A stretch of DNA of 64,000 nt, from assembly GCF_030817015.1 (NCBI RefSeq), contig NZ_JAUSYS010000001.1:1860001-1924000 (forward strand), in the 5' to 3' direction. The first letter of the stretch is position 1. Each line of letters begins with the position of its first letter. This document shows, one piece after another, positions 1-64,000 of this stretch. Origin of the DNA: Arthrobacter sp. V1I7 (GTDB taxonomy: Bacteria > Actinomycetota > Actinomycetes > Actinomycetales > Micrococcaceae). The notes below the pieces were generated by a model. It ran no database searches. It was not told the origin of the DNA and saw only the letters and a program-made list of their open reading frames with translations. The translations under genes were made by a program, and so were the position numbers.

Positions 1-1
1 C

Positions 2-82
2 GCCTCGTTCGTGGCCGTGGAATTCCTGGGTGCGGCCTCGTTCGGACGGCGCGGCAGCCGCGGCGTGCACGCGAGGATCTGA
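2..82 (+). CDS. C-terminal end of an unrecognised protein (partial)
   Basis: An open frame enters from the left edge and ends in TGA at 80-82, giving 26 residues that finish in GSRGVHARI. The tail is rich in Gly and Arg and carries no motif I recognise. The frame has high GC at third positions, like the neighbouring genes, so it is probably the end of a real gene. No function can be assigned from this fragment. Confidence 0.4.
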   Translation, partial: ASFVAVEFLGAASFGRRGSRGVHARI

Positions 83-292
83 CGGCCCGCCGGTCCCACC
101 GTGGTAGGCTTGTTCGTTGTCTGGCAAGGCACGGACGCACAATCCACCGGTATTCAGCATTTTATGCTGTCCTGAGTCTTTTTTCCGGTGGGCTGGCGCC
201 CGGCGCCCAGTAGCAAAAGGCAGCGGTTGGCCGATGCTCTCCATCGTGGAGGCCAGTAACACTGACACACCGCAGATATTGGAAGGACACAA

Positions 293-919
293 GTGGCTAA
301 CAACACTCGTGCTCGCCGTACCGCACGCCTTTCGCGTGCACTCGGCATCGCTCTGACCCCCAAGGCCGCCAAGTACATGGAGCGCCGCCCGTACGGCCCC
401 GGTGAGCATGGCCGTGCCCGTAAGAAGCAGGACTCCGACTACGCCGTACGTCTGCGCGAAAAGCAGCGTCTGCGCGCCCAGTACGGCATCCGCGAAGCCC
501 AGATGACCCGCGCCTTCGAAGAAGCCCGCCGCACCAAGGGCCTGACCGGTGAAAACCTGATCGAACTGCTCGAGATGCGTCTCGACGCCCTCGTGCTGCG
601 TGCCGGCTTCGCCCGCACCATCGCCCAGGCCCGCCAGCTGGTTGTGCACCGCCACATCCTGGTTGACGGCATCCGCGTTGACCGCCCGTCCTTCCGCGTC
701 GCCGAGGGCCAGCTGGTCCACGTCCACAGCCGCAGCGAGACCATGGTTCCGCTCCAGGTTGCAGCAGCCGGCGCCCACCGCGACGTCCTGCCGATGGTTC
801 CGGCATACCTAGACGTCAAGCTTGACGCCCTGCAGGCACGCCTCGTGCGCCGCCCCAAGCGTTCCGAGGTCCCCGTGACCTGCGAAGAGCAGCTCGTCGT
901 GGAATTCTACGCCCGCTAG
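293..919 (+). CDS. rpsD: 30S ribosomal protein S4
   Basis: Primary rRNA-binding protein of the small subunit that nucleates assembly of the 16S 5' domain. The 208-residue length is normal. The N-terminal segment has the S4-typical RRPYGPGEHG (about residues 31-40), and an S4 RNA-binding domain lies at about 95-158 (MRLDALVLRAGFARTIAQAR). The N-terminal region has no cysteines, so this is the zinc-free form of S4. The ATG start is preceded by GGAAGGA at 281-287. The gene stands alone: about 210 bp without a gene lies upstream, including a perfect CAGCAT/ATGCTG inverted repeat at 155-169 followed by a T run, and a strong terminator follows. S4 autoregulation is known in other bacteria, but nothing here proves it. 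Confidence 0.97.
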   Translation: MANNTRARRTARLSRALGIALTPKAAKYMERRPYGPGEHGRARKKQDSDYAVRLREKQRLRAQYGIREAQMTRAFEEARRTKGLTGENLIELLEMRLDALVLRAGFARTIAQARQLVVHRHILVDGIRVDRPSFRVAEGQLVHVHSRSETMVPLQVAAAGAHRDVLPMVPAYLDVKLDALQARLVRRPKRSEVPVTCEEQLVVEFYAR

Positions 920-936
920 ATTCAACGCAACACCTT

Positions 937-974
937 ACAAAGAAGCCCGTGGCAAGCGCCGCGGGCTTCTTTGT
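937..974 (+). terminator. Rho-independent terminator after rpsD
   Basis: A perfect 13-bp inverted repeat (937-949 with 962-974) around a 12-nt loop starts 17 nt after the rpsD stop. The right arm ends CTTCTTTGT, giving the U-rich 3' side expected of an intrinsic terminator. Confidence 0.85.
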
Positions 975-1064
975 ATGTAAGGTACTTGGGGGAGTTCTGC
1001 GGCTGCCGGCTGTGCCAGTCGGAGCAGGCCGCAGGAATACGACGTAACAAGGAGATGAACGACT

Positions 1065-1439
1065 ATGTCTGGTGGCGATATTGCCGGCCTGATCGCGGCC
1101 GGAGTGTTTGCACTGCTGGTCCTGCTGCTCGCCGTGCCGATTCTGAAGCTCGGGGGAGTCTTCGACGAAGTGCGCTCTTCCATCCGCTCGATCAGCGACG
1201 GCGCCACCCCGCTTCTGGACGAAGTCACCGCCACCGTCTCCACGACAAACGAGCAGCTGAAAAAAGTCGACGGGATCGCGAACAACGTCTCGGACGCCTC
1301 GGCCAACATCTCCGCGCTGTCCTCCCTCGTGGCCGCCACCGTGGGTTCACCGCTGATCAAGGTTGCCGCGTTCAGCTACGGCGTGCGCTCCGCCCTCACC
1401 GCCCGCCAGAAGCCCACCACCGGCCGCCGCAGCCGCTAG
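1065..1439 (+). CDS. DUF948 family membrane-anchored protein
   Basis: A 124-residue protein with one N-terminal membrane segment (about residues 7-28, rich in Ala, Leu and Val). A helical region follows with Ser/Thr/Asn-rich heptad-like spacing (SIRSISDGATPLLDEV, then VDGIANNVSDASANIS), typical of DUF948. The C-terminus is basic (TGRRSR). DUF948 proteins have no established biochemical function. In actinobacteria this gene commonly lies between rpsD and alaS, as here. The ATG is preceded by AAGGAGATG at about 1050-1058. It is probably cotranscribed with the small membrane protein that starts 20 nt downstream. Confidence 0.8.
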   Translation: MSGGDIAGLIAAGVFALLVLLLAVPILKLGGVFDEVRSSIRSISDGATPLLDEVTATVSTTNEQLKKVDGIANNVSDASANISALSSLVAATVGSPLIKVAAFSYGVRSALTARQKPTTGRRSR

Positions 1440-1458
1440 TCCCGCTGGAGACACTGAT

Positions 1459-1740
1459 ATGAACAGAATCATCTGGATGGGAATCGGCGTCGCCATCGGC
1501 GTCATCGCCTTTCGCAAGGTCACCGAGGCGCAGTCCAATCTGGGCCCCGCGGGCCTTAACCGGGCCGTAGGCCGGCTCGCCGACGGCCTGTTCGACTTTG
1601 CCGGCGCCGTCCGGGAGGGCATGCAGGAGCGGGAAACCGATCTCCGCACGGCCCTTGGCCTCGACACAGGCCTCGACACAGCCCTCGATAACGGCGCAGC
1701 CCCCGGCGGCACCGGCCGCAAGGATGCAGTCCGGCGCTAG
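1459..1740 (+). CDS. Small membrane protein, DUF6167-like
   Basis: A 93-residue protein. The open frame extends further upstream, but the ATG at 1459 is chosen because GGAG lies at 1447-1450 and the frame before it overlaps the DUF948 gene. It begins MNRIIWMGIGVAIGVIAF, a short membrane segment, followed by a soluble helical part with a charged stretch (EGMQERETDLR). The C-terminus carries a short repeat, GLDTGLDTALD. Small proteins like this are found beside alaS in Micrococcaceae. The function is unknown; the context suggests cell-envelope localisation only. Confidence 0.7.
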   Translation: MNRIIWMGIGVAIGVIAFRKVTEAQSNLGPAGLNRAVGRLADGLFDFAGAVREGMQERETDLRTALGLDTGLDTALDNGAAPGGTGRKDAVRR

Positions 1741-1875
1741 CCGGGAGAGAATTAGTAAAGGGCCGTGCCCCGTCAGGGCGGCCAGGCCGGTCCGCGGACC
1801 GGAAACCATATTGTCCCGCGGCGTACACGCGTGGACCACGAACGCAGTGCATATTGAAGGGTAAGTAATCAGCTC

Positions 1876-4554
<2,679 letters not shown>

Positions 4555-4564
4555 TGGACAACCG

Positions 4565-5149
4565 GTGAACGAAGCTGCTGTGCCCGGCGACTACCCCCAG
4601 GGCGTGAAGCTGGGGGTGGACGTCGGCACCGTCCGGGTGGGTGTGGCGGTCTGTGACCGCGACGGCATCCTGGCCACACCCCTGCGCACGCTGGAACGGA
4701 ACGCGAAGAAGAATACCGACGTGCGGATCCTCGCGGCGCTGGCCGACGAGCTCCATGCCGTCGAGATCTTCGTGGGCCTTCCGCGGACGATGAAAGGCGA
4801 AGAACACGCTTCGGCGCGGATGGCCACGGACTACGCAACGCTGCTGGCGGATGCCCTCCGGAACCGCGGTTCCGAGGTCCCGGTACGGCTGGTCGACGAG
4901 CGGTTGAGCACGGTCACCGCACACCGCAACCTGCACGAAGCTGGCATGAGCAGCCGGAATCACCGTAAAGTAGTTGATCAGGTTGCGGCCGCAGGTATCC
5001 TGCAACATGCGATCGATATGCAAAAGGCCAGGGGAACGGAGATCGGAAGCCGCGTTTACGCGGAAACCGCTCCGGGGCCAACCGGGGGCGGCGCTTCTGC
5101 CGGCCCGGACGTACACACGCAATCTGCAGAAAACGGAAGGCTACAGTGA
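4565..5149 (+). CDS. ruvX: Holliday junction resolvase-like / pre-16S rRNA nuclease YqgF
   Basis: YqgF/RuvX family RNase H-fold nuclease, shown in E. coli to take part in 16S rRNA 5'-end maturation and also proposed as a Holliday junction resolvase. The 194-residue product has the family signature KLGVDVGTVRVGVAV (first catalytic Asp), a GLPRTMKGEE segment, and VRLVDERLSTVTA with the second acidic cluster. I chose the GTG at 4565; the GTG codons at 4580 and 4604 remain possible because no start has a strong Shine-Dalgarno. The stop overlaps the mltG start (GTGA at 5146-5149), which indicates translational coupling. The C-terminus, after about residue 150, is longer than in many homologues and low in complexity. 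Confidence 0.92.
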   Translation: MNEAAVPGDYPQGVKLGVDVGTVRVGVAVCDRDGILATPLRTLERNAKKNTDVRILAALADELHAVEIFVGLPRTMKGEEHASARMATDYATLLADALRNRGSEVPVRLVDERLSTVTAHRNLHEAGMSSRNHRKVVDQVAAAGILQHAIDMQKARGTEIGSRVYAETAPGPTGGGASAGPDVHTQSAENGRLQ

Positions 5150-6804
5150 GCCCGGTCAACAGTGACGACTCCCCAGGGGACGCGTTCGGCGCCTCCGGCC
5201 GACCGCTGACGCGCAAAGAGATCAGGGCCCGGGAAAAGTCCCTGATGACCCAGGGCCACGAGATCATCCCGCCGCAGGCCTTCGAGACCGGGCAGGACAG
5301 CCCGACGGCGACGCCCGCCGCAGCCCCGCCCGCCGCACCCGCGCCCGGTCCCGCGGCGCCCGCGGCAGCGGCACCGCCAGTCCATGCGCCCACATCTCCG
5401 GCCGCCGGGCCGGCGGCGCATGAGGATACTGCGTCCCAGGACACCGTCCCGGCGGAGTCCGCATCCCAGGACGCGGTGCCTGAGGACGCAGCGCGCGAGT
5501 ACGCCCCGCGCGAGTACGCCCGGCGCGAGTACGCCGGCGGCGTCATTACGGCGTCCGGGCCACACCACGAAACTGACCTTCAGCCCGGCTACGCGGCGCA
5601 CCCGGGTGCGGGGTACTCCGGCTACGCGGCCCACAGCGACGATGTCTATGGCGATGACTCCAACCGCCACCCTGACTACCACCACGAGGAAGCCGGACAC
5701 GAAGTAATGGCCGGAGCTTCCGCCAAACCCAACGGCAAGGCATCTGCCAGGAAAGTCCGCCGCCGCCGTTTCCTCGCCCTTGTGCTGACCCTGTCGGTCT
5801 TCGTGGCCGCGATCGCTGTGGGGGCGCAGTTCATCAAGCCCTTCCTTGGCGGCGACACGGTGGCCGACTACCCGGGACCGGGAACCGGCGAGGTGACGAT
5901 TACGGTTCCCCCCGGTGCGGGACCCAAATCCGTGGCCTCGGAACTCCAGGACAAGAAGGTCGTGGCCAACGCCGACGCCTTCCTGAAGGAATTCGCAGCC
6001 TCCGGCGGAGCCCTGAGCCCGGGCGACTTCAGCCTGCGCCACGAGATGAAGAATTCCGACGCCGTAGCCGTGCTGCTGAACCAGGACAAGGGCAAGGTCA
6101 TGTACTTCGCCCTCAACGCAGGCCTTCGGATCGGCGAGTCGCTGCAGGCGATTTCCGAGGGCACCGGGGTTCCGGTCGCCGAGCTGAAGAGCCTCAGCGA
6201 CTCCCCGGCCCAGTTCGGCGTTCCGTCCAGTTCGAAGAACCTCGAGGGCTTCCTCGCGCCCGGGGAATACCGCTTCCCGCTTGGCACCCCGGCCAAGGAT
6301 ATCCTGCAGGAACTCGCGTCCACCACCCTGGATGAGCTCGAGGCCCAGGGCATCACGGACCCGGCCAAACAGTACGACGTCGTCACGGTCGCCAGCATTG
6401 TCCAGGCTGAGGGCGGACAGGCGGAATACGGGGACGTGGCCGGCGCGATCTACAACCGGCTCAAGCCCGGCAACACCGAAACCAACGGGCTGATCCAGTC
6501 CGACGCAACCGTGACCTACGGTCTCGGAATCCGGAGTTTCCATATCGACGAGGCGCAGAAAGCCGATACCTCCAATCCGTACAACACGTACGCAAACACC
6601 GGCCTGCCGGCTGGGCCTGTCGGCTCGCCCGGAAAGACAGCCATCGATGCCGCAGCGAAGCCCAAGTCCAACGACTACCTCTACTGGGTGACCATCAACC
6701 TGGACACCAAGGAGACCAAGTTCTCGAGGACCCTGGCGGAACACAACGGCTACGTGCAGCAGTACAACGCCTGGTGCGAGGCCAACGCCGGACGCTGCGT
6801 ATGA
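5146..6804 (+). CDS. mltG: Endolytic murein transglycosylase MltG
   Basis: Membrane-bound lytic transglycosylase that cleaves nascent glycan strands and so sets peptidoglycan chain length. At 552 residues it is longer than E. coli MltG because of a long cytoplasmic N-terminus (about residues 1-200) rich in Pro, Ala and acidic residues, which contains a 15-bp tandem repeat. One membrane segment lies at about 207-230 ([19 protein letters not shown]). The extracellular YceG domain includes [11 protein letters not shown]; the catalytic Glu should be E422, and the first Glu of the usual IVEKE is Gln here. [17 protein letters not shown] is also conserved. The gene overlaps ruvX upstream and aroE downstream by 4 nt each. 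Confidence 0.93.
5491..5535 (+). repeat. 15-bp tandem repeat (3 units) within mltG
   Basis: Three consecutive 15-bp units with consensus NNGCGCGAGTACGCC encode REYA repeats in the disordered cytoplasmic region of MltG. The units differ only at their first two or three bases. As a multiple of three, the repeat can change copy number without breaking the frame. Confidence 0.8.
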
Positions 6805-7730
6805 CGCTGCGGGCCGCCGTGCTTGGGCACCCCATCAGCCATTCGAAGTCACCCGCACTGCACCGGGCAGCCTATGCCCATCTCGGTGTCGAGATCGCAT
6901 ACTCGGCGATCGACGTGACCGAGGAGGACCTGCCGGCCCTCATGGCGCGCGTGCGGGAGGACGCCCGGCACGGCGAGGGCTGGCGCGGCCTGTCCGTCAC
7001 GATGCCCCTGAAAACCGCAATGGTCGCCGAAGTCGACGAGGTCCGCGGCGTGGCCCGCGCGCTCGGCGTCATCAACACCGTGGCCTTCGAGCCGTCCGCG
7101 GCCGGTGGCCACCCTGTCGGGAACACCCCGGGATCCCCCCGCCTGGTCGGCTACAACACCGACGTCGCCGGCATTGTCAACGCCCTGCGTCACGCGGGCG
7201 CCTCGGCCGCCCCCACCGCCGCCATCCTCGGCGGCGGCGGGACCGCTGCCGCAGCCATCGCAGCCCTGAGGGAACTCGGCGCCCCCGGCGCGGATGTCTT
7301 TGTGCGCGATGTCGGCCGCGCCGTCGAAGCGCGGGCCGCCTCCGCCGCCGTCGGGCTGCCGATTCGGGTGCGTCCGATCACCGGAGCCGCGGCGGGCGTG
7401 GCCGCCGCCGACGTCGTCATCTCCACGCTGCCGCCCCGCGCCGCCGATACCTTGGCAGCGGAGCTGCAGCAGGCCTTTGCGGGGGAGCGCGCCCCGGAAA
7501 CCGCCCGCAACCGTCCCGGCGTGCTGCTGGATGTGGCCTACGATCCCTGGCCGAGCCGGATCGCCGCGGCGTGGCAGGATGCCGGCGGCACGGTGGTCCC
7601 CGGACTCGAGATGCTGATCTACCAGGCGGTGGAACAGGTACGCCACTTCAGCCGGCTTGGCGACGCGGTCCCGGAGGAAGTCATAGATGTGATGTGTGTC
7701 GCAGTGGGGGCACCCCGACGGGTGTTCTGA
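6801..7730 (+). CDS. aroE: Shikimate dehydrogenase
   Basis: Reduces 3-dehydroshikimate to shikimate with NADPH in the common aromatic amino-acid pathway. The 309-residue product has the substrate-binding motif [17 protein letters not shown] (from about residue 8), catalytic Lys in [10 protein letters not shown], the NTD motif in GYNTDVAG, and the nucleotide loop GGGGTAAAA. The ATG at 6801 overlaps the mltG stop (ATGA), so I prefer it to the in-frame upstream codon at 6774. It heads a compact aro cluster, with aroC beginning 26 nt after its stop. Confidence 0.93.
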
Positions 7731-7756
7731 GGACCTTACATGGCAGGATGGAAACT

Positions 7757-8955
7757 ATGTTGCGTTGGTTGACTGCCGGAGAATCCCATGGTCCGGCCCT
7801 GGTCGGAATTATTGAAGGCGTGCCCGCCGGTGTTGAACTCACCAGCGTCCAGATCGCGGATGCGCTGGCGCGCCGCCGGCTCGGTTACGGCCGCGGGGCG
7901 CGGATGAAGTTCGAGCAGGACGTGGTGACCATCCTCGGCGGCGTCCGTCATGGCATCAGCCAGGGCGGACCGGTAGCAATCCAGGTCGGCAACACCGAAT
8001 GGCCCAAATGGGAGCAGATCATGTCTGCCGACCCCGTGGACCCGGAGATCCTCGCTGACCAGGCCCGCAACGCCCCGCTGACGCGGCCGCGGCCGGGTCA
8101 CGCTGACTTTACCGGCATGCAGAAATACGGCTTCGACGAGGCACGTCCGGTGTTGGAACGCGCGAGTGCCCGCGAAACCGCCACCCGGGTGGCCCTCGGC
8201 ACCGTGGCCTCGGCTTTCCTGAAGCAACTCGGCATCGAACTGGTCTCCCACACCGTCTCGATCGCCAGCGTTGCCGTCCCGGAAGGCCGTCCGCTGCCGC
8301 TCCCGGGCAACGTCCTGGCCCTCGACGCGGACCCCTTGCGCTGCTTCGACCGCGAAACCTCCGACGCCATGGTGGCCGAGGTCGACGGCGCGCATAAGGA
8401 AGGTGAGACTCTCGGCGGCGTGGTCGAGGTGCTCGCCTACGGGCTTCCGCCCGGACTCGGCAGCTACGTCCACTGGGACCGCCGCCTCGATTCGCGCCTC
8501 GCCGGTGCCCTGATGGGCATCCAGGCGATCAAGGGCGTCGAAGTCGGCGACGGCTTCCTCACCGCTTCCCGCCGCGGCTCGGCTGCCCATGACGAGATCG
8601 TCAAGGACGCGGACGGCAGGATCATCCGCACGTCCAACCGGGCCGGCGGCATCGAAGGCGGCATGAGCATCGGCGATGTACTGCGCGTCCGCGCGGCCAT
8701 GAAGCCGATTGCCACCGTGCCGCGTGCCCTCCGGACCGTGGACGTCAGCACGGGGGAGGCCGCCAAGGCCCACCACCAGCGCTCCGACGTGTGTGCGGTC
8801 CCGGCGGCCGGCGTCGTCGCGGAAGCCATGGTGGCCCTTGTCCTCGCCGAAGCCGTCACGGAAAAGTTCGGCGGCGACTCGGTGGAGGAAACCGCCCGCA
8901 ACATCAAGGGTTATCTGGACAGCATTCCGGCGGCCCTGGACTCGATCGGCCAGTA

Positions 8956-8956
<1 letters not shown>
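7757..8956 (+). CDS. aroC: Chorismate synthase
   Basis: Converts 5-enolpyruvylshikimate-3-phosphate to chorismate using reduced FMN. The 399-residue product begins [17 protein letters not shown], the canonical N-terminal signature. It also carries the conserved [14 protein letters not shown] and [14 protein letters not shown] segments, and [12 protein letters not shown] in the C-terminal half. Another ATG lies three codons upstream at 7748, but the family start is MLRW. The TAG stop overlaps the GTG start of aroK (TAGTG), so the two are probably translationally coupled. Confidence 0.96.
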
Positions 8957-10633
<1,677 letters not shown>

Positions 10634-10634
<1 letters not shown>

Positions 10635-11152
10635 TGAACGGCCTCGGGGCCGGCACCAGCGAATGGCCTGATGGCGGGTTTGCCGGGATAAGGATCAATC
10701 CGGTCAGCCTGATGCCGGAGATCGTCAACGAGGACGCCTGCGCCGAGGCGCTGTCGGCTTCCGCGGATCCCGCGGACCTGATCTTCGTGCGCCTCGTCGA
10801 GGGGCACGCCGGCGAAGCAGCGGAGCTGCTGGCCGAGGCCCGGTACAAGGACCCGGATTCGCTCCGGCTGCGCATCTTCGAGGCTGACGTGCTGCGGGTC
10901 TCGAACAGCTCCGACCGGGCCGTCGAGCTGTTCCGGCAGCTGCTGGCGGAAACCCGGGGTACCCCGGACGAAGCCGTCATCCGTCAGCAGCTCGGCCGCT
11001 CCTACTTCGCCGGCGGCAATATCGCCGCCGCCGTGGAGTCCTTTGCAAGAGCGCTGGATCTCCGCGTGGCCGGTTCCGCCGACGCGGCGCTGATCTACGC
11101 CTCCACGGTGGCCCTGCAACGGGCCCGGGACGTGCTGGATCTCGCCTCCTAA
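10634..11152 (+). CDS. Tetratricopeptide-repeat-like protein
   Basis: A 172-residue soluble protein translationally coupled to aroB. The N-terminal half (NPVSLMPEIVNEDACAEALSA) has no recognised motif. Residues from about 50 on form helical pairs that look like tetratricopeptide repeats: GHAGEAAELLAEARYKDPDSLRLR, SDRAVELFRQLLAETRGTPDEA, and GNIAAAVESFARALDL. Such proteins usually mediate protein-protein contacts. I know of no defined role for it in aromatic biosynthesis. An IS element is inserted immediately behind it, and the target duplication contains its TAA stop, so the reading frame is unchanged. Confidence 0.75.
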
Positions 11153-11153
11153 G

Positions 11154-11168
11154 CCTCGATCCACCGGT
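11154..11168 (+). repeat. Left terminal inverted repeat of the IS1380 element
   Basis: The 15 bases are the exact reverse complement of 12792-12806. The adjacent CTAAG at 11149-11153 is the left copy of the target duplication and contains the TAA stop of the TPR gene. Confidence 0.9.
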
Positions 11169-11291
11169 TGTGTTTGATGGGGCAGGGTCGTTCTGATCTG
11201 GGTCCGGGTTCGGTCGATGGGCATGACGGGGTTGCCGGCCTTGCTGCCGGTGGTGTTCCTTGGTCCTGGTTGCGCCGAGTCGGCTGGGTGG

Positions 11292-12686
11292 TCAGATGGT
11301 GGCGGTCCGTGGTGGCCCGCAGGCCGCTTCGAAGAGATTTGACCAGCTGGTTTCCCAGGGCCAGTTGGCGGGCAGGTGCAGGATGATTCTCCGTGCCGAG
11401 GTCGCGATCCTGGCGGGGACGGTGATGATTTTTCGGCGGATGGTTCCGCTGCGTGCCTTGCCCAGGTCGGTGCTGGCGAGGGTGCCGATGGCGCGTGAGA
11501 GGTTGAAGGCGATGGCCGCCAGGACCAGCCAGGCTGCGTTGGCGGTGAATTTTCCCGAGGGCAGGTGCGCCAGGGCACTGTCTTTGAGGTCTGCGTTGAC
11601 CTGCTCGATTATGGCGTGTTGGCGGTGGGTTTTGTCTGCGGTGACGGTGTCTAGGGCGCTGGTGGTGAAGAAGGCGTGGAAGCGGTGGGTGTCGAACAGG
11701 GTCTGTTGCCCCGCGCTGGCTTTGGCGTTCAGTTCCGGGATCCGGCGCACGACCAGGCGCCCGTGGATGCGTTCGGCTTTCTTTCGGCCCACGAAGGCAG
11801 TGAAGGCGGTTTCGGCGACTTCCGCCGAGGAAATCCAGGCTCCGGTGGTTTCATCGCGGACTGCGTCGGTGTATTGGATTGTGGTCCAGGCCTGCTCGTT
11901 GATGGTGGCGATGGAGCGTTTGACGGCCGGGTCCATCCTGGCGGTAATGGACACTTTTGCGCCTGCGCGGTGGGCAGCGGCGACAACTGAGTGGCCGTAG
12001 AACGCGCTGTCGGCACGCAGCAGCACCAGCCCGGTGGCGTCCTTGCCACGCAGCCGTTTCACGGTGGCAAGGATGTCACCGATGAACTTCCCCGCCCCGC
12101 GCGGGGACCCGGAGCTTCCCTTGCGCAGCCTCGCGCCGATGATGACCGGCGCCGCGGTCGCGGTCGAGAGGATCCCGATCAGCGCGTTCAATCCCCGGAC
12201 CCCTGAGTAACCGTATCCGGAACCCTGTTTCCGGTAGCCGTGGACTTCCTTGATGGTGTCGTCGATATCGACCAAAGCGTAATCATCGATACCGGAGGCG
12301 ATCGGGGCCACGGCGGCGACGTTCACCAGCCACCGGGCCGCGAGGGCGTCGAGCTGGCGGACATGGCCGAAAGTGAACGCCCTCAGGAACGATCCCAGAG
12401 TCGACGGGGCATATGCGCCGGCGAAGAGTTTCTTCATCCCGCCGTGCCGCAGCAAGGCCATGTCATCGATGGAATCGGCCCCGGCGACCATGCCCGCGAC
12501 CATCGCAGTGACCTTCAACCCCGCATTTGCGCCGAAGTATCCGGGCAGCGTCAGCCACTGATCAGCGAGTTCGCCCAGGCAGGTTTTCATCGCCAGCGCC
12601 ATCGCCGGGACCAGCCCTGCGGCCGACACGAGATTGGAATCATCGAACGCGGCTGACACGCGCGTGGATCTATGGAAAAGTTGCAC
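11292..12686 (-). CDS. IS1380-family DDE transposase
   Basis: A 464-residue transposase of the IS1380 group. The DDE acidic residues can be placed: the DID cluster at 140-142 (YALVDIDDTIKEVHGY), D226 in LLRADSAFYG, and E361 in HAIIEQVNADLKD, which is the YREK-like region of IS4-related enzymes. The start is GTG at 12686. The frame has no interruption, so the protein may be active. The C-terminal segment AAWLVLAAIAFNLSRAIG is also typical of the family. It occupies most of the element, leaving about 138 bp at the left end and 120 bp at the right. Confidence 0.93.
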   Translation of the reverse strand: MQLFHRSTRVSAAFDDSNLVSAAGLVPAMALAMKTCLGELADQWLTLPGYFGANAGLKVTAMVAGMVAGADSIDDMALLRHGGMKKLFAGAYAPSTLGSFLRAFTFGHVRQLDALAARWLVNVAAVAPIASGIDDYALVDIDDTIKEVHGYRKQGSGYGYSGVRGLNALIGILSTATAAPVIIGARLRKGSSGSPRGAGKFIGDILATVKRLRGKDATGLVLLRADSAFYGHSVVAAAHRAGAKVSITARMDPAVKRSIATINEQAWTTIQYTDAVRDETTGAWISSAEVAETAFTAFVGRKKAERIHGRLVVRRIPELNAKASAGQQTLFDTHRFHAFFTTSALDTVTADKTHRQHAIIEQVNADLKDSALAHLPSGKFTANAAWLVLAAIAFNLSRAIGTLASTDLGKARSGTIRRKIITVPARIATSARRIILHLPANWPWETSWSNLFEAACGPPRTATI

Positions 12687-12791
12687 CTACGAGATGCCTC
12701 TCGGATTGGCCAAACGGAGTTCTAGACAAACCCCATTTTTGCCGATCCGACAGGCATTCTCCGTTTAAACCGCCGCTCCAACCTCAACCCG

Positions 12792-12806
12792 ACCGGTGGA
12801 TCGAGG
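12792..12806 (-). repeat. Right terminal inverted repeat of the IS1380 element
   Basis: ACCGGTGGATCGAGG is the exact reverse complement of the left end. The right copy of the CTAAG target duplication follows directly at 12807-12811. Confidence 0.9.
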
Positions 12807-12840
12807 CTAAGGCGCCGTGCCGGAGGCAGCCAGGAAGCCC

Positions 12841-12862
12841 GTCCGGCGGGGGGCCGCCGGAC
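12841..12862 (+). other. GC-rich hairpin upstream of efp
   Basis: A perfect 9-bp stem (12841-12849 with 12854-12862) closes a GGGG loop. There is no T run behind it, so it is not a clear terminator. An AT-rich stretch follows at 12876-12895 (TTCTTGGATTTTTGATAATT) and probably holds the efp promoter, with GATAAT at 12888-12893 as a possible -10. This is the original sequence between the TPR gene and efp, now just right of the IS. Confidence 0.4.
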
Positions 12863-12978
12863 CCGGTAGAATGGTTCTTGGATTTTTGATAATTACGCGC
12901 TGGCGGGCCGCATGGCATGCCTGCCCGACATAAGCAGCTGGCAGCCAGAACCAGTTCGAAAAGAAACCAGAGGATACA

Positions 12979-13542
12979 GTGGCAACCACTAACGACATCA
13001 AGAACGGCACCGTCCTTAAGCTTGAGGGCCAGCTCTGGAACATCATCGAGTTCCAGCACGTCAAGCCCGGCAAGGGTGGCGCGTTCGTGCGCACCAAGAT
13101 GCGCAACGTGATGTCCGGCAAGGTCGTCGACAAGACCTTCAACGCCGGACTCAAGATCGAGACCGCCACCGTTGACCGCCGCGATTACCAGTACCTGTAC
13201 CAGGACGGCGCCGACTTCGTGTTCATGGACACCACGGACTTCGACCAGCTGACCGTGCCCGGCGCCACCGTTGGCGACGCCACCAACTTCATGCTCGAGA
13301 ACCAGATGGTCAACATCGCCATCCACGAGGGCAACCCGCTGTACATCGAACTTCCCCCGAGCGTCGTGCTCGAGATCACCTACACGGAACCGGGCCTGCA
13401 GGGTGACCGTTCCTCGGCCGGCACCAAGCCCGCCACGCTTGAGACCGGTTACGAGATCCAGGTGCCCTTGTTCGTCGAGAACAACACCAGGGTCAAGGTC
13501 GACACCCGCGACGGCAGCTACCTCGGCCGGGTCAACGACTAG
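12979..13542 (+). CDS. efp: Translation elongation factor P
   Basis: Binds between the ribosomal P and E sites and relieves stalling at polyproline. At 187 residues it has the standard length, with the N-terminal KOW-like domain ([18 protein letters not shown]), the tip loop [15 protein letters not shown] carrying the Lys that contacts the CCA end, and two OB domains ending in [12 protein letters not shown]. It starts with GTG after AGAGG (12969-12973). The stop overlaps the nusB start (TAGTGA), so the two are coupled. No modification enzyme for the tip Lys lies nearby. Confidence 0.96.
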
Positions 13543-13952
13543 TGAGCGCCCGCGGTAAGGCCCGCAACCGGGCCCTGGATGTACTCTTCGAGGCCGAGCA
13601 GCGCTCCGTCTCGGCGTTCGACGTGCTGAAGTCCCGTCGCGAACAGACGGACCAGATCGTCAATCCGTACACCCTCGAAATCGTCGAGGGCGTCGTCTCC
13701 CACCAGCCGGCGATCGACGAGTTCCTGGAAACCTATTCACAGGGCTGGACCCTGGAGCGGATGCCGTCCGTAGACCGCATCATCCTGCGGATCGGCACCT
13801 GGGAGCTGCTCTACAACGATGATGTGCCCGACGGCGTTGCCGTGAGCGAGGCCGTGGCGCTGGCCAAGACCCTCTCCACCGACGAGTCGCCGCAGTTCAT
13901 CAACGGCCTGCTGGGCCGCCTGCAGCAGCTGAAACCTTCGCTGCTCGCCTGA
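13542..13952 (+). CDS. nusB: Transcription antitermination factor NusB
   Basis: RNA-binding component, with NusE/S10, of the rRNA antitermination complex. The 136-residue all-helical protein begins with SARGKARNRALDVLFEAEQR, followed by VDRIILRIGTWELLYNDDVP and a conserved C-terminal half (AVALAKTLSTDESPQFINGLLGRL). The GTG start overlaps the efp stop. A strong terminator follows 10 nt after the stop, so efp-nusB ends a transcription unit here rather than reading into the pyrimidine operon 4.6 kb downstream. Confidence 0.95.
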   Translation: MSARGKARNRALDVLFEAEQRSVSAFDVLKSRREQTDQIVNPYTLEIVEGVVSHQPAIDEFLETYSQGWTLERMPSVDRIILRIGTWELLYNDDVPDGVAVSEAVALAKTLSTDESPQFINGLLGRLQQLKPSLLA

Positions 13953-13962
13953 CACCACGCAG

Positions 13963-14003
13963 AAGGAACCCCGTTCAGCTCACCTGGACGGGGTTCCTTT
14001 TTT
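13963..14003 (+). terminator. Rho-independent terminator after nusB
   Basis: A perfect 12-bp stem (AAGGAACCCCGT at 13963-13974 with its complement at 13988-13999) is followed by TTTT. It lies 10 nt after the nusB stop. Confidence 0.9.
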
Positions 14004-14051
14004 GTCCGCAACCTCCTTTGACCGGCAGCCCCGGGCGGATATCGTGGGCGG

Positions 14052-15032
14052 GTGACTCAAGATCCAGTGCTCGCTGCGGCGCTCAGGACCGGGCTCGGGC
14101 CGCGGCCTTCCCGGTTCGCAGCCGCCGCCGTGACCATCGATGATGTAACTCTGGCGGTCGACGGCGTCGCACCCGATGCCGACTTCGAAATTGGCTCCAT
14201 CTCCAAAGGGATCACCGGCCTGTTGTACGTGGACGCGTGCGCGCGGGGCGAGATTCGTCCGGACGCGACCCTGGGGGAGTTGTTGCCGCTGGGCGGCGGT
14301 GCCGTCGCTGGCCTCAGGCTCCTGGACGTGAGCCGGCATTCCTCCGGGCTCCCGAGGCTGCCCCCGGGACTTCCGGGGGCGGCTTCCCGGCTGAAGCGCA
14401 CGGTTTCATACCTCGTGCACGGGACAAATCCTTACGGCGGGAGCCTCGTGGAACTGCTGGAGCAGGCACGCGCGGTTCGGCTCCAGCCGCCGCGGCCGCG
14501 GTACTCCAACCTCGGCTTTGAACTCCTCGGCCACGCCATCGCTGCCGGGGCCGGGATGGGCTACCGGGAACTCGTCGCCACCCGCCTCTGTGCGCCGCTG
14601 GGTCTCGACTCGGTCTACCTGCCCGCCACGCCCGCCGAGCTGCGACCGGAAGCCCTCACCGGCTGCAGCCGCTCCGGTCGCGCGAAGGAACCCTGGACGG
14701 GGGAGGCCCTGGCACCCGCCGGAGGCATCCGGGCGTCCATCCGCGACATGGCCAGGCTCACCCAGGCGCTTCTGGACGGTTCGGCCCCGGGGCTGTCCGC
14801 CCTGGACCCGGTGGCGGACTTCGCCGGTCCGGCGGCTCGCATCGGCGCCGCATGGATCACGCTGGAGGTCAAAAGACGCCGGATCACCTGGCACAACGGC
14901 GCGACCGGGGGATTCCGCAGCTGGATCGGCCTGGACCGGGAGGCGGGTGCCGGTGTCGTGTTGCTGTCGGCTTCCTCACAGCCGGTGGACCGCCACGGCT
15001 TTGCGCTGCTGCGGGAGCTGGCGGCGCACTGA
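14052..15032 (+). CDS. Beta-lactamase-fold serine hydrolase (class C/esterase type)
   Basis: A 326-residue protein of the beta-lactamase/penicillin-binding-like serine hydrolase family. The three active-site motifs are visible: SxxK at S49-K52 (GSISKGITG), YxN at Y151-N153 (YSNLG), and an HxG-type third motif at H281 (HNGATGGF). SRHSSGLPRLP matches the loop seen in EstB-like esterases and class C homologues. There is no signal peptide, so it is probably cytoplasmic and more likely an esterase or peptidase than a drug-inactivating beta-lactamase. The substrate is unknown. It starts with GTG at 14052 and stands alone behind the nusB terminator. Confidence 0.82.
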   Translation: MTQDPVLAAALRTGLGPRPSRFAAAAVTIDDVTLAVDGVAPDADFEIGSISKGITGLLYVDACARGEIRPDATLGELLPLGGGAVAGLRLLDVSRHSSGLPRLPPGLPGAASRLKRTVSYLVHGTNPYGGSLVELLEQARAVRLQPPRPRYSNLGFELLGHAIAAGAGMGYRELVATRLCAPLGLDSVYLPATPAELRPEALTGCSRSGRAKEPWTGEALAPAGGIRASIRDMARLTQALLDGSAPGLSALDPVADFAGPAARIGAAWITLEVKRRRITWHNGATGGFRSWIGLDREAGAGVVLLSASSQPVDRHGFALLRELAAH

Positions 15033-15048
15033 AGGCGCTCCCCTTCGG

Positions 15049-16290
15049 TTAACGGACGACGGCGGCGCGCAGGCCGACGACGTCGGAGAGCAGGCGTTGC
15101 TCGTCGTGCTGGTGGGCCGGTACGTCCCGGCCGCTGAGGATCCGCTGCCGGGTGAAGGCAAGTTGCGTCGCGGCGTGCAGGAAGGCCTTCATCTGCGGAC
15201 CCCGGTCGACGGATCTGGCCCAGCGCAGGGCCGTACGCCGGCCCGCAGGTGTGGACACCATTTCCACCTCCGCGGGCGTGAACCAGCCGGTCGCCGCGTA
15301 CTCCTTGAGCCGCTGGCGGGTCAGCCGCCGTTCCGCGACCCGCAGCAGCACAATGACCAGGACCGCCAGCAGGAAGATCGGCACCTGGACCAGGATGTAC
15401 TGCGCCAGGAAGTCCTCTCCCATGCTGTTCCAGCCGCTGTGCAGCAGCATTGCGGGGATCAGGCCGACGGCGAACGCCACCACGGACAGCCCGTTATGCC
15501 AGCGCCGTGCGGCAATGCCAAGAATGAGTCCGGTGGTCCCGGTGAAAATGGCGTGCGCGAAGGGCGACATGACGCCGCGCAGGAAGAACACCACCGCGAG
15601 ATCGGTGCCGGGGTCGGAAGATTCGGCGATGGCCCGGCCGAAGTACAGGATGTTCTCGGTGAACGCGAAGCCGCCGGCGACCGTGAAGGCGAACACCACG
15701 CCGTCGACCGGGCCGTCGAAGTGCCGGCGCGCGAACAGCAGGAGCAGCAGCAGGCCCAGCGACTTGGCGAACTCCTCGACCACCGGCGCCTGCACGGTGA
15801 CGGCGAAGGTCCGGTAGTCCAGTCCGGACGCCGGTCCGGCGGCGAGCGAGAAGTATGGCTGGATCAGAAGGGTGACCGAGATGGAGACCACCGCCCCCCA
15901 GACGAAGGCGAAGAGCAGCAGACGCTTGGGCTCGGGCTCCCAGCGGTCGATCACGCGCACGGCGAGCAGAACCGCGCCAAGCGGCAGCAGCGAAGCGACG
16001 AAGCCGACGACGAAGCCCGCGATACCGGTGCTGCCCAGGACGAACGGCAGGACCGTGAACAGGCTGATGAAGCCGAGCGCCCCGCCGCCTGCCACCAGCC
16101 CCACCGCGCCGGTGGAACGCCGGCTGCTGCGGGCGGCCGGAACGGCGGGAGGCAGGGCGGTCTGGGGCCGGCCCGCGTAGTTCGCCGGTGCCGGCCGGTA
16201 ATGCTGTTCCGGGACGTGCCCCATCCAGCTCGGGTTGGCTTGCTGCGGCAGCGGCGCGTGGCCGCCGGAATGCGGATTGGAGCTCGTCAT
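15049..16290 (-). CDS. PrsW-family intramembrane metalloprotease
   Basis: A polytopic membrane protein of 413 residues. A Pro-rich cytoplasmic N-terminus (about 1-60) is followed by around eight hydrophobic segments. The catalytic-type motifs of the PrsW/CPBP-related superfamily are present: EE in QAPVVEEFAKSLG (E172, E173), FTENILYF, and a His in FAHAIFTGTTG, with another in LLHSGWNSM. B. subtilis PrsW starts cleavage of the anti-sigma factor RsiW; the target here is unknown. I chose the ATG at 16290 over the TTG two codons upstream. It is convergent with the serine hydrolase (17 bp apart), and no sigma or anti-sigma genes are near. Confidence 0.82.
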   Translation of the reverse strand: MTSSNPHSGGHAPLPQQANPSWMGHVPEQHYRPAPANYAGRPQTALPPAVPAARSSRRSTGAVGLVAGGGALGFISLFTVLPFVLGSTGIAGFVVGFVASLLPLGAVLLAVRVIDRWEPEPKRLLLFAFVWGAVVSISVTLLIQPYFSLAAGPASGLDYRTFAVTVQAPVVEEFAKSLGLLLLLLFARRHFDGPVDGVVFAFTVAGGFAFTENILYFGRAIAESSDPGTDLAVVFFLRGVMSPFAHAIFTGTTGLILGIAARRWHNGLSVVAFAVGLIPAMLLHSGWNSMGEDFLAQYILVQVPIFLLAVLVIVLLRVAERRLTRQRLKEYAATGWFTPAEVEMVSTPAGRRTALRWARSVDRGPQMKAFLHAATQLAFTRQRILSGRDVPAHQHDEQRLLSDVVGLRAAVVR

Positions 16291-16333
16291 GGACAAGAGC
16301 CTAGGGGATTTCCTCGTTAGCGGGGGTGAGACT

Positions 16334-16373
16334 CCCGGACCTGCCGGTCAGGCGCTGTTTCGGCAGGTTCCGG
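16334..16373 (-). terminator. Candidate hairpin terminator downstream of the DUF222/HNH gene
   Basis: A long imperfect hairpin pairs CCCGGACCTGCCG (16334-16346) with CGGCAGGTTCCGG (16361-16373), with one mismatch or bulge. It lies about 120 nt beyond the HNH stop and 45 nt upstream of the prsW start. No U tract follows on the minus strand, so its role is uncertain. Confidence 0.35.
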
Positions 16374-16489
16374 GCGTGGTTTACTTCAGCACCGGGTGCG
16401 GATGAGGTGACTTTCTGGGCCAGTTGGCGAGGTTGGTCCTGCGTTGGAGTGGTCTCGCTGAGCGTCCGTCAGGTCAAGCACTATTTCCG

Positions 16490-18298
16490 TCAACCGAACA
16501 TCGGCCGCGCCGCCAGCCCCGGTGGGATTGGCGAAAGGCTTCGGGAACTTGCGGTGGCCTGCCCTGCCCTGGCTTTTGCCGGGGAGCCTCCGGCGGGCAA
16601 TGAGTGCCAGGCGGTGAAGGAGTGCCGGGCTGTGAATTGGTGCCAGTCCGGGAAGGGATCGGTGGGCAGTTCCGGTTCGGGATTCCGGGACAGTTCCGGT
16701 TCGGGATCGCGGCCGGGGTCCTGGCCGGGGTCCTGGCCGGGGTGCCCGATGGGCGCCGGGTCCGGCTGATGGCCTGGATCTGCGGGCAGGCCGTGGTCCG
16801 GGCCGGGGTCTGGGCCTGGGTCGGTGTCTGTGTTTGGGTCGGTGGTCAGGATGTGGTGTGGCCAGTGGGGTGGTTCCCAGTCCTGGTGTTCGCTGGGGTA
16901 GTGCCGCCGTGACGGGGAGGTCCACCCGGGTGGGTTGTCTTTGCTGGCCCCGGTTGGTTTCCAGGCGGAGCCGTGTTTGAGGCGGTGGTGCCGGGGGCAA
17001 GGTTGGCCGAGGTTGGAGATGCCGGTGGTGCCTCCGTCGGCCCAGGCCAGGAGGTGGTCTGCTTCGTTGTCCAGGGAGTGGTTGTTGCAGCCGGGGAAGG
17101 GGCACCTGCCGTCGCGGAGGCGGAGCCATTGGCGCTGGGTCTTGTTGAGGCGGTAGCTGGTCCGTCCGATTTCCAGCGGGGCGCCGTCGCGGGGGTCGGT
17201 CAGGACGCGGTAGAAGGAGTCGGCGCCGTCGGTGATCAGGCGGCGGGCCATGGACGGCGGGATCGGCCCGTACCCGTCCAGGGTGGCTGGTTCCTCGGTG
17301 ACGCCCAGGAGGGACAGGACCGGGACGGTGATCAGGACCTGCGCCCGCGGGGACGGCACACCCCCGCCCCCGGCAATACCGCCCCCGGCAATACCGCCCC
17401 CGGCCATGCCGCCGGCGCCGGTGCCGGTGCCGGTGCCGGTGCCGTGGCTGGTGAGGAGCCAGGTGGCGGTGATGTCGGCGCGGAGCTGGGAGAGGGGCCG
17501 GGCCTCGTGGGGGCCTTGGAGGGCGCGGGCGGCGGCGGTGGTCCGTTCCCAGATCCCGGCGGGCGTGTCGGCCGGGAGGTAGGCGGAGAGCCAGGCCATG
17601 CCGTCCCGGTCCGGGAGGAAGTCGACCCGCCGGTCCCCGGCGCTTGTGCTGTGGCGTTTTTCGATGCTGACCGGGTGGTGGCGTTCGCGCCAGGCGCGTG
17701 CCTTGGCGCGGAACCGGGCCGGGACGAGGTCCCCGGCCGGGGCCCCGCGGGCGGGGTTTGAGGCGTCGGGGTCCAGGAAGTGCGCTTCCAGCGCGGCCGC
17801 TCCGTCCGGGTCCAGGCCGCTGGTTTCCTCGACGATGATCCGGGCGTGCTGCCAGGAGATCGCGCCGGCCTGCAGGGCCGTCAGGGTCAGCGGCAGCGCC
17901 GTCGTCAGTGCCTGGCATTCAGACAGGAGGGCACCGGCGGTCCGTTCACTGACGGTCAGGACACACGCGACCTCAGCGACCAGGGCCATCTCCTGGACGG
18001 TGCATTCCCGCGGGGACGCCGCCGGTGACGCCAGGGCCCGGGTTGCCTGCACGTATTCCGCCGCCAGCCGCACCTTCAGCGCCGCGGTCCGGGCTTCCAG
18101 CCGGGCCACCTCGGCGAGAGCGTCCAGGCAATCATCCGCCAGATCCCGCAGCGGATCGGCGTCGTGCAGGGAAACGACGCCGGGCGGATCCGGGCGGTCC
18201 GCGCCGGAGCCGGTGCCGGCAGCAAGCACAGCAGCGGACGCGGCGACGGCCTCCAGGGCCTCCCTGCTTTCGACACTCCAGGCTGTTCTGCTGTCCAT
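16490..18298 (-). CDS. DUF222 / HNH-endonuclease domain protein (13E12-like)
   Basis: A 602-residue protein. The N-terminal DUF222 region (about 45-320) is helical and Ala/Leu-rich. The HNH zinc-type nuclease motif lies at about 405-450: CPFPGCNNHSLDNEADHLLAW, then PCPRHHRLKHG, with the expected Cys, His and Asn. Such proteins are present in many copies in actinobacteria (the REP13E12 family of mycobacteria) and are suspected to be linked to mobile DNA, but their activity is not established. A Gly-rich insertion (GTGTGTGTGAGG then repeated GGGIA) lies near residue 290, encoded by tandem repeats at 17366-17440. The C-terminal 130 residues are Pro/Asp-rich low-complexity repeats (DPGPD, GQDPG). 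It starts with ATG at 18298. Confidence 0.85.
   Translation of the reverse strand: MDSRTAWSVESREALEAVAASAAVLAAGTGSGADRPDPPGVVSLHDADPLRDLADDCLDALAEVARLEARTAALKVRLAAEYVQATRALASPAASPRECTVQEMALVAEVACVLTVSERTAGALLSECQALTTALPLTLTALQAGAISWQHARIIVEETSGLDPDGAAALEAHFLDPDASNPARGAPAGDLVPARFRAKARAWRERHHPVSIEKRHSTSAGDRRVDFLPDRDGMAWLSAYLPADTPAGIWERTTAAARALQGPHEARPLSQLRADITATWLLTSHGTGTGTGTGAGGMAGGGIAGGGIAGGGGVPSPRAQVLITVPVLSLLGVTEEPATLDGYGPIPPSMARRLITDGADSFYRVLTDPRDGAPLEIGRTSYRLNKTQRQWLRLRDGRCPFPGCNNHSLDNEADHLLAWADGGTTGISNLGQPCPRHHRLKHGSAWKPTGASKDNPPGWTSPSRRHYPSEHQDWEPPHWPHHILTTDPNTDTDPGPDPGPDHGLPADPGHQPDPAPIGHPGQDPGQDPGRDPEPELSRNPEPELPTDPFPDWHQFTARHSFTAWHSLPAGGSPAKARAGQATASSRSLSPIPPGLAARPMFG
17366..17440 (+). 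repeat. Tandem repeat tract (15-bp x3 and 6-bp x5) inside the HNH gene
   Basis: Three 15-bp units (consensus GCCCCCGGCAATACC, 17366-17410) adjoin five hexamers of GCCGGT type (17411-17440). Both unit lengths are multiples of three, so the coding frame on the minus strand is kept. They encode the Gly-rich linker of the DUF222/HNH protein. Confidence 0.85.
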
Positions 18299-18424
18299 AC
18301 CCCCACCCTAAGAGGAGGCACCGACATTCTAAGGAGGCACGTCTTAGGTCATACACCTAGGGACTGGGAATCCCTTGCTGACCTCCCAGGGAGGCGAGAG
18401 TGCGCCCAAGCTGAGGTGTATGCC

Positions 18425-18469
18425 GGCCTGTTCGGCCTGTTCGGCCTGTTCGGCCTGTTCGGCCTGTTC
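18425..18469 (+). repeat. 9-bp tandem repeat (5 perfect units) upstream of pyrR
   Basis: Five perfect copies of GGCCTGTTC run without interruption, with a partial copy (GGCC) after. The repeat lies between the divergently placed HNH gene and pyrR, about 70 bp upstream of the likely pyr promoter. An open frame through it would encode repeated FGL/GLF tripeptides, but nothing else supports a gene there. The rest of 18299-18540 has only GC-rich inverted repeats around 18498-18526. Confidence 0.9.
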
Positions 18470-18539
18470 GGCCCGGCGGCGCGGCTGTGACGCACAACGC
18501 CCCGGTCCGGGGCAGGTCCGGGGCGGCCGCTGTGGTAAT

Positions 18540-18567
18540 TTGAAAGGGCAAATGATCCTTTTTTAAT
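18540..18567 (+). promoter_or_regulatory. Likely promoter of the pyrimidine operon
   Basis: TTGAAA (18540-18545, 5 of 6 to the -35 consensus) and TTTAAT (18562-18567, 5 of 6 to the -10) are separated by 16 bp. The predicted start falls near 18573-18576, about 30 nt before the pyrR start codon. It is the only AT-rich segment in this gap. Confidence 0.5.
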
Positions 18568-18570
18568 TCC

Positions 18571-18595
18571 GTCCCGTGAGGCGGGGAAAGGGGAG
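18571..18595 (+). promoter_or_regulatory. PyrR-binding RNA motif overlapping the pyrR ribosome-binding site
   Basis: GTCCCGTGAGGCGGGG (18571-18586) has the hallmark of PyrR-binding loops (UCC, then G-GAGG in the loop) and can fold with CCC pairing GGG. The pyrR Shine-Dalgarno AAAGGGGAG (18587-18595) follows at once. In mycobacteria a similar motif at the start of pyrR mediates PyrR-dependent translational repression rather than transcription termination. The same mechanism is inferred here. There is no convincing terminator/antiterminator pair between this site and pyrR. Confidence 0.55.
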
Positions 18596-18602
18596 ACGAG
18601 CG

Positions 18603-19214
18603 TTGACTTCTGTTCCAGAAGCACCGGTTCCGGCCAAGGTTGTTCTTACCCGAGTGGTACTCAGCCAGGCGGACATCGACCGTGCACTCACTCGTATCGC
18701 CCATGAAATCCTCGAGTCCAATAAGGGCTCCCAGGACCTGGTCCTGCTGGGCATCCCGCGGAGGGGCTACCCCCTCGCCGTCCGGCTCGCCGAAAAGATT
18801 GCCGCCGCAGATCCCACCGTGGACGCCGCCGCGATCGTGGGCCAGCTGGATGTCACCATGTTCCGCGATGACCTCTCCCACCAGCCGACCCGGCCGCCGT
18901 ACCCCACCCAGCTTCCACGCACCGGAATCGACAACAAGGTCGTTGTGCTGATCGACGACGTCCTCTACTCCGGGCGCACCATCCGCGCCGCCCTCGACGC
19001 GATCATCGACCTCGGCCGTCCGCGCATTGTCCGCCTCGCCGTGCTGATCGACCGGGGCCACCGCGAACTGCCCATCCGCGCTGACCACGTCGGCAAGAAC
19101 CTGCCCACCTCCTCTTCAGAAAAAGTCCGGGTCCGGCTCGAAGAAACCGACACCGTCGACGGGGCGCCCGACGGCGTCCGCGTCAATGAAGTGGTCATCG
19201 AGGCCACCGCATGA
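18603..19214 (+). CDS. pyrR: Bifunctional pyr operon regulator / uracil phosphoribosyltransferase PyrR
   Basis: UMP-responsive RNA-binding regulator with weak uracil phosphoribosyltransferase activity. At 203 residues it is slightly longer than Bacillus PyrR because of an N-terminal extension. The PRPP-binding motif [18 protein letters not shown] is intact. The [12 protein letters not shown] segment and the C-terminal [18 protein letters not shown] are family signatures. I chose the TTG at 18603 because AAAGGGGAG sits 7 nt upstream; the in-frame GTG at 18576 lies inside the PyrR motif and has no ribosome-binding site. The stop overlaps the pyrB start (ATGA). Confidence 0.95.
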
Positions 19215-20209
19215 GGCACCTGCTCTCCACCGAAGACCTGAGCCTGCACAACGCCGTCCGCATCCTCGACACCGCCGAGGAAATGGCCGCCGTGGGGGAG
19301 CGTGAGGTCAAGAAGCTCCCCGCGCTGCGCGGCCGTACCGTGGTGAACCTGTTCTTCGAGGATTCCACCCGCACCCGGATCTCCTTCGAGGCCGCCGCCA
19401 AGCGGCTCTCGGCGGACGTCATCAACTTCGCCGCGAAGGGCTCCTCCGTGTCCAAGGGCGAGTCGCTCAAGGACACCGCCCAGACCCTGGCCGCGATGGG
19501 CGCCGACGCGGTCGTGATCCGGCACTGGGCTTCGGGCGCGCCGCACCGGCTTGCCGCCACGGACTGGATCGACGCCGCCGTCATCAACGCCGGCGACGGC
19601 ACGCACGAACACCCCACGCAGGCGCTGCTGGACGCGTTCACGATGCGCCGGCACTGGTCCAGGCTTGCCGGAACCCCGTCCGCCGGGGCGGACCTCACCG
19701 GCATGCGGGTTGCGATCGCCGGTGATGTCCTGCACTCCCGGGTGGCCCGCTCCAACGTCTGGCTGCTGCGGACCCTGGGCGCCGAAGTCACCCTCGTGGC
19801 GCCCCCGACCCTGCTGCCGATCGGCGTCGAAAAGTGGCCCTGCACCGTCAGCTACGACCTCGACGAGACCCTCGCCAAGGGCGTGGACGCGATGATGATG
19901 CTCCGCGTGCAGGGCGAGCGGATGAACGCCTCGTTCTTCCCGACGACGCGCGAGTACTCCCGACGCTGGGGCTTCGACGACAACCGGCTCCGCGCCCTGG
20001 ACGGCCTGGGCCTCAAGGACACCATCATTCTGCACCCCGGCCCGATGAACCGGGGGCTGGAAATTTCCGCCGCAGCCGCGGACTCGCCCCGCTCCACTGT
20101 GCTCGCGCAGGTGCGCAACGGCGTCTCCATCCGGATGGCCGCCCTTTACCTGCTGCTCTCCGGGGACACCCGCGAACCAGCCGCCAATTCCACGAAGGAG
20201 AGCCACTGA
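19211..20209 (+). CDS. pyrB: Aspartate carbamoyltransferase catalytic subunit
   Basis: Condenses carbamoyl phosphate with aspartate, the committed pyrimidine step. The 332-residue product has the carbamoyl-phosphate signature [13 protein letters not shown] (about residues 50-62), the flexible [12 protein letters not shown] loop, and [14 protein letters not shown] in the centre. No regulatory subunit gene pyrI is nearby. This is usual for actinobacteria, where PyrB works with PyrC. It overlaps pyrR upstream and pyrC downstream (TGATG). Confidence 0.96.
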
Positions 20210-21588
20210 TGGCATCACAGCAACAGGACACCGGCACCAACGGCGCCTACCTGATCCGTGGCGCCGCCATCCTCGGCGGGGTCGCTGAAGACCTCCTGAT
20301 CCGGGACGGCGTCATCGCCGAACGCGGCCACGGTCTGTCCGCCGACGGGGCGACCGTGATCGAGGCCGCGGGCCTCGTCGCACTGCCCGGCATGGTGGAC
20401 ATCCACACGCACCTGCGCGAACCCGGCCGCGAGGACGCCGAAACGGTCGAGACCGGCACCCGCGCCGCGGCCCTGGGCGGCTACACGGCCGTGCACGCGA
20501 TGGCCAACAGCACCCCGGTGGCGGACACCGCCGGCGTCGTCGAACAGGTCCTGACCCTCGGCCGCACGGCCGGCTGGGTGGACGTGCGCCCGGTCGGGGC
20601 CGTCACCGTGGGCCTCGCCGGGGAACAGTTGGCCGAACTCGGTGCCATGGCCGATTCCCGCGCCCGCGTCCGGGTCTTCTCCGACGACGGCATCTGCGTC
20701 CACGACCCCGTGCTGATGCGCCGGGCGCTGGAATACGTCAAGGCGTTCGACGGCGTCGTGGCCCAGCACGCCCAGGAACCCCGGCTGACCGCGGGTGCCC
20801 AGATGAACGAGGGCGAAGTCTCAGCCGTCCTCGGGCTCACGGGCTGGCCCGCCGTCGCCGAGGAAAGCATCATTGCCCGCGACGTCCTCCTCGCCCAGCA
20901 CGTCGGTTCGCGGCTGCACGTCTGCCACGTCTCCACCGCCGGGTCCGTGGAAATCATCCGCTGGGCGAAGTCCCGCGGCGTCAACGTCACGGCCGAGGTC
21001 ACCCCGCACCACCTGTGGCTCACGGACGAGCTGGCCCGCAGCTACGACCCGGTCTACAAGGTCAACCCGCCGCTGCGCACCGACGCCGACGTCCAGGCCC
21101 TGCGCGCCGCGCTGGCCGACGGAACGATCGACGTCATCGGCACCGATCACGCCCCGCACCCGAGCGAACACAAGGAATGCGAGTGGGCGCAGGCCGCGAT
21201 GGGCATGACCGGGCTGGAAACCGCGCTCTCCGTGGTGCAGCACACCATGATCGAAACCGGGCTGATGGGCTGGGCGGACTTCGCCCGCGTCACCTCCGCC
21301 GCCCCGGCCGCGATCGGCCGGCTGGAGGACCAGGGCCGCCCGCTCGACGCCGGTGAACCCGCCAACGTCACACTCGTGGATCCGGCTGCGCGCTGGATCG
21401 TGGACCCTTCTAAGATGGCAACCATGGGCCGTAACTCTCCGTTTGCCGGCCGGGAACTTCCGGGCAAGGTGGTGGCGACGTTCTTCAAGGGCCACCCCAC
21501 CGTCCTCGGCGGCGAACTCAACACCCCGTACCGGTGGCTCCCGGAAGCGCCGGGCAGGTCCGACAGCGCCGCGGCGGGCCGCAACTGA
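20209..21588 (+). CDS. pyrC: Dihydroorotase
   Basis: Zinc amidohydrolase that cyclises N-carbamoyl-aspartate to dihydroorotate. The 459-residue product is class I type. Metal-ligand motif HTHLREPG has H66 and H68. ANSTPVADT follows, and GTDHAPH holds the catalytic Asp. I start at the ATG at 20209, which overlaps the pyrB stop; the open frame continues far upstream only because of the high GC. The stop overlaps the ATG of the next membrane protein (TGATG). Confidence 0.95.
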   Translation: MASQQQDTGTNGAYLIRGAAILGGVAEDLLIRDGVIAERGHGLSADGATVIEAAGLVALPGMVDIHTHLREPGREDAETVETGTRAAALGGYTAVHAMANSTPVADTAGVVEQVLTLGRTAGWVDVRPVGAVTVGLAGEQLAELGAMADSRARVRVFSDDGICVHDPVLMRRALEYVKAFDGVVAQHAQEPRLTAGAQMNEGEVSAVLGLTGWPAVAEESIIARDVLLAQHVGSRLHVCHVSTAGSVEIIRWAKSRGVNVTAEVTPHHLWLTDELARSYDPVYKVNPPLRTDADVQALRAALADGTIDVIGTDHAPHPSEHKECEWAQAAMGMTGLETALSVVQHTMIETGLMGWADFARVTSAAPAAIGRLEDQGRPLDAGEPANVTLVDPAARWIVDPSKMATMGRNSPFAGRELPGKVVATFFKGHPTVLGGELNTPYRWLPEAPGRSDSAAAGRN

Positions 21589-22106
21589 TGGTCAAGGACC
21601 TTTCTTTGCTCCTCACACTGGTCCTGACCGGCGTCGCGCTTACGCTGATCTGGCTCGGCTGGCGGAACCGCCTGCGCCGCCAGGCCTACGTCGAGCCCTT
21701 GCCCGAGGTCCCGGCGGAACTCGGCTCCCCGCTGGCGGCGGCCGAAGGCCAGTACGTCGCCTCCACCACCGCCGGTGACTGGCTGGACCGCATCGCGGTC
21801 CACAACCTCGGAATCCGGACGAACGCCGAACTCAGCGTCCACCCCGAAGGAGCGCTCTTCGAGCGCTCCGGCGCCGGCCCCGTCTTCATCCCGGCCGCCC
21901 GGCTCACCGGCGTGCGCCAGGAAAGCGGCATGGCCGGAAAGTTCGTCGAAAAGGACGGACTCCTGGTTCTCAGCTGGATGCTCGGCGGCCATGAGCTGGA
22001 CACCGGGTTCCGCACCCGGCACGCCGACGACAAAACGACCCTCCTCAACGCCCTGCAAGATCTGATCTCCGCAGCCCCTCAGGCCAATGCCGATAGTGGA
22101 AAGTAA
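21588..22106 (+). CDS. PH-like-domain membrane protein in the pyr operon
   Basis: A 172-residue protein with an N-terminal membrane segment (about 5-25, [21 protein letters not shown]) and a soluble part of alternating short strands ([48 protein letters not shown]) that resembles bacterial PH-like domains. It lies between pyrC and carA, coupled to pyrC by TGATG overlap. The same small gene is found at this place in many actinobacterial pyr operons. No enzymatic motif is seen and its role is unknown; the ordered context suggests an envelope-associated role tied to growth rather than a pathway step. Confidence 0.7.
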
Positions 22107-22110
22107 CAAC

Positions 22111-23352
22111 GTGACGGAAAACCCCACAGTGACAGAAGCGGAAGCGACGGCAAACGCAGCCGCCTCCACCCCCGCGGCCCTCGTGCTCGAGGATGGACGG
22201 ATCTTCCGCGGCACCAGCTACGGCGCCACCGGAACCGCGCTCGGCGAGGCTGTGTTCGCCACCGGGATGACCGGCTACCAGGAGACCATCACCGATCCCT
22301 CCTACGCCCGCCAGCTTGTGGTCCAGACGGCCCCGCACATCGGCAACACCGGCGTGAACAAGGACGACGCCGAGTCCCGGCGCATCTGGGTGGCCGGCTA
22401 CATCGTCCGCGACGCCGCCCGCCGCCCGTCCAACTGGCGCTCCGAGCGGTCCCTCGACTCCGAGCTGGTGGAGCAGGGCATCGTCGGCATCCAGGGCGTG
22501 GACACCCGCGCCATCACCCGCCACCTGCGTGAGCACAAGACCATGCGCGCCGGGATCTTCTCCGGCGATGCCGCCCGCGCCACGGACAAGGAACTCGTGG
22601 ACACCGTCCTGGCCAGCGCCCCGATGGAAGGCTCCCGCCTCGCCGAGGAAGTCAGCGTGGACAAGGCCTACACCGTCGAGCCGAAGGACTGGGGCTGGGA
22701 CGGCGAACCGCGCTTCAGCATCGCGGCGATCGACCTCGGGATCAAGCGGATGACCCCGATCCGCCTCGCCGAGCGCGGCGTCCGCGTGCACGTGCTGCCG
22801 GCCACCTCGACCATCGAGGACGTCAACGCGGTGAACCCGGACGGCTTCTTCATGTCCAACGGTCCGGGCGACCCGGCCACGGCGGACAACCAGGTGAAGC
22901 TGCTCCGTTCGGTGCTGGACGAGAAGATCCCGTACTTCGGCATCTGCTTCGGCAACCAGATCCTGGGCCGGGCCCTGGGTTTCGGCACGTACAAGCTCCG
23001 CTACGGGCACCGCGGTATCAACCAGCCGGTGCTGGACCGCCGCACCGGCAAGGTGGAAATCACCTCGCAGAACCACGGCTTCGCCGTCGACGCCCCGCTC
23101 AACGGCGCCACCCAGGCGCCCGAGGAACGGTTCGGCCGCGTCGAGGTCAGCCACGTAAGCCTCAACGACGACGTCGTCGAAGGCCTGTCCTGCCTCGACA
23201 TCCCGGCATTCTCGGTGCAGTACCACCCCGAGGCCGCCTCCGGCCCGCACGACGCCGCCTACCTCTTCGACCGCTTCATCGACCTGATGGCGGACAGCAA
23301 GAAGGAAACGGCCAAAACTTCCACCGAATCCAAGACTGAGGACAAGAAGTAA
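22111..23352 (+). CDS. carA: Carbamoyl-phosphate synthase small subunit
   Basis: Glutamine amidotransferase subunit that passes ammonia to CarB. The 413-residue product has the N-terminal CarA domain ([18 protein letters not shown]) and the class I glutaminase with catalytic Cys279 in [12 protein letters not shown] and the His/Glu pair in [13 protein letters not shown] chose the GTG at 22111 because GGAAAG lies 7 nt upstream; ATG 22087 and GTG 22096 are also in frame. The stop overlaps carB (TAATG). Confidence 0.95.
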
Positions 23353-26300
23353 TGCCTAAGAGAACTGACCTTAAGAGCGTCCTGGTCATCGGTTCCGGCC
23401 CGATCGTGATCGGCCAGGCGGCCGAATTCGACTACTCCGGCACCCAGGCACTGCGCGTCCTCAAGGAGGAAGGCCTGCGCGTCATCCTCGTCAACTCCAA
23501 CCCGGCCACCATCATGACGGATCCCGAGTTCGCCGACGCCACCTACATCGAGCCGATCACCCCCGAGGTGGTTGAAAAGATCATCGCCAAGGAACGCCCG
23601 GACGCGATCCTGCCCACCCTGGGCGGCCAGACCGCACTCAACACCGCGATCGCGCTGGACAAGAACGGCGTGCTGGAAAAGTACAAGGTGGAACTGATCG
23701 GCGCCAACATCGCCGCGATCGAGCTCGGCGAGGACCGCGAGAAGTTCAAGGGCGTCGTGGAACGCTGCGGCGCGGAATCGGCCCGCAGCCACATCATCCA
23801 CACCATCGACGAGGCCCTGACCGCGGCCGAGGATCTCGGCTACCCGATGGTCGTCCGGCCCTCCTTCACCATGGGCGGCCTCGGCTCCGGCCTCGCCTAC
23901 GACGAAAACGACCTCCGCCGGATCGTCGGCCAGGGCCTGCAGTACAGCCCCACCAGTGAGGTGCTGCTCGAAGAGAGCATCCTCGGCTGGAAGGAATACG
24001 AGCTCGAGATGATGCGCGACAAGAACGACAACGTCGTGGTCGTCTGCTCCATCGAGAACTTCGACCCGGTCGGCGTCCACACCGGCGACTCCATCACCGT
24101 CGCCCCGGCCCTGACCCTGACGGACCGCGAATACCAGCGCCTGCGCGACATCTCCATCGCCGTGATCCGCGAAGTCGGCGTCGACACCGGCGGCTGCAAC
24201 ATCCAGTTCGCCGTCGAACCGGACACCGGCCGCGTCGTCGTGATCGAGATGAACCCGCGCGTCTCCCGGTCCTCCGCCCTCGCCTCCAAGGCCACCGGCT
24301 TCGCGATCGCCAAGATCGCCACCAAGCTCTCGCTGGGCTACACCCTGGACGAGATCCCCAACGACATCACCCAGAAAACCCCGGCCTCCTTCGAGCCGAC
24401 CCTGGACTACGTCGTCGTGAAGGTCCCGCGCTTCGCTTTCGAGAAGTTCCCGGCGGCCGACCCCACCCTGACCACCACCATGAAGTCGGTGGGCGAGGCC
24501 ATGGCGATGGGGCGTAACTTCACCGAGGCCCTGCAGAAGGCGCTGCGCTCCCTCGAGCAGAAGGGCTCCCAGCTGGACTTCAGCCACGTCCCGGAGTGGG
24601 AAGTCGCCGAGCTGATCGAGAAGTCCAAGCGCCCCACCACCGACCGCCTGCACCAGGTCCAGCGCGCCCTGCTCGGCGGCGCCACCGTCGAACAGCTTTT
24701 CGAAGCCACCAAGATCGACCCCTGGTACCTGGACCAGCTCCAGCTGCTGAACGAGATCTCGCTCGAAATCCGGCAGGCATCCGCCCTGACCCCGGAGATG
24801 CTGCAGCGCGCCAAGCGCCACGGCTTCTCCGACGAGCAGATCGGTGCCCTGACCCACAACTCGGAGGACGTCGTCCGCGGCGTCCGGCAGGCCCTCGGCA
24901 TCCGCCCGGTCTACAAGACCGTGGACACCTGTGCCGCCGAGTTCGCCGCGTACACGCCGTACCACTACTCCTCCTACGACGAGGAGGACGAGGTCGCGCT
25001 GCACGCCAAGCCGTCCATCATCATCCTCGGCTCCGGCCCGAACCGGATCGGCCAGGGCATCGAGTTCGACTACTCCTGCGTGCACGCCTCGATGGCGCTC
25101 CGCAAGGCCGGTTACGAGACCGTGATGGTCAACTGCAACCCGGAGACCGTCTCGACTGACTACGACGTCTCCACCCGGCTGTACTTCGAGCCGCTCACCC
25201 TCGAAGACGTGCTCGAGGTCATCGCCGCCGAGGAACGCACCGGCGGCGTGATGGGCGTCTTCGTCCAGCTCGGCGGCCAGACCCCGCTCAAGCTCGCCCA
25301 GCAGCTCGCCGACGCCGGCGTGCCGATCCTCGGCACCTCCCCGGAAGCGATCGACCTTGCCGAGCACCGCGGCGCCTTCTCCCGCGTCCTCGACCAGGCC
25401 GGGCTCGTCTCGCCGAAAAACGGCACCGCCGTGTCCTTCGAGGACGCCAAGAAGATCGCCGACGAAATCGGTTACCCGGTGCTGGTCCGCCCGTCCTACG
25501 TCCTCGGCGGCCGCGGCATGGAAATCGTCTACGATGAGCCGAACCTGTCCCGCTACATCGCCAACGCCACCGAAATCACCACGGAGCACCCGGTGCTGAT
25601 CGACCGCTTCCTCGAGGACGCCGTCGAAATCGACGTCGACGCGCTGTACGACGGCAAGGAGATGTACCTCGGCGGCATCATGGAGCACATCGAGGAAGCC
25701 GGCATCCACTCCGGCGACTCGGCCTGCGTGCTCCCGCCGATCACGCTGGGCAACAACGTGCTCGAACGCGTCCGGACCGCCACCCTGGCGATCGCGGAAG
25801 GCGTGGGGGTCCGCGGCCTGATCAACATCCAGTTCGCCCTGGCATCCGACGTGCTCTACGTCCTGGAAGCCAACCCGCGGGCCTCCCGCACGGTCCCGTT
25901 CGTCTCCAAGGCGACCGGCGTGCAGATGGCCAAGGCCGCTGCCCTGATCGGCACGGGCGTCACCGTCAACCAGCTCCGCACCGCCTACAAGATGCTGCCG
26001 GAAACCGGCGACGGCTCGACGCTGCCGCTCGACGCCCCGGTCTCGGTCAAGGAAGCCGTGCTGCCGTTCAGCCGCTTCCGCACCCCCGAGGGCAAGGTGG
26101 TCGACTCGCTGCTCGGCCCCGAGATGCGTTCCACCGGCGAGGTCATGGGCATCGACAAGCACTTCGACACCGCCTTCGCCAAGAGCCAGGCGGCCGCCAA
26201 CAACGCGCTGCCGACCGAGGGCAAAATCTTCGTCTCGGTCGCCAACCGGGACAAGCGCTCGGTCATCATGGGCGTCAAGCGGCTCTCGGACCTCGGCTTC

Positions 26301-26705
26301 GAGATCGTCTCCACCGGCGGCACCGCCGACGTGCTGCGCCGCAACGGCATCCAGGCCACCCCGGTCCGGAAGGTCGCCGAGGGTTCCAGTGCCGAAGGGG
26401 AAGGCACCATCGCCGACCTCGTCATCGCCGGCGAGATCGACATGGTCTTCAACACCCCCTCCGGTGGCGAAGCCCGCAGCGACGGCTACGAACTGCGCGC
26501 CGCCGCGACCTCAATCGGCATCCCGTGCATTACCACGGTCGCGGAGTTCAATGCCGCGGTCCAGGCGATCGAGGCGCTGCGCACCTACGAATGGTCCGTC
26601 ACGAGCCTGCAGGAGCACGCTGCCGCCCTGGCGGCCTCGCAGGCCGCCTCGCGAAATTCGGCCGCGCAGACCGCTTCGCAGATCGCGGCCCCGCAGAATG
26701 CCTGA
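23352..26705 (+). CDS. carB: Carbamoyl-phosphate synthase large subunit
   Basis: Makes carbamoyl phosphate from bicarbonate, ammonia and two ATP for both pyrimidine and arginine synthesis. The 1117-residue product has two ATP-grasp halves. Each begins with a nucleotide-binding GSGP motif: [20 protein letters not shown] at the N-terminus and [20 protein letters not shown] at about residue 560. The C-terminal MGS-like allosteric domain (about 955-1075, [14 protein letters not shown]) is intact. The last 40 residues are an Ala/Ser/Gln-rich tail ([20 protein letters not shown]) beyond the usual end. The pyrF start lies inside its last codons. Confidence 0.97.
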
Positions 26706-27579
26706 GCCTGAGGCACCAGCAACGGCCGGCCGGAAGTCCTTCGGCTTCCGGCTGGGCCGGGCCATGGCCGAGCGCGGTCCGCTCTGCGTCGGGATCGACC
26801 CGCACCCGGCGCTGCTGCAGCGCTGGGGCCTGAACGACGACGCCGCGGGGCTGGAGCGCTTCTCGCTCACCGTGCTGGAAGCGGTGGGTCCGCTCGCTGC
26901 CGCGGTCAAGCCGCAGGTCGCCCTGTACGAGCGCCACGGCTCCGCGGGGATGGCCGTGCTGGAACGGACCCTGGCCGCGGCCGCGGAGGCCTCGGTCCTG
27001 ACCATCGCCGACGCCAAGCGCGGCGACATCGGCTCCACCATGGCGGCCTACGCCGATGCGTGGCTGCGGGACGGTTCGGCCCTGGCCGCCGATTCGGTAA
27101 CCCTGAGCCCGTATCTGGGCTTCGAGTCACTGCGGCCGGCCCTCGACCTGGCGGCGCAGAGCGGGCGCGGAGTGTTTGTTCTCGCCCTGACCTCCAACCC
27201 CGAGGGCGCGTCGGTGCAGCACGTCGGCGGCGCGGATTCCGTGGCCCGTCGGATCGTGCAGGCGGCAGCGGCGGAAAACCTCCGGTACTTCGCTTCTGCA
27301 ACCGCCGGGGATCTGGCGTCCGTCGGTCTCGTCGTCGGCGCCACGGTCGGCTCCGCCCTCACCGAACTGGACCTGGACCTCGCCGCCGTCCGCGGCCCGA
27401 TCCTGGCCCCCGGCCTGGGCGCCCAGGGTGCCACCGCGGCGGATCTGCGCCGGACATTCGGGACGGCCTACGGGCAGGTGCTGGGAACCTCCAGCCGGGA
27501 GATCCTCGGCGCCGGACCGCGGATCCAGGACCTGCAGAACGCGGCCCTGCGCACCCTCGAGCAGCTGCGCGCGGCCTGA
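26698..27579 (+). CDS. pyrF: Orotidine 5'-phosphate decarboxylase (type 2)
   Basis: Decarboxylates OMP to UMP, the last step of de novo synthesis. The 293-residue product belongs to the longer type 2 group common in actinobacteria. [16 protein letters not shown] lies near the N-terminus, [12 protein letters not shown] follows, and the catalytic Lys/Asp cluster is in [14 protein letters not shown]. The C-terminal phosphate-binding part has [10 protein letters not shown]. The ATG at 26698 overlaps the carB stop. The operon lacks pyrD and pyrE, which must be elsewhere. Confidence 0.95.
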
Positions 27580-27752
27580 CCTTCGGACAAGCTGGGACCG
27601 GGGCAATCATCCATTGATTTCTCCCGCGTCCAGACTGTAGGTTCAGGACACGCCCACGGCAACGGCCTTGGGCGCTGTCTCGCAGGGCCATTCCACCGGA
27701 GCCTTTTGACGTACCGCCAGACAGGCCCGGCAGCGCAGCAGGGAGGACTTCA

Positions 27753-28070
27753 GTGAGTTTGCGACCCCTCACTCCGCAGGAGCGTGCCGACGCCTTGGGT
27801 AAGGCGGCTGCCGCCCGGACCACCAGGGCGGCGGCCAAGGATCGGCTGAAGTCCGGGGAGCTGAGCATCGCGCAACTGCTCAGCTCCGGCGACACCGATG
27901 ACGCCATCGCCCGGATGCGGATCGTGGAACTGCTCGAGGCCTTGCCTGGGATCGGGCGGGTCCGGGCCGCAGCCATCATGGAGCAGCTCGGGATTGCCGC
28001 CTCGCGGCGGGTCCGCGGCCTCGGCGTTCACCAGCGCCGGGCGCTGGTAGATTTTATAGACGACAAATAG
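27753..28070 (+). CDS. mihF: Actinobacterial integration host factor
   Basis: Nucleoid-associated DNA-binding protein specific to actinobacteria (mIHF/sIHF). The 105-residue product is mostly basic and helical. The helix-two-turn-helix DNA-binding part is [22 protein letters not shown], with [16 protein letters not shown] at the C-terminus. The GTG start follows GGGAGG at 27741-27746. The 173-bp gap from pyrF may hold its own promoter (TTGATT around 27614), but I see no good -10. The mihF-gmk-rpoZ-coaBC-metK-priA order is the conserved actinobacterial arrangement. Confidence 0.94.
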
Positions 28071-28108
28071 CTTCACCGGCTATGCCAAAACACCGCCCAA
28101 AGGAATAC

Positions 28109-28681
28109 GTGAGCAAGAATCCGGGACTGACAGTCCTCGCCGGCCCGACGGCTGTTGGTAAAGGCACTGTGTCCACTTACATCCGGGACAACTATCCCGG
28201 CGTCTGGCTTTCCGTCTCGGCGACCACCCGGCCGCCGCGCCCCGGGGAGGTGGACGGCGTCCATTACTTCTTCAAGACCGCCGAGGAATTCGAATCCCTG
28301 GTGGAAAACGGCGAGCTGCTGGAGTGGGCCGTGGTCCACGGACGCAACCGCTACGGCACGCTCCGCAGCACCGTGGAAGCCGCGATCGCCGAGGGCCGGT
28401 CCGTGCTGCTGGAGATTGACCTACAGGGCGCCCGGCAGGTCAAGCAGGCCGTCCCGGAGGCCCAGTTCGTGTTTCTGGCGCCGCCGAGCTGGGATGAAAT
28501 GGTGCGCCGCCTGGTGGGCCGCGGCACGGAAACAGCCGAAGAACAGCAGCAGAGGCTGGAAACCGCTAAACTAGAACTTGCCGCTGAACCGGAGTTTGAC
28601 CACACCGTCATCAATGATGACGTTCGACGGGCAGCGGACGAGCTTGTTTCACTCATGGGGCTGACCCCGAACCCACGCTAG
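28109..28681 (+). CDS. gmk: Guanylate kinase
   Basis: Phosphorylates GMP to GDP. The product has the P-loop [11 protein letters not shown], the GMP-binding [21 protein letters not shown], and the [14 protein letters not shown] strand. I prefer the GTG at 28109 (190 residues) because AAAGGA lies just upstream at 28099-28104; an ATG at 28082 would add nine residues but has no ribosome-binding site. It lies 38 bp after mihF and 39 bp before rpoZ, so probably in the same transcript. Confidence 0.95.
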
Positions 28682-28720
28682 GCGCCGGGACGTATCGGCC
28701 CGTTAGAATTTGGAGAATTC

Positions 28721-28981
28721 GTGTCCACGAACCTTGAAGGCATCATCAACCCGCCGATCGACGAGCTGCTGAAGGCCGCCGACTCGAAGTACGGACTGGT
28801 AATCTTCGGCGCCAAGCGCGCACGTCAGATCAACGCCTACTACGCCCAGCTGCACGAGGGCCTGTTCGAGTACGTCGGCCCGCTGGTCGACACCAAGCTC
28901 AACGAGAAGTCGCTTTCGATCGCCCTGCGCGAAATCAACGAAGGCAAGCTCGTCTCCACGCCGGTCGAAGCTGCCGAGTAA
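28721..28981 (+). CDS. rpoZ: RNA polymerase omega subunit
   Basis: Small subunit that aids assembly of beta-prime. The 86-residue product contains the conserved [20 protein letters not shown] and [15 protein letters not shown] segments, and the C-terminal [18 protein letters not shown] part reads [14 protein letters not shown] here. GTG start after GGAG at 28711-28714. It is flanked tightly by gmk and coaBC. Confidence 0.95.
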
Positions 28982-29006
28982 TTACGTAGCCGTAGACGGA
29001 GGTCAC

Positions 29007-30284
29007 GTGCGCATAGTCCTCGGAGTCGGGGGAGGGATTGCCGCCTACAAGGTGGCGTCGCTCCTCCGGCTTTTTACTGAAGCGGGCCACGACGTCACGG
29101 TCATCCCTACGGAGGCCGCAACGCGCTTCGTCGGCGTTGCCACCTGGGAAGCCCTGTCCGGGCATCCGGTCAGCAACAGCGTCTTCGACGACGTCCACAC
29201 CGTCAACCACGTCCGCCTCGGCCACGAGGCCGAGCTGATTGTGGTGGCCCCCGCGACCGCGGACCTGCTGGCGCGCGCGGCAACGGGACAGGCTGACGAC
29301 CTGCTCACCAACACCCTGCTGATGGCCGGCGGCTGTCCGGTGCTGATGGCACCCGCCATGCACACCGAGATGTGGCAGCACGCCGCCACCCAGGCCAACG
29401 TCGAGACGCTGCGCAGCCGCGGCGTCACCGTGCTGGAACCGGCCTCGGGCCGGCTGACCGGCACGGACTCCGGGCCCGGCCGGCTGCCCGAACCCGAGGC
29501 CATCTTCGAGGCGTCCATGGCCCTCGCCGGCGCCCCGGCGGTGCCCAACGCCCCGGCCGGGCTGCCGGCGGAAGACCTGCCGGCGGGGGGCCTGCCGCTG
29601 TCCGGGCTGACGGTCACCATCAGCGCCGGCGGCACCCGCGAACCGCTGGACCCGGTGCGTTTCCTCGGCAACCGTTCCTCCGGCAAGCAGGGCGTGGCCC
29701 TCGCGGTCGCCGCCCGCGAGGCCGGCGCGAAAGTCAGACTCCTCGCCGCCCACATGGAGGTCCCGGCTCCCGAGGGCGTTGAACTGGTCCGGGTGGAGAC
29801 CGCCCTGGAGCTGCGGAAGGCCGCGCTGCAGGCAGCCGCGGACTCCGACGTCATCATCATGGCCGCGGCCGTCGCCGACTTCCGCCCCGCGGACATCTCC
29901 GGCACCAAAATCAAGAAGCGCGACGACGTCGCCGATCCCGTCATCTCCCTGGTCCGTAATCCGGACATCCTGCGGGAGCTTGTCGAGGTCCGCGACGCCG
30001 CGTCCCGGAACCAGTTCATTGTCGGCTTCGCGGCCGAGACCGGGGACGCCGACGGTGACGTCCTGGCGTACGCGGCGGCCAAGCTGCGGCGCAAGGCCTG
30101 CGACCTGCTGGTGGTCAACCAGGTGGGCAAGGACCGGGTTTTCGGCGAGGACACCAACTCGGTAGTCATCCTTTCCCGCTCCGGCTCCGAACCCCAGGAG
30201 GCCTCGGGTGCCAAATCCGATGTTGCGGCTGCCGTCATCGACCGGATCAGCGCCGAGTTAAGCCGGCTTGTGCCGCCGGCCTAG
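29007..30284 (+). CDS. coaBC: Bifunctional phosphopantothenoylcysteine decarboxylase / phosphopantothenate-cysteine ligase
   Basis: Catalyses two consecutive steps of coenzyme A synthesis. The N-terminal flavoprotein CoaC domain (about 1-180) has GVGGGIAAYKVASLLR, the catalytic His region VNHVRLGHEAELIVVAPATA, and the substrate clamp APAMHTEMW, where His stands in place of the Asn of the usual PxMNxxMW. The CoaB domain (about 205-425) has SAGGTREPLDPVRFLGNRSSGKQG and MAAAVADFRP. The linker between the domains is Pro/Ala-rich. It starts with GTG after GGAGG at 28997-29001. Confidence 0.95.
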   Translation: MRIVLGVGGGIAAYKVASLLRLFTEAGHDVTVIPTEAATRFVGVATWEALSGHPVSNSVFDDVHTVNHVRLGHEAELIVVAPATADLLARAATGQADDLLTNTLLMAGGCPVLMAPAMHTEMWQHAATQANVETLRSRGVTVLEPASGRLTGTDSGPGRLPEPEAIFEASMALAGAPAVPNAPAGLPAEDLPAGGLPLSGLTVTISAGGTREPLDPVRFLGNRSSGKQGVALAVAAREAGAKVRLLAAHMEVPAPEGVELVRVETALELRKAALQAAADSDVIIMAAAVADFRPADISGTKIKKRDDVADPVISLVRNPDILRELVEVRDAASRNQFIVGFAAETGDADGDVLAYAAAKLRRKACDLLVVNQVGKDRVFGEDTNSVVILSRSGSEPQEASGAKSDVAAAVIDRISAELSRLVPPA

Positions 30285-30362
30285 CCCTGGCGTAAGCAAC
30301 GTCTCCTTAGCACAGGGACACACGCCGCCGGACGCCCGTTTTCCAACCAGTAAGGTAGTTGA

Positions 30363-31598
30363 GTGACTTTACCGCTGCACATCCCCGACTTCCACGGGTC
30401 CACGCCCGCTTCGCTCCGGCTGTTCACGTCCGAGTCGGTGACCGAGGGACACCCAGACAAGATCTGTGACCAGATCAGCGATGCGATCCTCGACGCCCTG
30501 CTGGCCAAGGACCCCGAGTCCCGGGTGGCAGTGGAGACCCTGGCCACCACCGGGCTGGTGCACGTGGCCGGCGAGGTCACCACGGACGCCTACGTTGAAA
30601 TCCCGCAGATCGTCCGCGAGACCATCCTGGGCATCGGCTACGACTCTTCGGCCAACGGCTTCGACGGCGCCCGCTGCGGCGTGTCCGTGTCCATCGGCCA
30701 GCAGTCCAACGATATTGCCGGCGGCGTATTCAACTCGCTGGAAGCCCGCGAAGGGCGCCAGGAAGATGACTACGACCTCCAGGGCGCCGGCGACCAGGGC
30801 CTCATGTTCGGCTATGCCAGCGACGAGACCGCCTCCTACATGCCGGTCCCGATCTGGCTCGCGCATCGGCTCTCCGAACGCCTCACCGAGGTCCGCAAGA
30901 GCGGCGAACTGGCCTACCTCCGCCCGGACGGCAAGACCCAGGTCACGGTCGGCTACGACGGGGACCGTCCCGTCTCGGTCGAGACGGTCGTCATCTCCAG
31001 CCAGCACGCCGAAGGCGCCAGCCTCGAACAGCTCCGCGCCGACCTGGCAGCGTACGTCGTCGACCCGGTGCTGGCGATGTCCAACCTGGACATCTCGCGG
31101 GCACGCAACATCCTGAACCCGGCCGGTGCCTTCGTCATCGGCGGCCCCGTTGGCGACGCAGGCCTCACCGGCCGGAAGATCATCGTGGACACTTACGGCG
31201 GCATGGCCCGCCACGGCGGCGGTGCCTTCTCCGGCAAGGATCCGTCCAAGGTGGACCGCTCGGCCGCGTATGCGATGCGCTGGGTCGCCAAGAACGTGGT
31301 CGCTGCCGGACTCGCCAAGCGCGCTGAAATCCAGATCGCCTACGCGATCGGCCAGGCCCGCCCGGTCGGCACCTATGTGGAGACCTTCGGCACGGAGACC
31401 GTTGACCCCGCGAAGATCAGCGCCGCAATCGCCGAAATCTTCGACCTGCGTCCGCGTGCCATCATCGACGCCCTGGACTTGAAGCGGCCCATTTACGCCA
31501 AGACCGCCGCGCACGGCCACTTCGGCCGGGAGGATCCCGACTTCACCTGGGAGCGGCTCGACCGGGTGGACGAGCTGAAGGCTTTCTTCAACGCCTGA
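30363..31598 (+). CDS. metK: S-adenosylmethionine synthetase
   Basis: Forms S-adenosylmethionine from methionine and ATP. The 411-residue product has [32 protein letters not shown], and the P-loop-like [19 protein letters not shown]. It starts with GTG at 30363; the 12 to 15 extra residues before [10 protein letters not shown] are typical for actinobacteria. The 78-bp gap from coaBC is too short for most SAM riboswitch classes, and I saw no conserved riboswitch core in it. A strong terminator follows. Confidence 0.96.
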
Positions 31599-31623
31599 AT
31601 GTCATAGCCGTGTGATGGACTTT

Positions 31624-31661
31624 AGCCAGGCCGCCGTTCCGGGGGCCTGGCTGGTCTTTTT
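31624..31661 (+). terminator. Rho-independent terminator after metK
   Basis: A perfect 9-bp stem (AGCCAGGCC at 31624-31632 with 31644-31652) around an 11-nt loop is followed by GGTCTTTTTG, giving five T at 31657-31661. It lies 25 nt after the metK stop. The rest of the gap to priA has a GC-rich imperfect repeat of GAGCTGCCGTTG type. Confidence 0.88.
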
Positions 31662-31792
31662 GTTGATGTGCTGCCGTTGAACTGGCGCCGATGAGCTGCC
31701 GTTGGGCTGCCGCCGCTGCCGCCGGACTGCTGCAGCGCTGTCGCGGAACTGCTGCCGGCCGAGTTGGAACGTCTGAACGGAGGTAGGTGCCC

Positions 31793-33997
31793 ATGGCCCA
31801 GGTCCCTTCCGGCGTGCCGGCGCATGATGAGCCCTTCCAGCTGTCGCTGCTCTCCGGCTTCCCAAGCTCCTCCACTGCCGCTGCGACCTCCGGACCTGCC
31901 CTCGCCGCCGAACTGCCGGTGGCGCGGGTGCTGATCGAGTCATCCCTCCCGCACCTGGACCGGCCCTTCGACTACAGCGTCCCCGCGGACCTCGACGCCG
32001 CGGCCCGGCCCGGTGTGCGCCTGAAGGTCAAATTCAATGGCCAGGAACTTCCCGGCTACCTGTTGGAGCGGGTCGCGGAATCCGACGCGGGCCACGCCCT
32101 CGTGCCGGTGCACCAAGTCGTTTCGCCGGTCCCCGTTCTTATGCCCGCCGTTGCGGAGCTCGCCGGGCGCGTGGCGGCCCGTTACGCCGGAACCACCAGC
32201 GACGTCCTGCGCGTCGCAGTGCCGCCGCGGATGGCGAAACTGGAAAAGGAATTCGCTCCGGACGGTCACCTGGACCCCGCCCTGTTTGCGGACGCCGGGG
32301 CTGACGGCGGTGCCGGAGCGGCAATTCCTGCCGGCCTGGAGGCCTCCAGCTGGGCGGGTTACCGCAACGGTCCCGCGTTCCTCCAGCATCTCTGCGCGGG
32401 GGAGTCGCCCCGGGCCGTGCTGGCCGCGCTCCAGGGCTACGGCGCCGGGGGCTGGCCCCGGATGATCGCCGAGGCGGTCGCTGCCGTCCGTCTGTCCGGC
32501 CGGGGCGCCGTCGTGGTGGTGCCCGACTACCGGGACCTGGACCGGGTGGAAGCGGCCCTGCTGGATCTCCTGCCCGCCGGGGACGTCGCCCGGCTCACCG
32601 CCGACGACGGCCCGACACCGCGCTACCGGAGCTACCTGCGGATCCTCAGTGGGGCCGCCGGAGTCGCCGTCGGCACCCGCTCCGCCGCGTACGCGCCGGT
32701 CCACAACCTTGGTCTCGTGGTCTGCTGGGACGACGGCGACGACCTGCACATCGAGCAGCGCTCACCGTACGCCCACGCCCGCGAGGTCCTACTGCTCCGT
32801 GCCGGCCAGGAGGGGGCAGCCTGCCTGCTCGCAGGACATACCCGCAGCACCGAAACGCAGCGGCTCGTCGCCTCCGGCTGGGCGTGGCCCGTCGAGGCGG
32901 ACCGCACCGTGGTGCGCCGCACCGTTCCGCGGGTGCAGAACACCGCGGACAGCTTCGAGCTGGAGCGCGACCCGCTGGCCCGGGTCGCCCGCCTTCCCGG
33001 CGCAGCCTGGCGGGCTGCCAAGGAGGGCCTGGAACGCGGGCCCGTCCTCGTCCAGGTAGCCCGCGCCGGCTACGCCCCCTCGCTGGCCTGCGAGACCTGC
33101 CGCGAACCCGCCCGGTGCACCGCCTGCAGCGGTCCGCTGGCGATTGCGGGGTCCACCGGTAACTCCGCCGTGCCGCAATGCCGCTGGTGCTCGGCGCCGG
33201 CTCCGGCCTGGCGCTGCAGCACCTGCCACGGGATCCGGCTCCGGCGGGGCGCCACGGGGGCACTCCGCACGGCAGAGGAACTCGGCCGCGCGTTTCCAGG
33301 CACACCCGTTCTCACCTCCTCCGGCGACCGGGTGCTGGCCGCCGTCCCGGACACGAAGGCGCTCGTCGTGGCGACCGTCGGGGCGGAACCGGTCGCCGCC
33401 GGCGGTTACGCTGCCGCCCTGCTGCTCGACGGCGACTCGCTGCTGCGCCGCGAAAACCTCCGGGCCGGGGAAGACGCCGTCCGCCGCTGGTTCAACGCCG
33501 CGGCCCTCGTCCGGCCTGCCGCCGAGCGGGGCCTTGTGGTCATCACCGCGGACGACACCGCTGGCGTGGGCGCCCTGCTGCGCTGGGATCCCGCCGGCTA
33601 CGCGCAGCGGGAACTGGCGTTGCGGCAGGAGCTGCAACTGCCCCCGGCCGTGCGGATAGCCTCCGTCACCGGCGGCCGGACCGCCGTCGGACACTTCATC
33701 CAGGCCGTCGAGCAGCGGCTGGGCGGGCAGGGGATCGTGCTGCGGGCCGCCGGACCGGCACCACTCGTCCTCGCGGCCGGGCCAGGCGCCGGGACAGGCA
33801 CCGGGGCAGGCGCCGGATCCGGCGGTGCCGTGAAGGCCGCGGCCCGGGCCGGTGAAGACGTCCGCACCCTGCTGTTCATTCCGTATGCCCAGGCCGGGGA
33901 TGCCACCAGGGTGATGCGTGCGGTGAAGGCCGCGGCGGCCGCGAAACGCAGCGACGACCCGGTCCAGCTGCGCCTGGACGGGGTCGACGTCCTCTAG
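31793..33997 (+). CDS. priA: Primosomal protein N' (PriA), ATPase-degenerate form
   Basis: Replication-restart protein of 734 residues. The N-terminal 3'-DNA-binding domain includes VRVLIESSLPHLDRPFDY-like sequence (VARVLIESSLPHLDRPFDYS). The zinc-binding Cys cluster is intact at about 433-484 (CETCREPARCTAC, then CRWCSAPAPAWRCSTC). The helicase core is degenerate: no Walker A GxGKT is seen, and the DEEH box position reads WDDGDDLH near residue 312. Loss of ATPase motifs is usual in actinobacterial PriA, so it probably acts as a structural restart factor. The ATG at 31793 has GGAGGT at 31779-31784; the in-frame GTG at 31787 overlaps that site. Confidence 0.9.
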   Translation: MAQVPSGVPAHDEPFQLSLLSGFPSSSTAAATSGPALAAELPVARVLIESSLPHLDRPFDYSVPADLDAAARPGVRLKVKFNGQELPGYLLERVAESDAGHALVPVHQVVSPVPVLMPAVAELAGRVAARYAGTTSDVLRVAVPPRMAKLEKEFAPDGHLDPALFADAGADGGAGAAIPAGLEASSWAGYRNGPAFLQHLCAGESPRAVLAALQGYGAGGWPRMIAEAVAAVRLSGRGAVVVVPDYRDLDRVEAALLDLLPAGDVARLTADDGPTPRYRSYLRILSGAAGVAVGTRSAAYAPVHNLGLVVCWDDGDDLHIEQRSPYAHAREVLLLRAGQEGAACLLAGHTRSTETQRLVASGWAWPVEADRTVVRRTVPRVQNTADSFELERDPLARVARLPGAAWRAAKEGLERGPVLVQVARAGYAPSLACETCREPARCTACSGPLAIAGSTGNSAVPQCRWCSAPAPAWRCSTCHGIRLRRGATGALRTAEELGRAFPGTPVLTSSGDRVLAAVPDTKALVVATVGAEPVAAGGYAAALLLDGDSLLRRENLRAGEDAVRRWFNAAALVRPAAERGLVVITADDTAGVGALLRWDPAGYAQRELALRQELQLPPAVRIASVTGGRTAVGHFIQAVEQRLGGQGIVLRAAGPAPLVLAAGPGAGTGTGAGAGSGGAVKAAARAGEDVRTLLFIPYAQAGDATRVMRAVKAAAAAKRSDDPVQLRLDGVDVL

Positions 33998-34440
33998 GAC
34001 GTTCCCGGTGGGTCAGCATTGTTTCCTGACTGGTTCTTCCGGCGCTGGCGCAGCAAGCCGGTGACCGGCCCCGCCCTCACAGCGCCTGAAGCCCTGTCGG
34101 GTGCTGGCATCTTCAGCCCGGAACCGCACGGCTGAGGCGCTGGCGACACCATCGCCGGACGGGCCGACTCCAGGACCACGGGGATTGCATGGTTGTGCCC
34201 GCTCGCCGCCCATTCGCCGCAAATGGCCGGAATGGCGGTCCTATTGCGGCCATCTATGGCAAATGGGTGCTCCGCGGAGTCCGGCCCTACTCGTGGACGT
34301 GCCGGCAAGTACCCCCTCGCCTTAGGTGTCAGGTCGGCGTTGATATGCGAACGGCGCCCTGTTCACAACCTCCGGGAGGAACTACCTGCAGGACAGTTCC
34401 CGGCCGTCAGGCTTGCTGACGGTTTGGTTCTTCGGGGCGG
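33998..34440 (+). other. Gene-free convergent gap between priA and the glycosyltransferase
   Basis: About 440 bp without a supportable gene. Open frames here have weak codon bias and no recognised domain. A hairpin CCGTCAG/CTGACGG with a 5-nt loop (34405-34423) followed by TTTGGTT could end transcription from priA. In related actinobacteria fmt commonly follows priA; it is not present here. Confidence 0.5.
34405..34429 (+). terminator. Candidate terminator at the priA / glycosyltransferase convergence
   Basis: A perfect 7-bp stem with a 5-nt loop is followed by TTTGGTT on the plus strand. It is about 410 nt beyond the priA stop and 18 nt before the end of the glycosyltransferase gene, so it could serve plus-strand transcripts. 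Confidence 0.45.
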
Positions 34441-35580
34441 CTATCTCCGTCCCGGCTCTTTCCGGGGTCCGGGGCGCCGTTGCTGCGGGAGCGTTCGCTT
34501 GGAACGGCCCCGGCGAAGTGCCGCGGCCTCTTCGGCAGCTACAAGCAGCCTTCGCGCGGACTCGTCCCAGCTGAAGTCGGCCGCGCGTTCCACCGAACGG
34601 CGTGAGCGTTGCTTCCAGATCTCCGGTTCCTCCAGTTTGCGCACCGCCGCCGAGAATTCAGCCGGGGAGTCCGGGTGGACATAGCTGACCGCGTCGCCGC
34701 CGACCTCGCGGAAGATCGGGATGTCACTGGCGATCACGGGCGTGCCGTGGGACATGGCTTCGACGAGGGGCAGCCCGTAGCCTTCCGCCCGGGAGAGGCT
34801 GATCAGGGCGGTGGTGCGGGCCAGCATAGCCTCGTACTCGGCGTCCGTTACGCCGTTGTGGAACACGATCCTGGCGCCGGCCGGGGCCAGGGCTTCCAGC
34901 TCCGCGCGGCGCTCGGGCGTGATGCGGCTGAGCAGGTGCAGCGTGAGGTCGGGCAGTTCGGCCATGCCCCGGATCATCGTCTCCACGTTCTTGTAGGGCA
35001 TGAACGATCCCATGTAGAGCAGCGTCTTGTCCGTCCCGGCTCCGGGATCACGGGGACTGTGGCCGGACTGCGGGGCGTTGCCCACGATCCGCACCGGGCG
35101 CCTGGTGAGCCGGTATTTGGAGATCAGCGCCGCTGTCGTGGAGCTGATGGTCGCGACGACGTCGGCCCGGTTCAGCAGGAGCCGCTGGGGCCAGTAGGCC
35201 TTATGGTACAGGCGCCACAGGATCCGTACCGGCGCCGGGAGGAAGCCGGGCGGGGCGGGGTGCTCGTAGTAGATCAGGTCGTGCAGCGTCAGGACGAGGG
35301 CGTATTTCCGGCCCCAGCTCCCCATCGTCTGCATCGGGCACACGACGACGTCGGCGCCGAGTTTGTTGATCCGGCCGGCGACGAACAGCTCGGCCGGGGA
35401 CAGCGGGCTGTTGATCAGCGTATACGGAACATCCGGCAACAGGGCCAGCTGCCGGACGTCACTGACCAGCATGGAAACGTCCGCGATCCGGGCCGTGGCG
35501 GCGATGAGGCTCGCACCGTAGCGGCTGATCCCGTCGTGGTGGTCCAGGCGGGTGAAGCGGGCATCAATGAGGATTTTCAC
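34441..35580 (-). CDS. Family 4-type glycosyltransferase
   Basis: A 379-residue GT-B glycosyltransferase. The N-terminal acceptor domain begins MKILIDARFTRLDHHDGISRYG. The C-terminal donor domain has LLYMGSFMPYKNVETMIRG and the GT4 signature SRAEGYGLPLVEAMSHGTPVIA with the E-x7-E pattern. It has no signal peptide and is probably a cytoplasmic enzyme working at the membrane. The substrate is unknown; an envelope glycan or lipid is likely. It starts with GTG and overlaps the stop of the hydrolase gene upstream (GTGA), so the two are coupled. Confidence 0.85.
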   Translation of the reverse strand: MKILIDARFTRLDHHDGISRYGASLIAATARIADVSMLVSDVRQLALLPDVPYTLINSPLSPAELFVAGRINKLGADVVVCPMQTMGSWGRKYALVLTLHDLIYYEHPAPPGFLPAPVRILWRLYHKAYWPQRLLLNRADVVATISSTTAALISKYRLTRRPVRIVGNAPQSGHSPRDPGAGTDKTLLYMGSFMPYKNVETMIRGMAELPDLTLHLLSRITPERRAELEALAPAGARIVFHNGVTDAEYEAMLARTTALISLSRAEGYGLPLVEAMSHGTPVIASDIPIFREVGGDAVSYVHPDSPAEFSAAVRKLEEPEIWKQRSRRSVERAADFSWDESARRLLVAAEEAAALRRGRSKRTLPQQRRPGPRKEPGRR

Positions 35581-36503
35581 GCGGTGTGGTCCTTCACGAA
35601 GCGGCGGATGAAGCCGGCGGCGGGCTCCGGAGTTTCATAGTGGATCAGGTGCCCGACGCCGGGGATCACGTCGAGGTGGCCGTCCGGCAGCAGGGCGAGG
35701 AGTTTGTGCTGGTCCGCGAGGGCGGCGATCTCGTCCTGTTCGCCGGCGATGAGGAGGACCGGCAGGGTGAGCCGGCCGGCGACCTCCGCGACGTTGTTCC
35801 CCACGGAGGCCTTGAACGCTTCCAGCAGGCTGTCGCGGTTGGCGAAGGCGGAGAAATAGGCGCTGTGTTGGGCGTGGACGAAACGCCGCAATGCCTTGTC
35901 CGGGGTCTTGGCCATTGCCTCGCTCATCACGCGGACGATCAGCCGGCTGCGCAGCAGGGCTTGCCCGAGCCGCCGCGGGAGCCGGGCAGCGGCCTCGTAA
36001 TAGAGGATGGCAAGCTTCGTCATCAGTCCCTTGGCGCCCTCGAGGGCAGGGGCCGCGATGGGATTGATGAGGATCAGCCCGGCGACGGCCCCCGGGTTGG
36101 CCGCCACGAAATGGCCCGCGACGATCGACCCGAACGAGTGGCCGAGCAGCACCGTCTCCGGGCCCAGGTCCAGCGCGGCCATGAGCTCGGCGATGAAGCG
36201 TCCGTAGCGTTCCACGCTGTGTTCGTCTGCCTCGAACGCCGCGGAGCCTCCGAAGCCAGGGAGGTCGGGCATGATCAGGCGCATCTCGGGGAGCTGGTCG
36301 GCCACCCGGAGCAGGCCGTGGTGGTCACCTCGGAAGCCATGGATCACCAGGATCGTCCTGGTTTCGGGCGTGACGCGGAGCGGTTCGTAGCTCCAGCACG
36401 CCACGCGCGCGCCGCCCAGGACCACTTCGGCGGGTACGGTGCGTCGCTCGAGGTCGCTGCTGAACAGGGGCGTAGGGGAGGACTCGGTGTCCACGGTGTC
36501 CAT
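35577..36503 (-). CDS. Alpha/beta hydrolase
   Basis: A 308-residue alpha/beta hydrolase. The oxyanion region is TILVIHGFRGDHHG, the nucleophile elbow is GHSFGS, the acid is probably in AGEQDEIAAL, and the His is in PGVGHLIHYE. No signal peptide is visible. I chose the ATG at 36503 because the frame upstream of it reads through the 5' gap and the aldo/keto reductase gene with poor sequence quality. The substrate is unknown. It sits between the reductase (11-bp gap) and the glycosyltransferase (overlap), probably as one transcript. Confidence 0.85.
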   Translation of the reverse strand: MDTVDTESSPTPLFSSDLERRTVPAEVVLGGARVACWSYEPLRVTPETRTILVIHGFRGDHHGLLRVADQLPEMRLIMPDLPGFGGSAAFEADEHSVERYGRFIAELMAALDLGPETVLLGHSFGSIVAGHFVAANPGAVAGLILINPIAAPALEGAKGLMTKLAILYYEAAARLPRRLGQALLRSRLIVRVMSEAMAKTPDKALRRFVHAQHSAYFSAFANRDSLLEAFKASVGNNVAEVAGRLTLPVLLIAGEQDEIAALADQHKLLALLPDGHLDVIPGVGHLIHYETPEPAAGFIRRFVKDHTA

Positions 36504-36514
36504 TCGGTTGGGTC

Positions 36515-37384
36515 CTAGTTGACGTTGTCGGGGTGGGAGCCGGTGCGGAAACCGCGGTCCACCGCTGCGATGTCGGCAAGATCCGTGGCGGAGAGTTCGA
36601 AGTCGAACACCGCCCGGTTTTCCCGGATCCGGTCGGAGGAGCTGGCCTTGGGAATCGTGATGTTGTCCAGCTGAAGATGCCAACGAAGGATGATCTGGGC
36701 CGGCGTGCGCCGATGTTCGGCGGCCAGGGACAGAATCACCGGGTCGTGGAGCACCTGTCCCCGGCCCAGCGGGCTCCAGGCCTCCGTGCGGATGCCGAGT
36801 GCGTCGTGTTTCTTCCGCAGCTCAGCCTGCTGCAGCCAGGGGTGCAGCTCAACCTGGTTGACGGCCGGGACCACTTCCGCGGTCTCCATCAGCCGGTCCA
36901 GATGGTCGGCTTGGAAGTTTGACACGCCGATCGCCCGGACCTTGCCCTCATGGTAGAGCGTTTCCATGGCGCGGTAGCTTTCCGGAAACAGCCCTTTCCG
37001 GGGGCAGGGCCAATGGATCAGGTATAGGTCGATGTACTCCAGTCCCAGGTTGGCCATGGATGTATGGAACGCCCGCAGCGTCGCGTCGTATCCGTGATCG
37101 TCGTTCCAGACCTTGGTGCTGACGAAGAGGTCCTCGCGGGACAGGGCGGGGAACAATTCGCCGGACCCGCCACCGGCTCGCTCGGACCCGGCGAGGCCGC
37201 CGATGGCCCTGCCGACTCCGCTTTCGTTGCCGTACATGGCTGCGGTGTCAAAGTGCCGGTAGCCGGCTTCCAGTGCCATGGTCACCAGCCCGGTGGCCTT
37301 CCCGGGCGGGACCTTGTAGAGCCCGAATCCCAGCCGGTCGATCAGCACGCCGTTGTTCAGGGTCGTCCGGGGGGAGATTCTCAT
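36515..37384 (-). CDS. Aldo/keto reductase
   Basis: NADPH-dependent reductase of about 289 residues with the AKR catalytic tetrad visible: Asp and Tyr in GYRHFDTAAMYGNE, Lys in FVSTKVWND, and His in YLIHWPCP. The cofactor-binding C-terminal half has ELHPWLQQAEL and TIPKASSSDRIRENRAV. It resembles 2,5-diketo-gluconate reductase-type enzymes, but the substrate cannot be read from the sequence. The start is uncertain: ATG 37384 gives MRISPRTTLNNG, and ATG 37402 is six codons upstream. Neither has a good ribosome-binding site. Confidence 0.88.
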   Translation of the reverse strand: MRISPRTTLNNGVLIDRLGFGLYKVPPGKATGLVTMALEAGYRHFDTAAMYGNESGVGRAIGGLAGSERAGGGSGELFPALSREDLFVSTKVWNDDHGYDATLRAFHTSMANLGLEYIDLYLIHWPCPRKGLFPESYRAMETLYHEGKVRAIGVSNFQADHLDRLMETAEVVPAVNQVELHPWLQQAELRKKHDALGIRTEAWSPLGRGQVLHDPVILSLAAEHRRTPAQIILRWHLQLDNITIPKASSSDRIRENRAVFDFELSATDLADIAAVDRGFRTGSHPDNVN

Positions 37385-37465
37385 AGCAACGACTCTACCC
37401 ATTGCCCCGGCCGCGCCGCCGCGGACAGGCCGTCGCGGACCCCCACGTCGCTGCCTGTCCGCCGG

Positions 37466-38425
37466 TCAGGAGACGCCGTCGAACCGTACCAGCCGCCGGG
37501 CGCTGGCCTCATCGAGGATCAGGTCCGTGGCCAGACCGGCGGCGAGCGCCCCGCGCAGCCCGTTGATCTTGGACGCCCCGGATACCACGCAGATCCGCCG
37601 CCGGACCTGGCGCAGCTGCGCGATGTCCGGCCCGGTGGACCGCTCGTTGAGGACGATTCCGTCCGAGGAACCGTCCGCGCGGAAGAACACGGTCGCCACG
37701 TCACCGACGACGTCGGAGCTGGCCAGGATGTCCAGGTCGTCCTCGTCGAGGTAGCCGCCCGCATAGACGTGGCTGGGGTAGTCGGCGTCGACGGATCCGA
37801 CGCCGAAGATGGCGATGCTCATCCGGGCCTGCATTGCCAGAATGCGCTGCACACTTCGCTCATTCCACATCGCCTTCTTTGTTGCGGCGTGGTCAAAAAA
37901 CGCGGGCACCGGGAACTGCTCCACCCGTGCCCCGTACGCGCTGCCGAAGCGGCGCATGATGTCCGAGGCGTAGGTGATGCCGGTGGTCTGCATGTTTCCG
38001 GCCCCGTTGAGCTGGACGATCACGCTGTCATGGGTGATCTTCCGGGTCAGATGCCGGCTGACCGCGCTCAGGGTTGAGCCCCAGGCGACACCGATGATGG
38101 CGTTCGAATCCACGAGCGGGCCGATGGTGCGGGCCGCCTGCATGGCCACTCTGTCCAGTGTTTCCGCCTCATTGAGAGTGTCGACCACTGGAACGACATG
38201 AACGTCCACCTTGTACTCGGCCCGGATCATGTGCTCCAGCTCGGGGCCGGTGTCCAGCGGATTGCGGATCTGGACCTGCACCAGACCGGATTCCCGCGCC
38301 GAGGAGAGCAGCCGGGACACGGTCGACCGGGAGGTCCGGAGTTCCCGCGCGATCGCGTCCATGGTCAGGTCCTGGAGGTAGTACAGCTGGGCGGCGCGGA
38401 GGGCGTCGGACTGGCGTGAACTCAA
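37466..38425 (-). CDS. SorC/DeoR-type sugar-binding transcriptional regulator
   Basis: A regulator of about 319 residues with an N-terminal helix-turn-helix (LTMDAIARELRTSRSTVSRLL) and a C-terminal SorC effector domain (IIGVAWGSTLSAVSRHL, then VVSGASKINGLRGAL). Such proteins usually sense phosphorylated sugars or polyols. I start at the TTG at 38425, giving fM-SSRQSDALRAAQLYYL, with GGAAGA 7 nt upstream; the GTG at 38446 is possible but lies inside the palindrome. It is divergent from glpD, so glycerol or glycerol-3-phosphate control is a reasonable inference. It could also act on the hydrolase/reductase group. Confidence 0.88.
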   Translation of the reverse strand: MSSRQSDALRAAQLYYLQDLTMDAIARELRTSRSTVSRLLSSARESGLVQVQIRNPLDTGPELEHMIRAEYKVDVHVVPVVDTLNEAETLDRVAMQAARTIGPLVDSNAIIGVAWGSTLSAVSRHLTRKITHDSVIVQLNGAGNMQTTGITYASDIMRRFGSAYGARVEQFPVPAFFDHAATKKAMWNERSVQRILAMQARMSIAIFGVGSVDADYPSHVYAGGYLDEDDLDILASSDVVGDVATVFFRADGSSDGIVLNERSTGPDIAQLRQVRRRICVVSGASKINGLRGALAAGLATDLILDEASARRLVRFDGVS

Positions 38426-38441
38426 TTCGGATCTTCCGTTC

Positions 38442-38455
38442 TGCACGTTTGTGCA
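38442..38455 (+). promoter_or_regulatory. Perfect palindrome, candidate operator of the SorC regulator
   Basis: TGCACGTTTGTGCA has 5-bp perfect arms and a 4-bp centre. It lies in the 127-bp divergent gap between the regulator and glpD, 16 nt from the regulator start and just upstream of the candidate glpD -35. The position fits autoregulation together with control of the glycerol genes. Confidence 0.45.
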
Positions 38456-38461
38456 TAGAGC

Positions 38462-38491
38462 TTGACTCCATTTTCCATTATTCCAAACAAT
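38462..38491 (+). promoter_or_regulatory. Candidate promoter of glpD
   Basis: TTGACT (38462-38467) and AACAAT (38486-38491) are 18 bp apart in the only AT-rich part of the gap. The predicted start is near 38498, about 55 nt upstream of the likely TTG start of glpD. Confidence 0.4.
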
Positions 38492-38552
38492 AGTCTTGAA
38501 CGGCGACGCGCCACGGGGCGCGCCGCGCAGAGCCAAACCCAAGGGAGCAGTT

Positions 38553-40377
38553 TTGGGACAGAAGGATTCAGCCCGCAACCACCGGCCGGCAAGCACCCGC
38601 GCGCCGGTGCAGAGGCTGCGGATGCGACCGAAGGCCCAGGTGCTGATCATCGGCGGCGGAATCAACGGAGTGGGCACGTTCCGGGACCTTTCCCTGCAGG
38701 GCGTGGATGTAGCGCTCGTGGAGCGCGGCGATTACTGCCAGGGCGCCAGCGGTGCCTCCTCGCACATGATTCATGGCGGCATCCGGTACCTCGAAAACGG
38801 GGAGTTCCGGCTGGTCCGGGAATCTGTGGTCGAGCGCAACCGGCTGCTGCGCATCGCTCCGCATTACGTCAAACCGTTGCAGACCACGATCCCCGTTTTC
38901 AGCACCTTTTCCGGCGTCCTGGCGGCGCCGCTTCGTTTCCTGACCCACAAGCAGCAGGGTGCACCCAAGGAGCGCGGCGCCTTCCTGATCAAGCTGGGAC
39001 TGAGCCTTTATGACTTCTTCTCCCGCGACGGCGGAACGGTACCCCGCCACCAGTTCCGCGGGCGCAAGCGGGCCCTGGCGGAGCTGCCGCGGCTGCATCC
39101 GGGCATCAAATATGCCGCCACGTACTTCGACGCTTCCGTCCACAACCCGGAGCGGCTCACCCTCGACGTGCTGCAGGACGGCGAACGGGCCGGCGGTTCC
39201 GGGGGCACGGCCCGCGCCAGCAACTACGTCTCGCTCGATTCGATGGAAGGAGCGGCCGGTTCCGGGCCCGGCAGTACGGTCCGGCTCCGCGACGAACTTA
39301 CCGGGGAGCTCTTCGACTTCAGCGCGGACGTAATCGTCAACACCACGGGCGCCTGGGTCGATCTGACCAATGAAGCCCTGGGTGCGGCGTCCTCCTTCAT
39401 GGGCGGCACCAAGGGATCGCATATCGTCCTGGACCACCCGGAGCTGCTCGCGGCCTGCAACGGCCGCGAAATCTTCTTTGAGCACAACCGACGGACGGAT
39501 TGTGCTGATCTACCCGATGGGGGACCGGGTCCTGGTCGGAACCACGGACGTCGACGCGGACATGGCCGAGGAAGCTGTCTGCACGGAGTCCGAGATCGAC
39601 TATTTCTTTGACCTGATCGGCCACGTTTTCCCCGACATCCAGGTGGACCGGGGACAGATCGTCTACACCTTCTCCGGGGTGCGTCCGCTGCCCAAGCACG
39701 ACGCGACCCAGCCGGGCTTCGTCAGCCGGGACTACCGCATCGAGCGTCGTTCGGCCCCGGCGCGGCTGGCCGGGGGAGCCGGCGGCAGCGGCGCCGTCGT
39801 GCTCAGCCTCGTCGGCGGAAAGTGGACCACCTTCCGCGCCCTGGCCGAGCACCTGAGTAACGACGTCCTCGCCGAACTCGGCATGGAGCGCAAGGTCTCG
39901 ACGGCGAAGCTCGCCATCGGCGGCGGCGCCGGATTCCCGGAAAGCGAGGACGGCGTCCAGCGCTGGATCAAGGAGCACATGTCGGACCGCCGCGACGCGG
40001 ACCGTACCGCCGGCCTGCTCACACGCTACGGCTCCCGCGCCGAGGACGTCATCCGCTTCCTGGACAGTGACAGTGACAGTGACAGCGGCAGCGCCGGCAG
40101 CGCCGACCGGCTGCTGCACTCCACCCGCGAACTCAGCGTCCGCGAACTCGAATTCATGGCACAGAACGAGCAGATCGGGCACCTGGTCGATGTCCTGATC
40201 CGCCGCACGTCCCTGGCGTTCCGGGGACTGGTGACCGGCGAGCTGCTGAACGAGGTTGCCGAAATCCTGTCCGGCCCGCTGGGCTGGGACACGGCAACGC
40301 GAGCCTCCGAGATCAGCCACGCTCAGGAGGTGCTCAAGCGGTTCCACGGAGTCCAGGTTCACAGCCTGGTCTCCTGA
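38553..40377 (+). pseudogene. glpD: Glycerol-3-phosphate dehydrogenase, broken by one frameshift
   Basis: FAD enzyme that oxidises glycerol-3-phosphate to dihydroxyacetone phosphate at the membrane. The first frame (38553 to the shift) has the FAD motif LIIGGGINGVGTFRDL and ASGASSHMIHGGIRYLENGE, and ends in EIFFEHN. The second frame continues exactly with DGRIVLIYPMGDRVLVGTTD and runs through VGGKWTTFRALAEH to the C-terminal domain at 40377. Removing one C of the CC at 39488-39489 restores a full protein of about 607 residues. Start TTG 38553 has AAGGGAG at 38541-38547. The C-terminal part also has a DSDSDSDSGS insertion coded by hexamer repeats. The cause is either an inactivating mutation or a sequence error. 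Confidence 0.88.
40063..40086 (+). repeat. Hexamer tandem repeat (4 units) in glpD
   Basis: GACAGT is repeated three times and followed by GACAGC, encoding DSDSDSDS in the C-terminal part of GlpD. GGCAGC-type units follow. A Ser/Asp run is unusual inside this enzyme and probably marks a tolerant surface loop. Confidence 0.8.
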
Positions 40378-40534
40378 CAAAACCTCGGCGCCCGGACGGG
40401 GGACGTCCGGGCGCCAGGACTGCGGGGCCCATGACGGGACCGGCGCAGTTGCCGGCCGGCGGCGCCCACACGCTGCCGGCCCAACAGCCCTTCAAATCGC
40501 GAGGGGCTGACAACAGAAAATAGAGGAGTCAAAG

Positions 40535-41284
40535 ATGTCTCTTGGAATAGTTTTCCTGTCCGAAGTATTCGGTACCGCAATGCTGACCCTGCTGGGTTGC
40601 GGCGTTGTGGCGAACGTTGCGCTCAAAGGCACCAAGGGCAACAACGGCGGGTTCCTGATGGTCACCTGGGGATGGGGCATTGCCGTCTTCGCCGGCGTCT
40701 ACGTCGCAGCCAGGTCCGGGGCACACCTGAACCCAGCCGTCACCTTCGGCTTGCTGCTCAACGGCAAGCGGGAGTACGCCCCCGGCGTTCCTGTCGACTT
40801 CGCCTCCACGCTCACCTACTTCGGCGGTGAACTTACCGGTGCCTTCCTGGGCGCCGTGGTGATGTGGCTGGCCCACAAGCAGCACTTCGACGCCGAGCCT
40901 GAGCCCGCCAACAAGCTGGGCGTTTTCTCCACCGGCCCGGCGATCCGCTCCACCCCGTGGAACCTGGCCACGGAAATCATCGGCACCTTTGTCCTCGTGT
41001 TTGTCATCCTGACCTTCGGCGGGACACCCTCCGGGCTCGGCCCGCTGGCGGTGGCCCTGCTCGTGGTGGGTATCGGCGTCTCGCTCGGTGGACCCACGGG
41101 CTATGCCATCAACCCGGCCCGTGACCTCGGCCCCCGGATCGCGCACGCGCTGCTCCCGATCAAGGGGAAGGGTTCCAGTGACTGGTCCTACTCCTGGATC
41201 CCGGTCGTCGGACCGCTGATTGGCGGGGGCATCGCCGGGCTCGTCGCCCTCGTGGTGCCGATCATCGCCACCGCCGCGGCCTAG
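40535..41284 (+). CDS. glpF: Glycerol uptake facilitator (aquaglyceroporin)
   Basis: MIP-family membrane channel for glycerol. The 249-residue product has about six membrane segments and both pore motifs: NPA in SGAHLNPAVTFG and in GYAINPARDLGPR. The Asp after the second NPAR is the marker of glycerol-conducting members. ATG start with AGAGGAG at 40522-40528. It lies 157 bp after glpD and 54 bp before glpK. The gap upstream has no clear terminator, so glpD-glpF-glpK may be one unit. Confidence 0.95.
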   Translation: MSLGIVFLSEVFGTAMLTLLGCGVVANVALKGTKGNNGGFLMVTWGWGIAVFAGVYVAARSGAHLNPAVTFGLLLNGKREYAPGVPVDFASTLTYFGGELTGAFLGAVVMWLAHKQHFDAEPEPANKLGVFSTGPAIRSTPWNLATEIIGTFVLVFVILTFGGTPSGLGPLAVALLVVGIGVSLGGPTGYAINPARDLGPRIAHALLPIKGKGSSDWSYSWIPVVGPLIGGGIAGLVALVVPIIATAAA

Positions 41285-41338
41285 TTTCCCCTCGTCAGTA
41301 CCCCCCATAACCGCAGGACAGTAGACAAGGACGTCAAC

Positions 41339-42853
41339 ATGAACCAGTATGTAATCGCCATTGACCAGGGCACCACCAGCACCCGCGCCATCGTGTTCGA
41401 CCACAGCGGCAACGTCGTCTCCTCCGGGCAGATGGAGCACGAGCAAGTCTTCCCGCAGGCCGGCTGGGTGGAGCACGATCCGGCAGAGATCTGGAACAAC
41501 ACCCGTGAAGTCATTGCCTCGGCCCTGTCCAAGGCGAACCTGACCCGCCATGACATTGCCGCCGTCGGCATTACCAACCAGCGCGAAACCGCCGTCGTGT
41601 GGGACAAGACGACCGGCAAGGCGATCTACAACGCAATCGTCTGGCAGGACACCCGTACCCAGCCGATCGTCGATGAGCTGGCCAAGGACGGCGGACCGGA
41701 GCGCTTCAAACAGAAGGTGGGCCTGCCGCTGGCGACCTACTTCTCCGGCACCAAGATCAAGTGGATCCTGGACAACGTCGAAGGTGCCCGGGCCAAGGCT
41801 GAGGCCGGCGATCTGGTGTTCGGCAACACGGACTGCTGGGTGCTCTGGAACCTCACCGGCGGGACCGACGGCGGCGTGCACGTCACGGATGTGACCAACG
41901 CGTCCAGGACCATGTTCATGGACCTGGCGACACTGTCCTGGGACCAGGAGATCCTGGACGCCTTCGGTGTTCCGGCCTCCATGATGCCGGCCATCAAGTC
42001 CTCTTCCGAGGTCTACGGCATGGTCCACACCTCCCAACTGCTGCGTGAGGTTCCTGTTGCCGGCATCCTGGGTGACCAGCAGGCGGCGACCTTCGGCCAG
42101 GCCGCGTTCGACACCGGCGAGGCCAAGAACACCTACGGCACGGGCTGCTTCCTCATCTTCAACACCGGTGAGGAGATCGTGCACTCCAAGAACGGGCTGC
42201 TGACCACGGTGGGCTATAAGCTCGGCGATGCGGCTCCGCACTACGCGCTGGAGGGCTCGATCGCCGTCACGGGGTCGCTGGTCCAGTGGCTGCGTGACAA
42301 TCTCGGCATGATCAGCAGCGCCCCGGAAGTGGAAACCCTCGCCGCTTCGGTTAAGGACAACGGCGGCGTCTACATCGTTCCGGCATTCTCCGGCTTGTTC
42401 GCGCCCTACTGGCGCTCCGACGCCCGCGGCGCGATCGTCGGCCTGACCCGCTTTGTGAACAAGAATCACATCGCCCGTGCGGCGCTGGAGGCGACCGCCT
42501 TCCAGACCCGCGAGGTCCTCGACGCCGTCAACGCGGATTCCGGCGTGCCGCTGACGGAGCTCAAGGTCGACGGCGGCATGGTTGCCAACGATGCGCTGAT
42601 GCAGTTCCAGGCGGACATCCTCGGCGTCGCGGTGATCCGGCCGAAGGTCGTCGAGACCACCGCCCTCGGGGCCGCCTACGCCGCAGGGCTTGCCGTCGGC
42701 TTCTGGAAGGACCTGGGCGAGTGCTCGGCCAACTGGTCCGAGGACAAGCGCTGGGAACCGCAGATGGACCAGGCGGAGCGGGAGCGTCAGATGCGGCTCT
42801 GGAAGAAGGCCGTCAGCAAGTCCATGGACTGGGTCGACGAGGACGTGAAGTAA
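41339..42853 (+). CDS. glpK: Glycerol kinase
   Basis: Phosphorylates glycerol with ATP. The 504-residue product is full length, with the FGGY phosphate motif [13 protein letters not shown] at the N-terminus, [13 protein letters not shown], and the C-terminal FGGY signature region in [28 protein letters not shown] lies before the ATG. It is the last gene of the glycerol cluster and is followed by a very strong hairpin. Confidence 0.96.
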
Positions 42854-42866
42854 AGCTGTTCAGCAC

Positions 42867-42904
42867 AGAAGAGCTCCGGCCGGGTTCCCGGCCGGAGCTC
42901 TTCT
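42867..42904 (+). terminator. Strong bidirectional terminator between glpK and the RND operon
   Basis: A perfect 18-bp inverted repeat (42867-42884 with 42887-42904) leaves only two bases between the arms. It lies 13 nt after the glpK stop and 28 nt beyond the end of the convergent RND gene. The arm ends CTCTTCT, so the U tract is short on both strands, but the stem is unusually stable. Confidence 0.8.
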
Positions 42905-42932
42905 TGTCTGCCTGCTCCTGGTGTGACCGCGG

Positions 42933-46079
<3,147 letters not shown>

Positions 46080-46080
46080 G

Positions 46081-46533
46081 TCATTTGCCCGTGTTGAATT
46101 CGGCGCCGAACAGCTCAGCCGCGCCTACCGTGACCACCAGGGTTCCCGCCGGAGGACCGGCGGTGGCCCTGACCACACCGGCTTCCACCCGGCTTACGGT
46201 GATCCCCTGGCGCTCGTAGACCCGGGGGCCGGGGCTGGTGTAGACCCAGGTCTTCCCCTCGGCGTCGTACATCAGGGCGCCGTAGGGAATCAGGACCTCT
46301 GTTCCCGTGCCCGCCGTAATGGGCTCGGTTTTGAGTTCGAGCCGATCCACGCCGCGCTGGGTAAGGGTCAGCTTCGCGATGCCGGTGGCTGCGTTCTTCT
46401 CCACTTTGGCCGGGGCTTCACCCACGGCTGCCGGGGCGGCGACGGGCGCGGCGCAGGCCGGGAGGGAGAACACGAGGGCTGCACAGACAGCGGCCGCCAG
46501 GGGCAGGCGCCGTTGGGGCTTTTGGCTGGTCAT
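46081..46533 (-). CDS. Small lipoprotein, adaptor-like, between two RND permeases
   Basis: A 150-residue secreted lipoprotein. The signal peptide has a basic start (TSQKPQRR), a hydrophobic core, and the lipobox LPAC near residue 26. The mature part has beta-rich segments such as EVLIPYGALMYDAEGKTWVYT and ERQGITVSRVEAGVVRATAGP, which match the C-terminal beta-barrel and membrane-proximal domains of membrane fusion proteins. No coiled-coil hairpin or lipoyl domain is present, so it is a minimal adaptor. It starts with ATG overlapping the stop of the upstream permease (ATGA) and ends one base before the next permease. Confidence 0.72.
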   Translation of the reverse strand: MTSQKPQRRLPLAAAVCAALVFSLPACAAPVAAPAAVGEAPAKVEKNAATGIAKLTLTQRGVDRLELKTEPITAGTGTEVLIPYGALMYDAEGKTWVYTSPGPRVYERQGITVSRVEAGVVRATAGPPAGTLVVTVGAAELFGAEFNTGK

Positions 46534-49500
46534 TTTGCTTCCACCTTTTCCTGCATAACGGGCTGAACGGGGACTTCCGATTCGTAGACTTCCGACCACT
46601 CTTCGGGTGCGGTGCGGGGACCGAACCACAGGGTCAGGAGAGGGAACACCAACAGCGCCACAAGCGTCGTGGTAAGGAGGCCGCCCACAATGATCAGCAG
46701 CATCGGGACGATCAAGGCCTGGCCGACGGTTCCTCCGAGAAGAGCCGGTGGTATCAGGACCACGACTGGGATGAGGGCTGACTTCAGGACCGGCGATACC
46801 CGCTCCCGGGCTGCCGTCAGAACGACCTCCGAACGGGACGTGTGCGGCGCGGAACGCCACAGCTCATCCGCCCTGGCTGACAACAGGGTCGCGTTGCGCG
46901 CAGCGATGGCCAGCACCGCAGCAAACGCGGTCAGTGAGAGCCAGGAGAGCGACGCTGCACCGATCCACGCGACCACCGCCGCGCCGGCAAGCGCGGCCGG
47001 CAGTGCCAGGAAGACGGCGAGGGCCAGCTTCCAGCTCCGCACTGCTGTCTGGAGCAGAAGCAGGATGCCCACAAGGGCGGCCGCTCCAACCCAGAGCACC
47101 ACAGCGTCGGCAGCGCGCAGCTCGCTGTACTTCGCGGGAATCTCCGCGTGGTATTCAAGCGGGAACTGGATTTGCTTTATTGCCGCTTCAATATCGCGCT
47201 GGATGTCGGCCAAGGGCCGTCCGCTGACGTCGGCTACGATGTCGATCCGCCGCGAGGTGGCGTCGTGCTCGATGACTACCTCGTTGGGGACCATCCGGAC
47301 CGCGGCGATCGCGCCCAGCTGGACGTGCCCGCCGTCGGGGGTATCGAGGAGCAGTTCACGGATGCTGGTCAGGTCATCCCTGACGTCGAGCGCGCCGCGT
47401 ACGACCACTTCAAACACCTTCTGTTGCTCGAAGAGGTTGCCGACGATGACACCCTGCATCAGGGTGGCGGCAGCGCGCCTGGCGTCGCCGGGCTTGATGC
47501 CGACCCTTTGTGCCGCCTCGAGGTTGACCTCGACCTCGACGATCGGCGTCATGGGCGTGGCATTGATGGTCGGGTTCTGCACGCCGCTGATGTTCGAGAG
47601 TGCCTTCCGGACCTCTTCGGCCTTTTCGCGCAGGACCGGCATCTCCGTGCCGTAGACCCGGACCGCAAAGCCCGGTTCCATGCTGCTGCGCCTGTCGCCG
47701 ATTTCCTGCTGCGAGTAGTTCGAGACGTTATGGGCGATACCCGGGTAGCCCTGGACCACGTCCCGGACTGCCTGCTCTGTTTCACTGAAGTCGGCATCGG
47801 CGGCAACCGACACCCAGAGTTCGGCTGCATTGTTTCCGACAACCTGGTCCGAGGTGATGGCCCGGCCGATATGGCCGCCAACGCCGGTTACGCCCGGCAC
47901 TGCCCGCAGTTCCTCTGAGGCTTTGGATGCGATCCGGCGGACCTCGTCAGTGGATGTACCGGCCGCGGTGTCCCACTGAACCAGCAGGGTCCTGTCCGGC
48001 AGGGTGGGAACGAGCTGCCGGTTGGCCATCAGTTGGGATCCGGCGGCGAGGCCGAGTACACCGATGACGGCAACGGCGACCAGACTGAGGGCGCGGCGGG
48101 AACGGGCGGCTTCCACGGCCCGGCCGTAGTAGGCACGCGCGCGTCCTGCGGTTGGAGACTCCGGGCGGGTTGCAGTGTCCCGGGGCAGCAGCATCTGCGC
48201 CAGTACGGGCGTCACGGCGAGGCCGACAAGCAGCCCGGCCGCAAGAGCCAGCGCCAGCGACCAGAAGAGCGGCTGGAAGAAGGAGCCGCCGACACCGGTC
48301 ACGAACAGCGTCGGAAGCAGGGCGACCAGCATGATAAGTGAGGCGTGGAAGAGCGGCGTGCGGACACCACGGACCACGTTGATGATGCGGGACCTCAGGG
48401 TGGCATCCGTTTCCGTGGCCACAGTGATCAGTGGCCGACGCCGCTGTGCCTGGACATCCTCCACGATGTCGCCCACGATCACGGAAAACGCCGAGCAGGA
48501 TGCCGAGCAGAATGGTGATGTTGAGCGTGGCGTTCTGTGCGTGGAGCACTACCGCCGCCGTCATGACGGTGGTGGTGATCGCCACGAGCGCGATCACGGC
48601 GACCCGCCAGGAACGGAAGAGCAGCCAGAACAGCGCCACTGCGATCAGCAGGCTGATCAACAGCGCTACGCCAAGACCGTCCACGGTGTCCTGGACGGCA
48701 GTGGCGGGACGGAACACGCTGGTGTCGATCTCGACGCCGGTAAGCCCGGGCTCCATGTCCCTCAGGGCTGCCTCGACAGCCTCGGTGACCTGCACTGTGC
48801 TGGTGCCTGGGAACTTTTCAATAACCAGCATCAGGCCCGCATCCTGGCCGACGACGGCGTCGCCGATCAGGGGCTGATGGTCTTCCTTGACTTGGGCGAT
48901 GTCGCCCAGCACCATCGGCTGGGGCGCGTCCTCCACACTTACCTTGGCCAGATCGGCCGGGGTGCGGATCGGAAGGACGTGTTGGATGCCCAAACGCTGG
49001 CTGGGTGACTCTACAAAACCGCCGGTGCCCGGCGTCGAGGCCTCAAGGAAGGTCAACGGTGAAACCCAGACGGCATTGCCGGTGGTCCTGATGATCTGTT
49101 CCAGGGTGATCCCCTTGTCGCGCAACTGGGTGGGAGTGACCTCAACCTGCAGCTGCTGTTCACGCTGGCCCCAGATGGACACGTTTGCCACCCCGGCAAT
49201 GCCGATCAGCCGCGGCTTGATCTTCCACCGCGCCAGGACGGACATCTCGATGCCGGAGAGCTGCTTGGAGTTCAACCGGACCATCAGCACACGGCTGGTG
49301 GAGGACATCGGTTGCATGAGGAGCGGCGGAGTCGAGACGTTAGGCAGGGCGTGCGCCTGCGTCATCCGTTCCGCCACAAGCTGGCGGGCGCGGAGGAGGT
49401 CCGTGCCGGGCTCGAAAACGAGTTCGATCGATGACAGCCCCGGTACGGATTTCGACCGGATCTCATCCAGCCACGCCACTCCATTGAGGAGATCGGCCTC

Positions 49501-49707
49501 CATCGGGGAAGTAATGAGCTGTTCAATTTCAACAGCGGACAGGCCCAAGGCCTCAGTCTGGATCTCAACATGCGCCGGTGCGAACTCAGGCATGGTGTCC
49601 ACCGCAATGTGCGGAACGTTAACAACACCAAGGGCAATGAGCCCGGCCGCGAGGGCGAGTACCAGGATGCGGAACTGGATACTGAACCGCGTTACCCAGC
49701 CAAACAT
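46530..49707 (-). pseudogene. Heavy-metal-type RND efflux permease (first permease), broken by one frameshift
   Basis: The upstream frame (49707 down to the shift) begins MFGWVTRFSIQFRILVLALA and has MPEFAPAHVEIQTEALG. It runs to NITILLGILLGV. The downstream frame picks up with SVIVGDIVEDVQAQRRR and continues to 46530. Deleting one A of the run at 48485-48488 (plus strand) restores one protein of about 1058 residues. The TM4 relay reads VIVGDIVEDV: the first Asp of the usual pair is Gly (G412) and only D413 remains. It may therefore work differently from, or together with, the second permease. The lesion is either real or an assembly error in a homopolymer. Confidence 0.87.
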
Positions 49708-49821
49708 GGCTAGCCCTTTTCCTGGTGGCTGCCGAGGGCGGTGTTGCGCCCGGACAGCAGAAATATTTGTTGCAGAACAGAAACACTCAATAGATACATG
49801 ACAGACTCCTCAACCCGAGAC

Positions 49822-49850
49822 CTTATACGAATCCCCCCAGGGACCTTGGG
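49822..49850 (-). promoter_or_regulatory. Candidate promoter and operator of the RND operon
   Basis: TATAAG on the minus strand (49822-49827) is a good -10. Upstream of it lies an imperfect dyad CCCAGGG-A-CCTTGGG (49836-49850, one mismatch in 7-bp arms). No good -35 is seen at 17 bp, which is common for activated promoters. A GC-rich dyad next to the -10 resembles metal-responsive operators in general, but I cannot assign a family. Confidence 0.35.
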
Positions 49851-49859
49851 AGAATAGTG

Positions 49860-50258
49860 TTCCTATTAGCAACGTTTGGCAAGACTGTCGGAATTACTCC
49901 ATCCGGCCGGTTTTCGATGCACCTAAACCGTCAAAGTGTTGTATCTTTCGCAGCGGCTACCGGACTACCCGAAACGAGGCCTGGGATTACTGGCATGGGC
50001 GTTATTTTCTACCTGCTAATTAGTGCGGACTACTCGGAAGGCCATTTTCTGTACTCGCCGCCACCGACGCGGATATTAAAGTACATACGCTCTTTTTCCA
50101 AGTGATACGTTTATAACAATTTGAATGCGCATCAGGTCCGGGAAATTTCCTTCCGGCCTGCCGGGCCGCTCCCGTCAGGCTGCTGTCCCGCTTCGCTCCC
50201 GACAGGGACACGGCCGGAACGGCCGGACGGGGCCGCGCGTGCCGCCCGCGGACCAGCC
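49860..50258 (+). other. AT-rich gene-free region between the RND operon and leuS
   Basis: About 400 bp, markedly richer in A and T than the rest of the window up to about 50125. A possible 82-codon frame at 49857-50105 lacks the codon bias of the neighbours and a ribosome-binding site, so I do not call it. From 50150 the sequence turns GC-rich, with several inverted repeats, including TGTCCC/GGGACA around 50182-50210. Confidence 0.5.
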
Positions 50259-50278
50259 GGAGGCGCTAAAGTAGATGT

Positions 50279-50305
50279 ATGCGTGCGAACCTTCTGCTTA
50301 GCTAG
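50279..50305 (+). CDS. leuS leader peptide with three Leu codons
   Basis: ATG to TAG encodes [14 protein letters not shown] and CTT in a row directly before Ser and the stop. It lies 177 nt upstream of leuS and just before a hairpin series that ends in a terminator. A -10-like TAAAGT (50267-50272) places the expected transcription start at or near 50279, so the peptide may be read from a leaderless message. An overlapping ATG at 50275 in another frame gives MYACEPSA. The arrangement is what ribosome-mediated attenuation needs: scarcity of Leu-tRNA stalls the ribosome on the Leu codons. Confidence 0.5.
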
Positions 50306-50317
50306 CCGCCCGGCATC

Positions 50318-50370
50318 CCGAGGAGAACTCGGACTGTCGAGCGGCCGCCCCTCCGCGTCGAGGGGCTTTT
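50318..50370 (+). terminator. Leader hairpin and attenuator terminator upstream of leuS
   Basis: The terminator is a perfect 7-bp stem (GCCCCTC at 50347-50353 with 50360-50366) with a 6-nt loop and TTTT at 50367-50370. Before it, CCGAG/CTCGG (50318-50332) forms a smaller hairpin. CTCG at 50328-50331 can instead pair with CGAG at 50338-50341 or with CGAG at 50359-50362 in the terminator arm. These alternatives could form an antiterminator, although no single strong one stands out. A further GGCCC/GGGCC hairpin lies near 50381-50394. Confidence 0.5.
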
Positions 50371-50481
50371 GTGTGTCTGGGGCCCTTTCGGGCCGGCAGC
50401 AGGGGACAGGGGCCAGAGCGGGACGGCCCCGGAAGTACGGACTTGACGGTAATCAGGCTTGAAGAACAGAAGAGGCCAGCA

Positions 50482-53007
50482 GTGAGCGTTCAGCCGGAGA
50501 CAGAGACCGGAACAGCAGGAGTCGGAACGGACGGCCCGGAAGAGGGTGCCTACAGTTTTGCGGCGATGGAAGCCAGGTGGCCGCAGGTCTGGGAGGACCT
50601 CAAGGTCTTCACGCCCCTCGAAGACGGTTCCAGGGAACCCCGCTACGTGCTGGACATGTTCCCTTACCCGTCCGGCGACCTGCACATGGGCCACGCCGAG
50701 GCGTTCGCGATGGGCGACGTCGTCGCGCGTTACCTGCGCCAGCAGGGCTACGACGTGCTGCACCCGATCGGCTGGGACTCCTTCGGTCTGCCCGCGGAAA
50801 ACGCCGCGATTAAGCGCAACGCCCACCCCAGCGAGTGGACCTACGCCAATATCGAGACACAGGCCGCATCCTTCAAGCGCTACGCCATTTCCGCCGACTG
50901 GTCCCGGCGGATCCACACCTCGGACCCGGAGTACTACCGCTGGACGCAGTGGCTGTTCAAGCGCTTCTACGAGCGCGGCCTGGCGTACCGCAAGGATTCG
51001 CCGGTTAACTGGTGCCCCAGGGACCAGACGGTGCTCGCCAACGAGCAGGTCGTGAACGGCGCCTGCGAGCGCTGCGGCACTCCCGTCACCAAGAAGTCCC
51101 TGAACCAGTGGTACTTCAAGATCACCGAGTACGCTGACCGTCTGCTGGACGACATGGACGAACTGCGCGGCCACTGGCCCGAGCGGGTTCTGGCGATGCA
51201 GAAGAACTGGATCGGCCGCTCCGAAGGCGCACATGTCCACTTTGTGATCGAGGCCGACGGCGAGAAGCCCGCCAAAGATGTCACGGTCTTCACCACCCGG
51301 CCGGACACCCTGTACGGCGCCACGTTCTTCGTCGTCGCCGCTGATGCCCCGCTGGCCCTCGAGCTGGTGACCGGGGAGCACTCCGCGGCCCTGGCCGCCT
51401 ACCGCGAACAGGTCAAGGCCCTCTCGGAAATTGAACGCCAGTCCACCGAGCGGGAGAAGACCGGCGTCTTCACCGGCCGCTACGCCATCAACCCGCTGAG
51501 CGGCGAAAAGCTGCCGGTCTGGGCCGCCGACTACGTACTGGCTGATTACGGCACCGGCGCCATCATGGCGGTGCCGGCCCATGACCAGCGCGACCTCGAC
51601 TTCGCGAGGACCTTCGGCCTGCCGGTGCGGCCGGTCCTGGACACCGGTGAAGAAGATCCCGCTGTCACCGGGAAGGCGACCACAGGTGAAGGGACCCTGG
51701 TCAACTCGGGCGCGCTGAACGGACTGCCGAAGGAAGAGGCCATCCCGGCCGCCATCGAGATCCTGCAGGAGCAGGGCACGGGGGAGAAGTTCGTGAACTT
51801 CCGGCTGCGCGATTGGCTGCTGAGCCGGCAGCGCTTCTGGGGCACACCGATCCCGATCATCCATTGCCCGGCCTGCGGCGAGGTCCCGGTCCCGGACGAG
51901 CAGCTTCCGGTTGAGCTGCCGGCGGGGCTGCGCGGCGAGGACCTGTCCCCGAAGGGCACGTCACCGCTGGCCGCCGCGGAGAGCTGGGTCAACATCGAGT
52001 GCCCGAACTGCCACGGCCCGGCCAAGCGGGACACCGACACCATGGACACCTTCGTGGACTCGTCCTGGTACTTCCTGCGGTTCGTGTCCCCGCAGTACAC
52101 CGAAGGTCCCTTCGATCCCGCGAAAATCAACGACTGGATGCCGGTCGGCCAGTACGTCGGCGGCGTCGAACACGCCATCCTGCACCTGCTGTACGCACGG
52201 TTCTTCACCAAGGTCATCCATGACCTGGGCCTGATCGAGGCCGACGAACCCTTCCGGGCCCTGCTGAACCAGGGCCAGGTGCTCAACGGCGGCAAGGCCA
52301 TGAGCAAGTCGCTGGGCAACGGTGTGGACCTCAGTGAGCAGCTGGACAAATTCGGCGTCGACGCGGTCCGCCTGACAATGATCTTCGCCTCCCCGCCGGA
52401 AGACGACGTCGACTGGGCGGATGTCTCGCCGTCGGGCTCCGCGAAGTTCCTGGCCCGCGCCTGGCGCCTGGGGCAGGACGTCACGAGCGCGCCCGGCGTC
52501 GACTTCTCCACCGGCAACCGTGCCCTGCGCACGGTCACCCACCGCACCATTGCCGACGCCGAAGCCCTGCTGGACAACAACAAGTTCAACGTCGTCGTGG
52601 CGAAGCTGATGGAGCTGGTCAACGCGACCCGCAAGACCATCGACAGCGGCGCCGGCGGCGCGGACCCGGCGGTCCGCGAGGCCGTCGAGGCCGTCGCGGT
52701 CATCCTGAGCCTGTTTGCGCCATACACGGCCGAGGATCTGTGGAACGTGCTGGGTCACCCGGCCTCCGTAGCCAACGCCGGCTGGCCCGCGCACGACGAG
52801 GCGCTCCTGGTGCAGGACACGGTCACCGCCGTCGTGCAGGTTCAGGGCAAGGTGCGGGACCGCCTTGAGGTTGCCGCGGGAATCGGCGAGGACGAACTGC
52901 GCGAGCTGGCGCTGGCGTCGGAGAACGTCCAGCGCGCCCTCGAGGGGCGCGGGATCCGCACTGTCATCGTGCGGGCGCCTAAGCTGGTCAACATCGTCCC
53001 GGCATAA
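50482..53007 (+). CDS. leuS: Leucyl-tRNA synthetase
   Basis: Charges tRNA-Leu. The 841-residue product is class I with HIGH-type motif HMGH in [14 protein letters not shown], the KMSKS loop as KAMSKSLGN, and zinc-type Cys pairs (GACERCGTP near residue 195 and HCPACGE further on). The CP1 editing domain has [14 protein letters not shown] and a [16 protein letters not shown] segment. I chose the GTG at 50482, which has AGAGG at 50471-50475. It is preceded by a 177-nt leader with a Leu-rich peptide and a terminator, and followed 84 nt later by a DegV gene. Confidence 0.96.
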
Positions 53008-53091
53008 ACCGGACAGGGCAATCAACAGCGGCCGCCGGCGCATGCGGGCGGCCGGCTCAAACGTACTGACCAGGAGAGCAGGAGGTGCTCT

Positions 53092-54093
53092 GTGCCCGAC
53101 CGCGAGCCAGCAGGATGGCCGTGGCTGAGGGAGCGCCTTACGCGGCTCCGTCCGGCCACCCGTTCCGGAGCCGATTCCGTGCCTTCCGCCGGCTCGGTGC
53201 GGACTGCCGTGGTCACAGACTCGGCGGCCGCCCTGCCTGTCGAGTGGGTGCGGGCTTTCACGGTCGACGGCCGGTTGACCGTAGTGCCGATGCCCGTCAT
53301 GGTGGGCGCGGAAATCTACGGTGAGGGTGAGGACGACATCACCGAGACGATCGCCGTGGCCATCGCCTGCGGCAGGTCGGTCAAGACGTCACGGCCTTCC
53401 CCCGGACAGTTCGAACAGGCGTATCTGGCGGCGAAGCGGCGCGGCTTTGAATCGGTCGTGTCCGTCCATATTTCCGGCGAACTCTCCGGAACGGCCGACG
53501 CCGCCCGCCTCGCGGCCGGCAGGGTCGCTATCCCGGTGCAGGTCCTGGACTCCCGCACCGTCGGGATGGCAGAGGGGATGGGGGTCCAGAGCGCTGTCGT
53601 CGCTGCGGCGGAGGGCAGGAACGCGGCGGACGTCCGCGCTTTCGCCGAGGAACGGCTGGCCCTCACCAAGGTCTACTTCTACGTTCCGAGTCTTGAGCAG
53701 TTGCGCCAGGGAGGGCGGATCGGCGCGGCGGCTGCGCTGTGGGGCACCATGTTTTCCATCAAGCCCATCCTTGCGGTCGAGGATGGGAAGATCGTCCCGC
53801 TGGAAAAAGTCCGGTCCGCCGCCAAAGCCGTGGCGCGGTTGGAGGAGATCGTCGCAGCCGACGTCGCGGCCAGGCCGGTCGGGCACGCCAGAATCGCCAT
53901 TCACCATTTCGGTAACCAGCCGGAGGCCGAACGGCTCGCGGCGCGGCTCGCCGTCGCTCTGCCCGATTGTCCGGCGGCGCAGATCAGCGCCCTCCCGGCC
54001 GCGCTGGCCGCCCATGCCGGCCTCGGGGTGCTGGCTGTGATTGTGGGGGAGAGCAGTACTCCGCCGGCCTTGTCCGGACTGCTTTCCACATAG
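53092..54093 (+). CDS. DegV family protein (fatty-acid-binding)
   Basis: A 333-residue DegV protein. The family binds long-chain fatty acids; the homologous FakB proteins deliver them to a kinase. Typical parts are VVTDSAAALPVEWV, the TSRPSPGQFEQAY segment with the fatty-acid loop, and VHISGELSGTADAARLAA. The VYFYVPSLEQLRQGGRIG segment is also conserved. The first 40 residues are a basic extension. It starts with GTG after GGAGG (53081-53085). No FakA-like kinase gene is in the window. Confidence 0.88.
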   Translation: MPDREPAGWPWLRERLTRLRPATRSGADSVPSAGSVRTAVVTDSAAALPVEWVRAFTVDGRLTVVPMPVMVGAEIYGEGEDDITETIAVAIACGRSVKTSRPSPGQFEQAYLAAKRRGFESVVSVHISGELSGTADAARLAAGRVAIPVQVLDSRTVGMAEGMGVQSAVVAAAEGRNAADVRAFAEERLALTKVYFYVPSLEQLRQGGRIGAAAALWGTMFSIKPILAVEDGKIVPLEKVRSAAKAVARLEEIVAADVAARPVGHARIAIHHFGNQPEAERLAARLAVALPDCPAAQISALPAALAAHAGLGVLAVIVGESSTPPALSGLLST

Positions 54094-54142
54094 ACCCGGC
54101 ACGGGATGGGAACACGGGCGGGGAGTTCCTACCGTTGGTCCT

Positions 54143-55096
54143 ATGTCACGCCGGAGCCTGTCACACCGGAAGCCCGGAACTGAACTGCCCGCCGGCGTTC
54201 CCGCTGCCCGGCACCGGCTGTCAGCCATGCTCGGCGCGCCGGATGGCAGCGGGGTCGGGAACGGCCTGCTGGAGCCCATGCCGGCGGCCGACCCCGTCGC
54301 GGACCAGCCTGACCGAACCCGTCCGGCTGCGACCGGAGACAGTCCGGCTGCGCCGGGACTCGGTCGGGCCGCGCCGGGACACAGTCCGGCCGCGCCCGGA
54401 GTCCGGAGCCGCACCGGCCTGAGGGCCTCCGCCCTGCTCGGAGCGGTTGCCGCCGTGCTCGGCGGCTGGTTTTGGTGGCGTGCGGTGACCGGCGCGCCGG
54501 AGATGGTCCCGCTGGGAGACGTGTCCTCAGTCGGCGTTCAACAGCAGAACGCAGGGCCCCGCCCCGAGTCTTCGCAGGCCCGGGATGGCACGAGCTCAGA
54601 GCCGACGAGGATCATTGTCCATGTGGCCGGCGCGGTGGTACGTCCTGGCGTGGTCGAGCTGCCGGCGGGGAGCCGCCTGCACGAAGCCCTCACCGCGGCC
54701 GGCGGCACCACCGGCTCGGCAGAACCAGATCGGCTCAATCTCGCCGCGGTTGTCGAGGACGGCCAGCAGATCGTCGTGCCCGAGCGGGGGCAGCCGGAGG
54801 CCTCGTCCGGCGAAGCCGCCGGCTCCAGCGGCCAAGCCGCCGGCACGGGCGGTTCCGGGAGCGCCGGCACGGGGAGTGCCGGACCAGGGGGTGCGGCCGG
54901 CGGAACCAGGATCAATCTGAACACCGCAGGCGTCGAGGAACTCGGCACGCTGCCCCGCGTCGGGCCGGTTCTGGCCCAGCGCATCGTGGACTGGCGCAAG
55001 CAACACGGCCGCTTCCAGACGGTGGACGAGCTCGATGCCGTCGACGGAGTGGGGCCCAAGCTGCTTGAGACCTTGCTTCCGCTGGTGCGGGTCTGA
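54143..55096 (+). CDS. comEA: ComEA-like DNA-binding competence protein
   Basis: Membrane-anchored DNA receptor for transformation-type DNA uptake. In 317 residues it has a disordered Pro/Ala-rich N-terminus (about 1-90) with GDSPAAPG/GHSPAAPG repeats, one membrane segment at about 95-113, a SLBB domain at about 155-205 (IIVHVAGAVVRPGVVELPAG), a Gly/Ser-rich linker, and two helix-hairpin-helix motifs at the C-terminus (INLNTAGVEELGTLPRVGPVLAQRIVDW). ATG 54143 is chosen; the frame further upstream overlaps the DegV gene. The stop overlaps the comEC start (TGATG). Confidence 0.9.
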   Translation: MSRRSLSHRKPGTELPAGVPAARHRLSAMLGAPDGSGVGNGLLEPMPAADPVADQPDRTRPAATGDSPAAPGLGRAAPGHSPAAPGVRSRTGLRASALLGAVAAVLGGWFWWRAVTGAPEMVPLGDVSSVGVQQQNAGPRPESSQARDGTSSEPTRIIVHVAGAVVRPGVVELPAGSRLHEALTAAGGTTGSAEPDRLNLAAVVEDGQQIVVPERGQPEASSGEAAGSSGQAAGTGGSGSAGTGSAGPGGAAGGTRINLNTAGVEELGTLPRVGPVLAQRIVDWRKQHGRFQTVDELDAVDGVGPKLLETLLPLVRV

Positions 55097-57123
55097 TGGC
55101 GCGGCAGAGCCGCTGGCAACGGTACGTTGACGCAGCGGTCGACGGTCCGCCGTCAGCCGGCCGCGGCGACACCCGGCACCGCGTTGCCAGCACGACACCG
55201 CCGCGACTGGCCGGACCTGCCCAGGCAGGGGAAGGACGTGCCCGGGCGGGCACCCGGGCAGGGGCCGGACGTGCGGACATCCGCGTCTGGCTGAGGGACC
55301 GGCAGCTGGCCGCCACAGCTCCGGACCGTTCCGGTCCGGAGCATTCCGGGGAGCCGGCACGCCGGACGGACCTGCGGCTGGTTCCGGCGGCGCTCCTGGC
55401 CTGGGCCACAGCGGCCGCCGGAGGCTGGCTGGACCCCGGCGCACTCGCTGTCCTGTGCGCTGCGCTTCTGGCAGGCTCCGGAGCGTTGTTGCTGCGTGTC
55501 GCGGCCCGGGCAGGAGGCCGGACCGCCACCACCGAATCATCCGGACGGAGCGGGTCGGCGCCCCGCAGCTTGTTGGCTACTGCGGCGGTGGCGCTGCTGC
55601 TTTCCGCCGTGGCGGGCTCGCACGCAGCCGTTGCTTCGGCTCAGCGCCACGATGCGGACCTGGCAGGCGCTGTGGCGGCCAACGCTCCGGTGGTGGCTGA
55701 AGTCGTCGTTGCCGGTGCCCCGCGGCGGCTCTCGTCGCCGGGACGGTCTGGACTGGCCGACCGGTGGGCCGTACCGGCCATGTTGGTCGCCATGGACTGG
55801 GACGCCCGCAGGATCCGGGCGGCCGCCGGTGTGCTGGTGTTGGGTGGCCCGGATTGGGAACACGCCCTGCCGGGGGAGCGGATCCGGACGACCGGAAAAC
55901 TCAGACCGGCGGAGCCGGGCCAAATCGCGGCGGCCGTCCTCTCGGCCTCCTCGGCGCCGCGAACGCTGGCAGACCCGGGCCCACTGCAGCAGGGTGCCAG
56001 GTCGCTGCGGGAGGACCTGGCCAGTGCAGCAGGGCGCTTCGGAGGGGACGCCGCGGGCTTGCTGCCGGGGATGGTCACGGGCGACACCAGCAGCCTCGAC
56101 CCGCACCTGGAGAGCTCGATGAAAACGGTCGGAATGACCCACCTTACGGCCGTCAGCGGGGCCAACTGCAGCATCATACTGGGGGTGTTCCTGCTGCTCG
56201 CCCGCGGCCTCCGCCTGGGCCGGGTTGCCGCCGCAGCCGTGTGCCTCGCCGGGCTGGGAATGTTCGTCCTGATGGTGGGACCGGACCCCAGCGTCCTGCG
56301 GGCCGCCGTGATGGGCGCCATCGGTCTCGTTTCCCTGGTCGGCGGCCGGACCGGAGGCGGTCTCAGCTTCCTGTGCCTTGCCGTTATTGGCCTGTTGCTG
56401 ACGGATCCGGGATTGTCCACGAGTTTCGGGTTCCTGCTTTCGGTGCTGGCCACGCTGGGCATTGTGGTGACCGGAAGGCCGATCATGTCCTGGCTGCCCA
56501 GGGCTGTGCCGCGCTGGGCGGCTGCCGGACTTGCCGTACCGTTGGCGGCGCAGGTTTTCTGCGGCCCGGCGATTGTCCTCCTTCAGCCTCAGTTCTCGAC
56601 CTACGCCTTGGCCGCAAATCTTGTTGCCTCCGCGTTGGTCCCGCCGGTCACCCTGTTCGGGACGGCCGCCGTACCGCTCGTGCCGATTTCGCCCGGGCTC
56701 GCCGCGGCTCCGCTGGCGGTTGCGGCGGTCTTCGCAGGCGGGGTCGCCGGCATAGCACGCTTCTTTGCGGATCTCCCCGGGGCCGTCCTGCCCTGGCCGG
56801 AGGGCCCCTATGGCATGGCCACGATGGTGCTGTTCTCCGTGGCGGTCCTCACCTCGGTGTGGCTGGTCCTGCACCCCGCCGCCGTCGTCGCACGGGCAGT
56901 GGCGGCCCAGAGGCGGACGGTCGCCATCCTCACCGGGCTGTCGTGCGGCCACCCCGGCCTGCAGGGGCCGGTCGGACGCGTCCAACGCGGCTTGGTGGAC
57001 CGCCCGGGCCGTGGCACGCTTAGAGTCTGCAAACGAACTTCCCGGAGGAATCACGAGTGGCTGCTGCCCAGACCCAACGCCCCAGGACCGCCGCGACGAT
57101 CACGGCCACCTGGCGTGATGTGA
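55096..57123 (+). CDS. comEC: ComEC-like DNA-uptake channel, without the C-terminal nuclease-type domain
   Basis: Polytopic inner-membrane channel for single-stranded DNA. The Competence domain is present, with the signature HLTAVSGANCSIILG starting at H349 and many membrane segments up to about residue 595. The long N-terminal part (about 1-100) is basic and Pro/Arg-rich. The metallo-beta-lactamase domain seen in many ComEC/Rec2 proteins is absent. After about residue 600 the sequence turns into low-complexity Arg/Pro-rich coding (RTSRRNHEWLLPRPNAPGPP) and runs 67 bp into holA. The true end may be earlier, or the frame may be damaged near the C-terminus. Confidence 0.82.
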   Translation: MARQSRWQRYVDAAVDGPPSAGRGDTRHRVASTTPPRLAGPAQAGEGRARAGTRAGAGRADIRVWLRDRQLAATAPDRSGPEHSGEPARRTDLRLVPAALLAWATAAAGGWLDPGALAVLCAALLAGSGALLLRVAARAGGRTATTESSGRSGSAPRSLLATAAVALLLSAVAGSHAAVASAQRHDADLAGAVAANAPVVAEVVVAGAPRRLSSPGRSGLADRWAVPAMLVAMDWDARRIRAAAGVLVLGGPDWEHALPGERIRTTGKLRPAEPGQIAAAVLSASSAPRTLADPGPLQQGARSLREDLASAAGRFGGDAAGLLPGMVTGDTSSLDPHLESSMKTVGMTHLTAVSGANCSIILGVFLLLARGLRLGRVAAAAVCLAGLGMFVLMVGPDPSVLRAAVMGAIGLVSLVGGRTGGGLSFLCLAVIGLLLTDPGLSTSFGFLLSVLATLGIVVTGRPIMSWLPRAVPRWAAAGLAVPLAAQVFCGPAIVLLQPQFSTYALAANLVASALVPPVTLFGTAAVPLVPISPGLAAAPLAVAAVFAGGVAGIARFFADLPGAVLPWPEGPYGMATMVLFSVAVLTSVWLVLHPAAVVARAVAAQRRTVAILTGLSCGHPGLQGPVGRVQRGLVDRPGRGTLRVCKRTSRRNHEWLLPRPNAPGPPRRSRPPGVM

Positions 57124-58070
57124 CGCCGGCGGCCGTCGTGCTGATCGGCGGTCCGGAGGACTACCTGGGTATCCGCGCGATGGACCGGGTCCGCTCCCAG
57201 GTGCGCGCGGCCGCGCCCGATGTCGAAGTCAGCCGGCTCAGTGCCGGCAGTTACGAGCCGGGCTCGCTCGCGATGAATGTCAGCCCGTCCCTGTTCGGTG
57301 AGCGGAAGCTCATCGAAGTCGAGGGGCTCGAGGCCATGAACGACGCCTTCCTGGCCGACGCGCTGAAGTACCTGGCGCACCCCGAACCCGATGCTGTACT
57401 GGTCCTCCGCCATGGCGGTGGCGTGCGTGGGAAAAAGCTGCTGGATGCCATCAAGGCGGGCGGCTGGCCGGTGGTTGACTGTCAGCCGCTGAAGAAAGAC
57501 GCGGACAAGGTGGCCTTCGTGACCGGAGAGTTCAAGGCCGCGGCCCGCCGCATTGACCCCGACGCGGTGCACGCACTGGTTAACGCTGTCGGCGCGCACC
57601 TGGCGGAACTGGCGGCTGCCTGCACCCAGCTGATCGCAGATGCCGCAACCGGAGTGGACGCCGCCATGGTGGACCGGTACTACGGCGGCCGCGTGGAAGC
57701 AACGGCCTTCAAAGTCGCCGATGCTGCCCTCGCCGGGAATGCCCCGCTGGCGCTGTCCACCCTCCGGCATGCCCTGGCCACCGGCGCCGACCCTGTTCCG
57801 CTGGTAGCTGCGCTGGCTTCAAAGCTGCGCAGCCTGGCTAAGGTCGCGGGGGCACAGGGCTCATCGGCCCAAATTGCCAAGCAGCTGGGGATGCAGCCGT
57901 GGCTGGTCGAGCAGGCGCAGCGCGAGGTGCGCCGCTGGACGCCGGAGGGACTGGTCCGGTCCATTCAGGTGACGGCTGAAGCGGACGCGCAGGTCAAGGG
58001 ACTCTCCCGGGACCCCGTCTACGCCGTGGAACATGCCGTGACCGTGATAGCGACCTCGGTCCGCCGCTGA
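57057..58070 (+). CDS. holA: DNA polymerase III delta subunit
   Basis: Clamp-loader subunit that opens the sliding clamp. The 337-residue product has VVLIGGPEDYLGIRAMDRVR at the N-terminus, the clamp-contact region LSAGSYEPGSLAMNVSPSLFGERKLIEVEG, and a helical C-terminal collar (VPLVAALASKLRSLAKVAG). It starts with GTG at 57057 after GGAGG at 57042-57046, within the 3' end of the comEC frame. The comEA-comEC-holA order followed by rpsT on the other strand is the standard actinobacterial arrangement. Confidence 0.94.
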   Translation: MAAAQTQRPRTAATITATWRDVTPAAVVLIGGPEDYLGIRAMDRVRSQVRAAAPDVEVSRLSAGSYEPGSLAMNVSPSLFGERKLIEVEGLEAMNDAFLADALKYLAHPEPDAVLVLRHGGGVRGKKLLDAIKAGGWPVVDCQPLKKDADKVAFVTGEFKAAARRIDPDAVHALVNAVGAHLAELAAACTQLIADAATGVDAAMVDRYYGGRVEATAFKVADAALAGNAPLALSTLRHALATGADPVPLVAALASKLRSLAKVAGAQGSSAQIAKQLGMQPWLVEQAQREVRRWTPEGLVRSIQVTAEADAQVKGLSRDPVYAVEHAVTVIATSVRR

Positions 58071-58192
58071 GGCACTCCTGGGCGGCGGATGATCCCGTCC
58101 CCGAGCGGAGCCGGCGCCCTGGCCGGGCCAGGGACGAGTCTGAGCCGGTTTATGGTAGTGCCAACCCATTCTGGCAGTGGCTTTAACTGGAC

Positions 58193-58221
58193 GTGGCCGG
58201 CACCGTGAGGGGGCCGGCCAC
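58193..58221 (-). terminator. Hairpin between convergent holA and rpsT
   Basis: A perfect 9-bp stem (GTGGCCGGC at 58193-58201 with 58213-58221) lies 28 nt beyond the rpsT stop. There is no U run on either side, so it is a candidate terminator only. The remaining 110 bp to holA have imperfect repeats but no gene. Confidence 0.4.
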
Positions 58222-58249
58222 ATTCATCAGTTCAGTTGAACTGGAAACC

Positions 58250-58510
58250 TTACAGCGCGTTGACCTTCTTGGAGATCGCGGACTTGCGGTTTGCAGCGTT
58301 GTTCTTGTGAAGAACTCCCTTGCTGACAGCCTTGTCCAGCTTGCGGCTGGCAGAAACCAGTGCAACAGCCGCGGCATCCTTGTCGGTGGACTCAACGGCG
58401 GTGTTGACGGCGCGGATGGCCGTCTTCAGCTCGGACTTGACTGCGTTGTTGCGCAGGCGAGCCTTCTCGTTGGTGAGGATGCGCTTCTTCTGGGACTTGA
58501 TATTAGCCAC
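58250..58510 (-). CDS. rpsT: 30S ribosomal protein S20
   Basis: Primary 16S rRNA-binding protein of three helices. The 86-residue sequence begins [20 protein letters not shown], and the C-terminal half has [30 protein letters not shown]. It is Lys/Ala-rich and full length. It starts with GTG. A 5' leader of about 125 nt is expected if the extended -10 at 58643-58651 is its promoter. It is convergent with holA. Confidence 0.97.
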
Positions 58511-58642
58511 GTGTGAACTCTCTTTTTCAATGCGGAAAATGGTCTAGAGGGCTTTCAGATTGGCCATTGACTGAGCGGCGTGGGGATACCTATGGCGACC
58601 AACCATATGTGGCCGTCGACCTGCACGGACACACAGCTGTAA

Positions 58643-58651
58643 ATCATAGCA
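58643..58651 (-). promoter_or_regulatory. Candidate extended -10 promoter of rpsT
   Basis: On the minus strand TGC TATGAT forms an extended -10 (TATGAT is 5 of 6 to consensus). The predicted start is near 58636, about 126 nt upstream of the rpsT start. No -35 match is seen, which is usual for extended -10 promoters. Confidence 0.4.
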
Positions 58652-58689
58652 GAGACGCCGGTCCGGGAGCGATCCGGGAGGGCAAGCGG

Positions 58690-59307
58690 TCAGGACCAGC
58701 CGTGACGGGTCCGCAGGGCCGAGGCGACCAGGCTGAAGCGGCCGGAGTCCAGGACTGCCCCTTCCCGCCGGACGTCTGCAGGGTTGATCTGCAGGATGCG
58801 GTCCAGTTTTGCCTCGCTGGGGCGCCGCTGCCGGTCCCAGGGCCCGGTGCCGATGTCCACGTAATCCTCGGCGCGGCGTCCACCGTTGTCATGGTCTTTG
58901 CTGGTCAGCATGACCCCCAGCAGGTAGCCCCCGGTGTCGCCTACCAGCAGTACCGGGCGGTCCTTGCCCTGCGAATGGTCTTCTTCATAGGGCACCCACG
59001 TCCAGACCACCTCACCGGGCTCGGGAAGGCCATTGGGGGAGGGAGTGTAGCGGACGGCCCCGGTTCCGCGGAAGTCCCCCGGGTAGTTCCCGGCGGTACC
59101 CGCCGCGCCGGCGGACTTCCCCGGGCGGGGTGCCGTCTTCGCCCGCGCCGGAGCCGTTTTTCCCCGCGGCGCGGGGCTCGTACCGCGGGGCGGGGCCGGG
59201 GCCGCCGAGAGCGTGCCGGAGCTGCCGGATACAGAGCCGGTCAGCCGGTCCAGGAGGCGCAGGGTGGTGCGGACGGCGTTGCCGATCACGCGCAGGTTCA
59301 ATGCCAT
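58690..59307 (-). CDS. PemK/MazF-like domain protein without an adjacent antitoxin
   Basis: A 205-residue protein. The N-terminal 75 residues are basic and Pro/Ala-rich (SAAPAPPRGTSPAPRGKTAP). The C-terminal domain resembles the PemK/MazF fold: GEVVWTWVPYEEDHSQGKDRPVLLVG carries the conserved strand and loop of these RNases, followed by LGVMLTSKDHDN. The gene lies between rpsT and lepA, where related actinobacteria have the same gene. No small antitoxin ORF is adjacent on either side, so it may have a housekeeping role rather than act as a toxin. It starts with ATG at 59307. Confidence 0.75.
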   Translation of the reverse strand: MALNLRVIGNAVRTTLRLLDRLTGSVSGSSGTLSAAPAPPRGTSPAPRGKTAPARAKTAPRPGKSAGAAGTAGNYPGDFRGTGAVRYTPSPNGLPEPGEVVWTWVPYEEDHSQGKDRPVLLVGDTGGYLLGVMLTSKDHDNGGRRAEDYVDIGTGPWDRQRRPSEAKLDRILQINPADVRREGAVLDSGRFSLVASALRTRHGWS

Positions 59308-59450
59308 GGGGAAACCTTACCGGGGCCACCAGCGGGGCCGCCCGGTCGCGGAGGGCACTAATGCACTTCGCCGCGCCGGGACGTGGGAGACTATAAGTTC
59401 AGATACGCGGCACGTCGCGGGATGTCACCACCATCCGCACGGACCGTGCA

Positions 59451-59474
59451 AATGCCAACAGTAATGCCAACAGT
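59451..59474 (+). repeat. 12-bp tandem duplication upstream of lepA
   Basis: AATGCCAACAGT occurs twice in a row, ending one base before the AAGGA of the lepA ribosome-binding site. TATAAG at 59392-59397 could be the lepA -10, which would put the repeat in the 5' leader. Confidence 0.85.
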
Positions 59475-59485
59475 AAGGACCCTGC

Positions 59486-61339
59486 GTGTCTCCCATGGCC
59501 CGCACCGCCCCGGTGCCTGCCGCAACAGATCCGGCCACCATCCGGAACTTTTGCATCATTGCGCACATTGACCACGGCAAGTCCACGCTGGCCGACCGGA
59601 TGCTCCAGTACACCGGCGTCGTCAAGTCCCGTGACATGAAGGCCCAGTACCTGGACCGGATGGACATTGAGCGCGAACGCGGCATCACCATCAAGTCCCA
59701 GGCCGTCCGCATGCCGTGGGAGCTCGACGGCACCAGCTACGCGCTGAACATGATCGACACCCCCGGGCACGTCGACTTCACCTACGAGGTCTCCCGTTCA
59801 CTCGCGGCCTGTGAGGGCGCCGTGCTTCTCGTGGACGCCGCTCAGGGCATCGAGGCGCAGACCCTTGCCAACCTCTACCTGGCGATGGAAAACAACCTCA
59901 CGATCATCCCGGTGCTGAATAAGATCGACCTCCCGGCCGCGCAGCCCGAGAAGTATGCGGCGGAGCTGGCCAGCCTCATCGGCGGCGATCCAGACGACGT
60001 GCTCCGCGTCTCCGGCAAGACCGGCGCCGGCGTCGAGGTCCTGCTGGACAAGATCGTCCGCGACCTGCCCGCCCCTGTGGGCGACCCCAACGCCCCGGCC
60101 CGCGCCATGATCTTCGACTCGGTCTACGACACGTACCGCGGCGTGGTGACGTACGTCCGCGTGGTCGACGGCATGCTGCACCCCCGCGAACGCATCCAGA
60201 TGATGTCCACCCGCGCCACCCACGAACTCCTCGAGATCGGCGTCAGCTCCCCGGAGCCCACCCCCTCCAAGGGCCTCGGCGTCGGCGAAGTCGGCTACCT
60301 CATCACCGGCGTTAAGGACGTGCGCCAGTCCAAGGTCGGCGACACCGTCACCAACCTGGCCAAACCGGCCACGAAGTCGCTCAGCGGCTATGCGGATGCC
60401 AAACCCATGGTCTTCTCCGGCCTGTATCCCCTGGACGGCACCGACTATCCGGTGCTCCGCGATGCGCTGGAGAAGCTGATGCTCAACGACGCGGCGCTCG
60501 TGTACGAGCCGGAGACGTCCGCCGCGCTGGGATTCGGCTTCCGCGTGGGTTTCCTGGGCCTGCTGCACCTGGAAATCACGCGCGAGCGCCTGGAACGCGA
60601 ATACAACCTGGACCTGATCTCCACCGCCCCCAACGTGGAATACGAGGTGACGCTGGAAGACAAGAAGATCGTCCACGTGACCAACCCCAGCGAGTACCCC
60701 TCCGGCAAGGTCGCCGAAGTCCGCGAGCCGATGGTTTCCGCCACCATCCTTGCGCCGAGCGAGTTTGTCGGCGCCATCATGGAGCTCTGCCAGAGCCGGC
60801 GCGGCGTTCTCGGCGGCATGGACTACCTCTCTGAGGACCGGGTGGAAATCCGGTACCGGCTGCCGCTGGCCGAAATCGTCTTCGATTTCTTCGACATCCT
60901 CAAGTCCAAGACCCGCGGCTACGGCTCGCTGGACTGGAAGGCCGACGGCGATCAGGTCGCCGACCTGGTCAAGGTGGACATCATGCTCCAGGGCGAACAG
61001 GTTGATGCCTTCTCCGCCATCACGCACCGCGACAAGGCCTATGCCTACGGCGTGATGATGACGGGCAAGCTGCGCGAACTGATTCCGCGCCAGCAGTTCG
61101 AAGTGCCCATCCAGGCCGCCATCGGTTCGCGGATCATCGCCCGTGAAAGCATCCGCGCCATCCGCAAGGATGTGCTCGCCAAGTGCTACGGCGGTGACAT
61201 CACCCGAAAGCGCAAGCTGCTGGAAAAGCAGAAGGAAGGCAAGAAGCGGATGAAGATGGTGGGCCGCGTCGAGGTCCCCCAGGAAGCCTTCATCGCAGCC
61301 CTCACCACGGACGAATCCAAGGACAAGGCCAAGAAGTAG
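59486..61339 (+). CDS. lepA: Elongation factor 4 (LepA)
   Basis: Ribosome-associated translational GTPase. The 617-residue product has the G motifs [17 protein letters not shown] and NKID, and the C-terminal domain specific to LepA ([18 protein letters not shown], then [21 protein letters not shown]). It starts with GTG at 59486 with AAGGA at 59475-59479. The stop codon lies in a 24-bp tandem duplication. hemW follows after 66 bp, as is common in actinobacteria. Confidence 0.97.
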
Positions 61340-61378
61340 CAGTGTCGGTTAGACAAGAAGTAGCAGTGTCGGTTAGAA
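61331..61378 (+). repeat. 24-bp tandem duplication spanning the lepA stop codon
   Basis: Two 24-bp units (61331-61354 and 61355-61378) differ only at the last base. The first contains the lepA C-terminal Lys codons and TAG stop; the second repeats AAGAAGTAG and the following bases in noncoding sequence. The copy length is a multiple of three, and the stop in the first unit keeps LepA unchanged. Confidence 0.9.
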
Positions 61379-61405
61379 CTGTCCAAAATCAGCCGGGCGG
61401 GTCCC

Positions 61406-62644
61406 ATGCCTAGCGCTCTTCCGCTGGGCGACCCGGCGCCGCCGGACGGGCTGTTGCCCGCCCAGGCGCTGGAGGGCGCCGCCGGGCGGGCCTTCGGGCT
61501 CTACGTTCACATCCCGTTCTGCGCCGTCCGCTGCGGCTACTGCGACTTCAACACCTACACCGCCACAGAGCTCGGCGGCGGGGCGTCACAGGACGCCTAC
61601 GCCGGCACGGCCATCGCAGAGATTGACTTCGCCGCCCGGGCACTGACCAACAGTGGCCTGCCAGCGCGTCCGCTCGGAACGGTCTTCTTCGGCGGCGGGA
61701 CGCCCACGCTGCTGCCCGCCGAGGACCTGGCGCGTATCCTGACCGCCGCGATCTCGGCCTGGGGCCTCGCGCCCGGCGCCGAGGTCACCACGGAAGCCAA
61801 CCCCGACTCGGTCACCCCCGAATCCCTGCAGCTGCTCGCCGACGCCGGCTTCACCCGCGTCTCGTTCGGCATGCAATCGGCGGTCCCCCACGTGCTGAAG
61901 GTCCTCGACCGGACGCACACCCCCAGCCGCGTGCCGCAGGTGGTCCGGTGGGCACGGGAAGCAGGCCTGGCGGTCAGCCTCGACCTGATCTACGGGACCC
62001 CGGGGGAGTCGCTGGAGGACTGGCGCTATTCGCTGGAGACGGCGCTGTCCTACGGCCCGGACCACATCAGCGCCTACGCGCTGATCGTCGAGGAAGGCAC
62101 CAAGCTCGCCGCCCAGATCCGCCGCGGGGAAGTGCCGGGGATCGACGACGACGATCACGCCGCCAAGTATGAACTCGCCGACCAGCTCATTTCGGCCGCC
62201 GGCCTCGGCTGGTACGAAGTCAGTAACTGGGCCCGCACGCCTGAACAGGCCTGCCGCCACAACCTCGCGTACTGGCGGGGTGACGACTGGTGGGGGATCG
62301 GCCCGGGGGCGCACTCACATGTGGGCGGCGTCCGCTGGTGGAACGTCAAGCACCCGACCGCCTACGCGAACCGGCTGGGTTCCGGGCTCTCACCGGCCGC
62401 CGGGCGGGAAACCCTCGACTCGGAGACCCGCACCGTGGAGCGCGTCATGCTCGAAGCGCGGCTGAACACCGGGCTGGAGATCAACAGCCTGGGCGGTCCG
62501 GGGGACACCGGCCGGCACTCGGTGGCGGGGCTGATTGCCGACGGCCTGGTGGAGCCGGCGGCGGCATTCAAGGGCCGGCTGGTGCTCACGCTCAAGGGCC
62601 GGCTGCTCGCCGATGCCGTGGTCCGCAGGATCCTGCCGGACTGA
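61406..62644 (+). CDS. hemW: Heme chaperone HemW (radical SAM)
   Basis: Radical-SAM family heme chaperone, formerly called oxygen-independent coproporphyrinogen oxidase-like. The 412-residue product has the cluster motif CxxxCxxC at C39, C43 and C46 (IPFCAVRCGYCDF) and GTVFFGGGTPTLLP. It also carries TRVSFGMQSAVPHVLKVLDR and a C-terminal HemN domain. The motif lacks the fourth Cys found in true HemN enzymes, which supports HemW. It starts with ATG. The ribosome-binding site is weak. Confidence 0.93.
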   Translation: MPSALPLGDPAPPDGLLPAQALEGAAGRAFGLYVHIPFCAVRCGYCDFNTYTATELGGGASQDAYAGTAIAEIDFAARALTNSGLPARPLGTVFFGGGTPTLLPAEDLARILTAAISAWGLAPGAEVTTEANPDSVTPESLQLLADAGFTRVSFGMQSAVPHVLKVLDRTHTPSRVPQVVRWAREAGLAVSLDLIYGTPGESLEDWRYSLETALSYGPDHISAYALIVEEGTKLAAQIRRGEVPGIDDDDHAAKYELADQLISAAGLGWYEVSNWARTPEQACRHNLAYWRGDDWWGIGPGAHSHVGGVRWWNVKHPTAYANRLGSGLSPAAGRETLDSETRTVERVMLEARLNTGLEINSLGGPGDTGRHSVAGLIADGLVEPAAAFKGRLVLTLKGRLLADAVVRRILPD

Positions 62645-62735
62645 CCGGGCCGGACTCAGCAGACCGGACTGACCAGACAGGGCCGCTGGAGGCCGGACCT
62701 ACGCGCCGGACTGCGCCGCTGCGGCGCCCTGCGCG

Positions 62736-63155
62736 CTATTTGATCCAGCGCAGGTTGAAGTCGTAGCGGTGCGGCTGGCCGCGGTTGACGTGGATGCCCG
62801 CCGCGACGGAAAAGCAGGTGACCGCAATCCAGATCACCGTGGCGAGGACCGCGAAGATGTTTCCCACCACGGGGACGAAGACCAGCAGGTTCGCGACCAC
62901 GGCGGCGATCGTCGGCGGCAGCGTGAAGTTGAGGGCTTCTTTGGACTCCTGCGCCGTAAACGGGCCACGGTCCTTGAAGATCAGGTAGATCAGCAGTGAA
63001 GGTACGCAGCCGAGGATGCCGCCGAAGTGCGCGAGCGTGGCCCACTGCCGATCCTCGCTGGCCGTCAGCGGCAGCGCGTTGGCGGGAACGCCATGGTACG
63101 GGGGCTGGCCATGGCCGGCCTGGTTGCCCGTGTGTTCGCGTGCGTCATCTGCCAC
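62736..63155 (-). CDS. DUF4870 membrane protein
   Basis: A 139-residue membrane protein with a polar N-terminus (about 1-40) and the DUF4870 pattern: RQWATLAHFGGILGCVPSLLIYLIFKDRGPFTAQESKEALNF in outline, followed by two membrane segments (AAVVANLLVFVPVVGNIFAVL and IWIAVTCFSVAAGI). GTG 63155 is chosen because AAGGA lies about 8 nt upstream; the frame continues further upstream into the next gene. The function is unknown. It is convergent with hemW across a 91-bp gap. Confidence 0.82.
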   Translation of the reverse strand: MADDAREHTGNQAGHGQPPYHGVPANALPLTASEDRQWATLAHFGGILGCVPSLLIYLIFKDRGPFTAQESKEALNFTLPPTIAAVVANLLVFVPVVGNIFAVLATVIWIAVTCFSVAAGIHVNRGQPHRYDFNLRWIK

Positions 63156-63271
63156 GGTTTCGTCCTTCGGATTGCTGTGATGCGTCGTTGCCTGGAGCTG
63201 CGGGGCCGCGCCGGATGCGCAGCCGCCGATCCCAGAATACTTGCTCGGAGGCCGAATCAAGGATCGGGACC

Positions 63272-64000
63272 TCATGGAACCGTCAGGAAATCGATGACCT
63301 CTTCCACGCGGCCCAGCAGGGAGGCCTCCAGATCCGCGTAGCTGCGGACGGCGCCGAGGAGCTTCTGCCAGCCCAGGCCGATATCCTCCTTCGTGCTGTG
63401 CGGCCAGCCGAAGGCCGTCAGGATGCCGGTTTTCCAGTCCGTGTCGCGGGGGATCACCGGCCACTTCTCGATTCCCAGAACCGCGGGCCGGATGGCCTGC
63501 CAGACGTCCACGTACGGATGGCCGACGATCAGGACGTTCCCGGCCGCGCCGGGGGTCGCCATCACCGCGTCGGCGATCCGGGATTCCTTGGAATCGGGCA
63601 CCAGATGGTCCACGAGTACGCCGAGGCGGCGTCCGGGGCCAGGGTGGAACGCCGCGACGGCGGCGGAGAGGTCGTCAATGCCGTGCAGCGGCTCGACGAC
63701 GATGCCTTCCACCCGGAGATCGTCGCCCCAGACCTTTTCCACCAGCTCGGCGTCGTGCTTTCCCTCCACCCAGATGCGGCTGGCCTTGGCCACCTGGGCG
63801 CGCTGGCCGTCGACCCGGACCGATCCGGAGGCGGTGCGGCCTCCGGCCGGGGCCCGGGCCGGCCTTGGGGCCGGTGGCATCAGCCGGACCGGCTGGCCCT
63901 CCAGCAGGAAGCCGAAGCCGAGCCGGAAGGACCGCGACTTGCCGCGGCGGTCCTCCAGTGCCACCACATGCATCCCGCCGGACTTCTCGACCCGGGTGAC
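63272..64000 (-). CDS. DUF3097 family protein (partial, 5' end outside the window)
   Basis: The frame is open to the right edge, so the start is missing; 242 residues are visible. It reads VTRVEKSGGMHVVALEDRRGKSR at the edge, then VRVDGQRAQVAKASRIWVEGKHDAELVEKVWGDD. That segment resembles a TOPRIM-like strand (WVEGKHDAEL). VLVDHLVPDSKESR and VGHPYVDVWQAIRP follow. DUF3097 is widespread in actinobacteria near hemW and hrcA/dnaJ. Its function is not established; the TOPRIM resemblance suggests nucleic-acid or nucleotide chemistry. Confidence 0.85.
   Translation of the reverse strand, partial: VTRVEKSGGMHVVALEDRRGKSRSFRLGFGFLLEGQPVRLMPPAPRPARAPAGGRTASGSVRVDGQRAQVAKASRIWVEGKHDAELVEKVWGDDLRVEGIVVEPLHGIDDLSAAVAAFHPGPGRRLGVLVDHLVPDSKESRIADAVMATPGAAGNVLIVGHPYVDVWQAIRPAVLGIEKWPVIPRDTDWKTGILTAFGWPHSTKEDIGLGWQKLLGAVRSYADLEASLLGRVEEVIDFLTVP

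Follow-up and report, generated by a model that had tools for sequence, protein, structure and literature searches.

Attenuators upstream of leuS have been predicted in Streptomyces avermitilis and S. coelicolor, where Seliverstov et al. (2005; accessible text of PMC1262725) considered them to be classical. In 2021, the leuS leader peptide of S. lividans, LeuL2 (MRAVRLLLSEPR), was reported to be leaderless (accessible text of PMC8079986). Attenuation has also been described for M. tuberculosis ilvB1 (PMC13236596) and for C. glutamicum ilvBNC, where overlapping terminator and antiterminator structures were modelled (PMC11857589), both as given in the accessible portions of these papers. According to the same text of PMC1262725, which cites earlier work, altering codons of the ilvB leader in S. 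coelicolor was without effect, and doing so in the leuA leader had effects that do not agree with classical attenuation. The name leuS does not occur in the main text of PMC4833913, and in a literature search with most subscription journals outside its scope, none of the titles listed dealt with a leuS leader peptide or leuS attenuation in Arthrobacter, nor with a leader peptide of citramalate synthase.

The stretch of DNA analysed here (the window, 64,000 nucleotides of Arthrobacter sp. V1I7) shares with the actinobacterial class of leuS attenuators a short ORF with a leucine run upstream of leuS and an intrinsic terminator between that ORF and leuS. An earlier note on this DNA had proposed such an attenuator in an actinobacterium; the proposal is supported by comparison, but the element is not new in kind, a leuS attenuator being already known from the prediction made for two Streptomyces species in 2005.

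The leuS leader of the window

In the 5' to 3' direction, the locus comprises a leader frame, a hairpin (H1), an intrinsic terminator and leuS (Table 1). The observation of a leader peptide, hairpins and a terminator before leuS is confirmed: the nine-codon frame with its three Leu codons ahead of the stop, the 7-bp terminator with a T run inside the leuS leader and the -10-like box can all be read directly, while the "small hairpin" described after the frame is present and larger than implied. H1 starts on the G of the leader stop codon, with its 5' arm 8 nt downstream of where the last Leu codon begins, and the terminator stem (GCCCCTC/GAGGGGC, 50347-50366) is followed by TTTTGTGTGT. A second ATG, four bases 5' of the leader start and upstream of the predicted transcription start, opens the frame MYACEPSA plus stop (50275-50301).

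Table 1. Features of the leuS locus, in window positions.
Feature	Position	Strand	Basis or remark
-10 box TAAAGT	50267..50272	+	Read directly; six bases upstream of the leader ATG
Leader peptide frame ATG CGT GCG AAC CTT CTG CTT AGC TAG (MRANLLLS)	50279..50305	+	Read directly
Control codons CTT CTG CTT	50291..50299	+	Within the leader frame
Hairpin H1, base GCCGC...GCGGC	50305..50345	+	Fold and covariation
Intrinsic terminator: 7-bp stem, 6-nt loop, TTTT	50347..50370	+	Terminator scan and covariation
leuS, leucine--tRNA ligase, 841 aa, GTG start	50482..53007	+	TIGR00396, 966 bits (cut-off 548)

A promoter scan found no sigma-70 promoter with both hexamers, so that the promoter is called from the -10 box by itself. 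The terminator scan returned 1 site where 1.0 was expected by chance in the 1.1 kb scanned, meaning that the terminator taken singly is not significant, and the leader folds no better than its shuffled versions (z -0.85; 33 of 200 shuffles as good). With terminator and folding energy both ordinary in themselves, the case for the element is built on comparison. An RND-efflux-like ORF upstream of leuS runs in the opposite direction, and leuS therefore probably has its own promoter. On the minus strand of window 46530-49707, two overlapping ORFs (46530-48482 and 47947-49707) look like the pieces of a single RND efflux gene divided over two frames; the former matches the CusA/CzcA profile only from profile position 440 onwards and below the cut-off.

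Conservation, spread and geometry of the element

The comparison among relatives proposed in the earlier note had the outcome predicted there: upstream of leuS in many actinobacterial families, the Leu codons and the terminator are conserved, the stems covary and the promoter keeps a constant, leaderless spacing. The best 80 named leuS loci of a longer list were scanned for TAnnnT followed after 4-8 nt by a short ORF with Leu codons, the final counts being restricted to gaps of 6 or 7 nt between TAnnnT and the start. A leaderless Leu-run leader was found upstream of leuS in 51 of these best 80 loci (LLL 40, LL 5, L.L 6), with no such leader in the remaining 29. It was present in 47 of the 48 nearest loci (LLL 39, LL 3, L.L 5), the exception being L041 (492 nt examined), and the other 32 of the best 80 contributed LLL 1, LL 2, L.L 1 and 28 without leader. 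Loss of the Leu run in close relatives was looked for, and L004 (MRAILQLS) and L010 (MRAILVLS) still retain two of the three Leu codons. A search of 41 genomes of the genus, including the window's own, returned 30 loci; apart from the window itself, all 29 carry the leader (28 LLL, 1 LL). Among the best 80, no leader was found in the eight Kocuria loci nor in those of Rothia, Micrococcus, Yaniella and Nesterenkonia, so that these genera either lost the device or never had it, and the weak leaders MYSQFHLL (L045) and MRSQQLRLP (L075) may be due to chance.

The kin leader peptide has eight residues, with few exceptions, and the terminator motif GCCCCT..AGGGGCTTTT occurs in 75 of 80 kin leaders. 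In four loci (L018, L103, L104 and L106) the leader UAG is gone and the ORF extends into H1 (MRAILLLSQPPGIRTNG and similar), the terminator being kept. The kin also share a TGTCCGG motif downstream of the U run; searched as a pattern in the window's genome, it had 3 matches and its reversed control 1, from which no claim is drawn. One record titled Sporosarcina beigongshangi (L030) carries an Arthrobacter-like leuS (81% identity) with leader, and is probably a mislabelled or mixed assembly.

Two alignments, A1 and A2, were thinned from 68 leaders (L018, L045, L103, L104 and L106 left out), and a covariance model was built on the 31 sequences of A2, all from the window's kin. In A2, 97.1% of cells are paired and there are 18 two-sided changes, against 5.9 in shuffles and 0-8 in slid versions; in A3, formed by 60 matches fitted to the model (ten of them not leuS), two-sided changes occur in 15 of 16 pairs. 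The model detected the element in other actinobacterial families. With E-values up to 0.5 accepted, it matched 150 of the 296 genomes searched in the class, and with E-values up to 0.001, 17 of the 198 searched in the phylum. Eighty matches were fetched, a non-random sample chosen by score and to cover second matches, and in 57 of them (50 of 60 plus 7 of 20) the gene 3' of the element is leuS, as judged by tblastn. In a sample independent of the model, leuS was obtained from 59 of 60 class genomes; once the window's genome and another of the genus had been set aside, there were 57 upstream regions to read. A match at E up to 0.001 was present in 24 of them, always on the leuS strand, and the same scan found no leaderless Leu-run ORF in the other 33 (4 under 200 nt). 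Since 5 of the 57 regions are under 260 nt (contig end), and in at least one genome a model match precedes a leuS piece on another contig, 24 of 57 is a lower bound. One genome (G248) holds two leuS types, with 65% and 41% identity to the window LeuS (L114 and L115), each with its own Leu leader and terminator, which suggests that the switch was retained across synthetase replacement or doubling.

The geometry was studied in 48 leuS elements, that is, the 50 among the first 60 matches minus two partial model matches (L169 and L170), which were excluded from the spacing, codon and folding/pairing computations. In all 48 model-found leaders, TAnnnT ends 6 nt (31) or 7 nt (17) 5' of the start codon, which is ATG in 29 and GTG in 19; the background frequency of this spacing is 106 in 12121 other ATG/GTG of 117 loci. 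As the covariance model contains no promoter, the spacing is independent of it, and it is as promoter spacing only that the leaderless start is seen. Of 103 distinct LLL leaders, 98 end their Leu run with CTT, a codon used for 2 of the 71 leucines of the window leuS, and the first base of the last Leu codon lies 8 nt from the H1 5' arm in 116 of 117 elements (arm motif not found in one). Collection through the model or the promoter pattern gives preference to elements that can be aligned, yet the peptide flanks of the Leu run vary in length. On the sequences compared, the element is far beyond chance; a chance ORF is ruled out by conservation.

Elements built in the same way with different control codons stand before ilvB, leuA and citramalate synthase genes. 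Among the 23 non-leuS matches, nine are before acetolactate synthase (Val/Leu/Ile codons; L113, L118, L120, L122, L124, L126, L187, L190 and L191; gene identified by NCBIfam in one and by translation in 8), eight before citramalate synthase (6 checked) and three before 2-isopropylmalate synthase (L174, L175 and L189, all three checked; Leu codons, e.g. MSQNLLLT; partly outside the class). The remaining three have no gene assignment, L112 and L188 looking like lone terminators and L176 being cut by a contig end. The cimA elements with Ile codons (L116:280-383, L128:2037-2140, L180:240-341, L181, L182, L183:268-349 and L184:2089-2182) have leader peptides such as MSFWMIII, MFYCMIII, MAQALIIG, MAIVSIIIN and MHRTAIIIN, and citramalate synthase identity was confirmed for L116, L128, L180, L183 and L184; L130, also cimA, shows a partial element only. 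These Ile-codon elements constitute a candidate isoleucine attenuator of cimA.

Ribosome position, hairpin H1 and the proposed switching step

A ribosome covers 12 nt beyond the start of its A site. An antiterminator was searched for by computing the pairing of the terminator 5' arm with upstream sequence before the 3' arm exists, in transcripts masked up to that limit. The E. coli trpL, thrL and leuL controls gave 0.71, 1.0 and 0.85 with the ribosome at the control codons and 0.00-0.01 at the stop. In the leuS elements (70 kin/47 others), a ribosome on the first Leu codon gave 0.03/0.06, one on the last Leu codon 0.27/0.22 and one on the stop 0.37/0.28, compared with 0.21/0.27 for no ribosome; a footprint 3 nt longer raised those at the last Leu codon to 0.40/0.28, with 26 of 70 kin at 0.5 or more. 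The test that recovers the classical antiterminator in E. coli trp, thr and leu thus found none in the leuS elements, where a weak one may still form. The attenuation reading of the earlier note is supported by comparison, without the classical antiterminator being found. The equilibrium probability of the terminator was near 1 under every mask, in the E. coli controls likewise, and is therefore uninformative.

H1 behaved differently. Its computed closure (kin/others) was 0.85/0.95 without ribosome and 0.84/0.94 with a ribosome on the first Leu codon; it fell to 0.70/0.77 on the second, to 0.33/0.45 on the last and to 0.06/0.08 on the stop (66 and 40 elements in the latter case). In these computations it is H1, and not an antiterminator, that responds to ribosome position, being predicted open once the last Leu codon or the stop is occupied. 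Taken together with the constant spacing and the selection for CUU, this leads to a reading in which H1 is the sensor and the last Leu codon is decisive.

The best explanation of these data, held with somewhat more confidence than doubt, is a ribosome-mediated transcription attenuator of leuS. Transcription would start on the leader ATG, and a 70S ribosome would load on this leaderless start codon and read the eight codons. With ample charged Leu-tRNA, it would reach the stop and leave, allowing H1 to close and the abutting terminator to form, so that most transcripts would end near 50370. When charged Leu-tRNA is scarce, the ribosome would wait on the Leu codons; on the last one, nearly always CUU and 8 nt from H1, it would cover the H1 5' arm and keep the hairpin open. 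Open H1 would lower termination, presumably by weakening the terminator, and RNA polymerase would enter leuS. Leucine-responsive attenuation is likely, with the transcription start, the leucine response and the switching step inferred. With H1 closed at the first Leu codon and most open at the stop, the model depends on a ribosome that stalls for the most part at CUU and is soon released at the stop, where the open state would be short because the ribosome leaves. Several observations stand against it: the antiterminator not found by the folding test; the closed H1 at the first Leu codon, which may be the earliest place for a starved ribosome to halt; the absence of the element from 29 of the best 80 named loci and from 33 of the 57 leuS regions; and the codon changes in the ilvB and leuA leaders of S. 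coelicolor cited in PMC1262725.

A textbook three-hairpin attenuator, with H1 as 1:2, the terminator as 3:4 and a 2:3 antiterminator (H1 3' arm with the terminator 5' arm or loop) too weak or variable for RNAfold, is possible, if rather improbable. The climb in upstream pairing from the first to the last Leu codon, and further in kin with the longer footprint, would fit it, as would the antiterminator hairpins drawn by Seliverstov et al. for the Streptomyces leuS cases that they term classical (accessible text of PMC1262725). The E. coli controls, however, reach far higher values, and pairing in the leuS elements is as high or higher at the stop, which is the wrong way round. A pairing of the H1 3' arm with the terminator loop, attractive in the window and in the Streptomyces examples, was then not supported, its energy being -6.15 kcal/mol compared with -6.09 with shuffled loops (n 103), and no better than with swapped loops (p 0.21).

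The sign of the response could also be the opposite: closed H1, kept as long as the ribosome waits on the first Leu codons, would itself bring about antitermination or pausing, and arrival of the ribosome at the stop would open it. The computed closure at the first and second Leu codons and opening at the stop are what would be expected of an antiterminator, but H1 does not overlap the terminator stem and hardly affects the terminator 5' arm (0.03/0.06 at the first Leu codon), so that there is no competition by pairing; this reading is considered unlikely. Less probable still is a constant low leuS read-through set by the leaderless frame and the terminator and not tuned by leucine: the S. coelicolor ilvB leader result cited in the accessible text of PMC1262725 speaks for it, but it offers no reason to keep the Leu run, the CUU codon and the 8-nt spacing. 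Translational control of the kind suggested for the leuA LEU element, in which the Leu run would pair with the ribosome-binding site of leuS and a stalled ribosome would free that site, is very improbable: the lowest-energy fold of the window leader does join the Leu codons to the region just before leuS, but such control has no need of a conserved terminator, and native pairs are no better than swapped ones (-13.05 against -13.52, p 0.17, in the others; -10.01 against -10.20, p 0.21, in kin, where they are also weaker than those with other families' sites, -11.57).

The leuS element is real and old, and it probably works as an attenuator. A wider version can be offered only tentatively, and is on the whole doubtful: a widespread actinobacterial attenuator lacking a base-paired antiterminator, in which, through the fixed 8-nt spacing, a leaderless ribosome would open the adjacent H1 only by stalling on the last control codon, and the state of H1, next to the terminator, would directly set termination, serving leuS (Leu), ilvB (Val/Leu), leuA (Leu) and citramalate synthase (Ile).

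Comparison with known attenuators

T-box leaders of aminoacyl-tRNA synthetase genes have the same kind of target and signal as the leuS element. T-box identity is nevertheless ruled out, as neither this nor any other Rfam family matched in the window at gathering thresholds; a search of the leader at E up to 10 returned only two unrelated chance-level matches. For the leuA LEU element, a pairing between the Leu run and the Shine-Dalgarno sequence was proposed; at leuS, no covariation was found for it, and this pairing is not supported. E. coli trpL, thrL and leuL share with the leuS elements the control codons and a hairpin before the terminator, but have the antiterminator that was not found in the latter. 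The actinobacterial ilvB attenuators, as presented in the accessible text of the papers cited above, have in common with them control codons, a terminator and a leader peptide encoded at the very 5' end of the transcript or close to it, and differ in target, in amino acids and in the overlapping antiterminator and terminator that were modelled.

The closest relatives are the Streptomyces leuS attenuators, which, in the accessible text of their descriptions, share with the window the leuS target, a leader peptide with LLL(S), reported as leaderless in S. lividans and predicted to be so in the window, and a terminator with a U run. In the class search, genomes of one family have exactly MRAVRLLLSEPR before leuS, in matches to the model built on the window's kin. 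The window peptide has eight residues and its stop lies before H1, whereas that of the Streptomyces leuS leader lies inside it; moreover, its authors called the Streptomyces element classical, with an antiterminator, and none was found in the present folding test. This leaves a concrete question, namely how a leaderless ribosome switches an actinobacterial terminator. The spread of the element, together with its covariation and fixed geometry, makes it probable that leucine-tRNA charging has governed leuS for a long time and commonly does so within the class. In summary, a 20-year-old prediction for two Streptomyces species is extended to many families of actinobacteria, backed by covarying stems and constant spacings.
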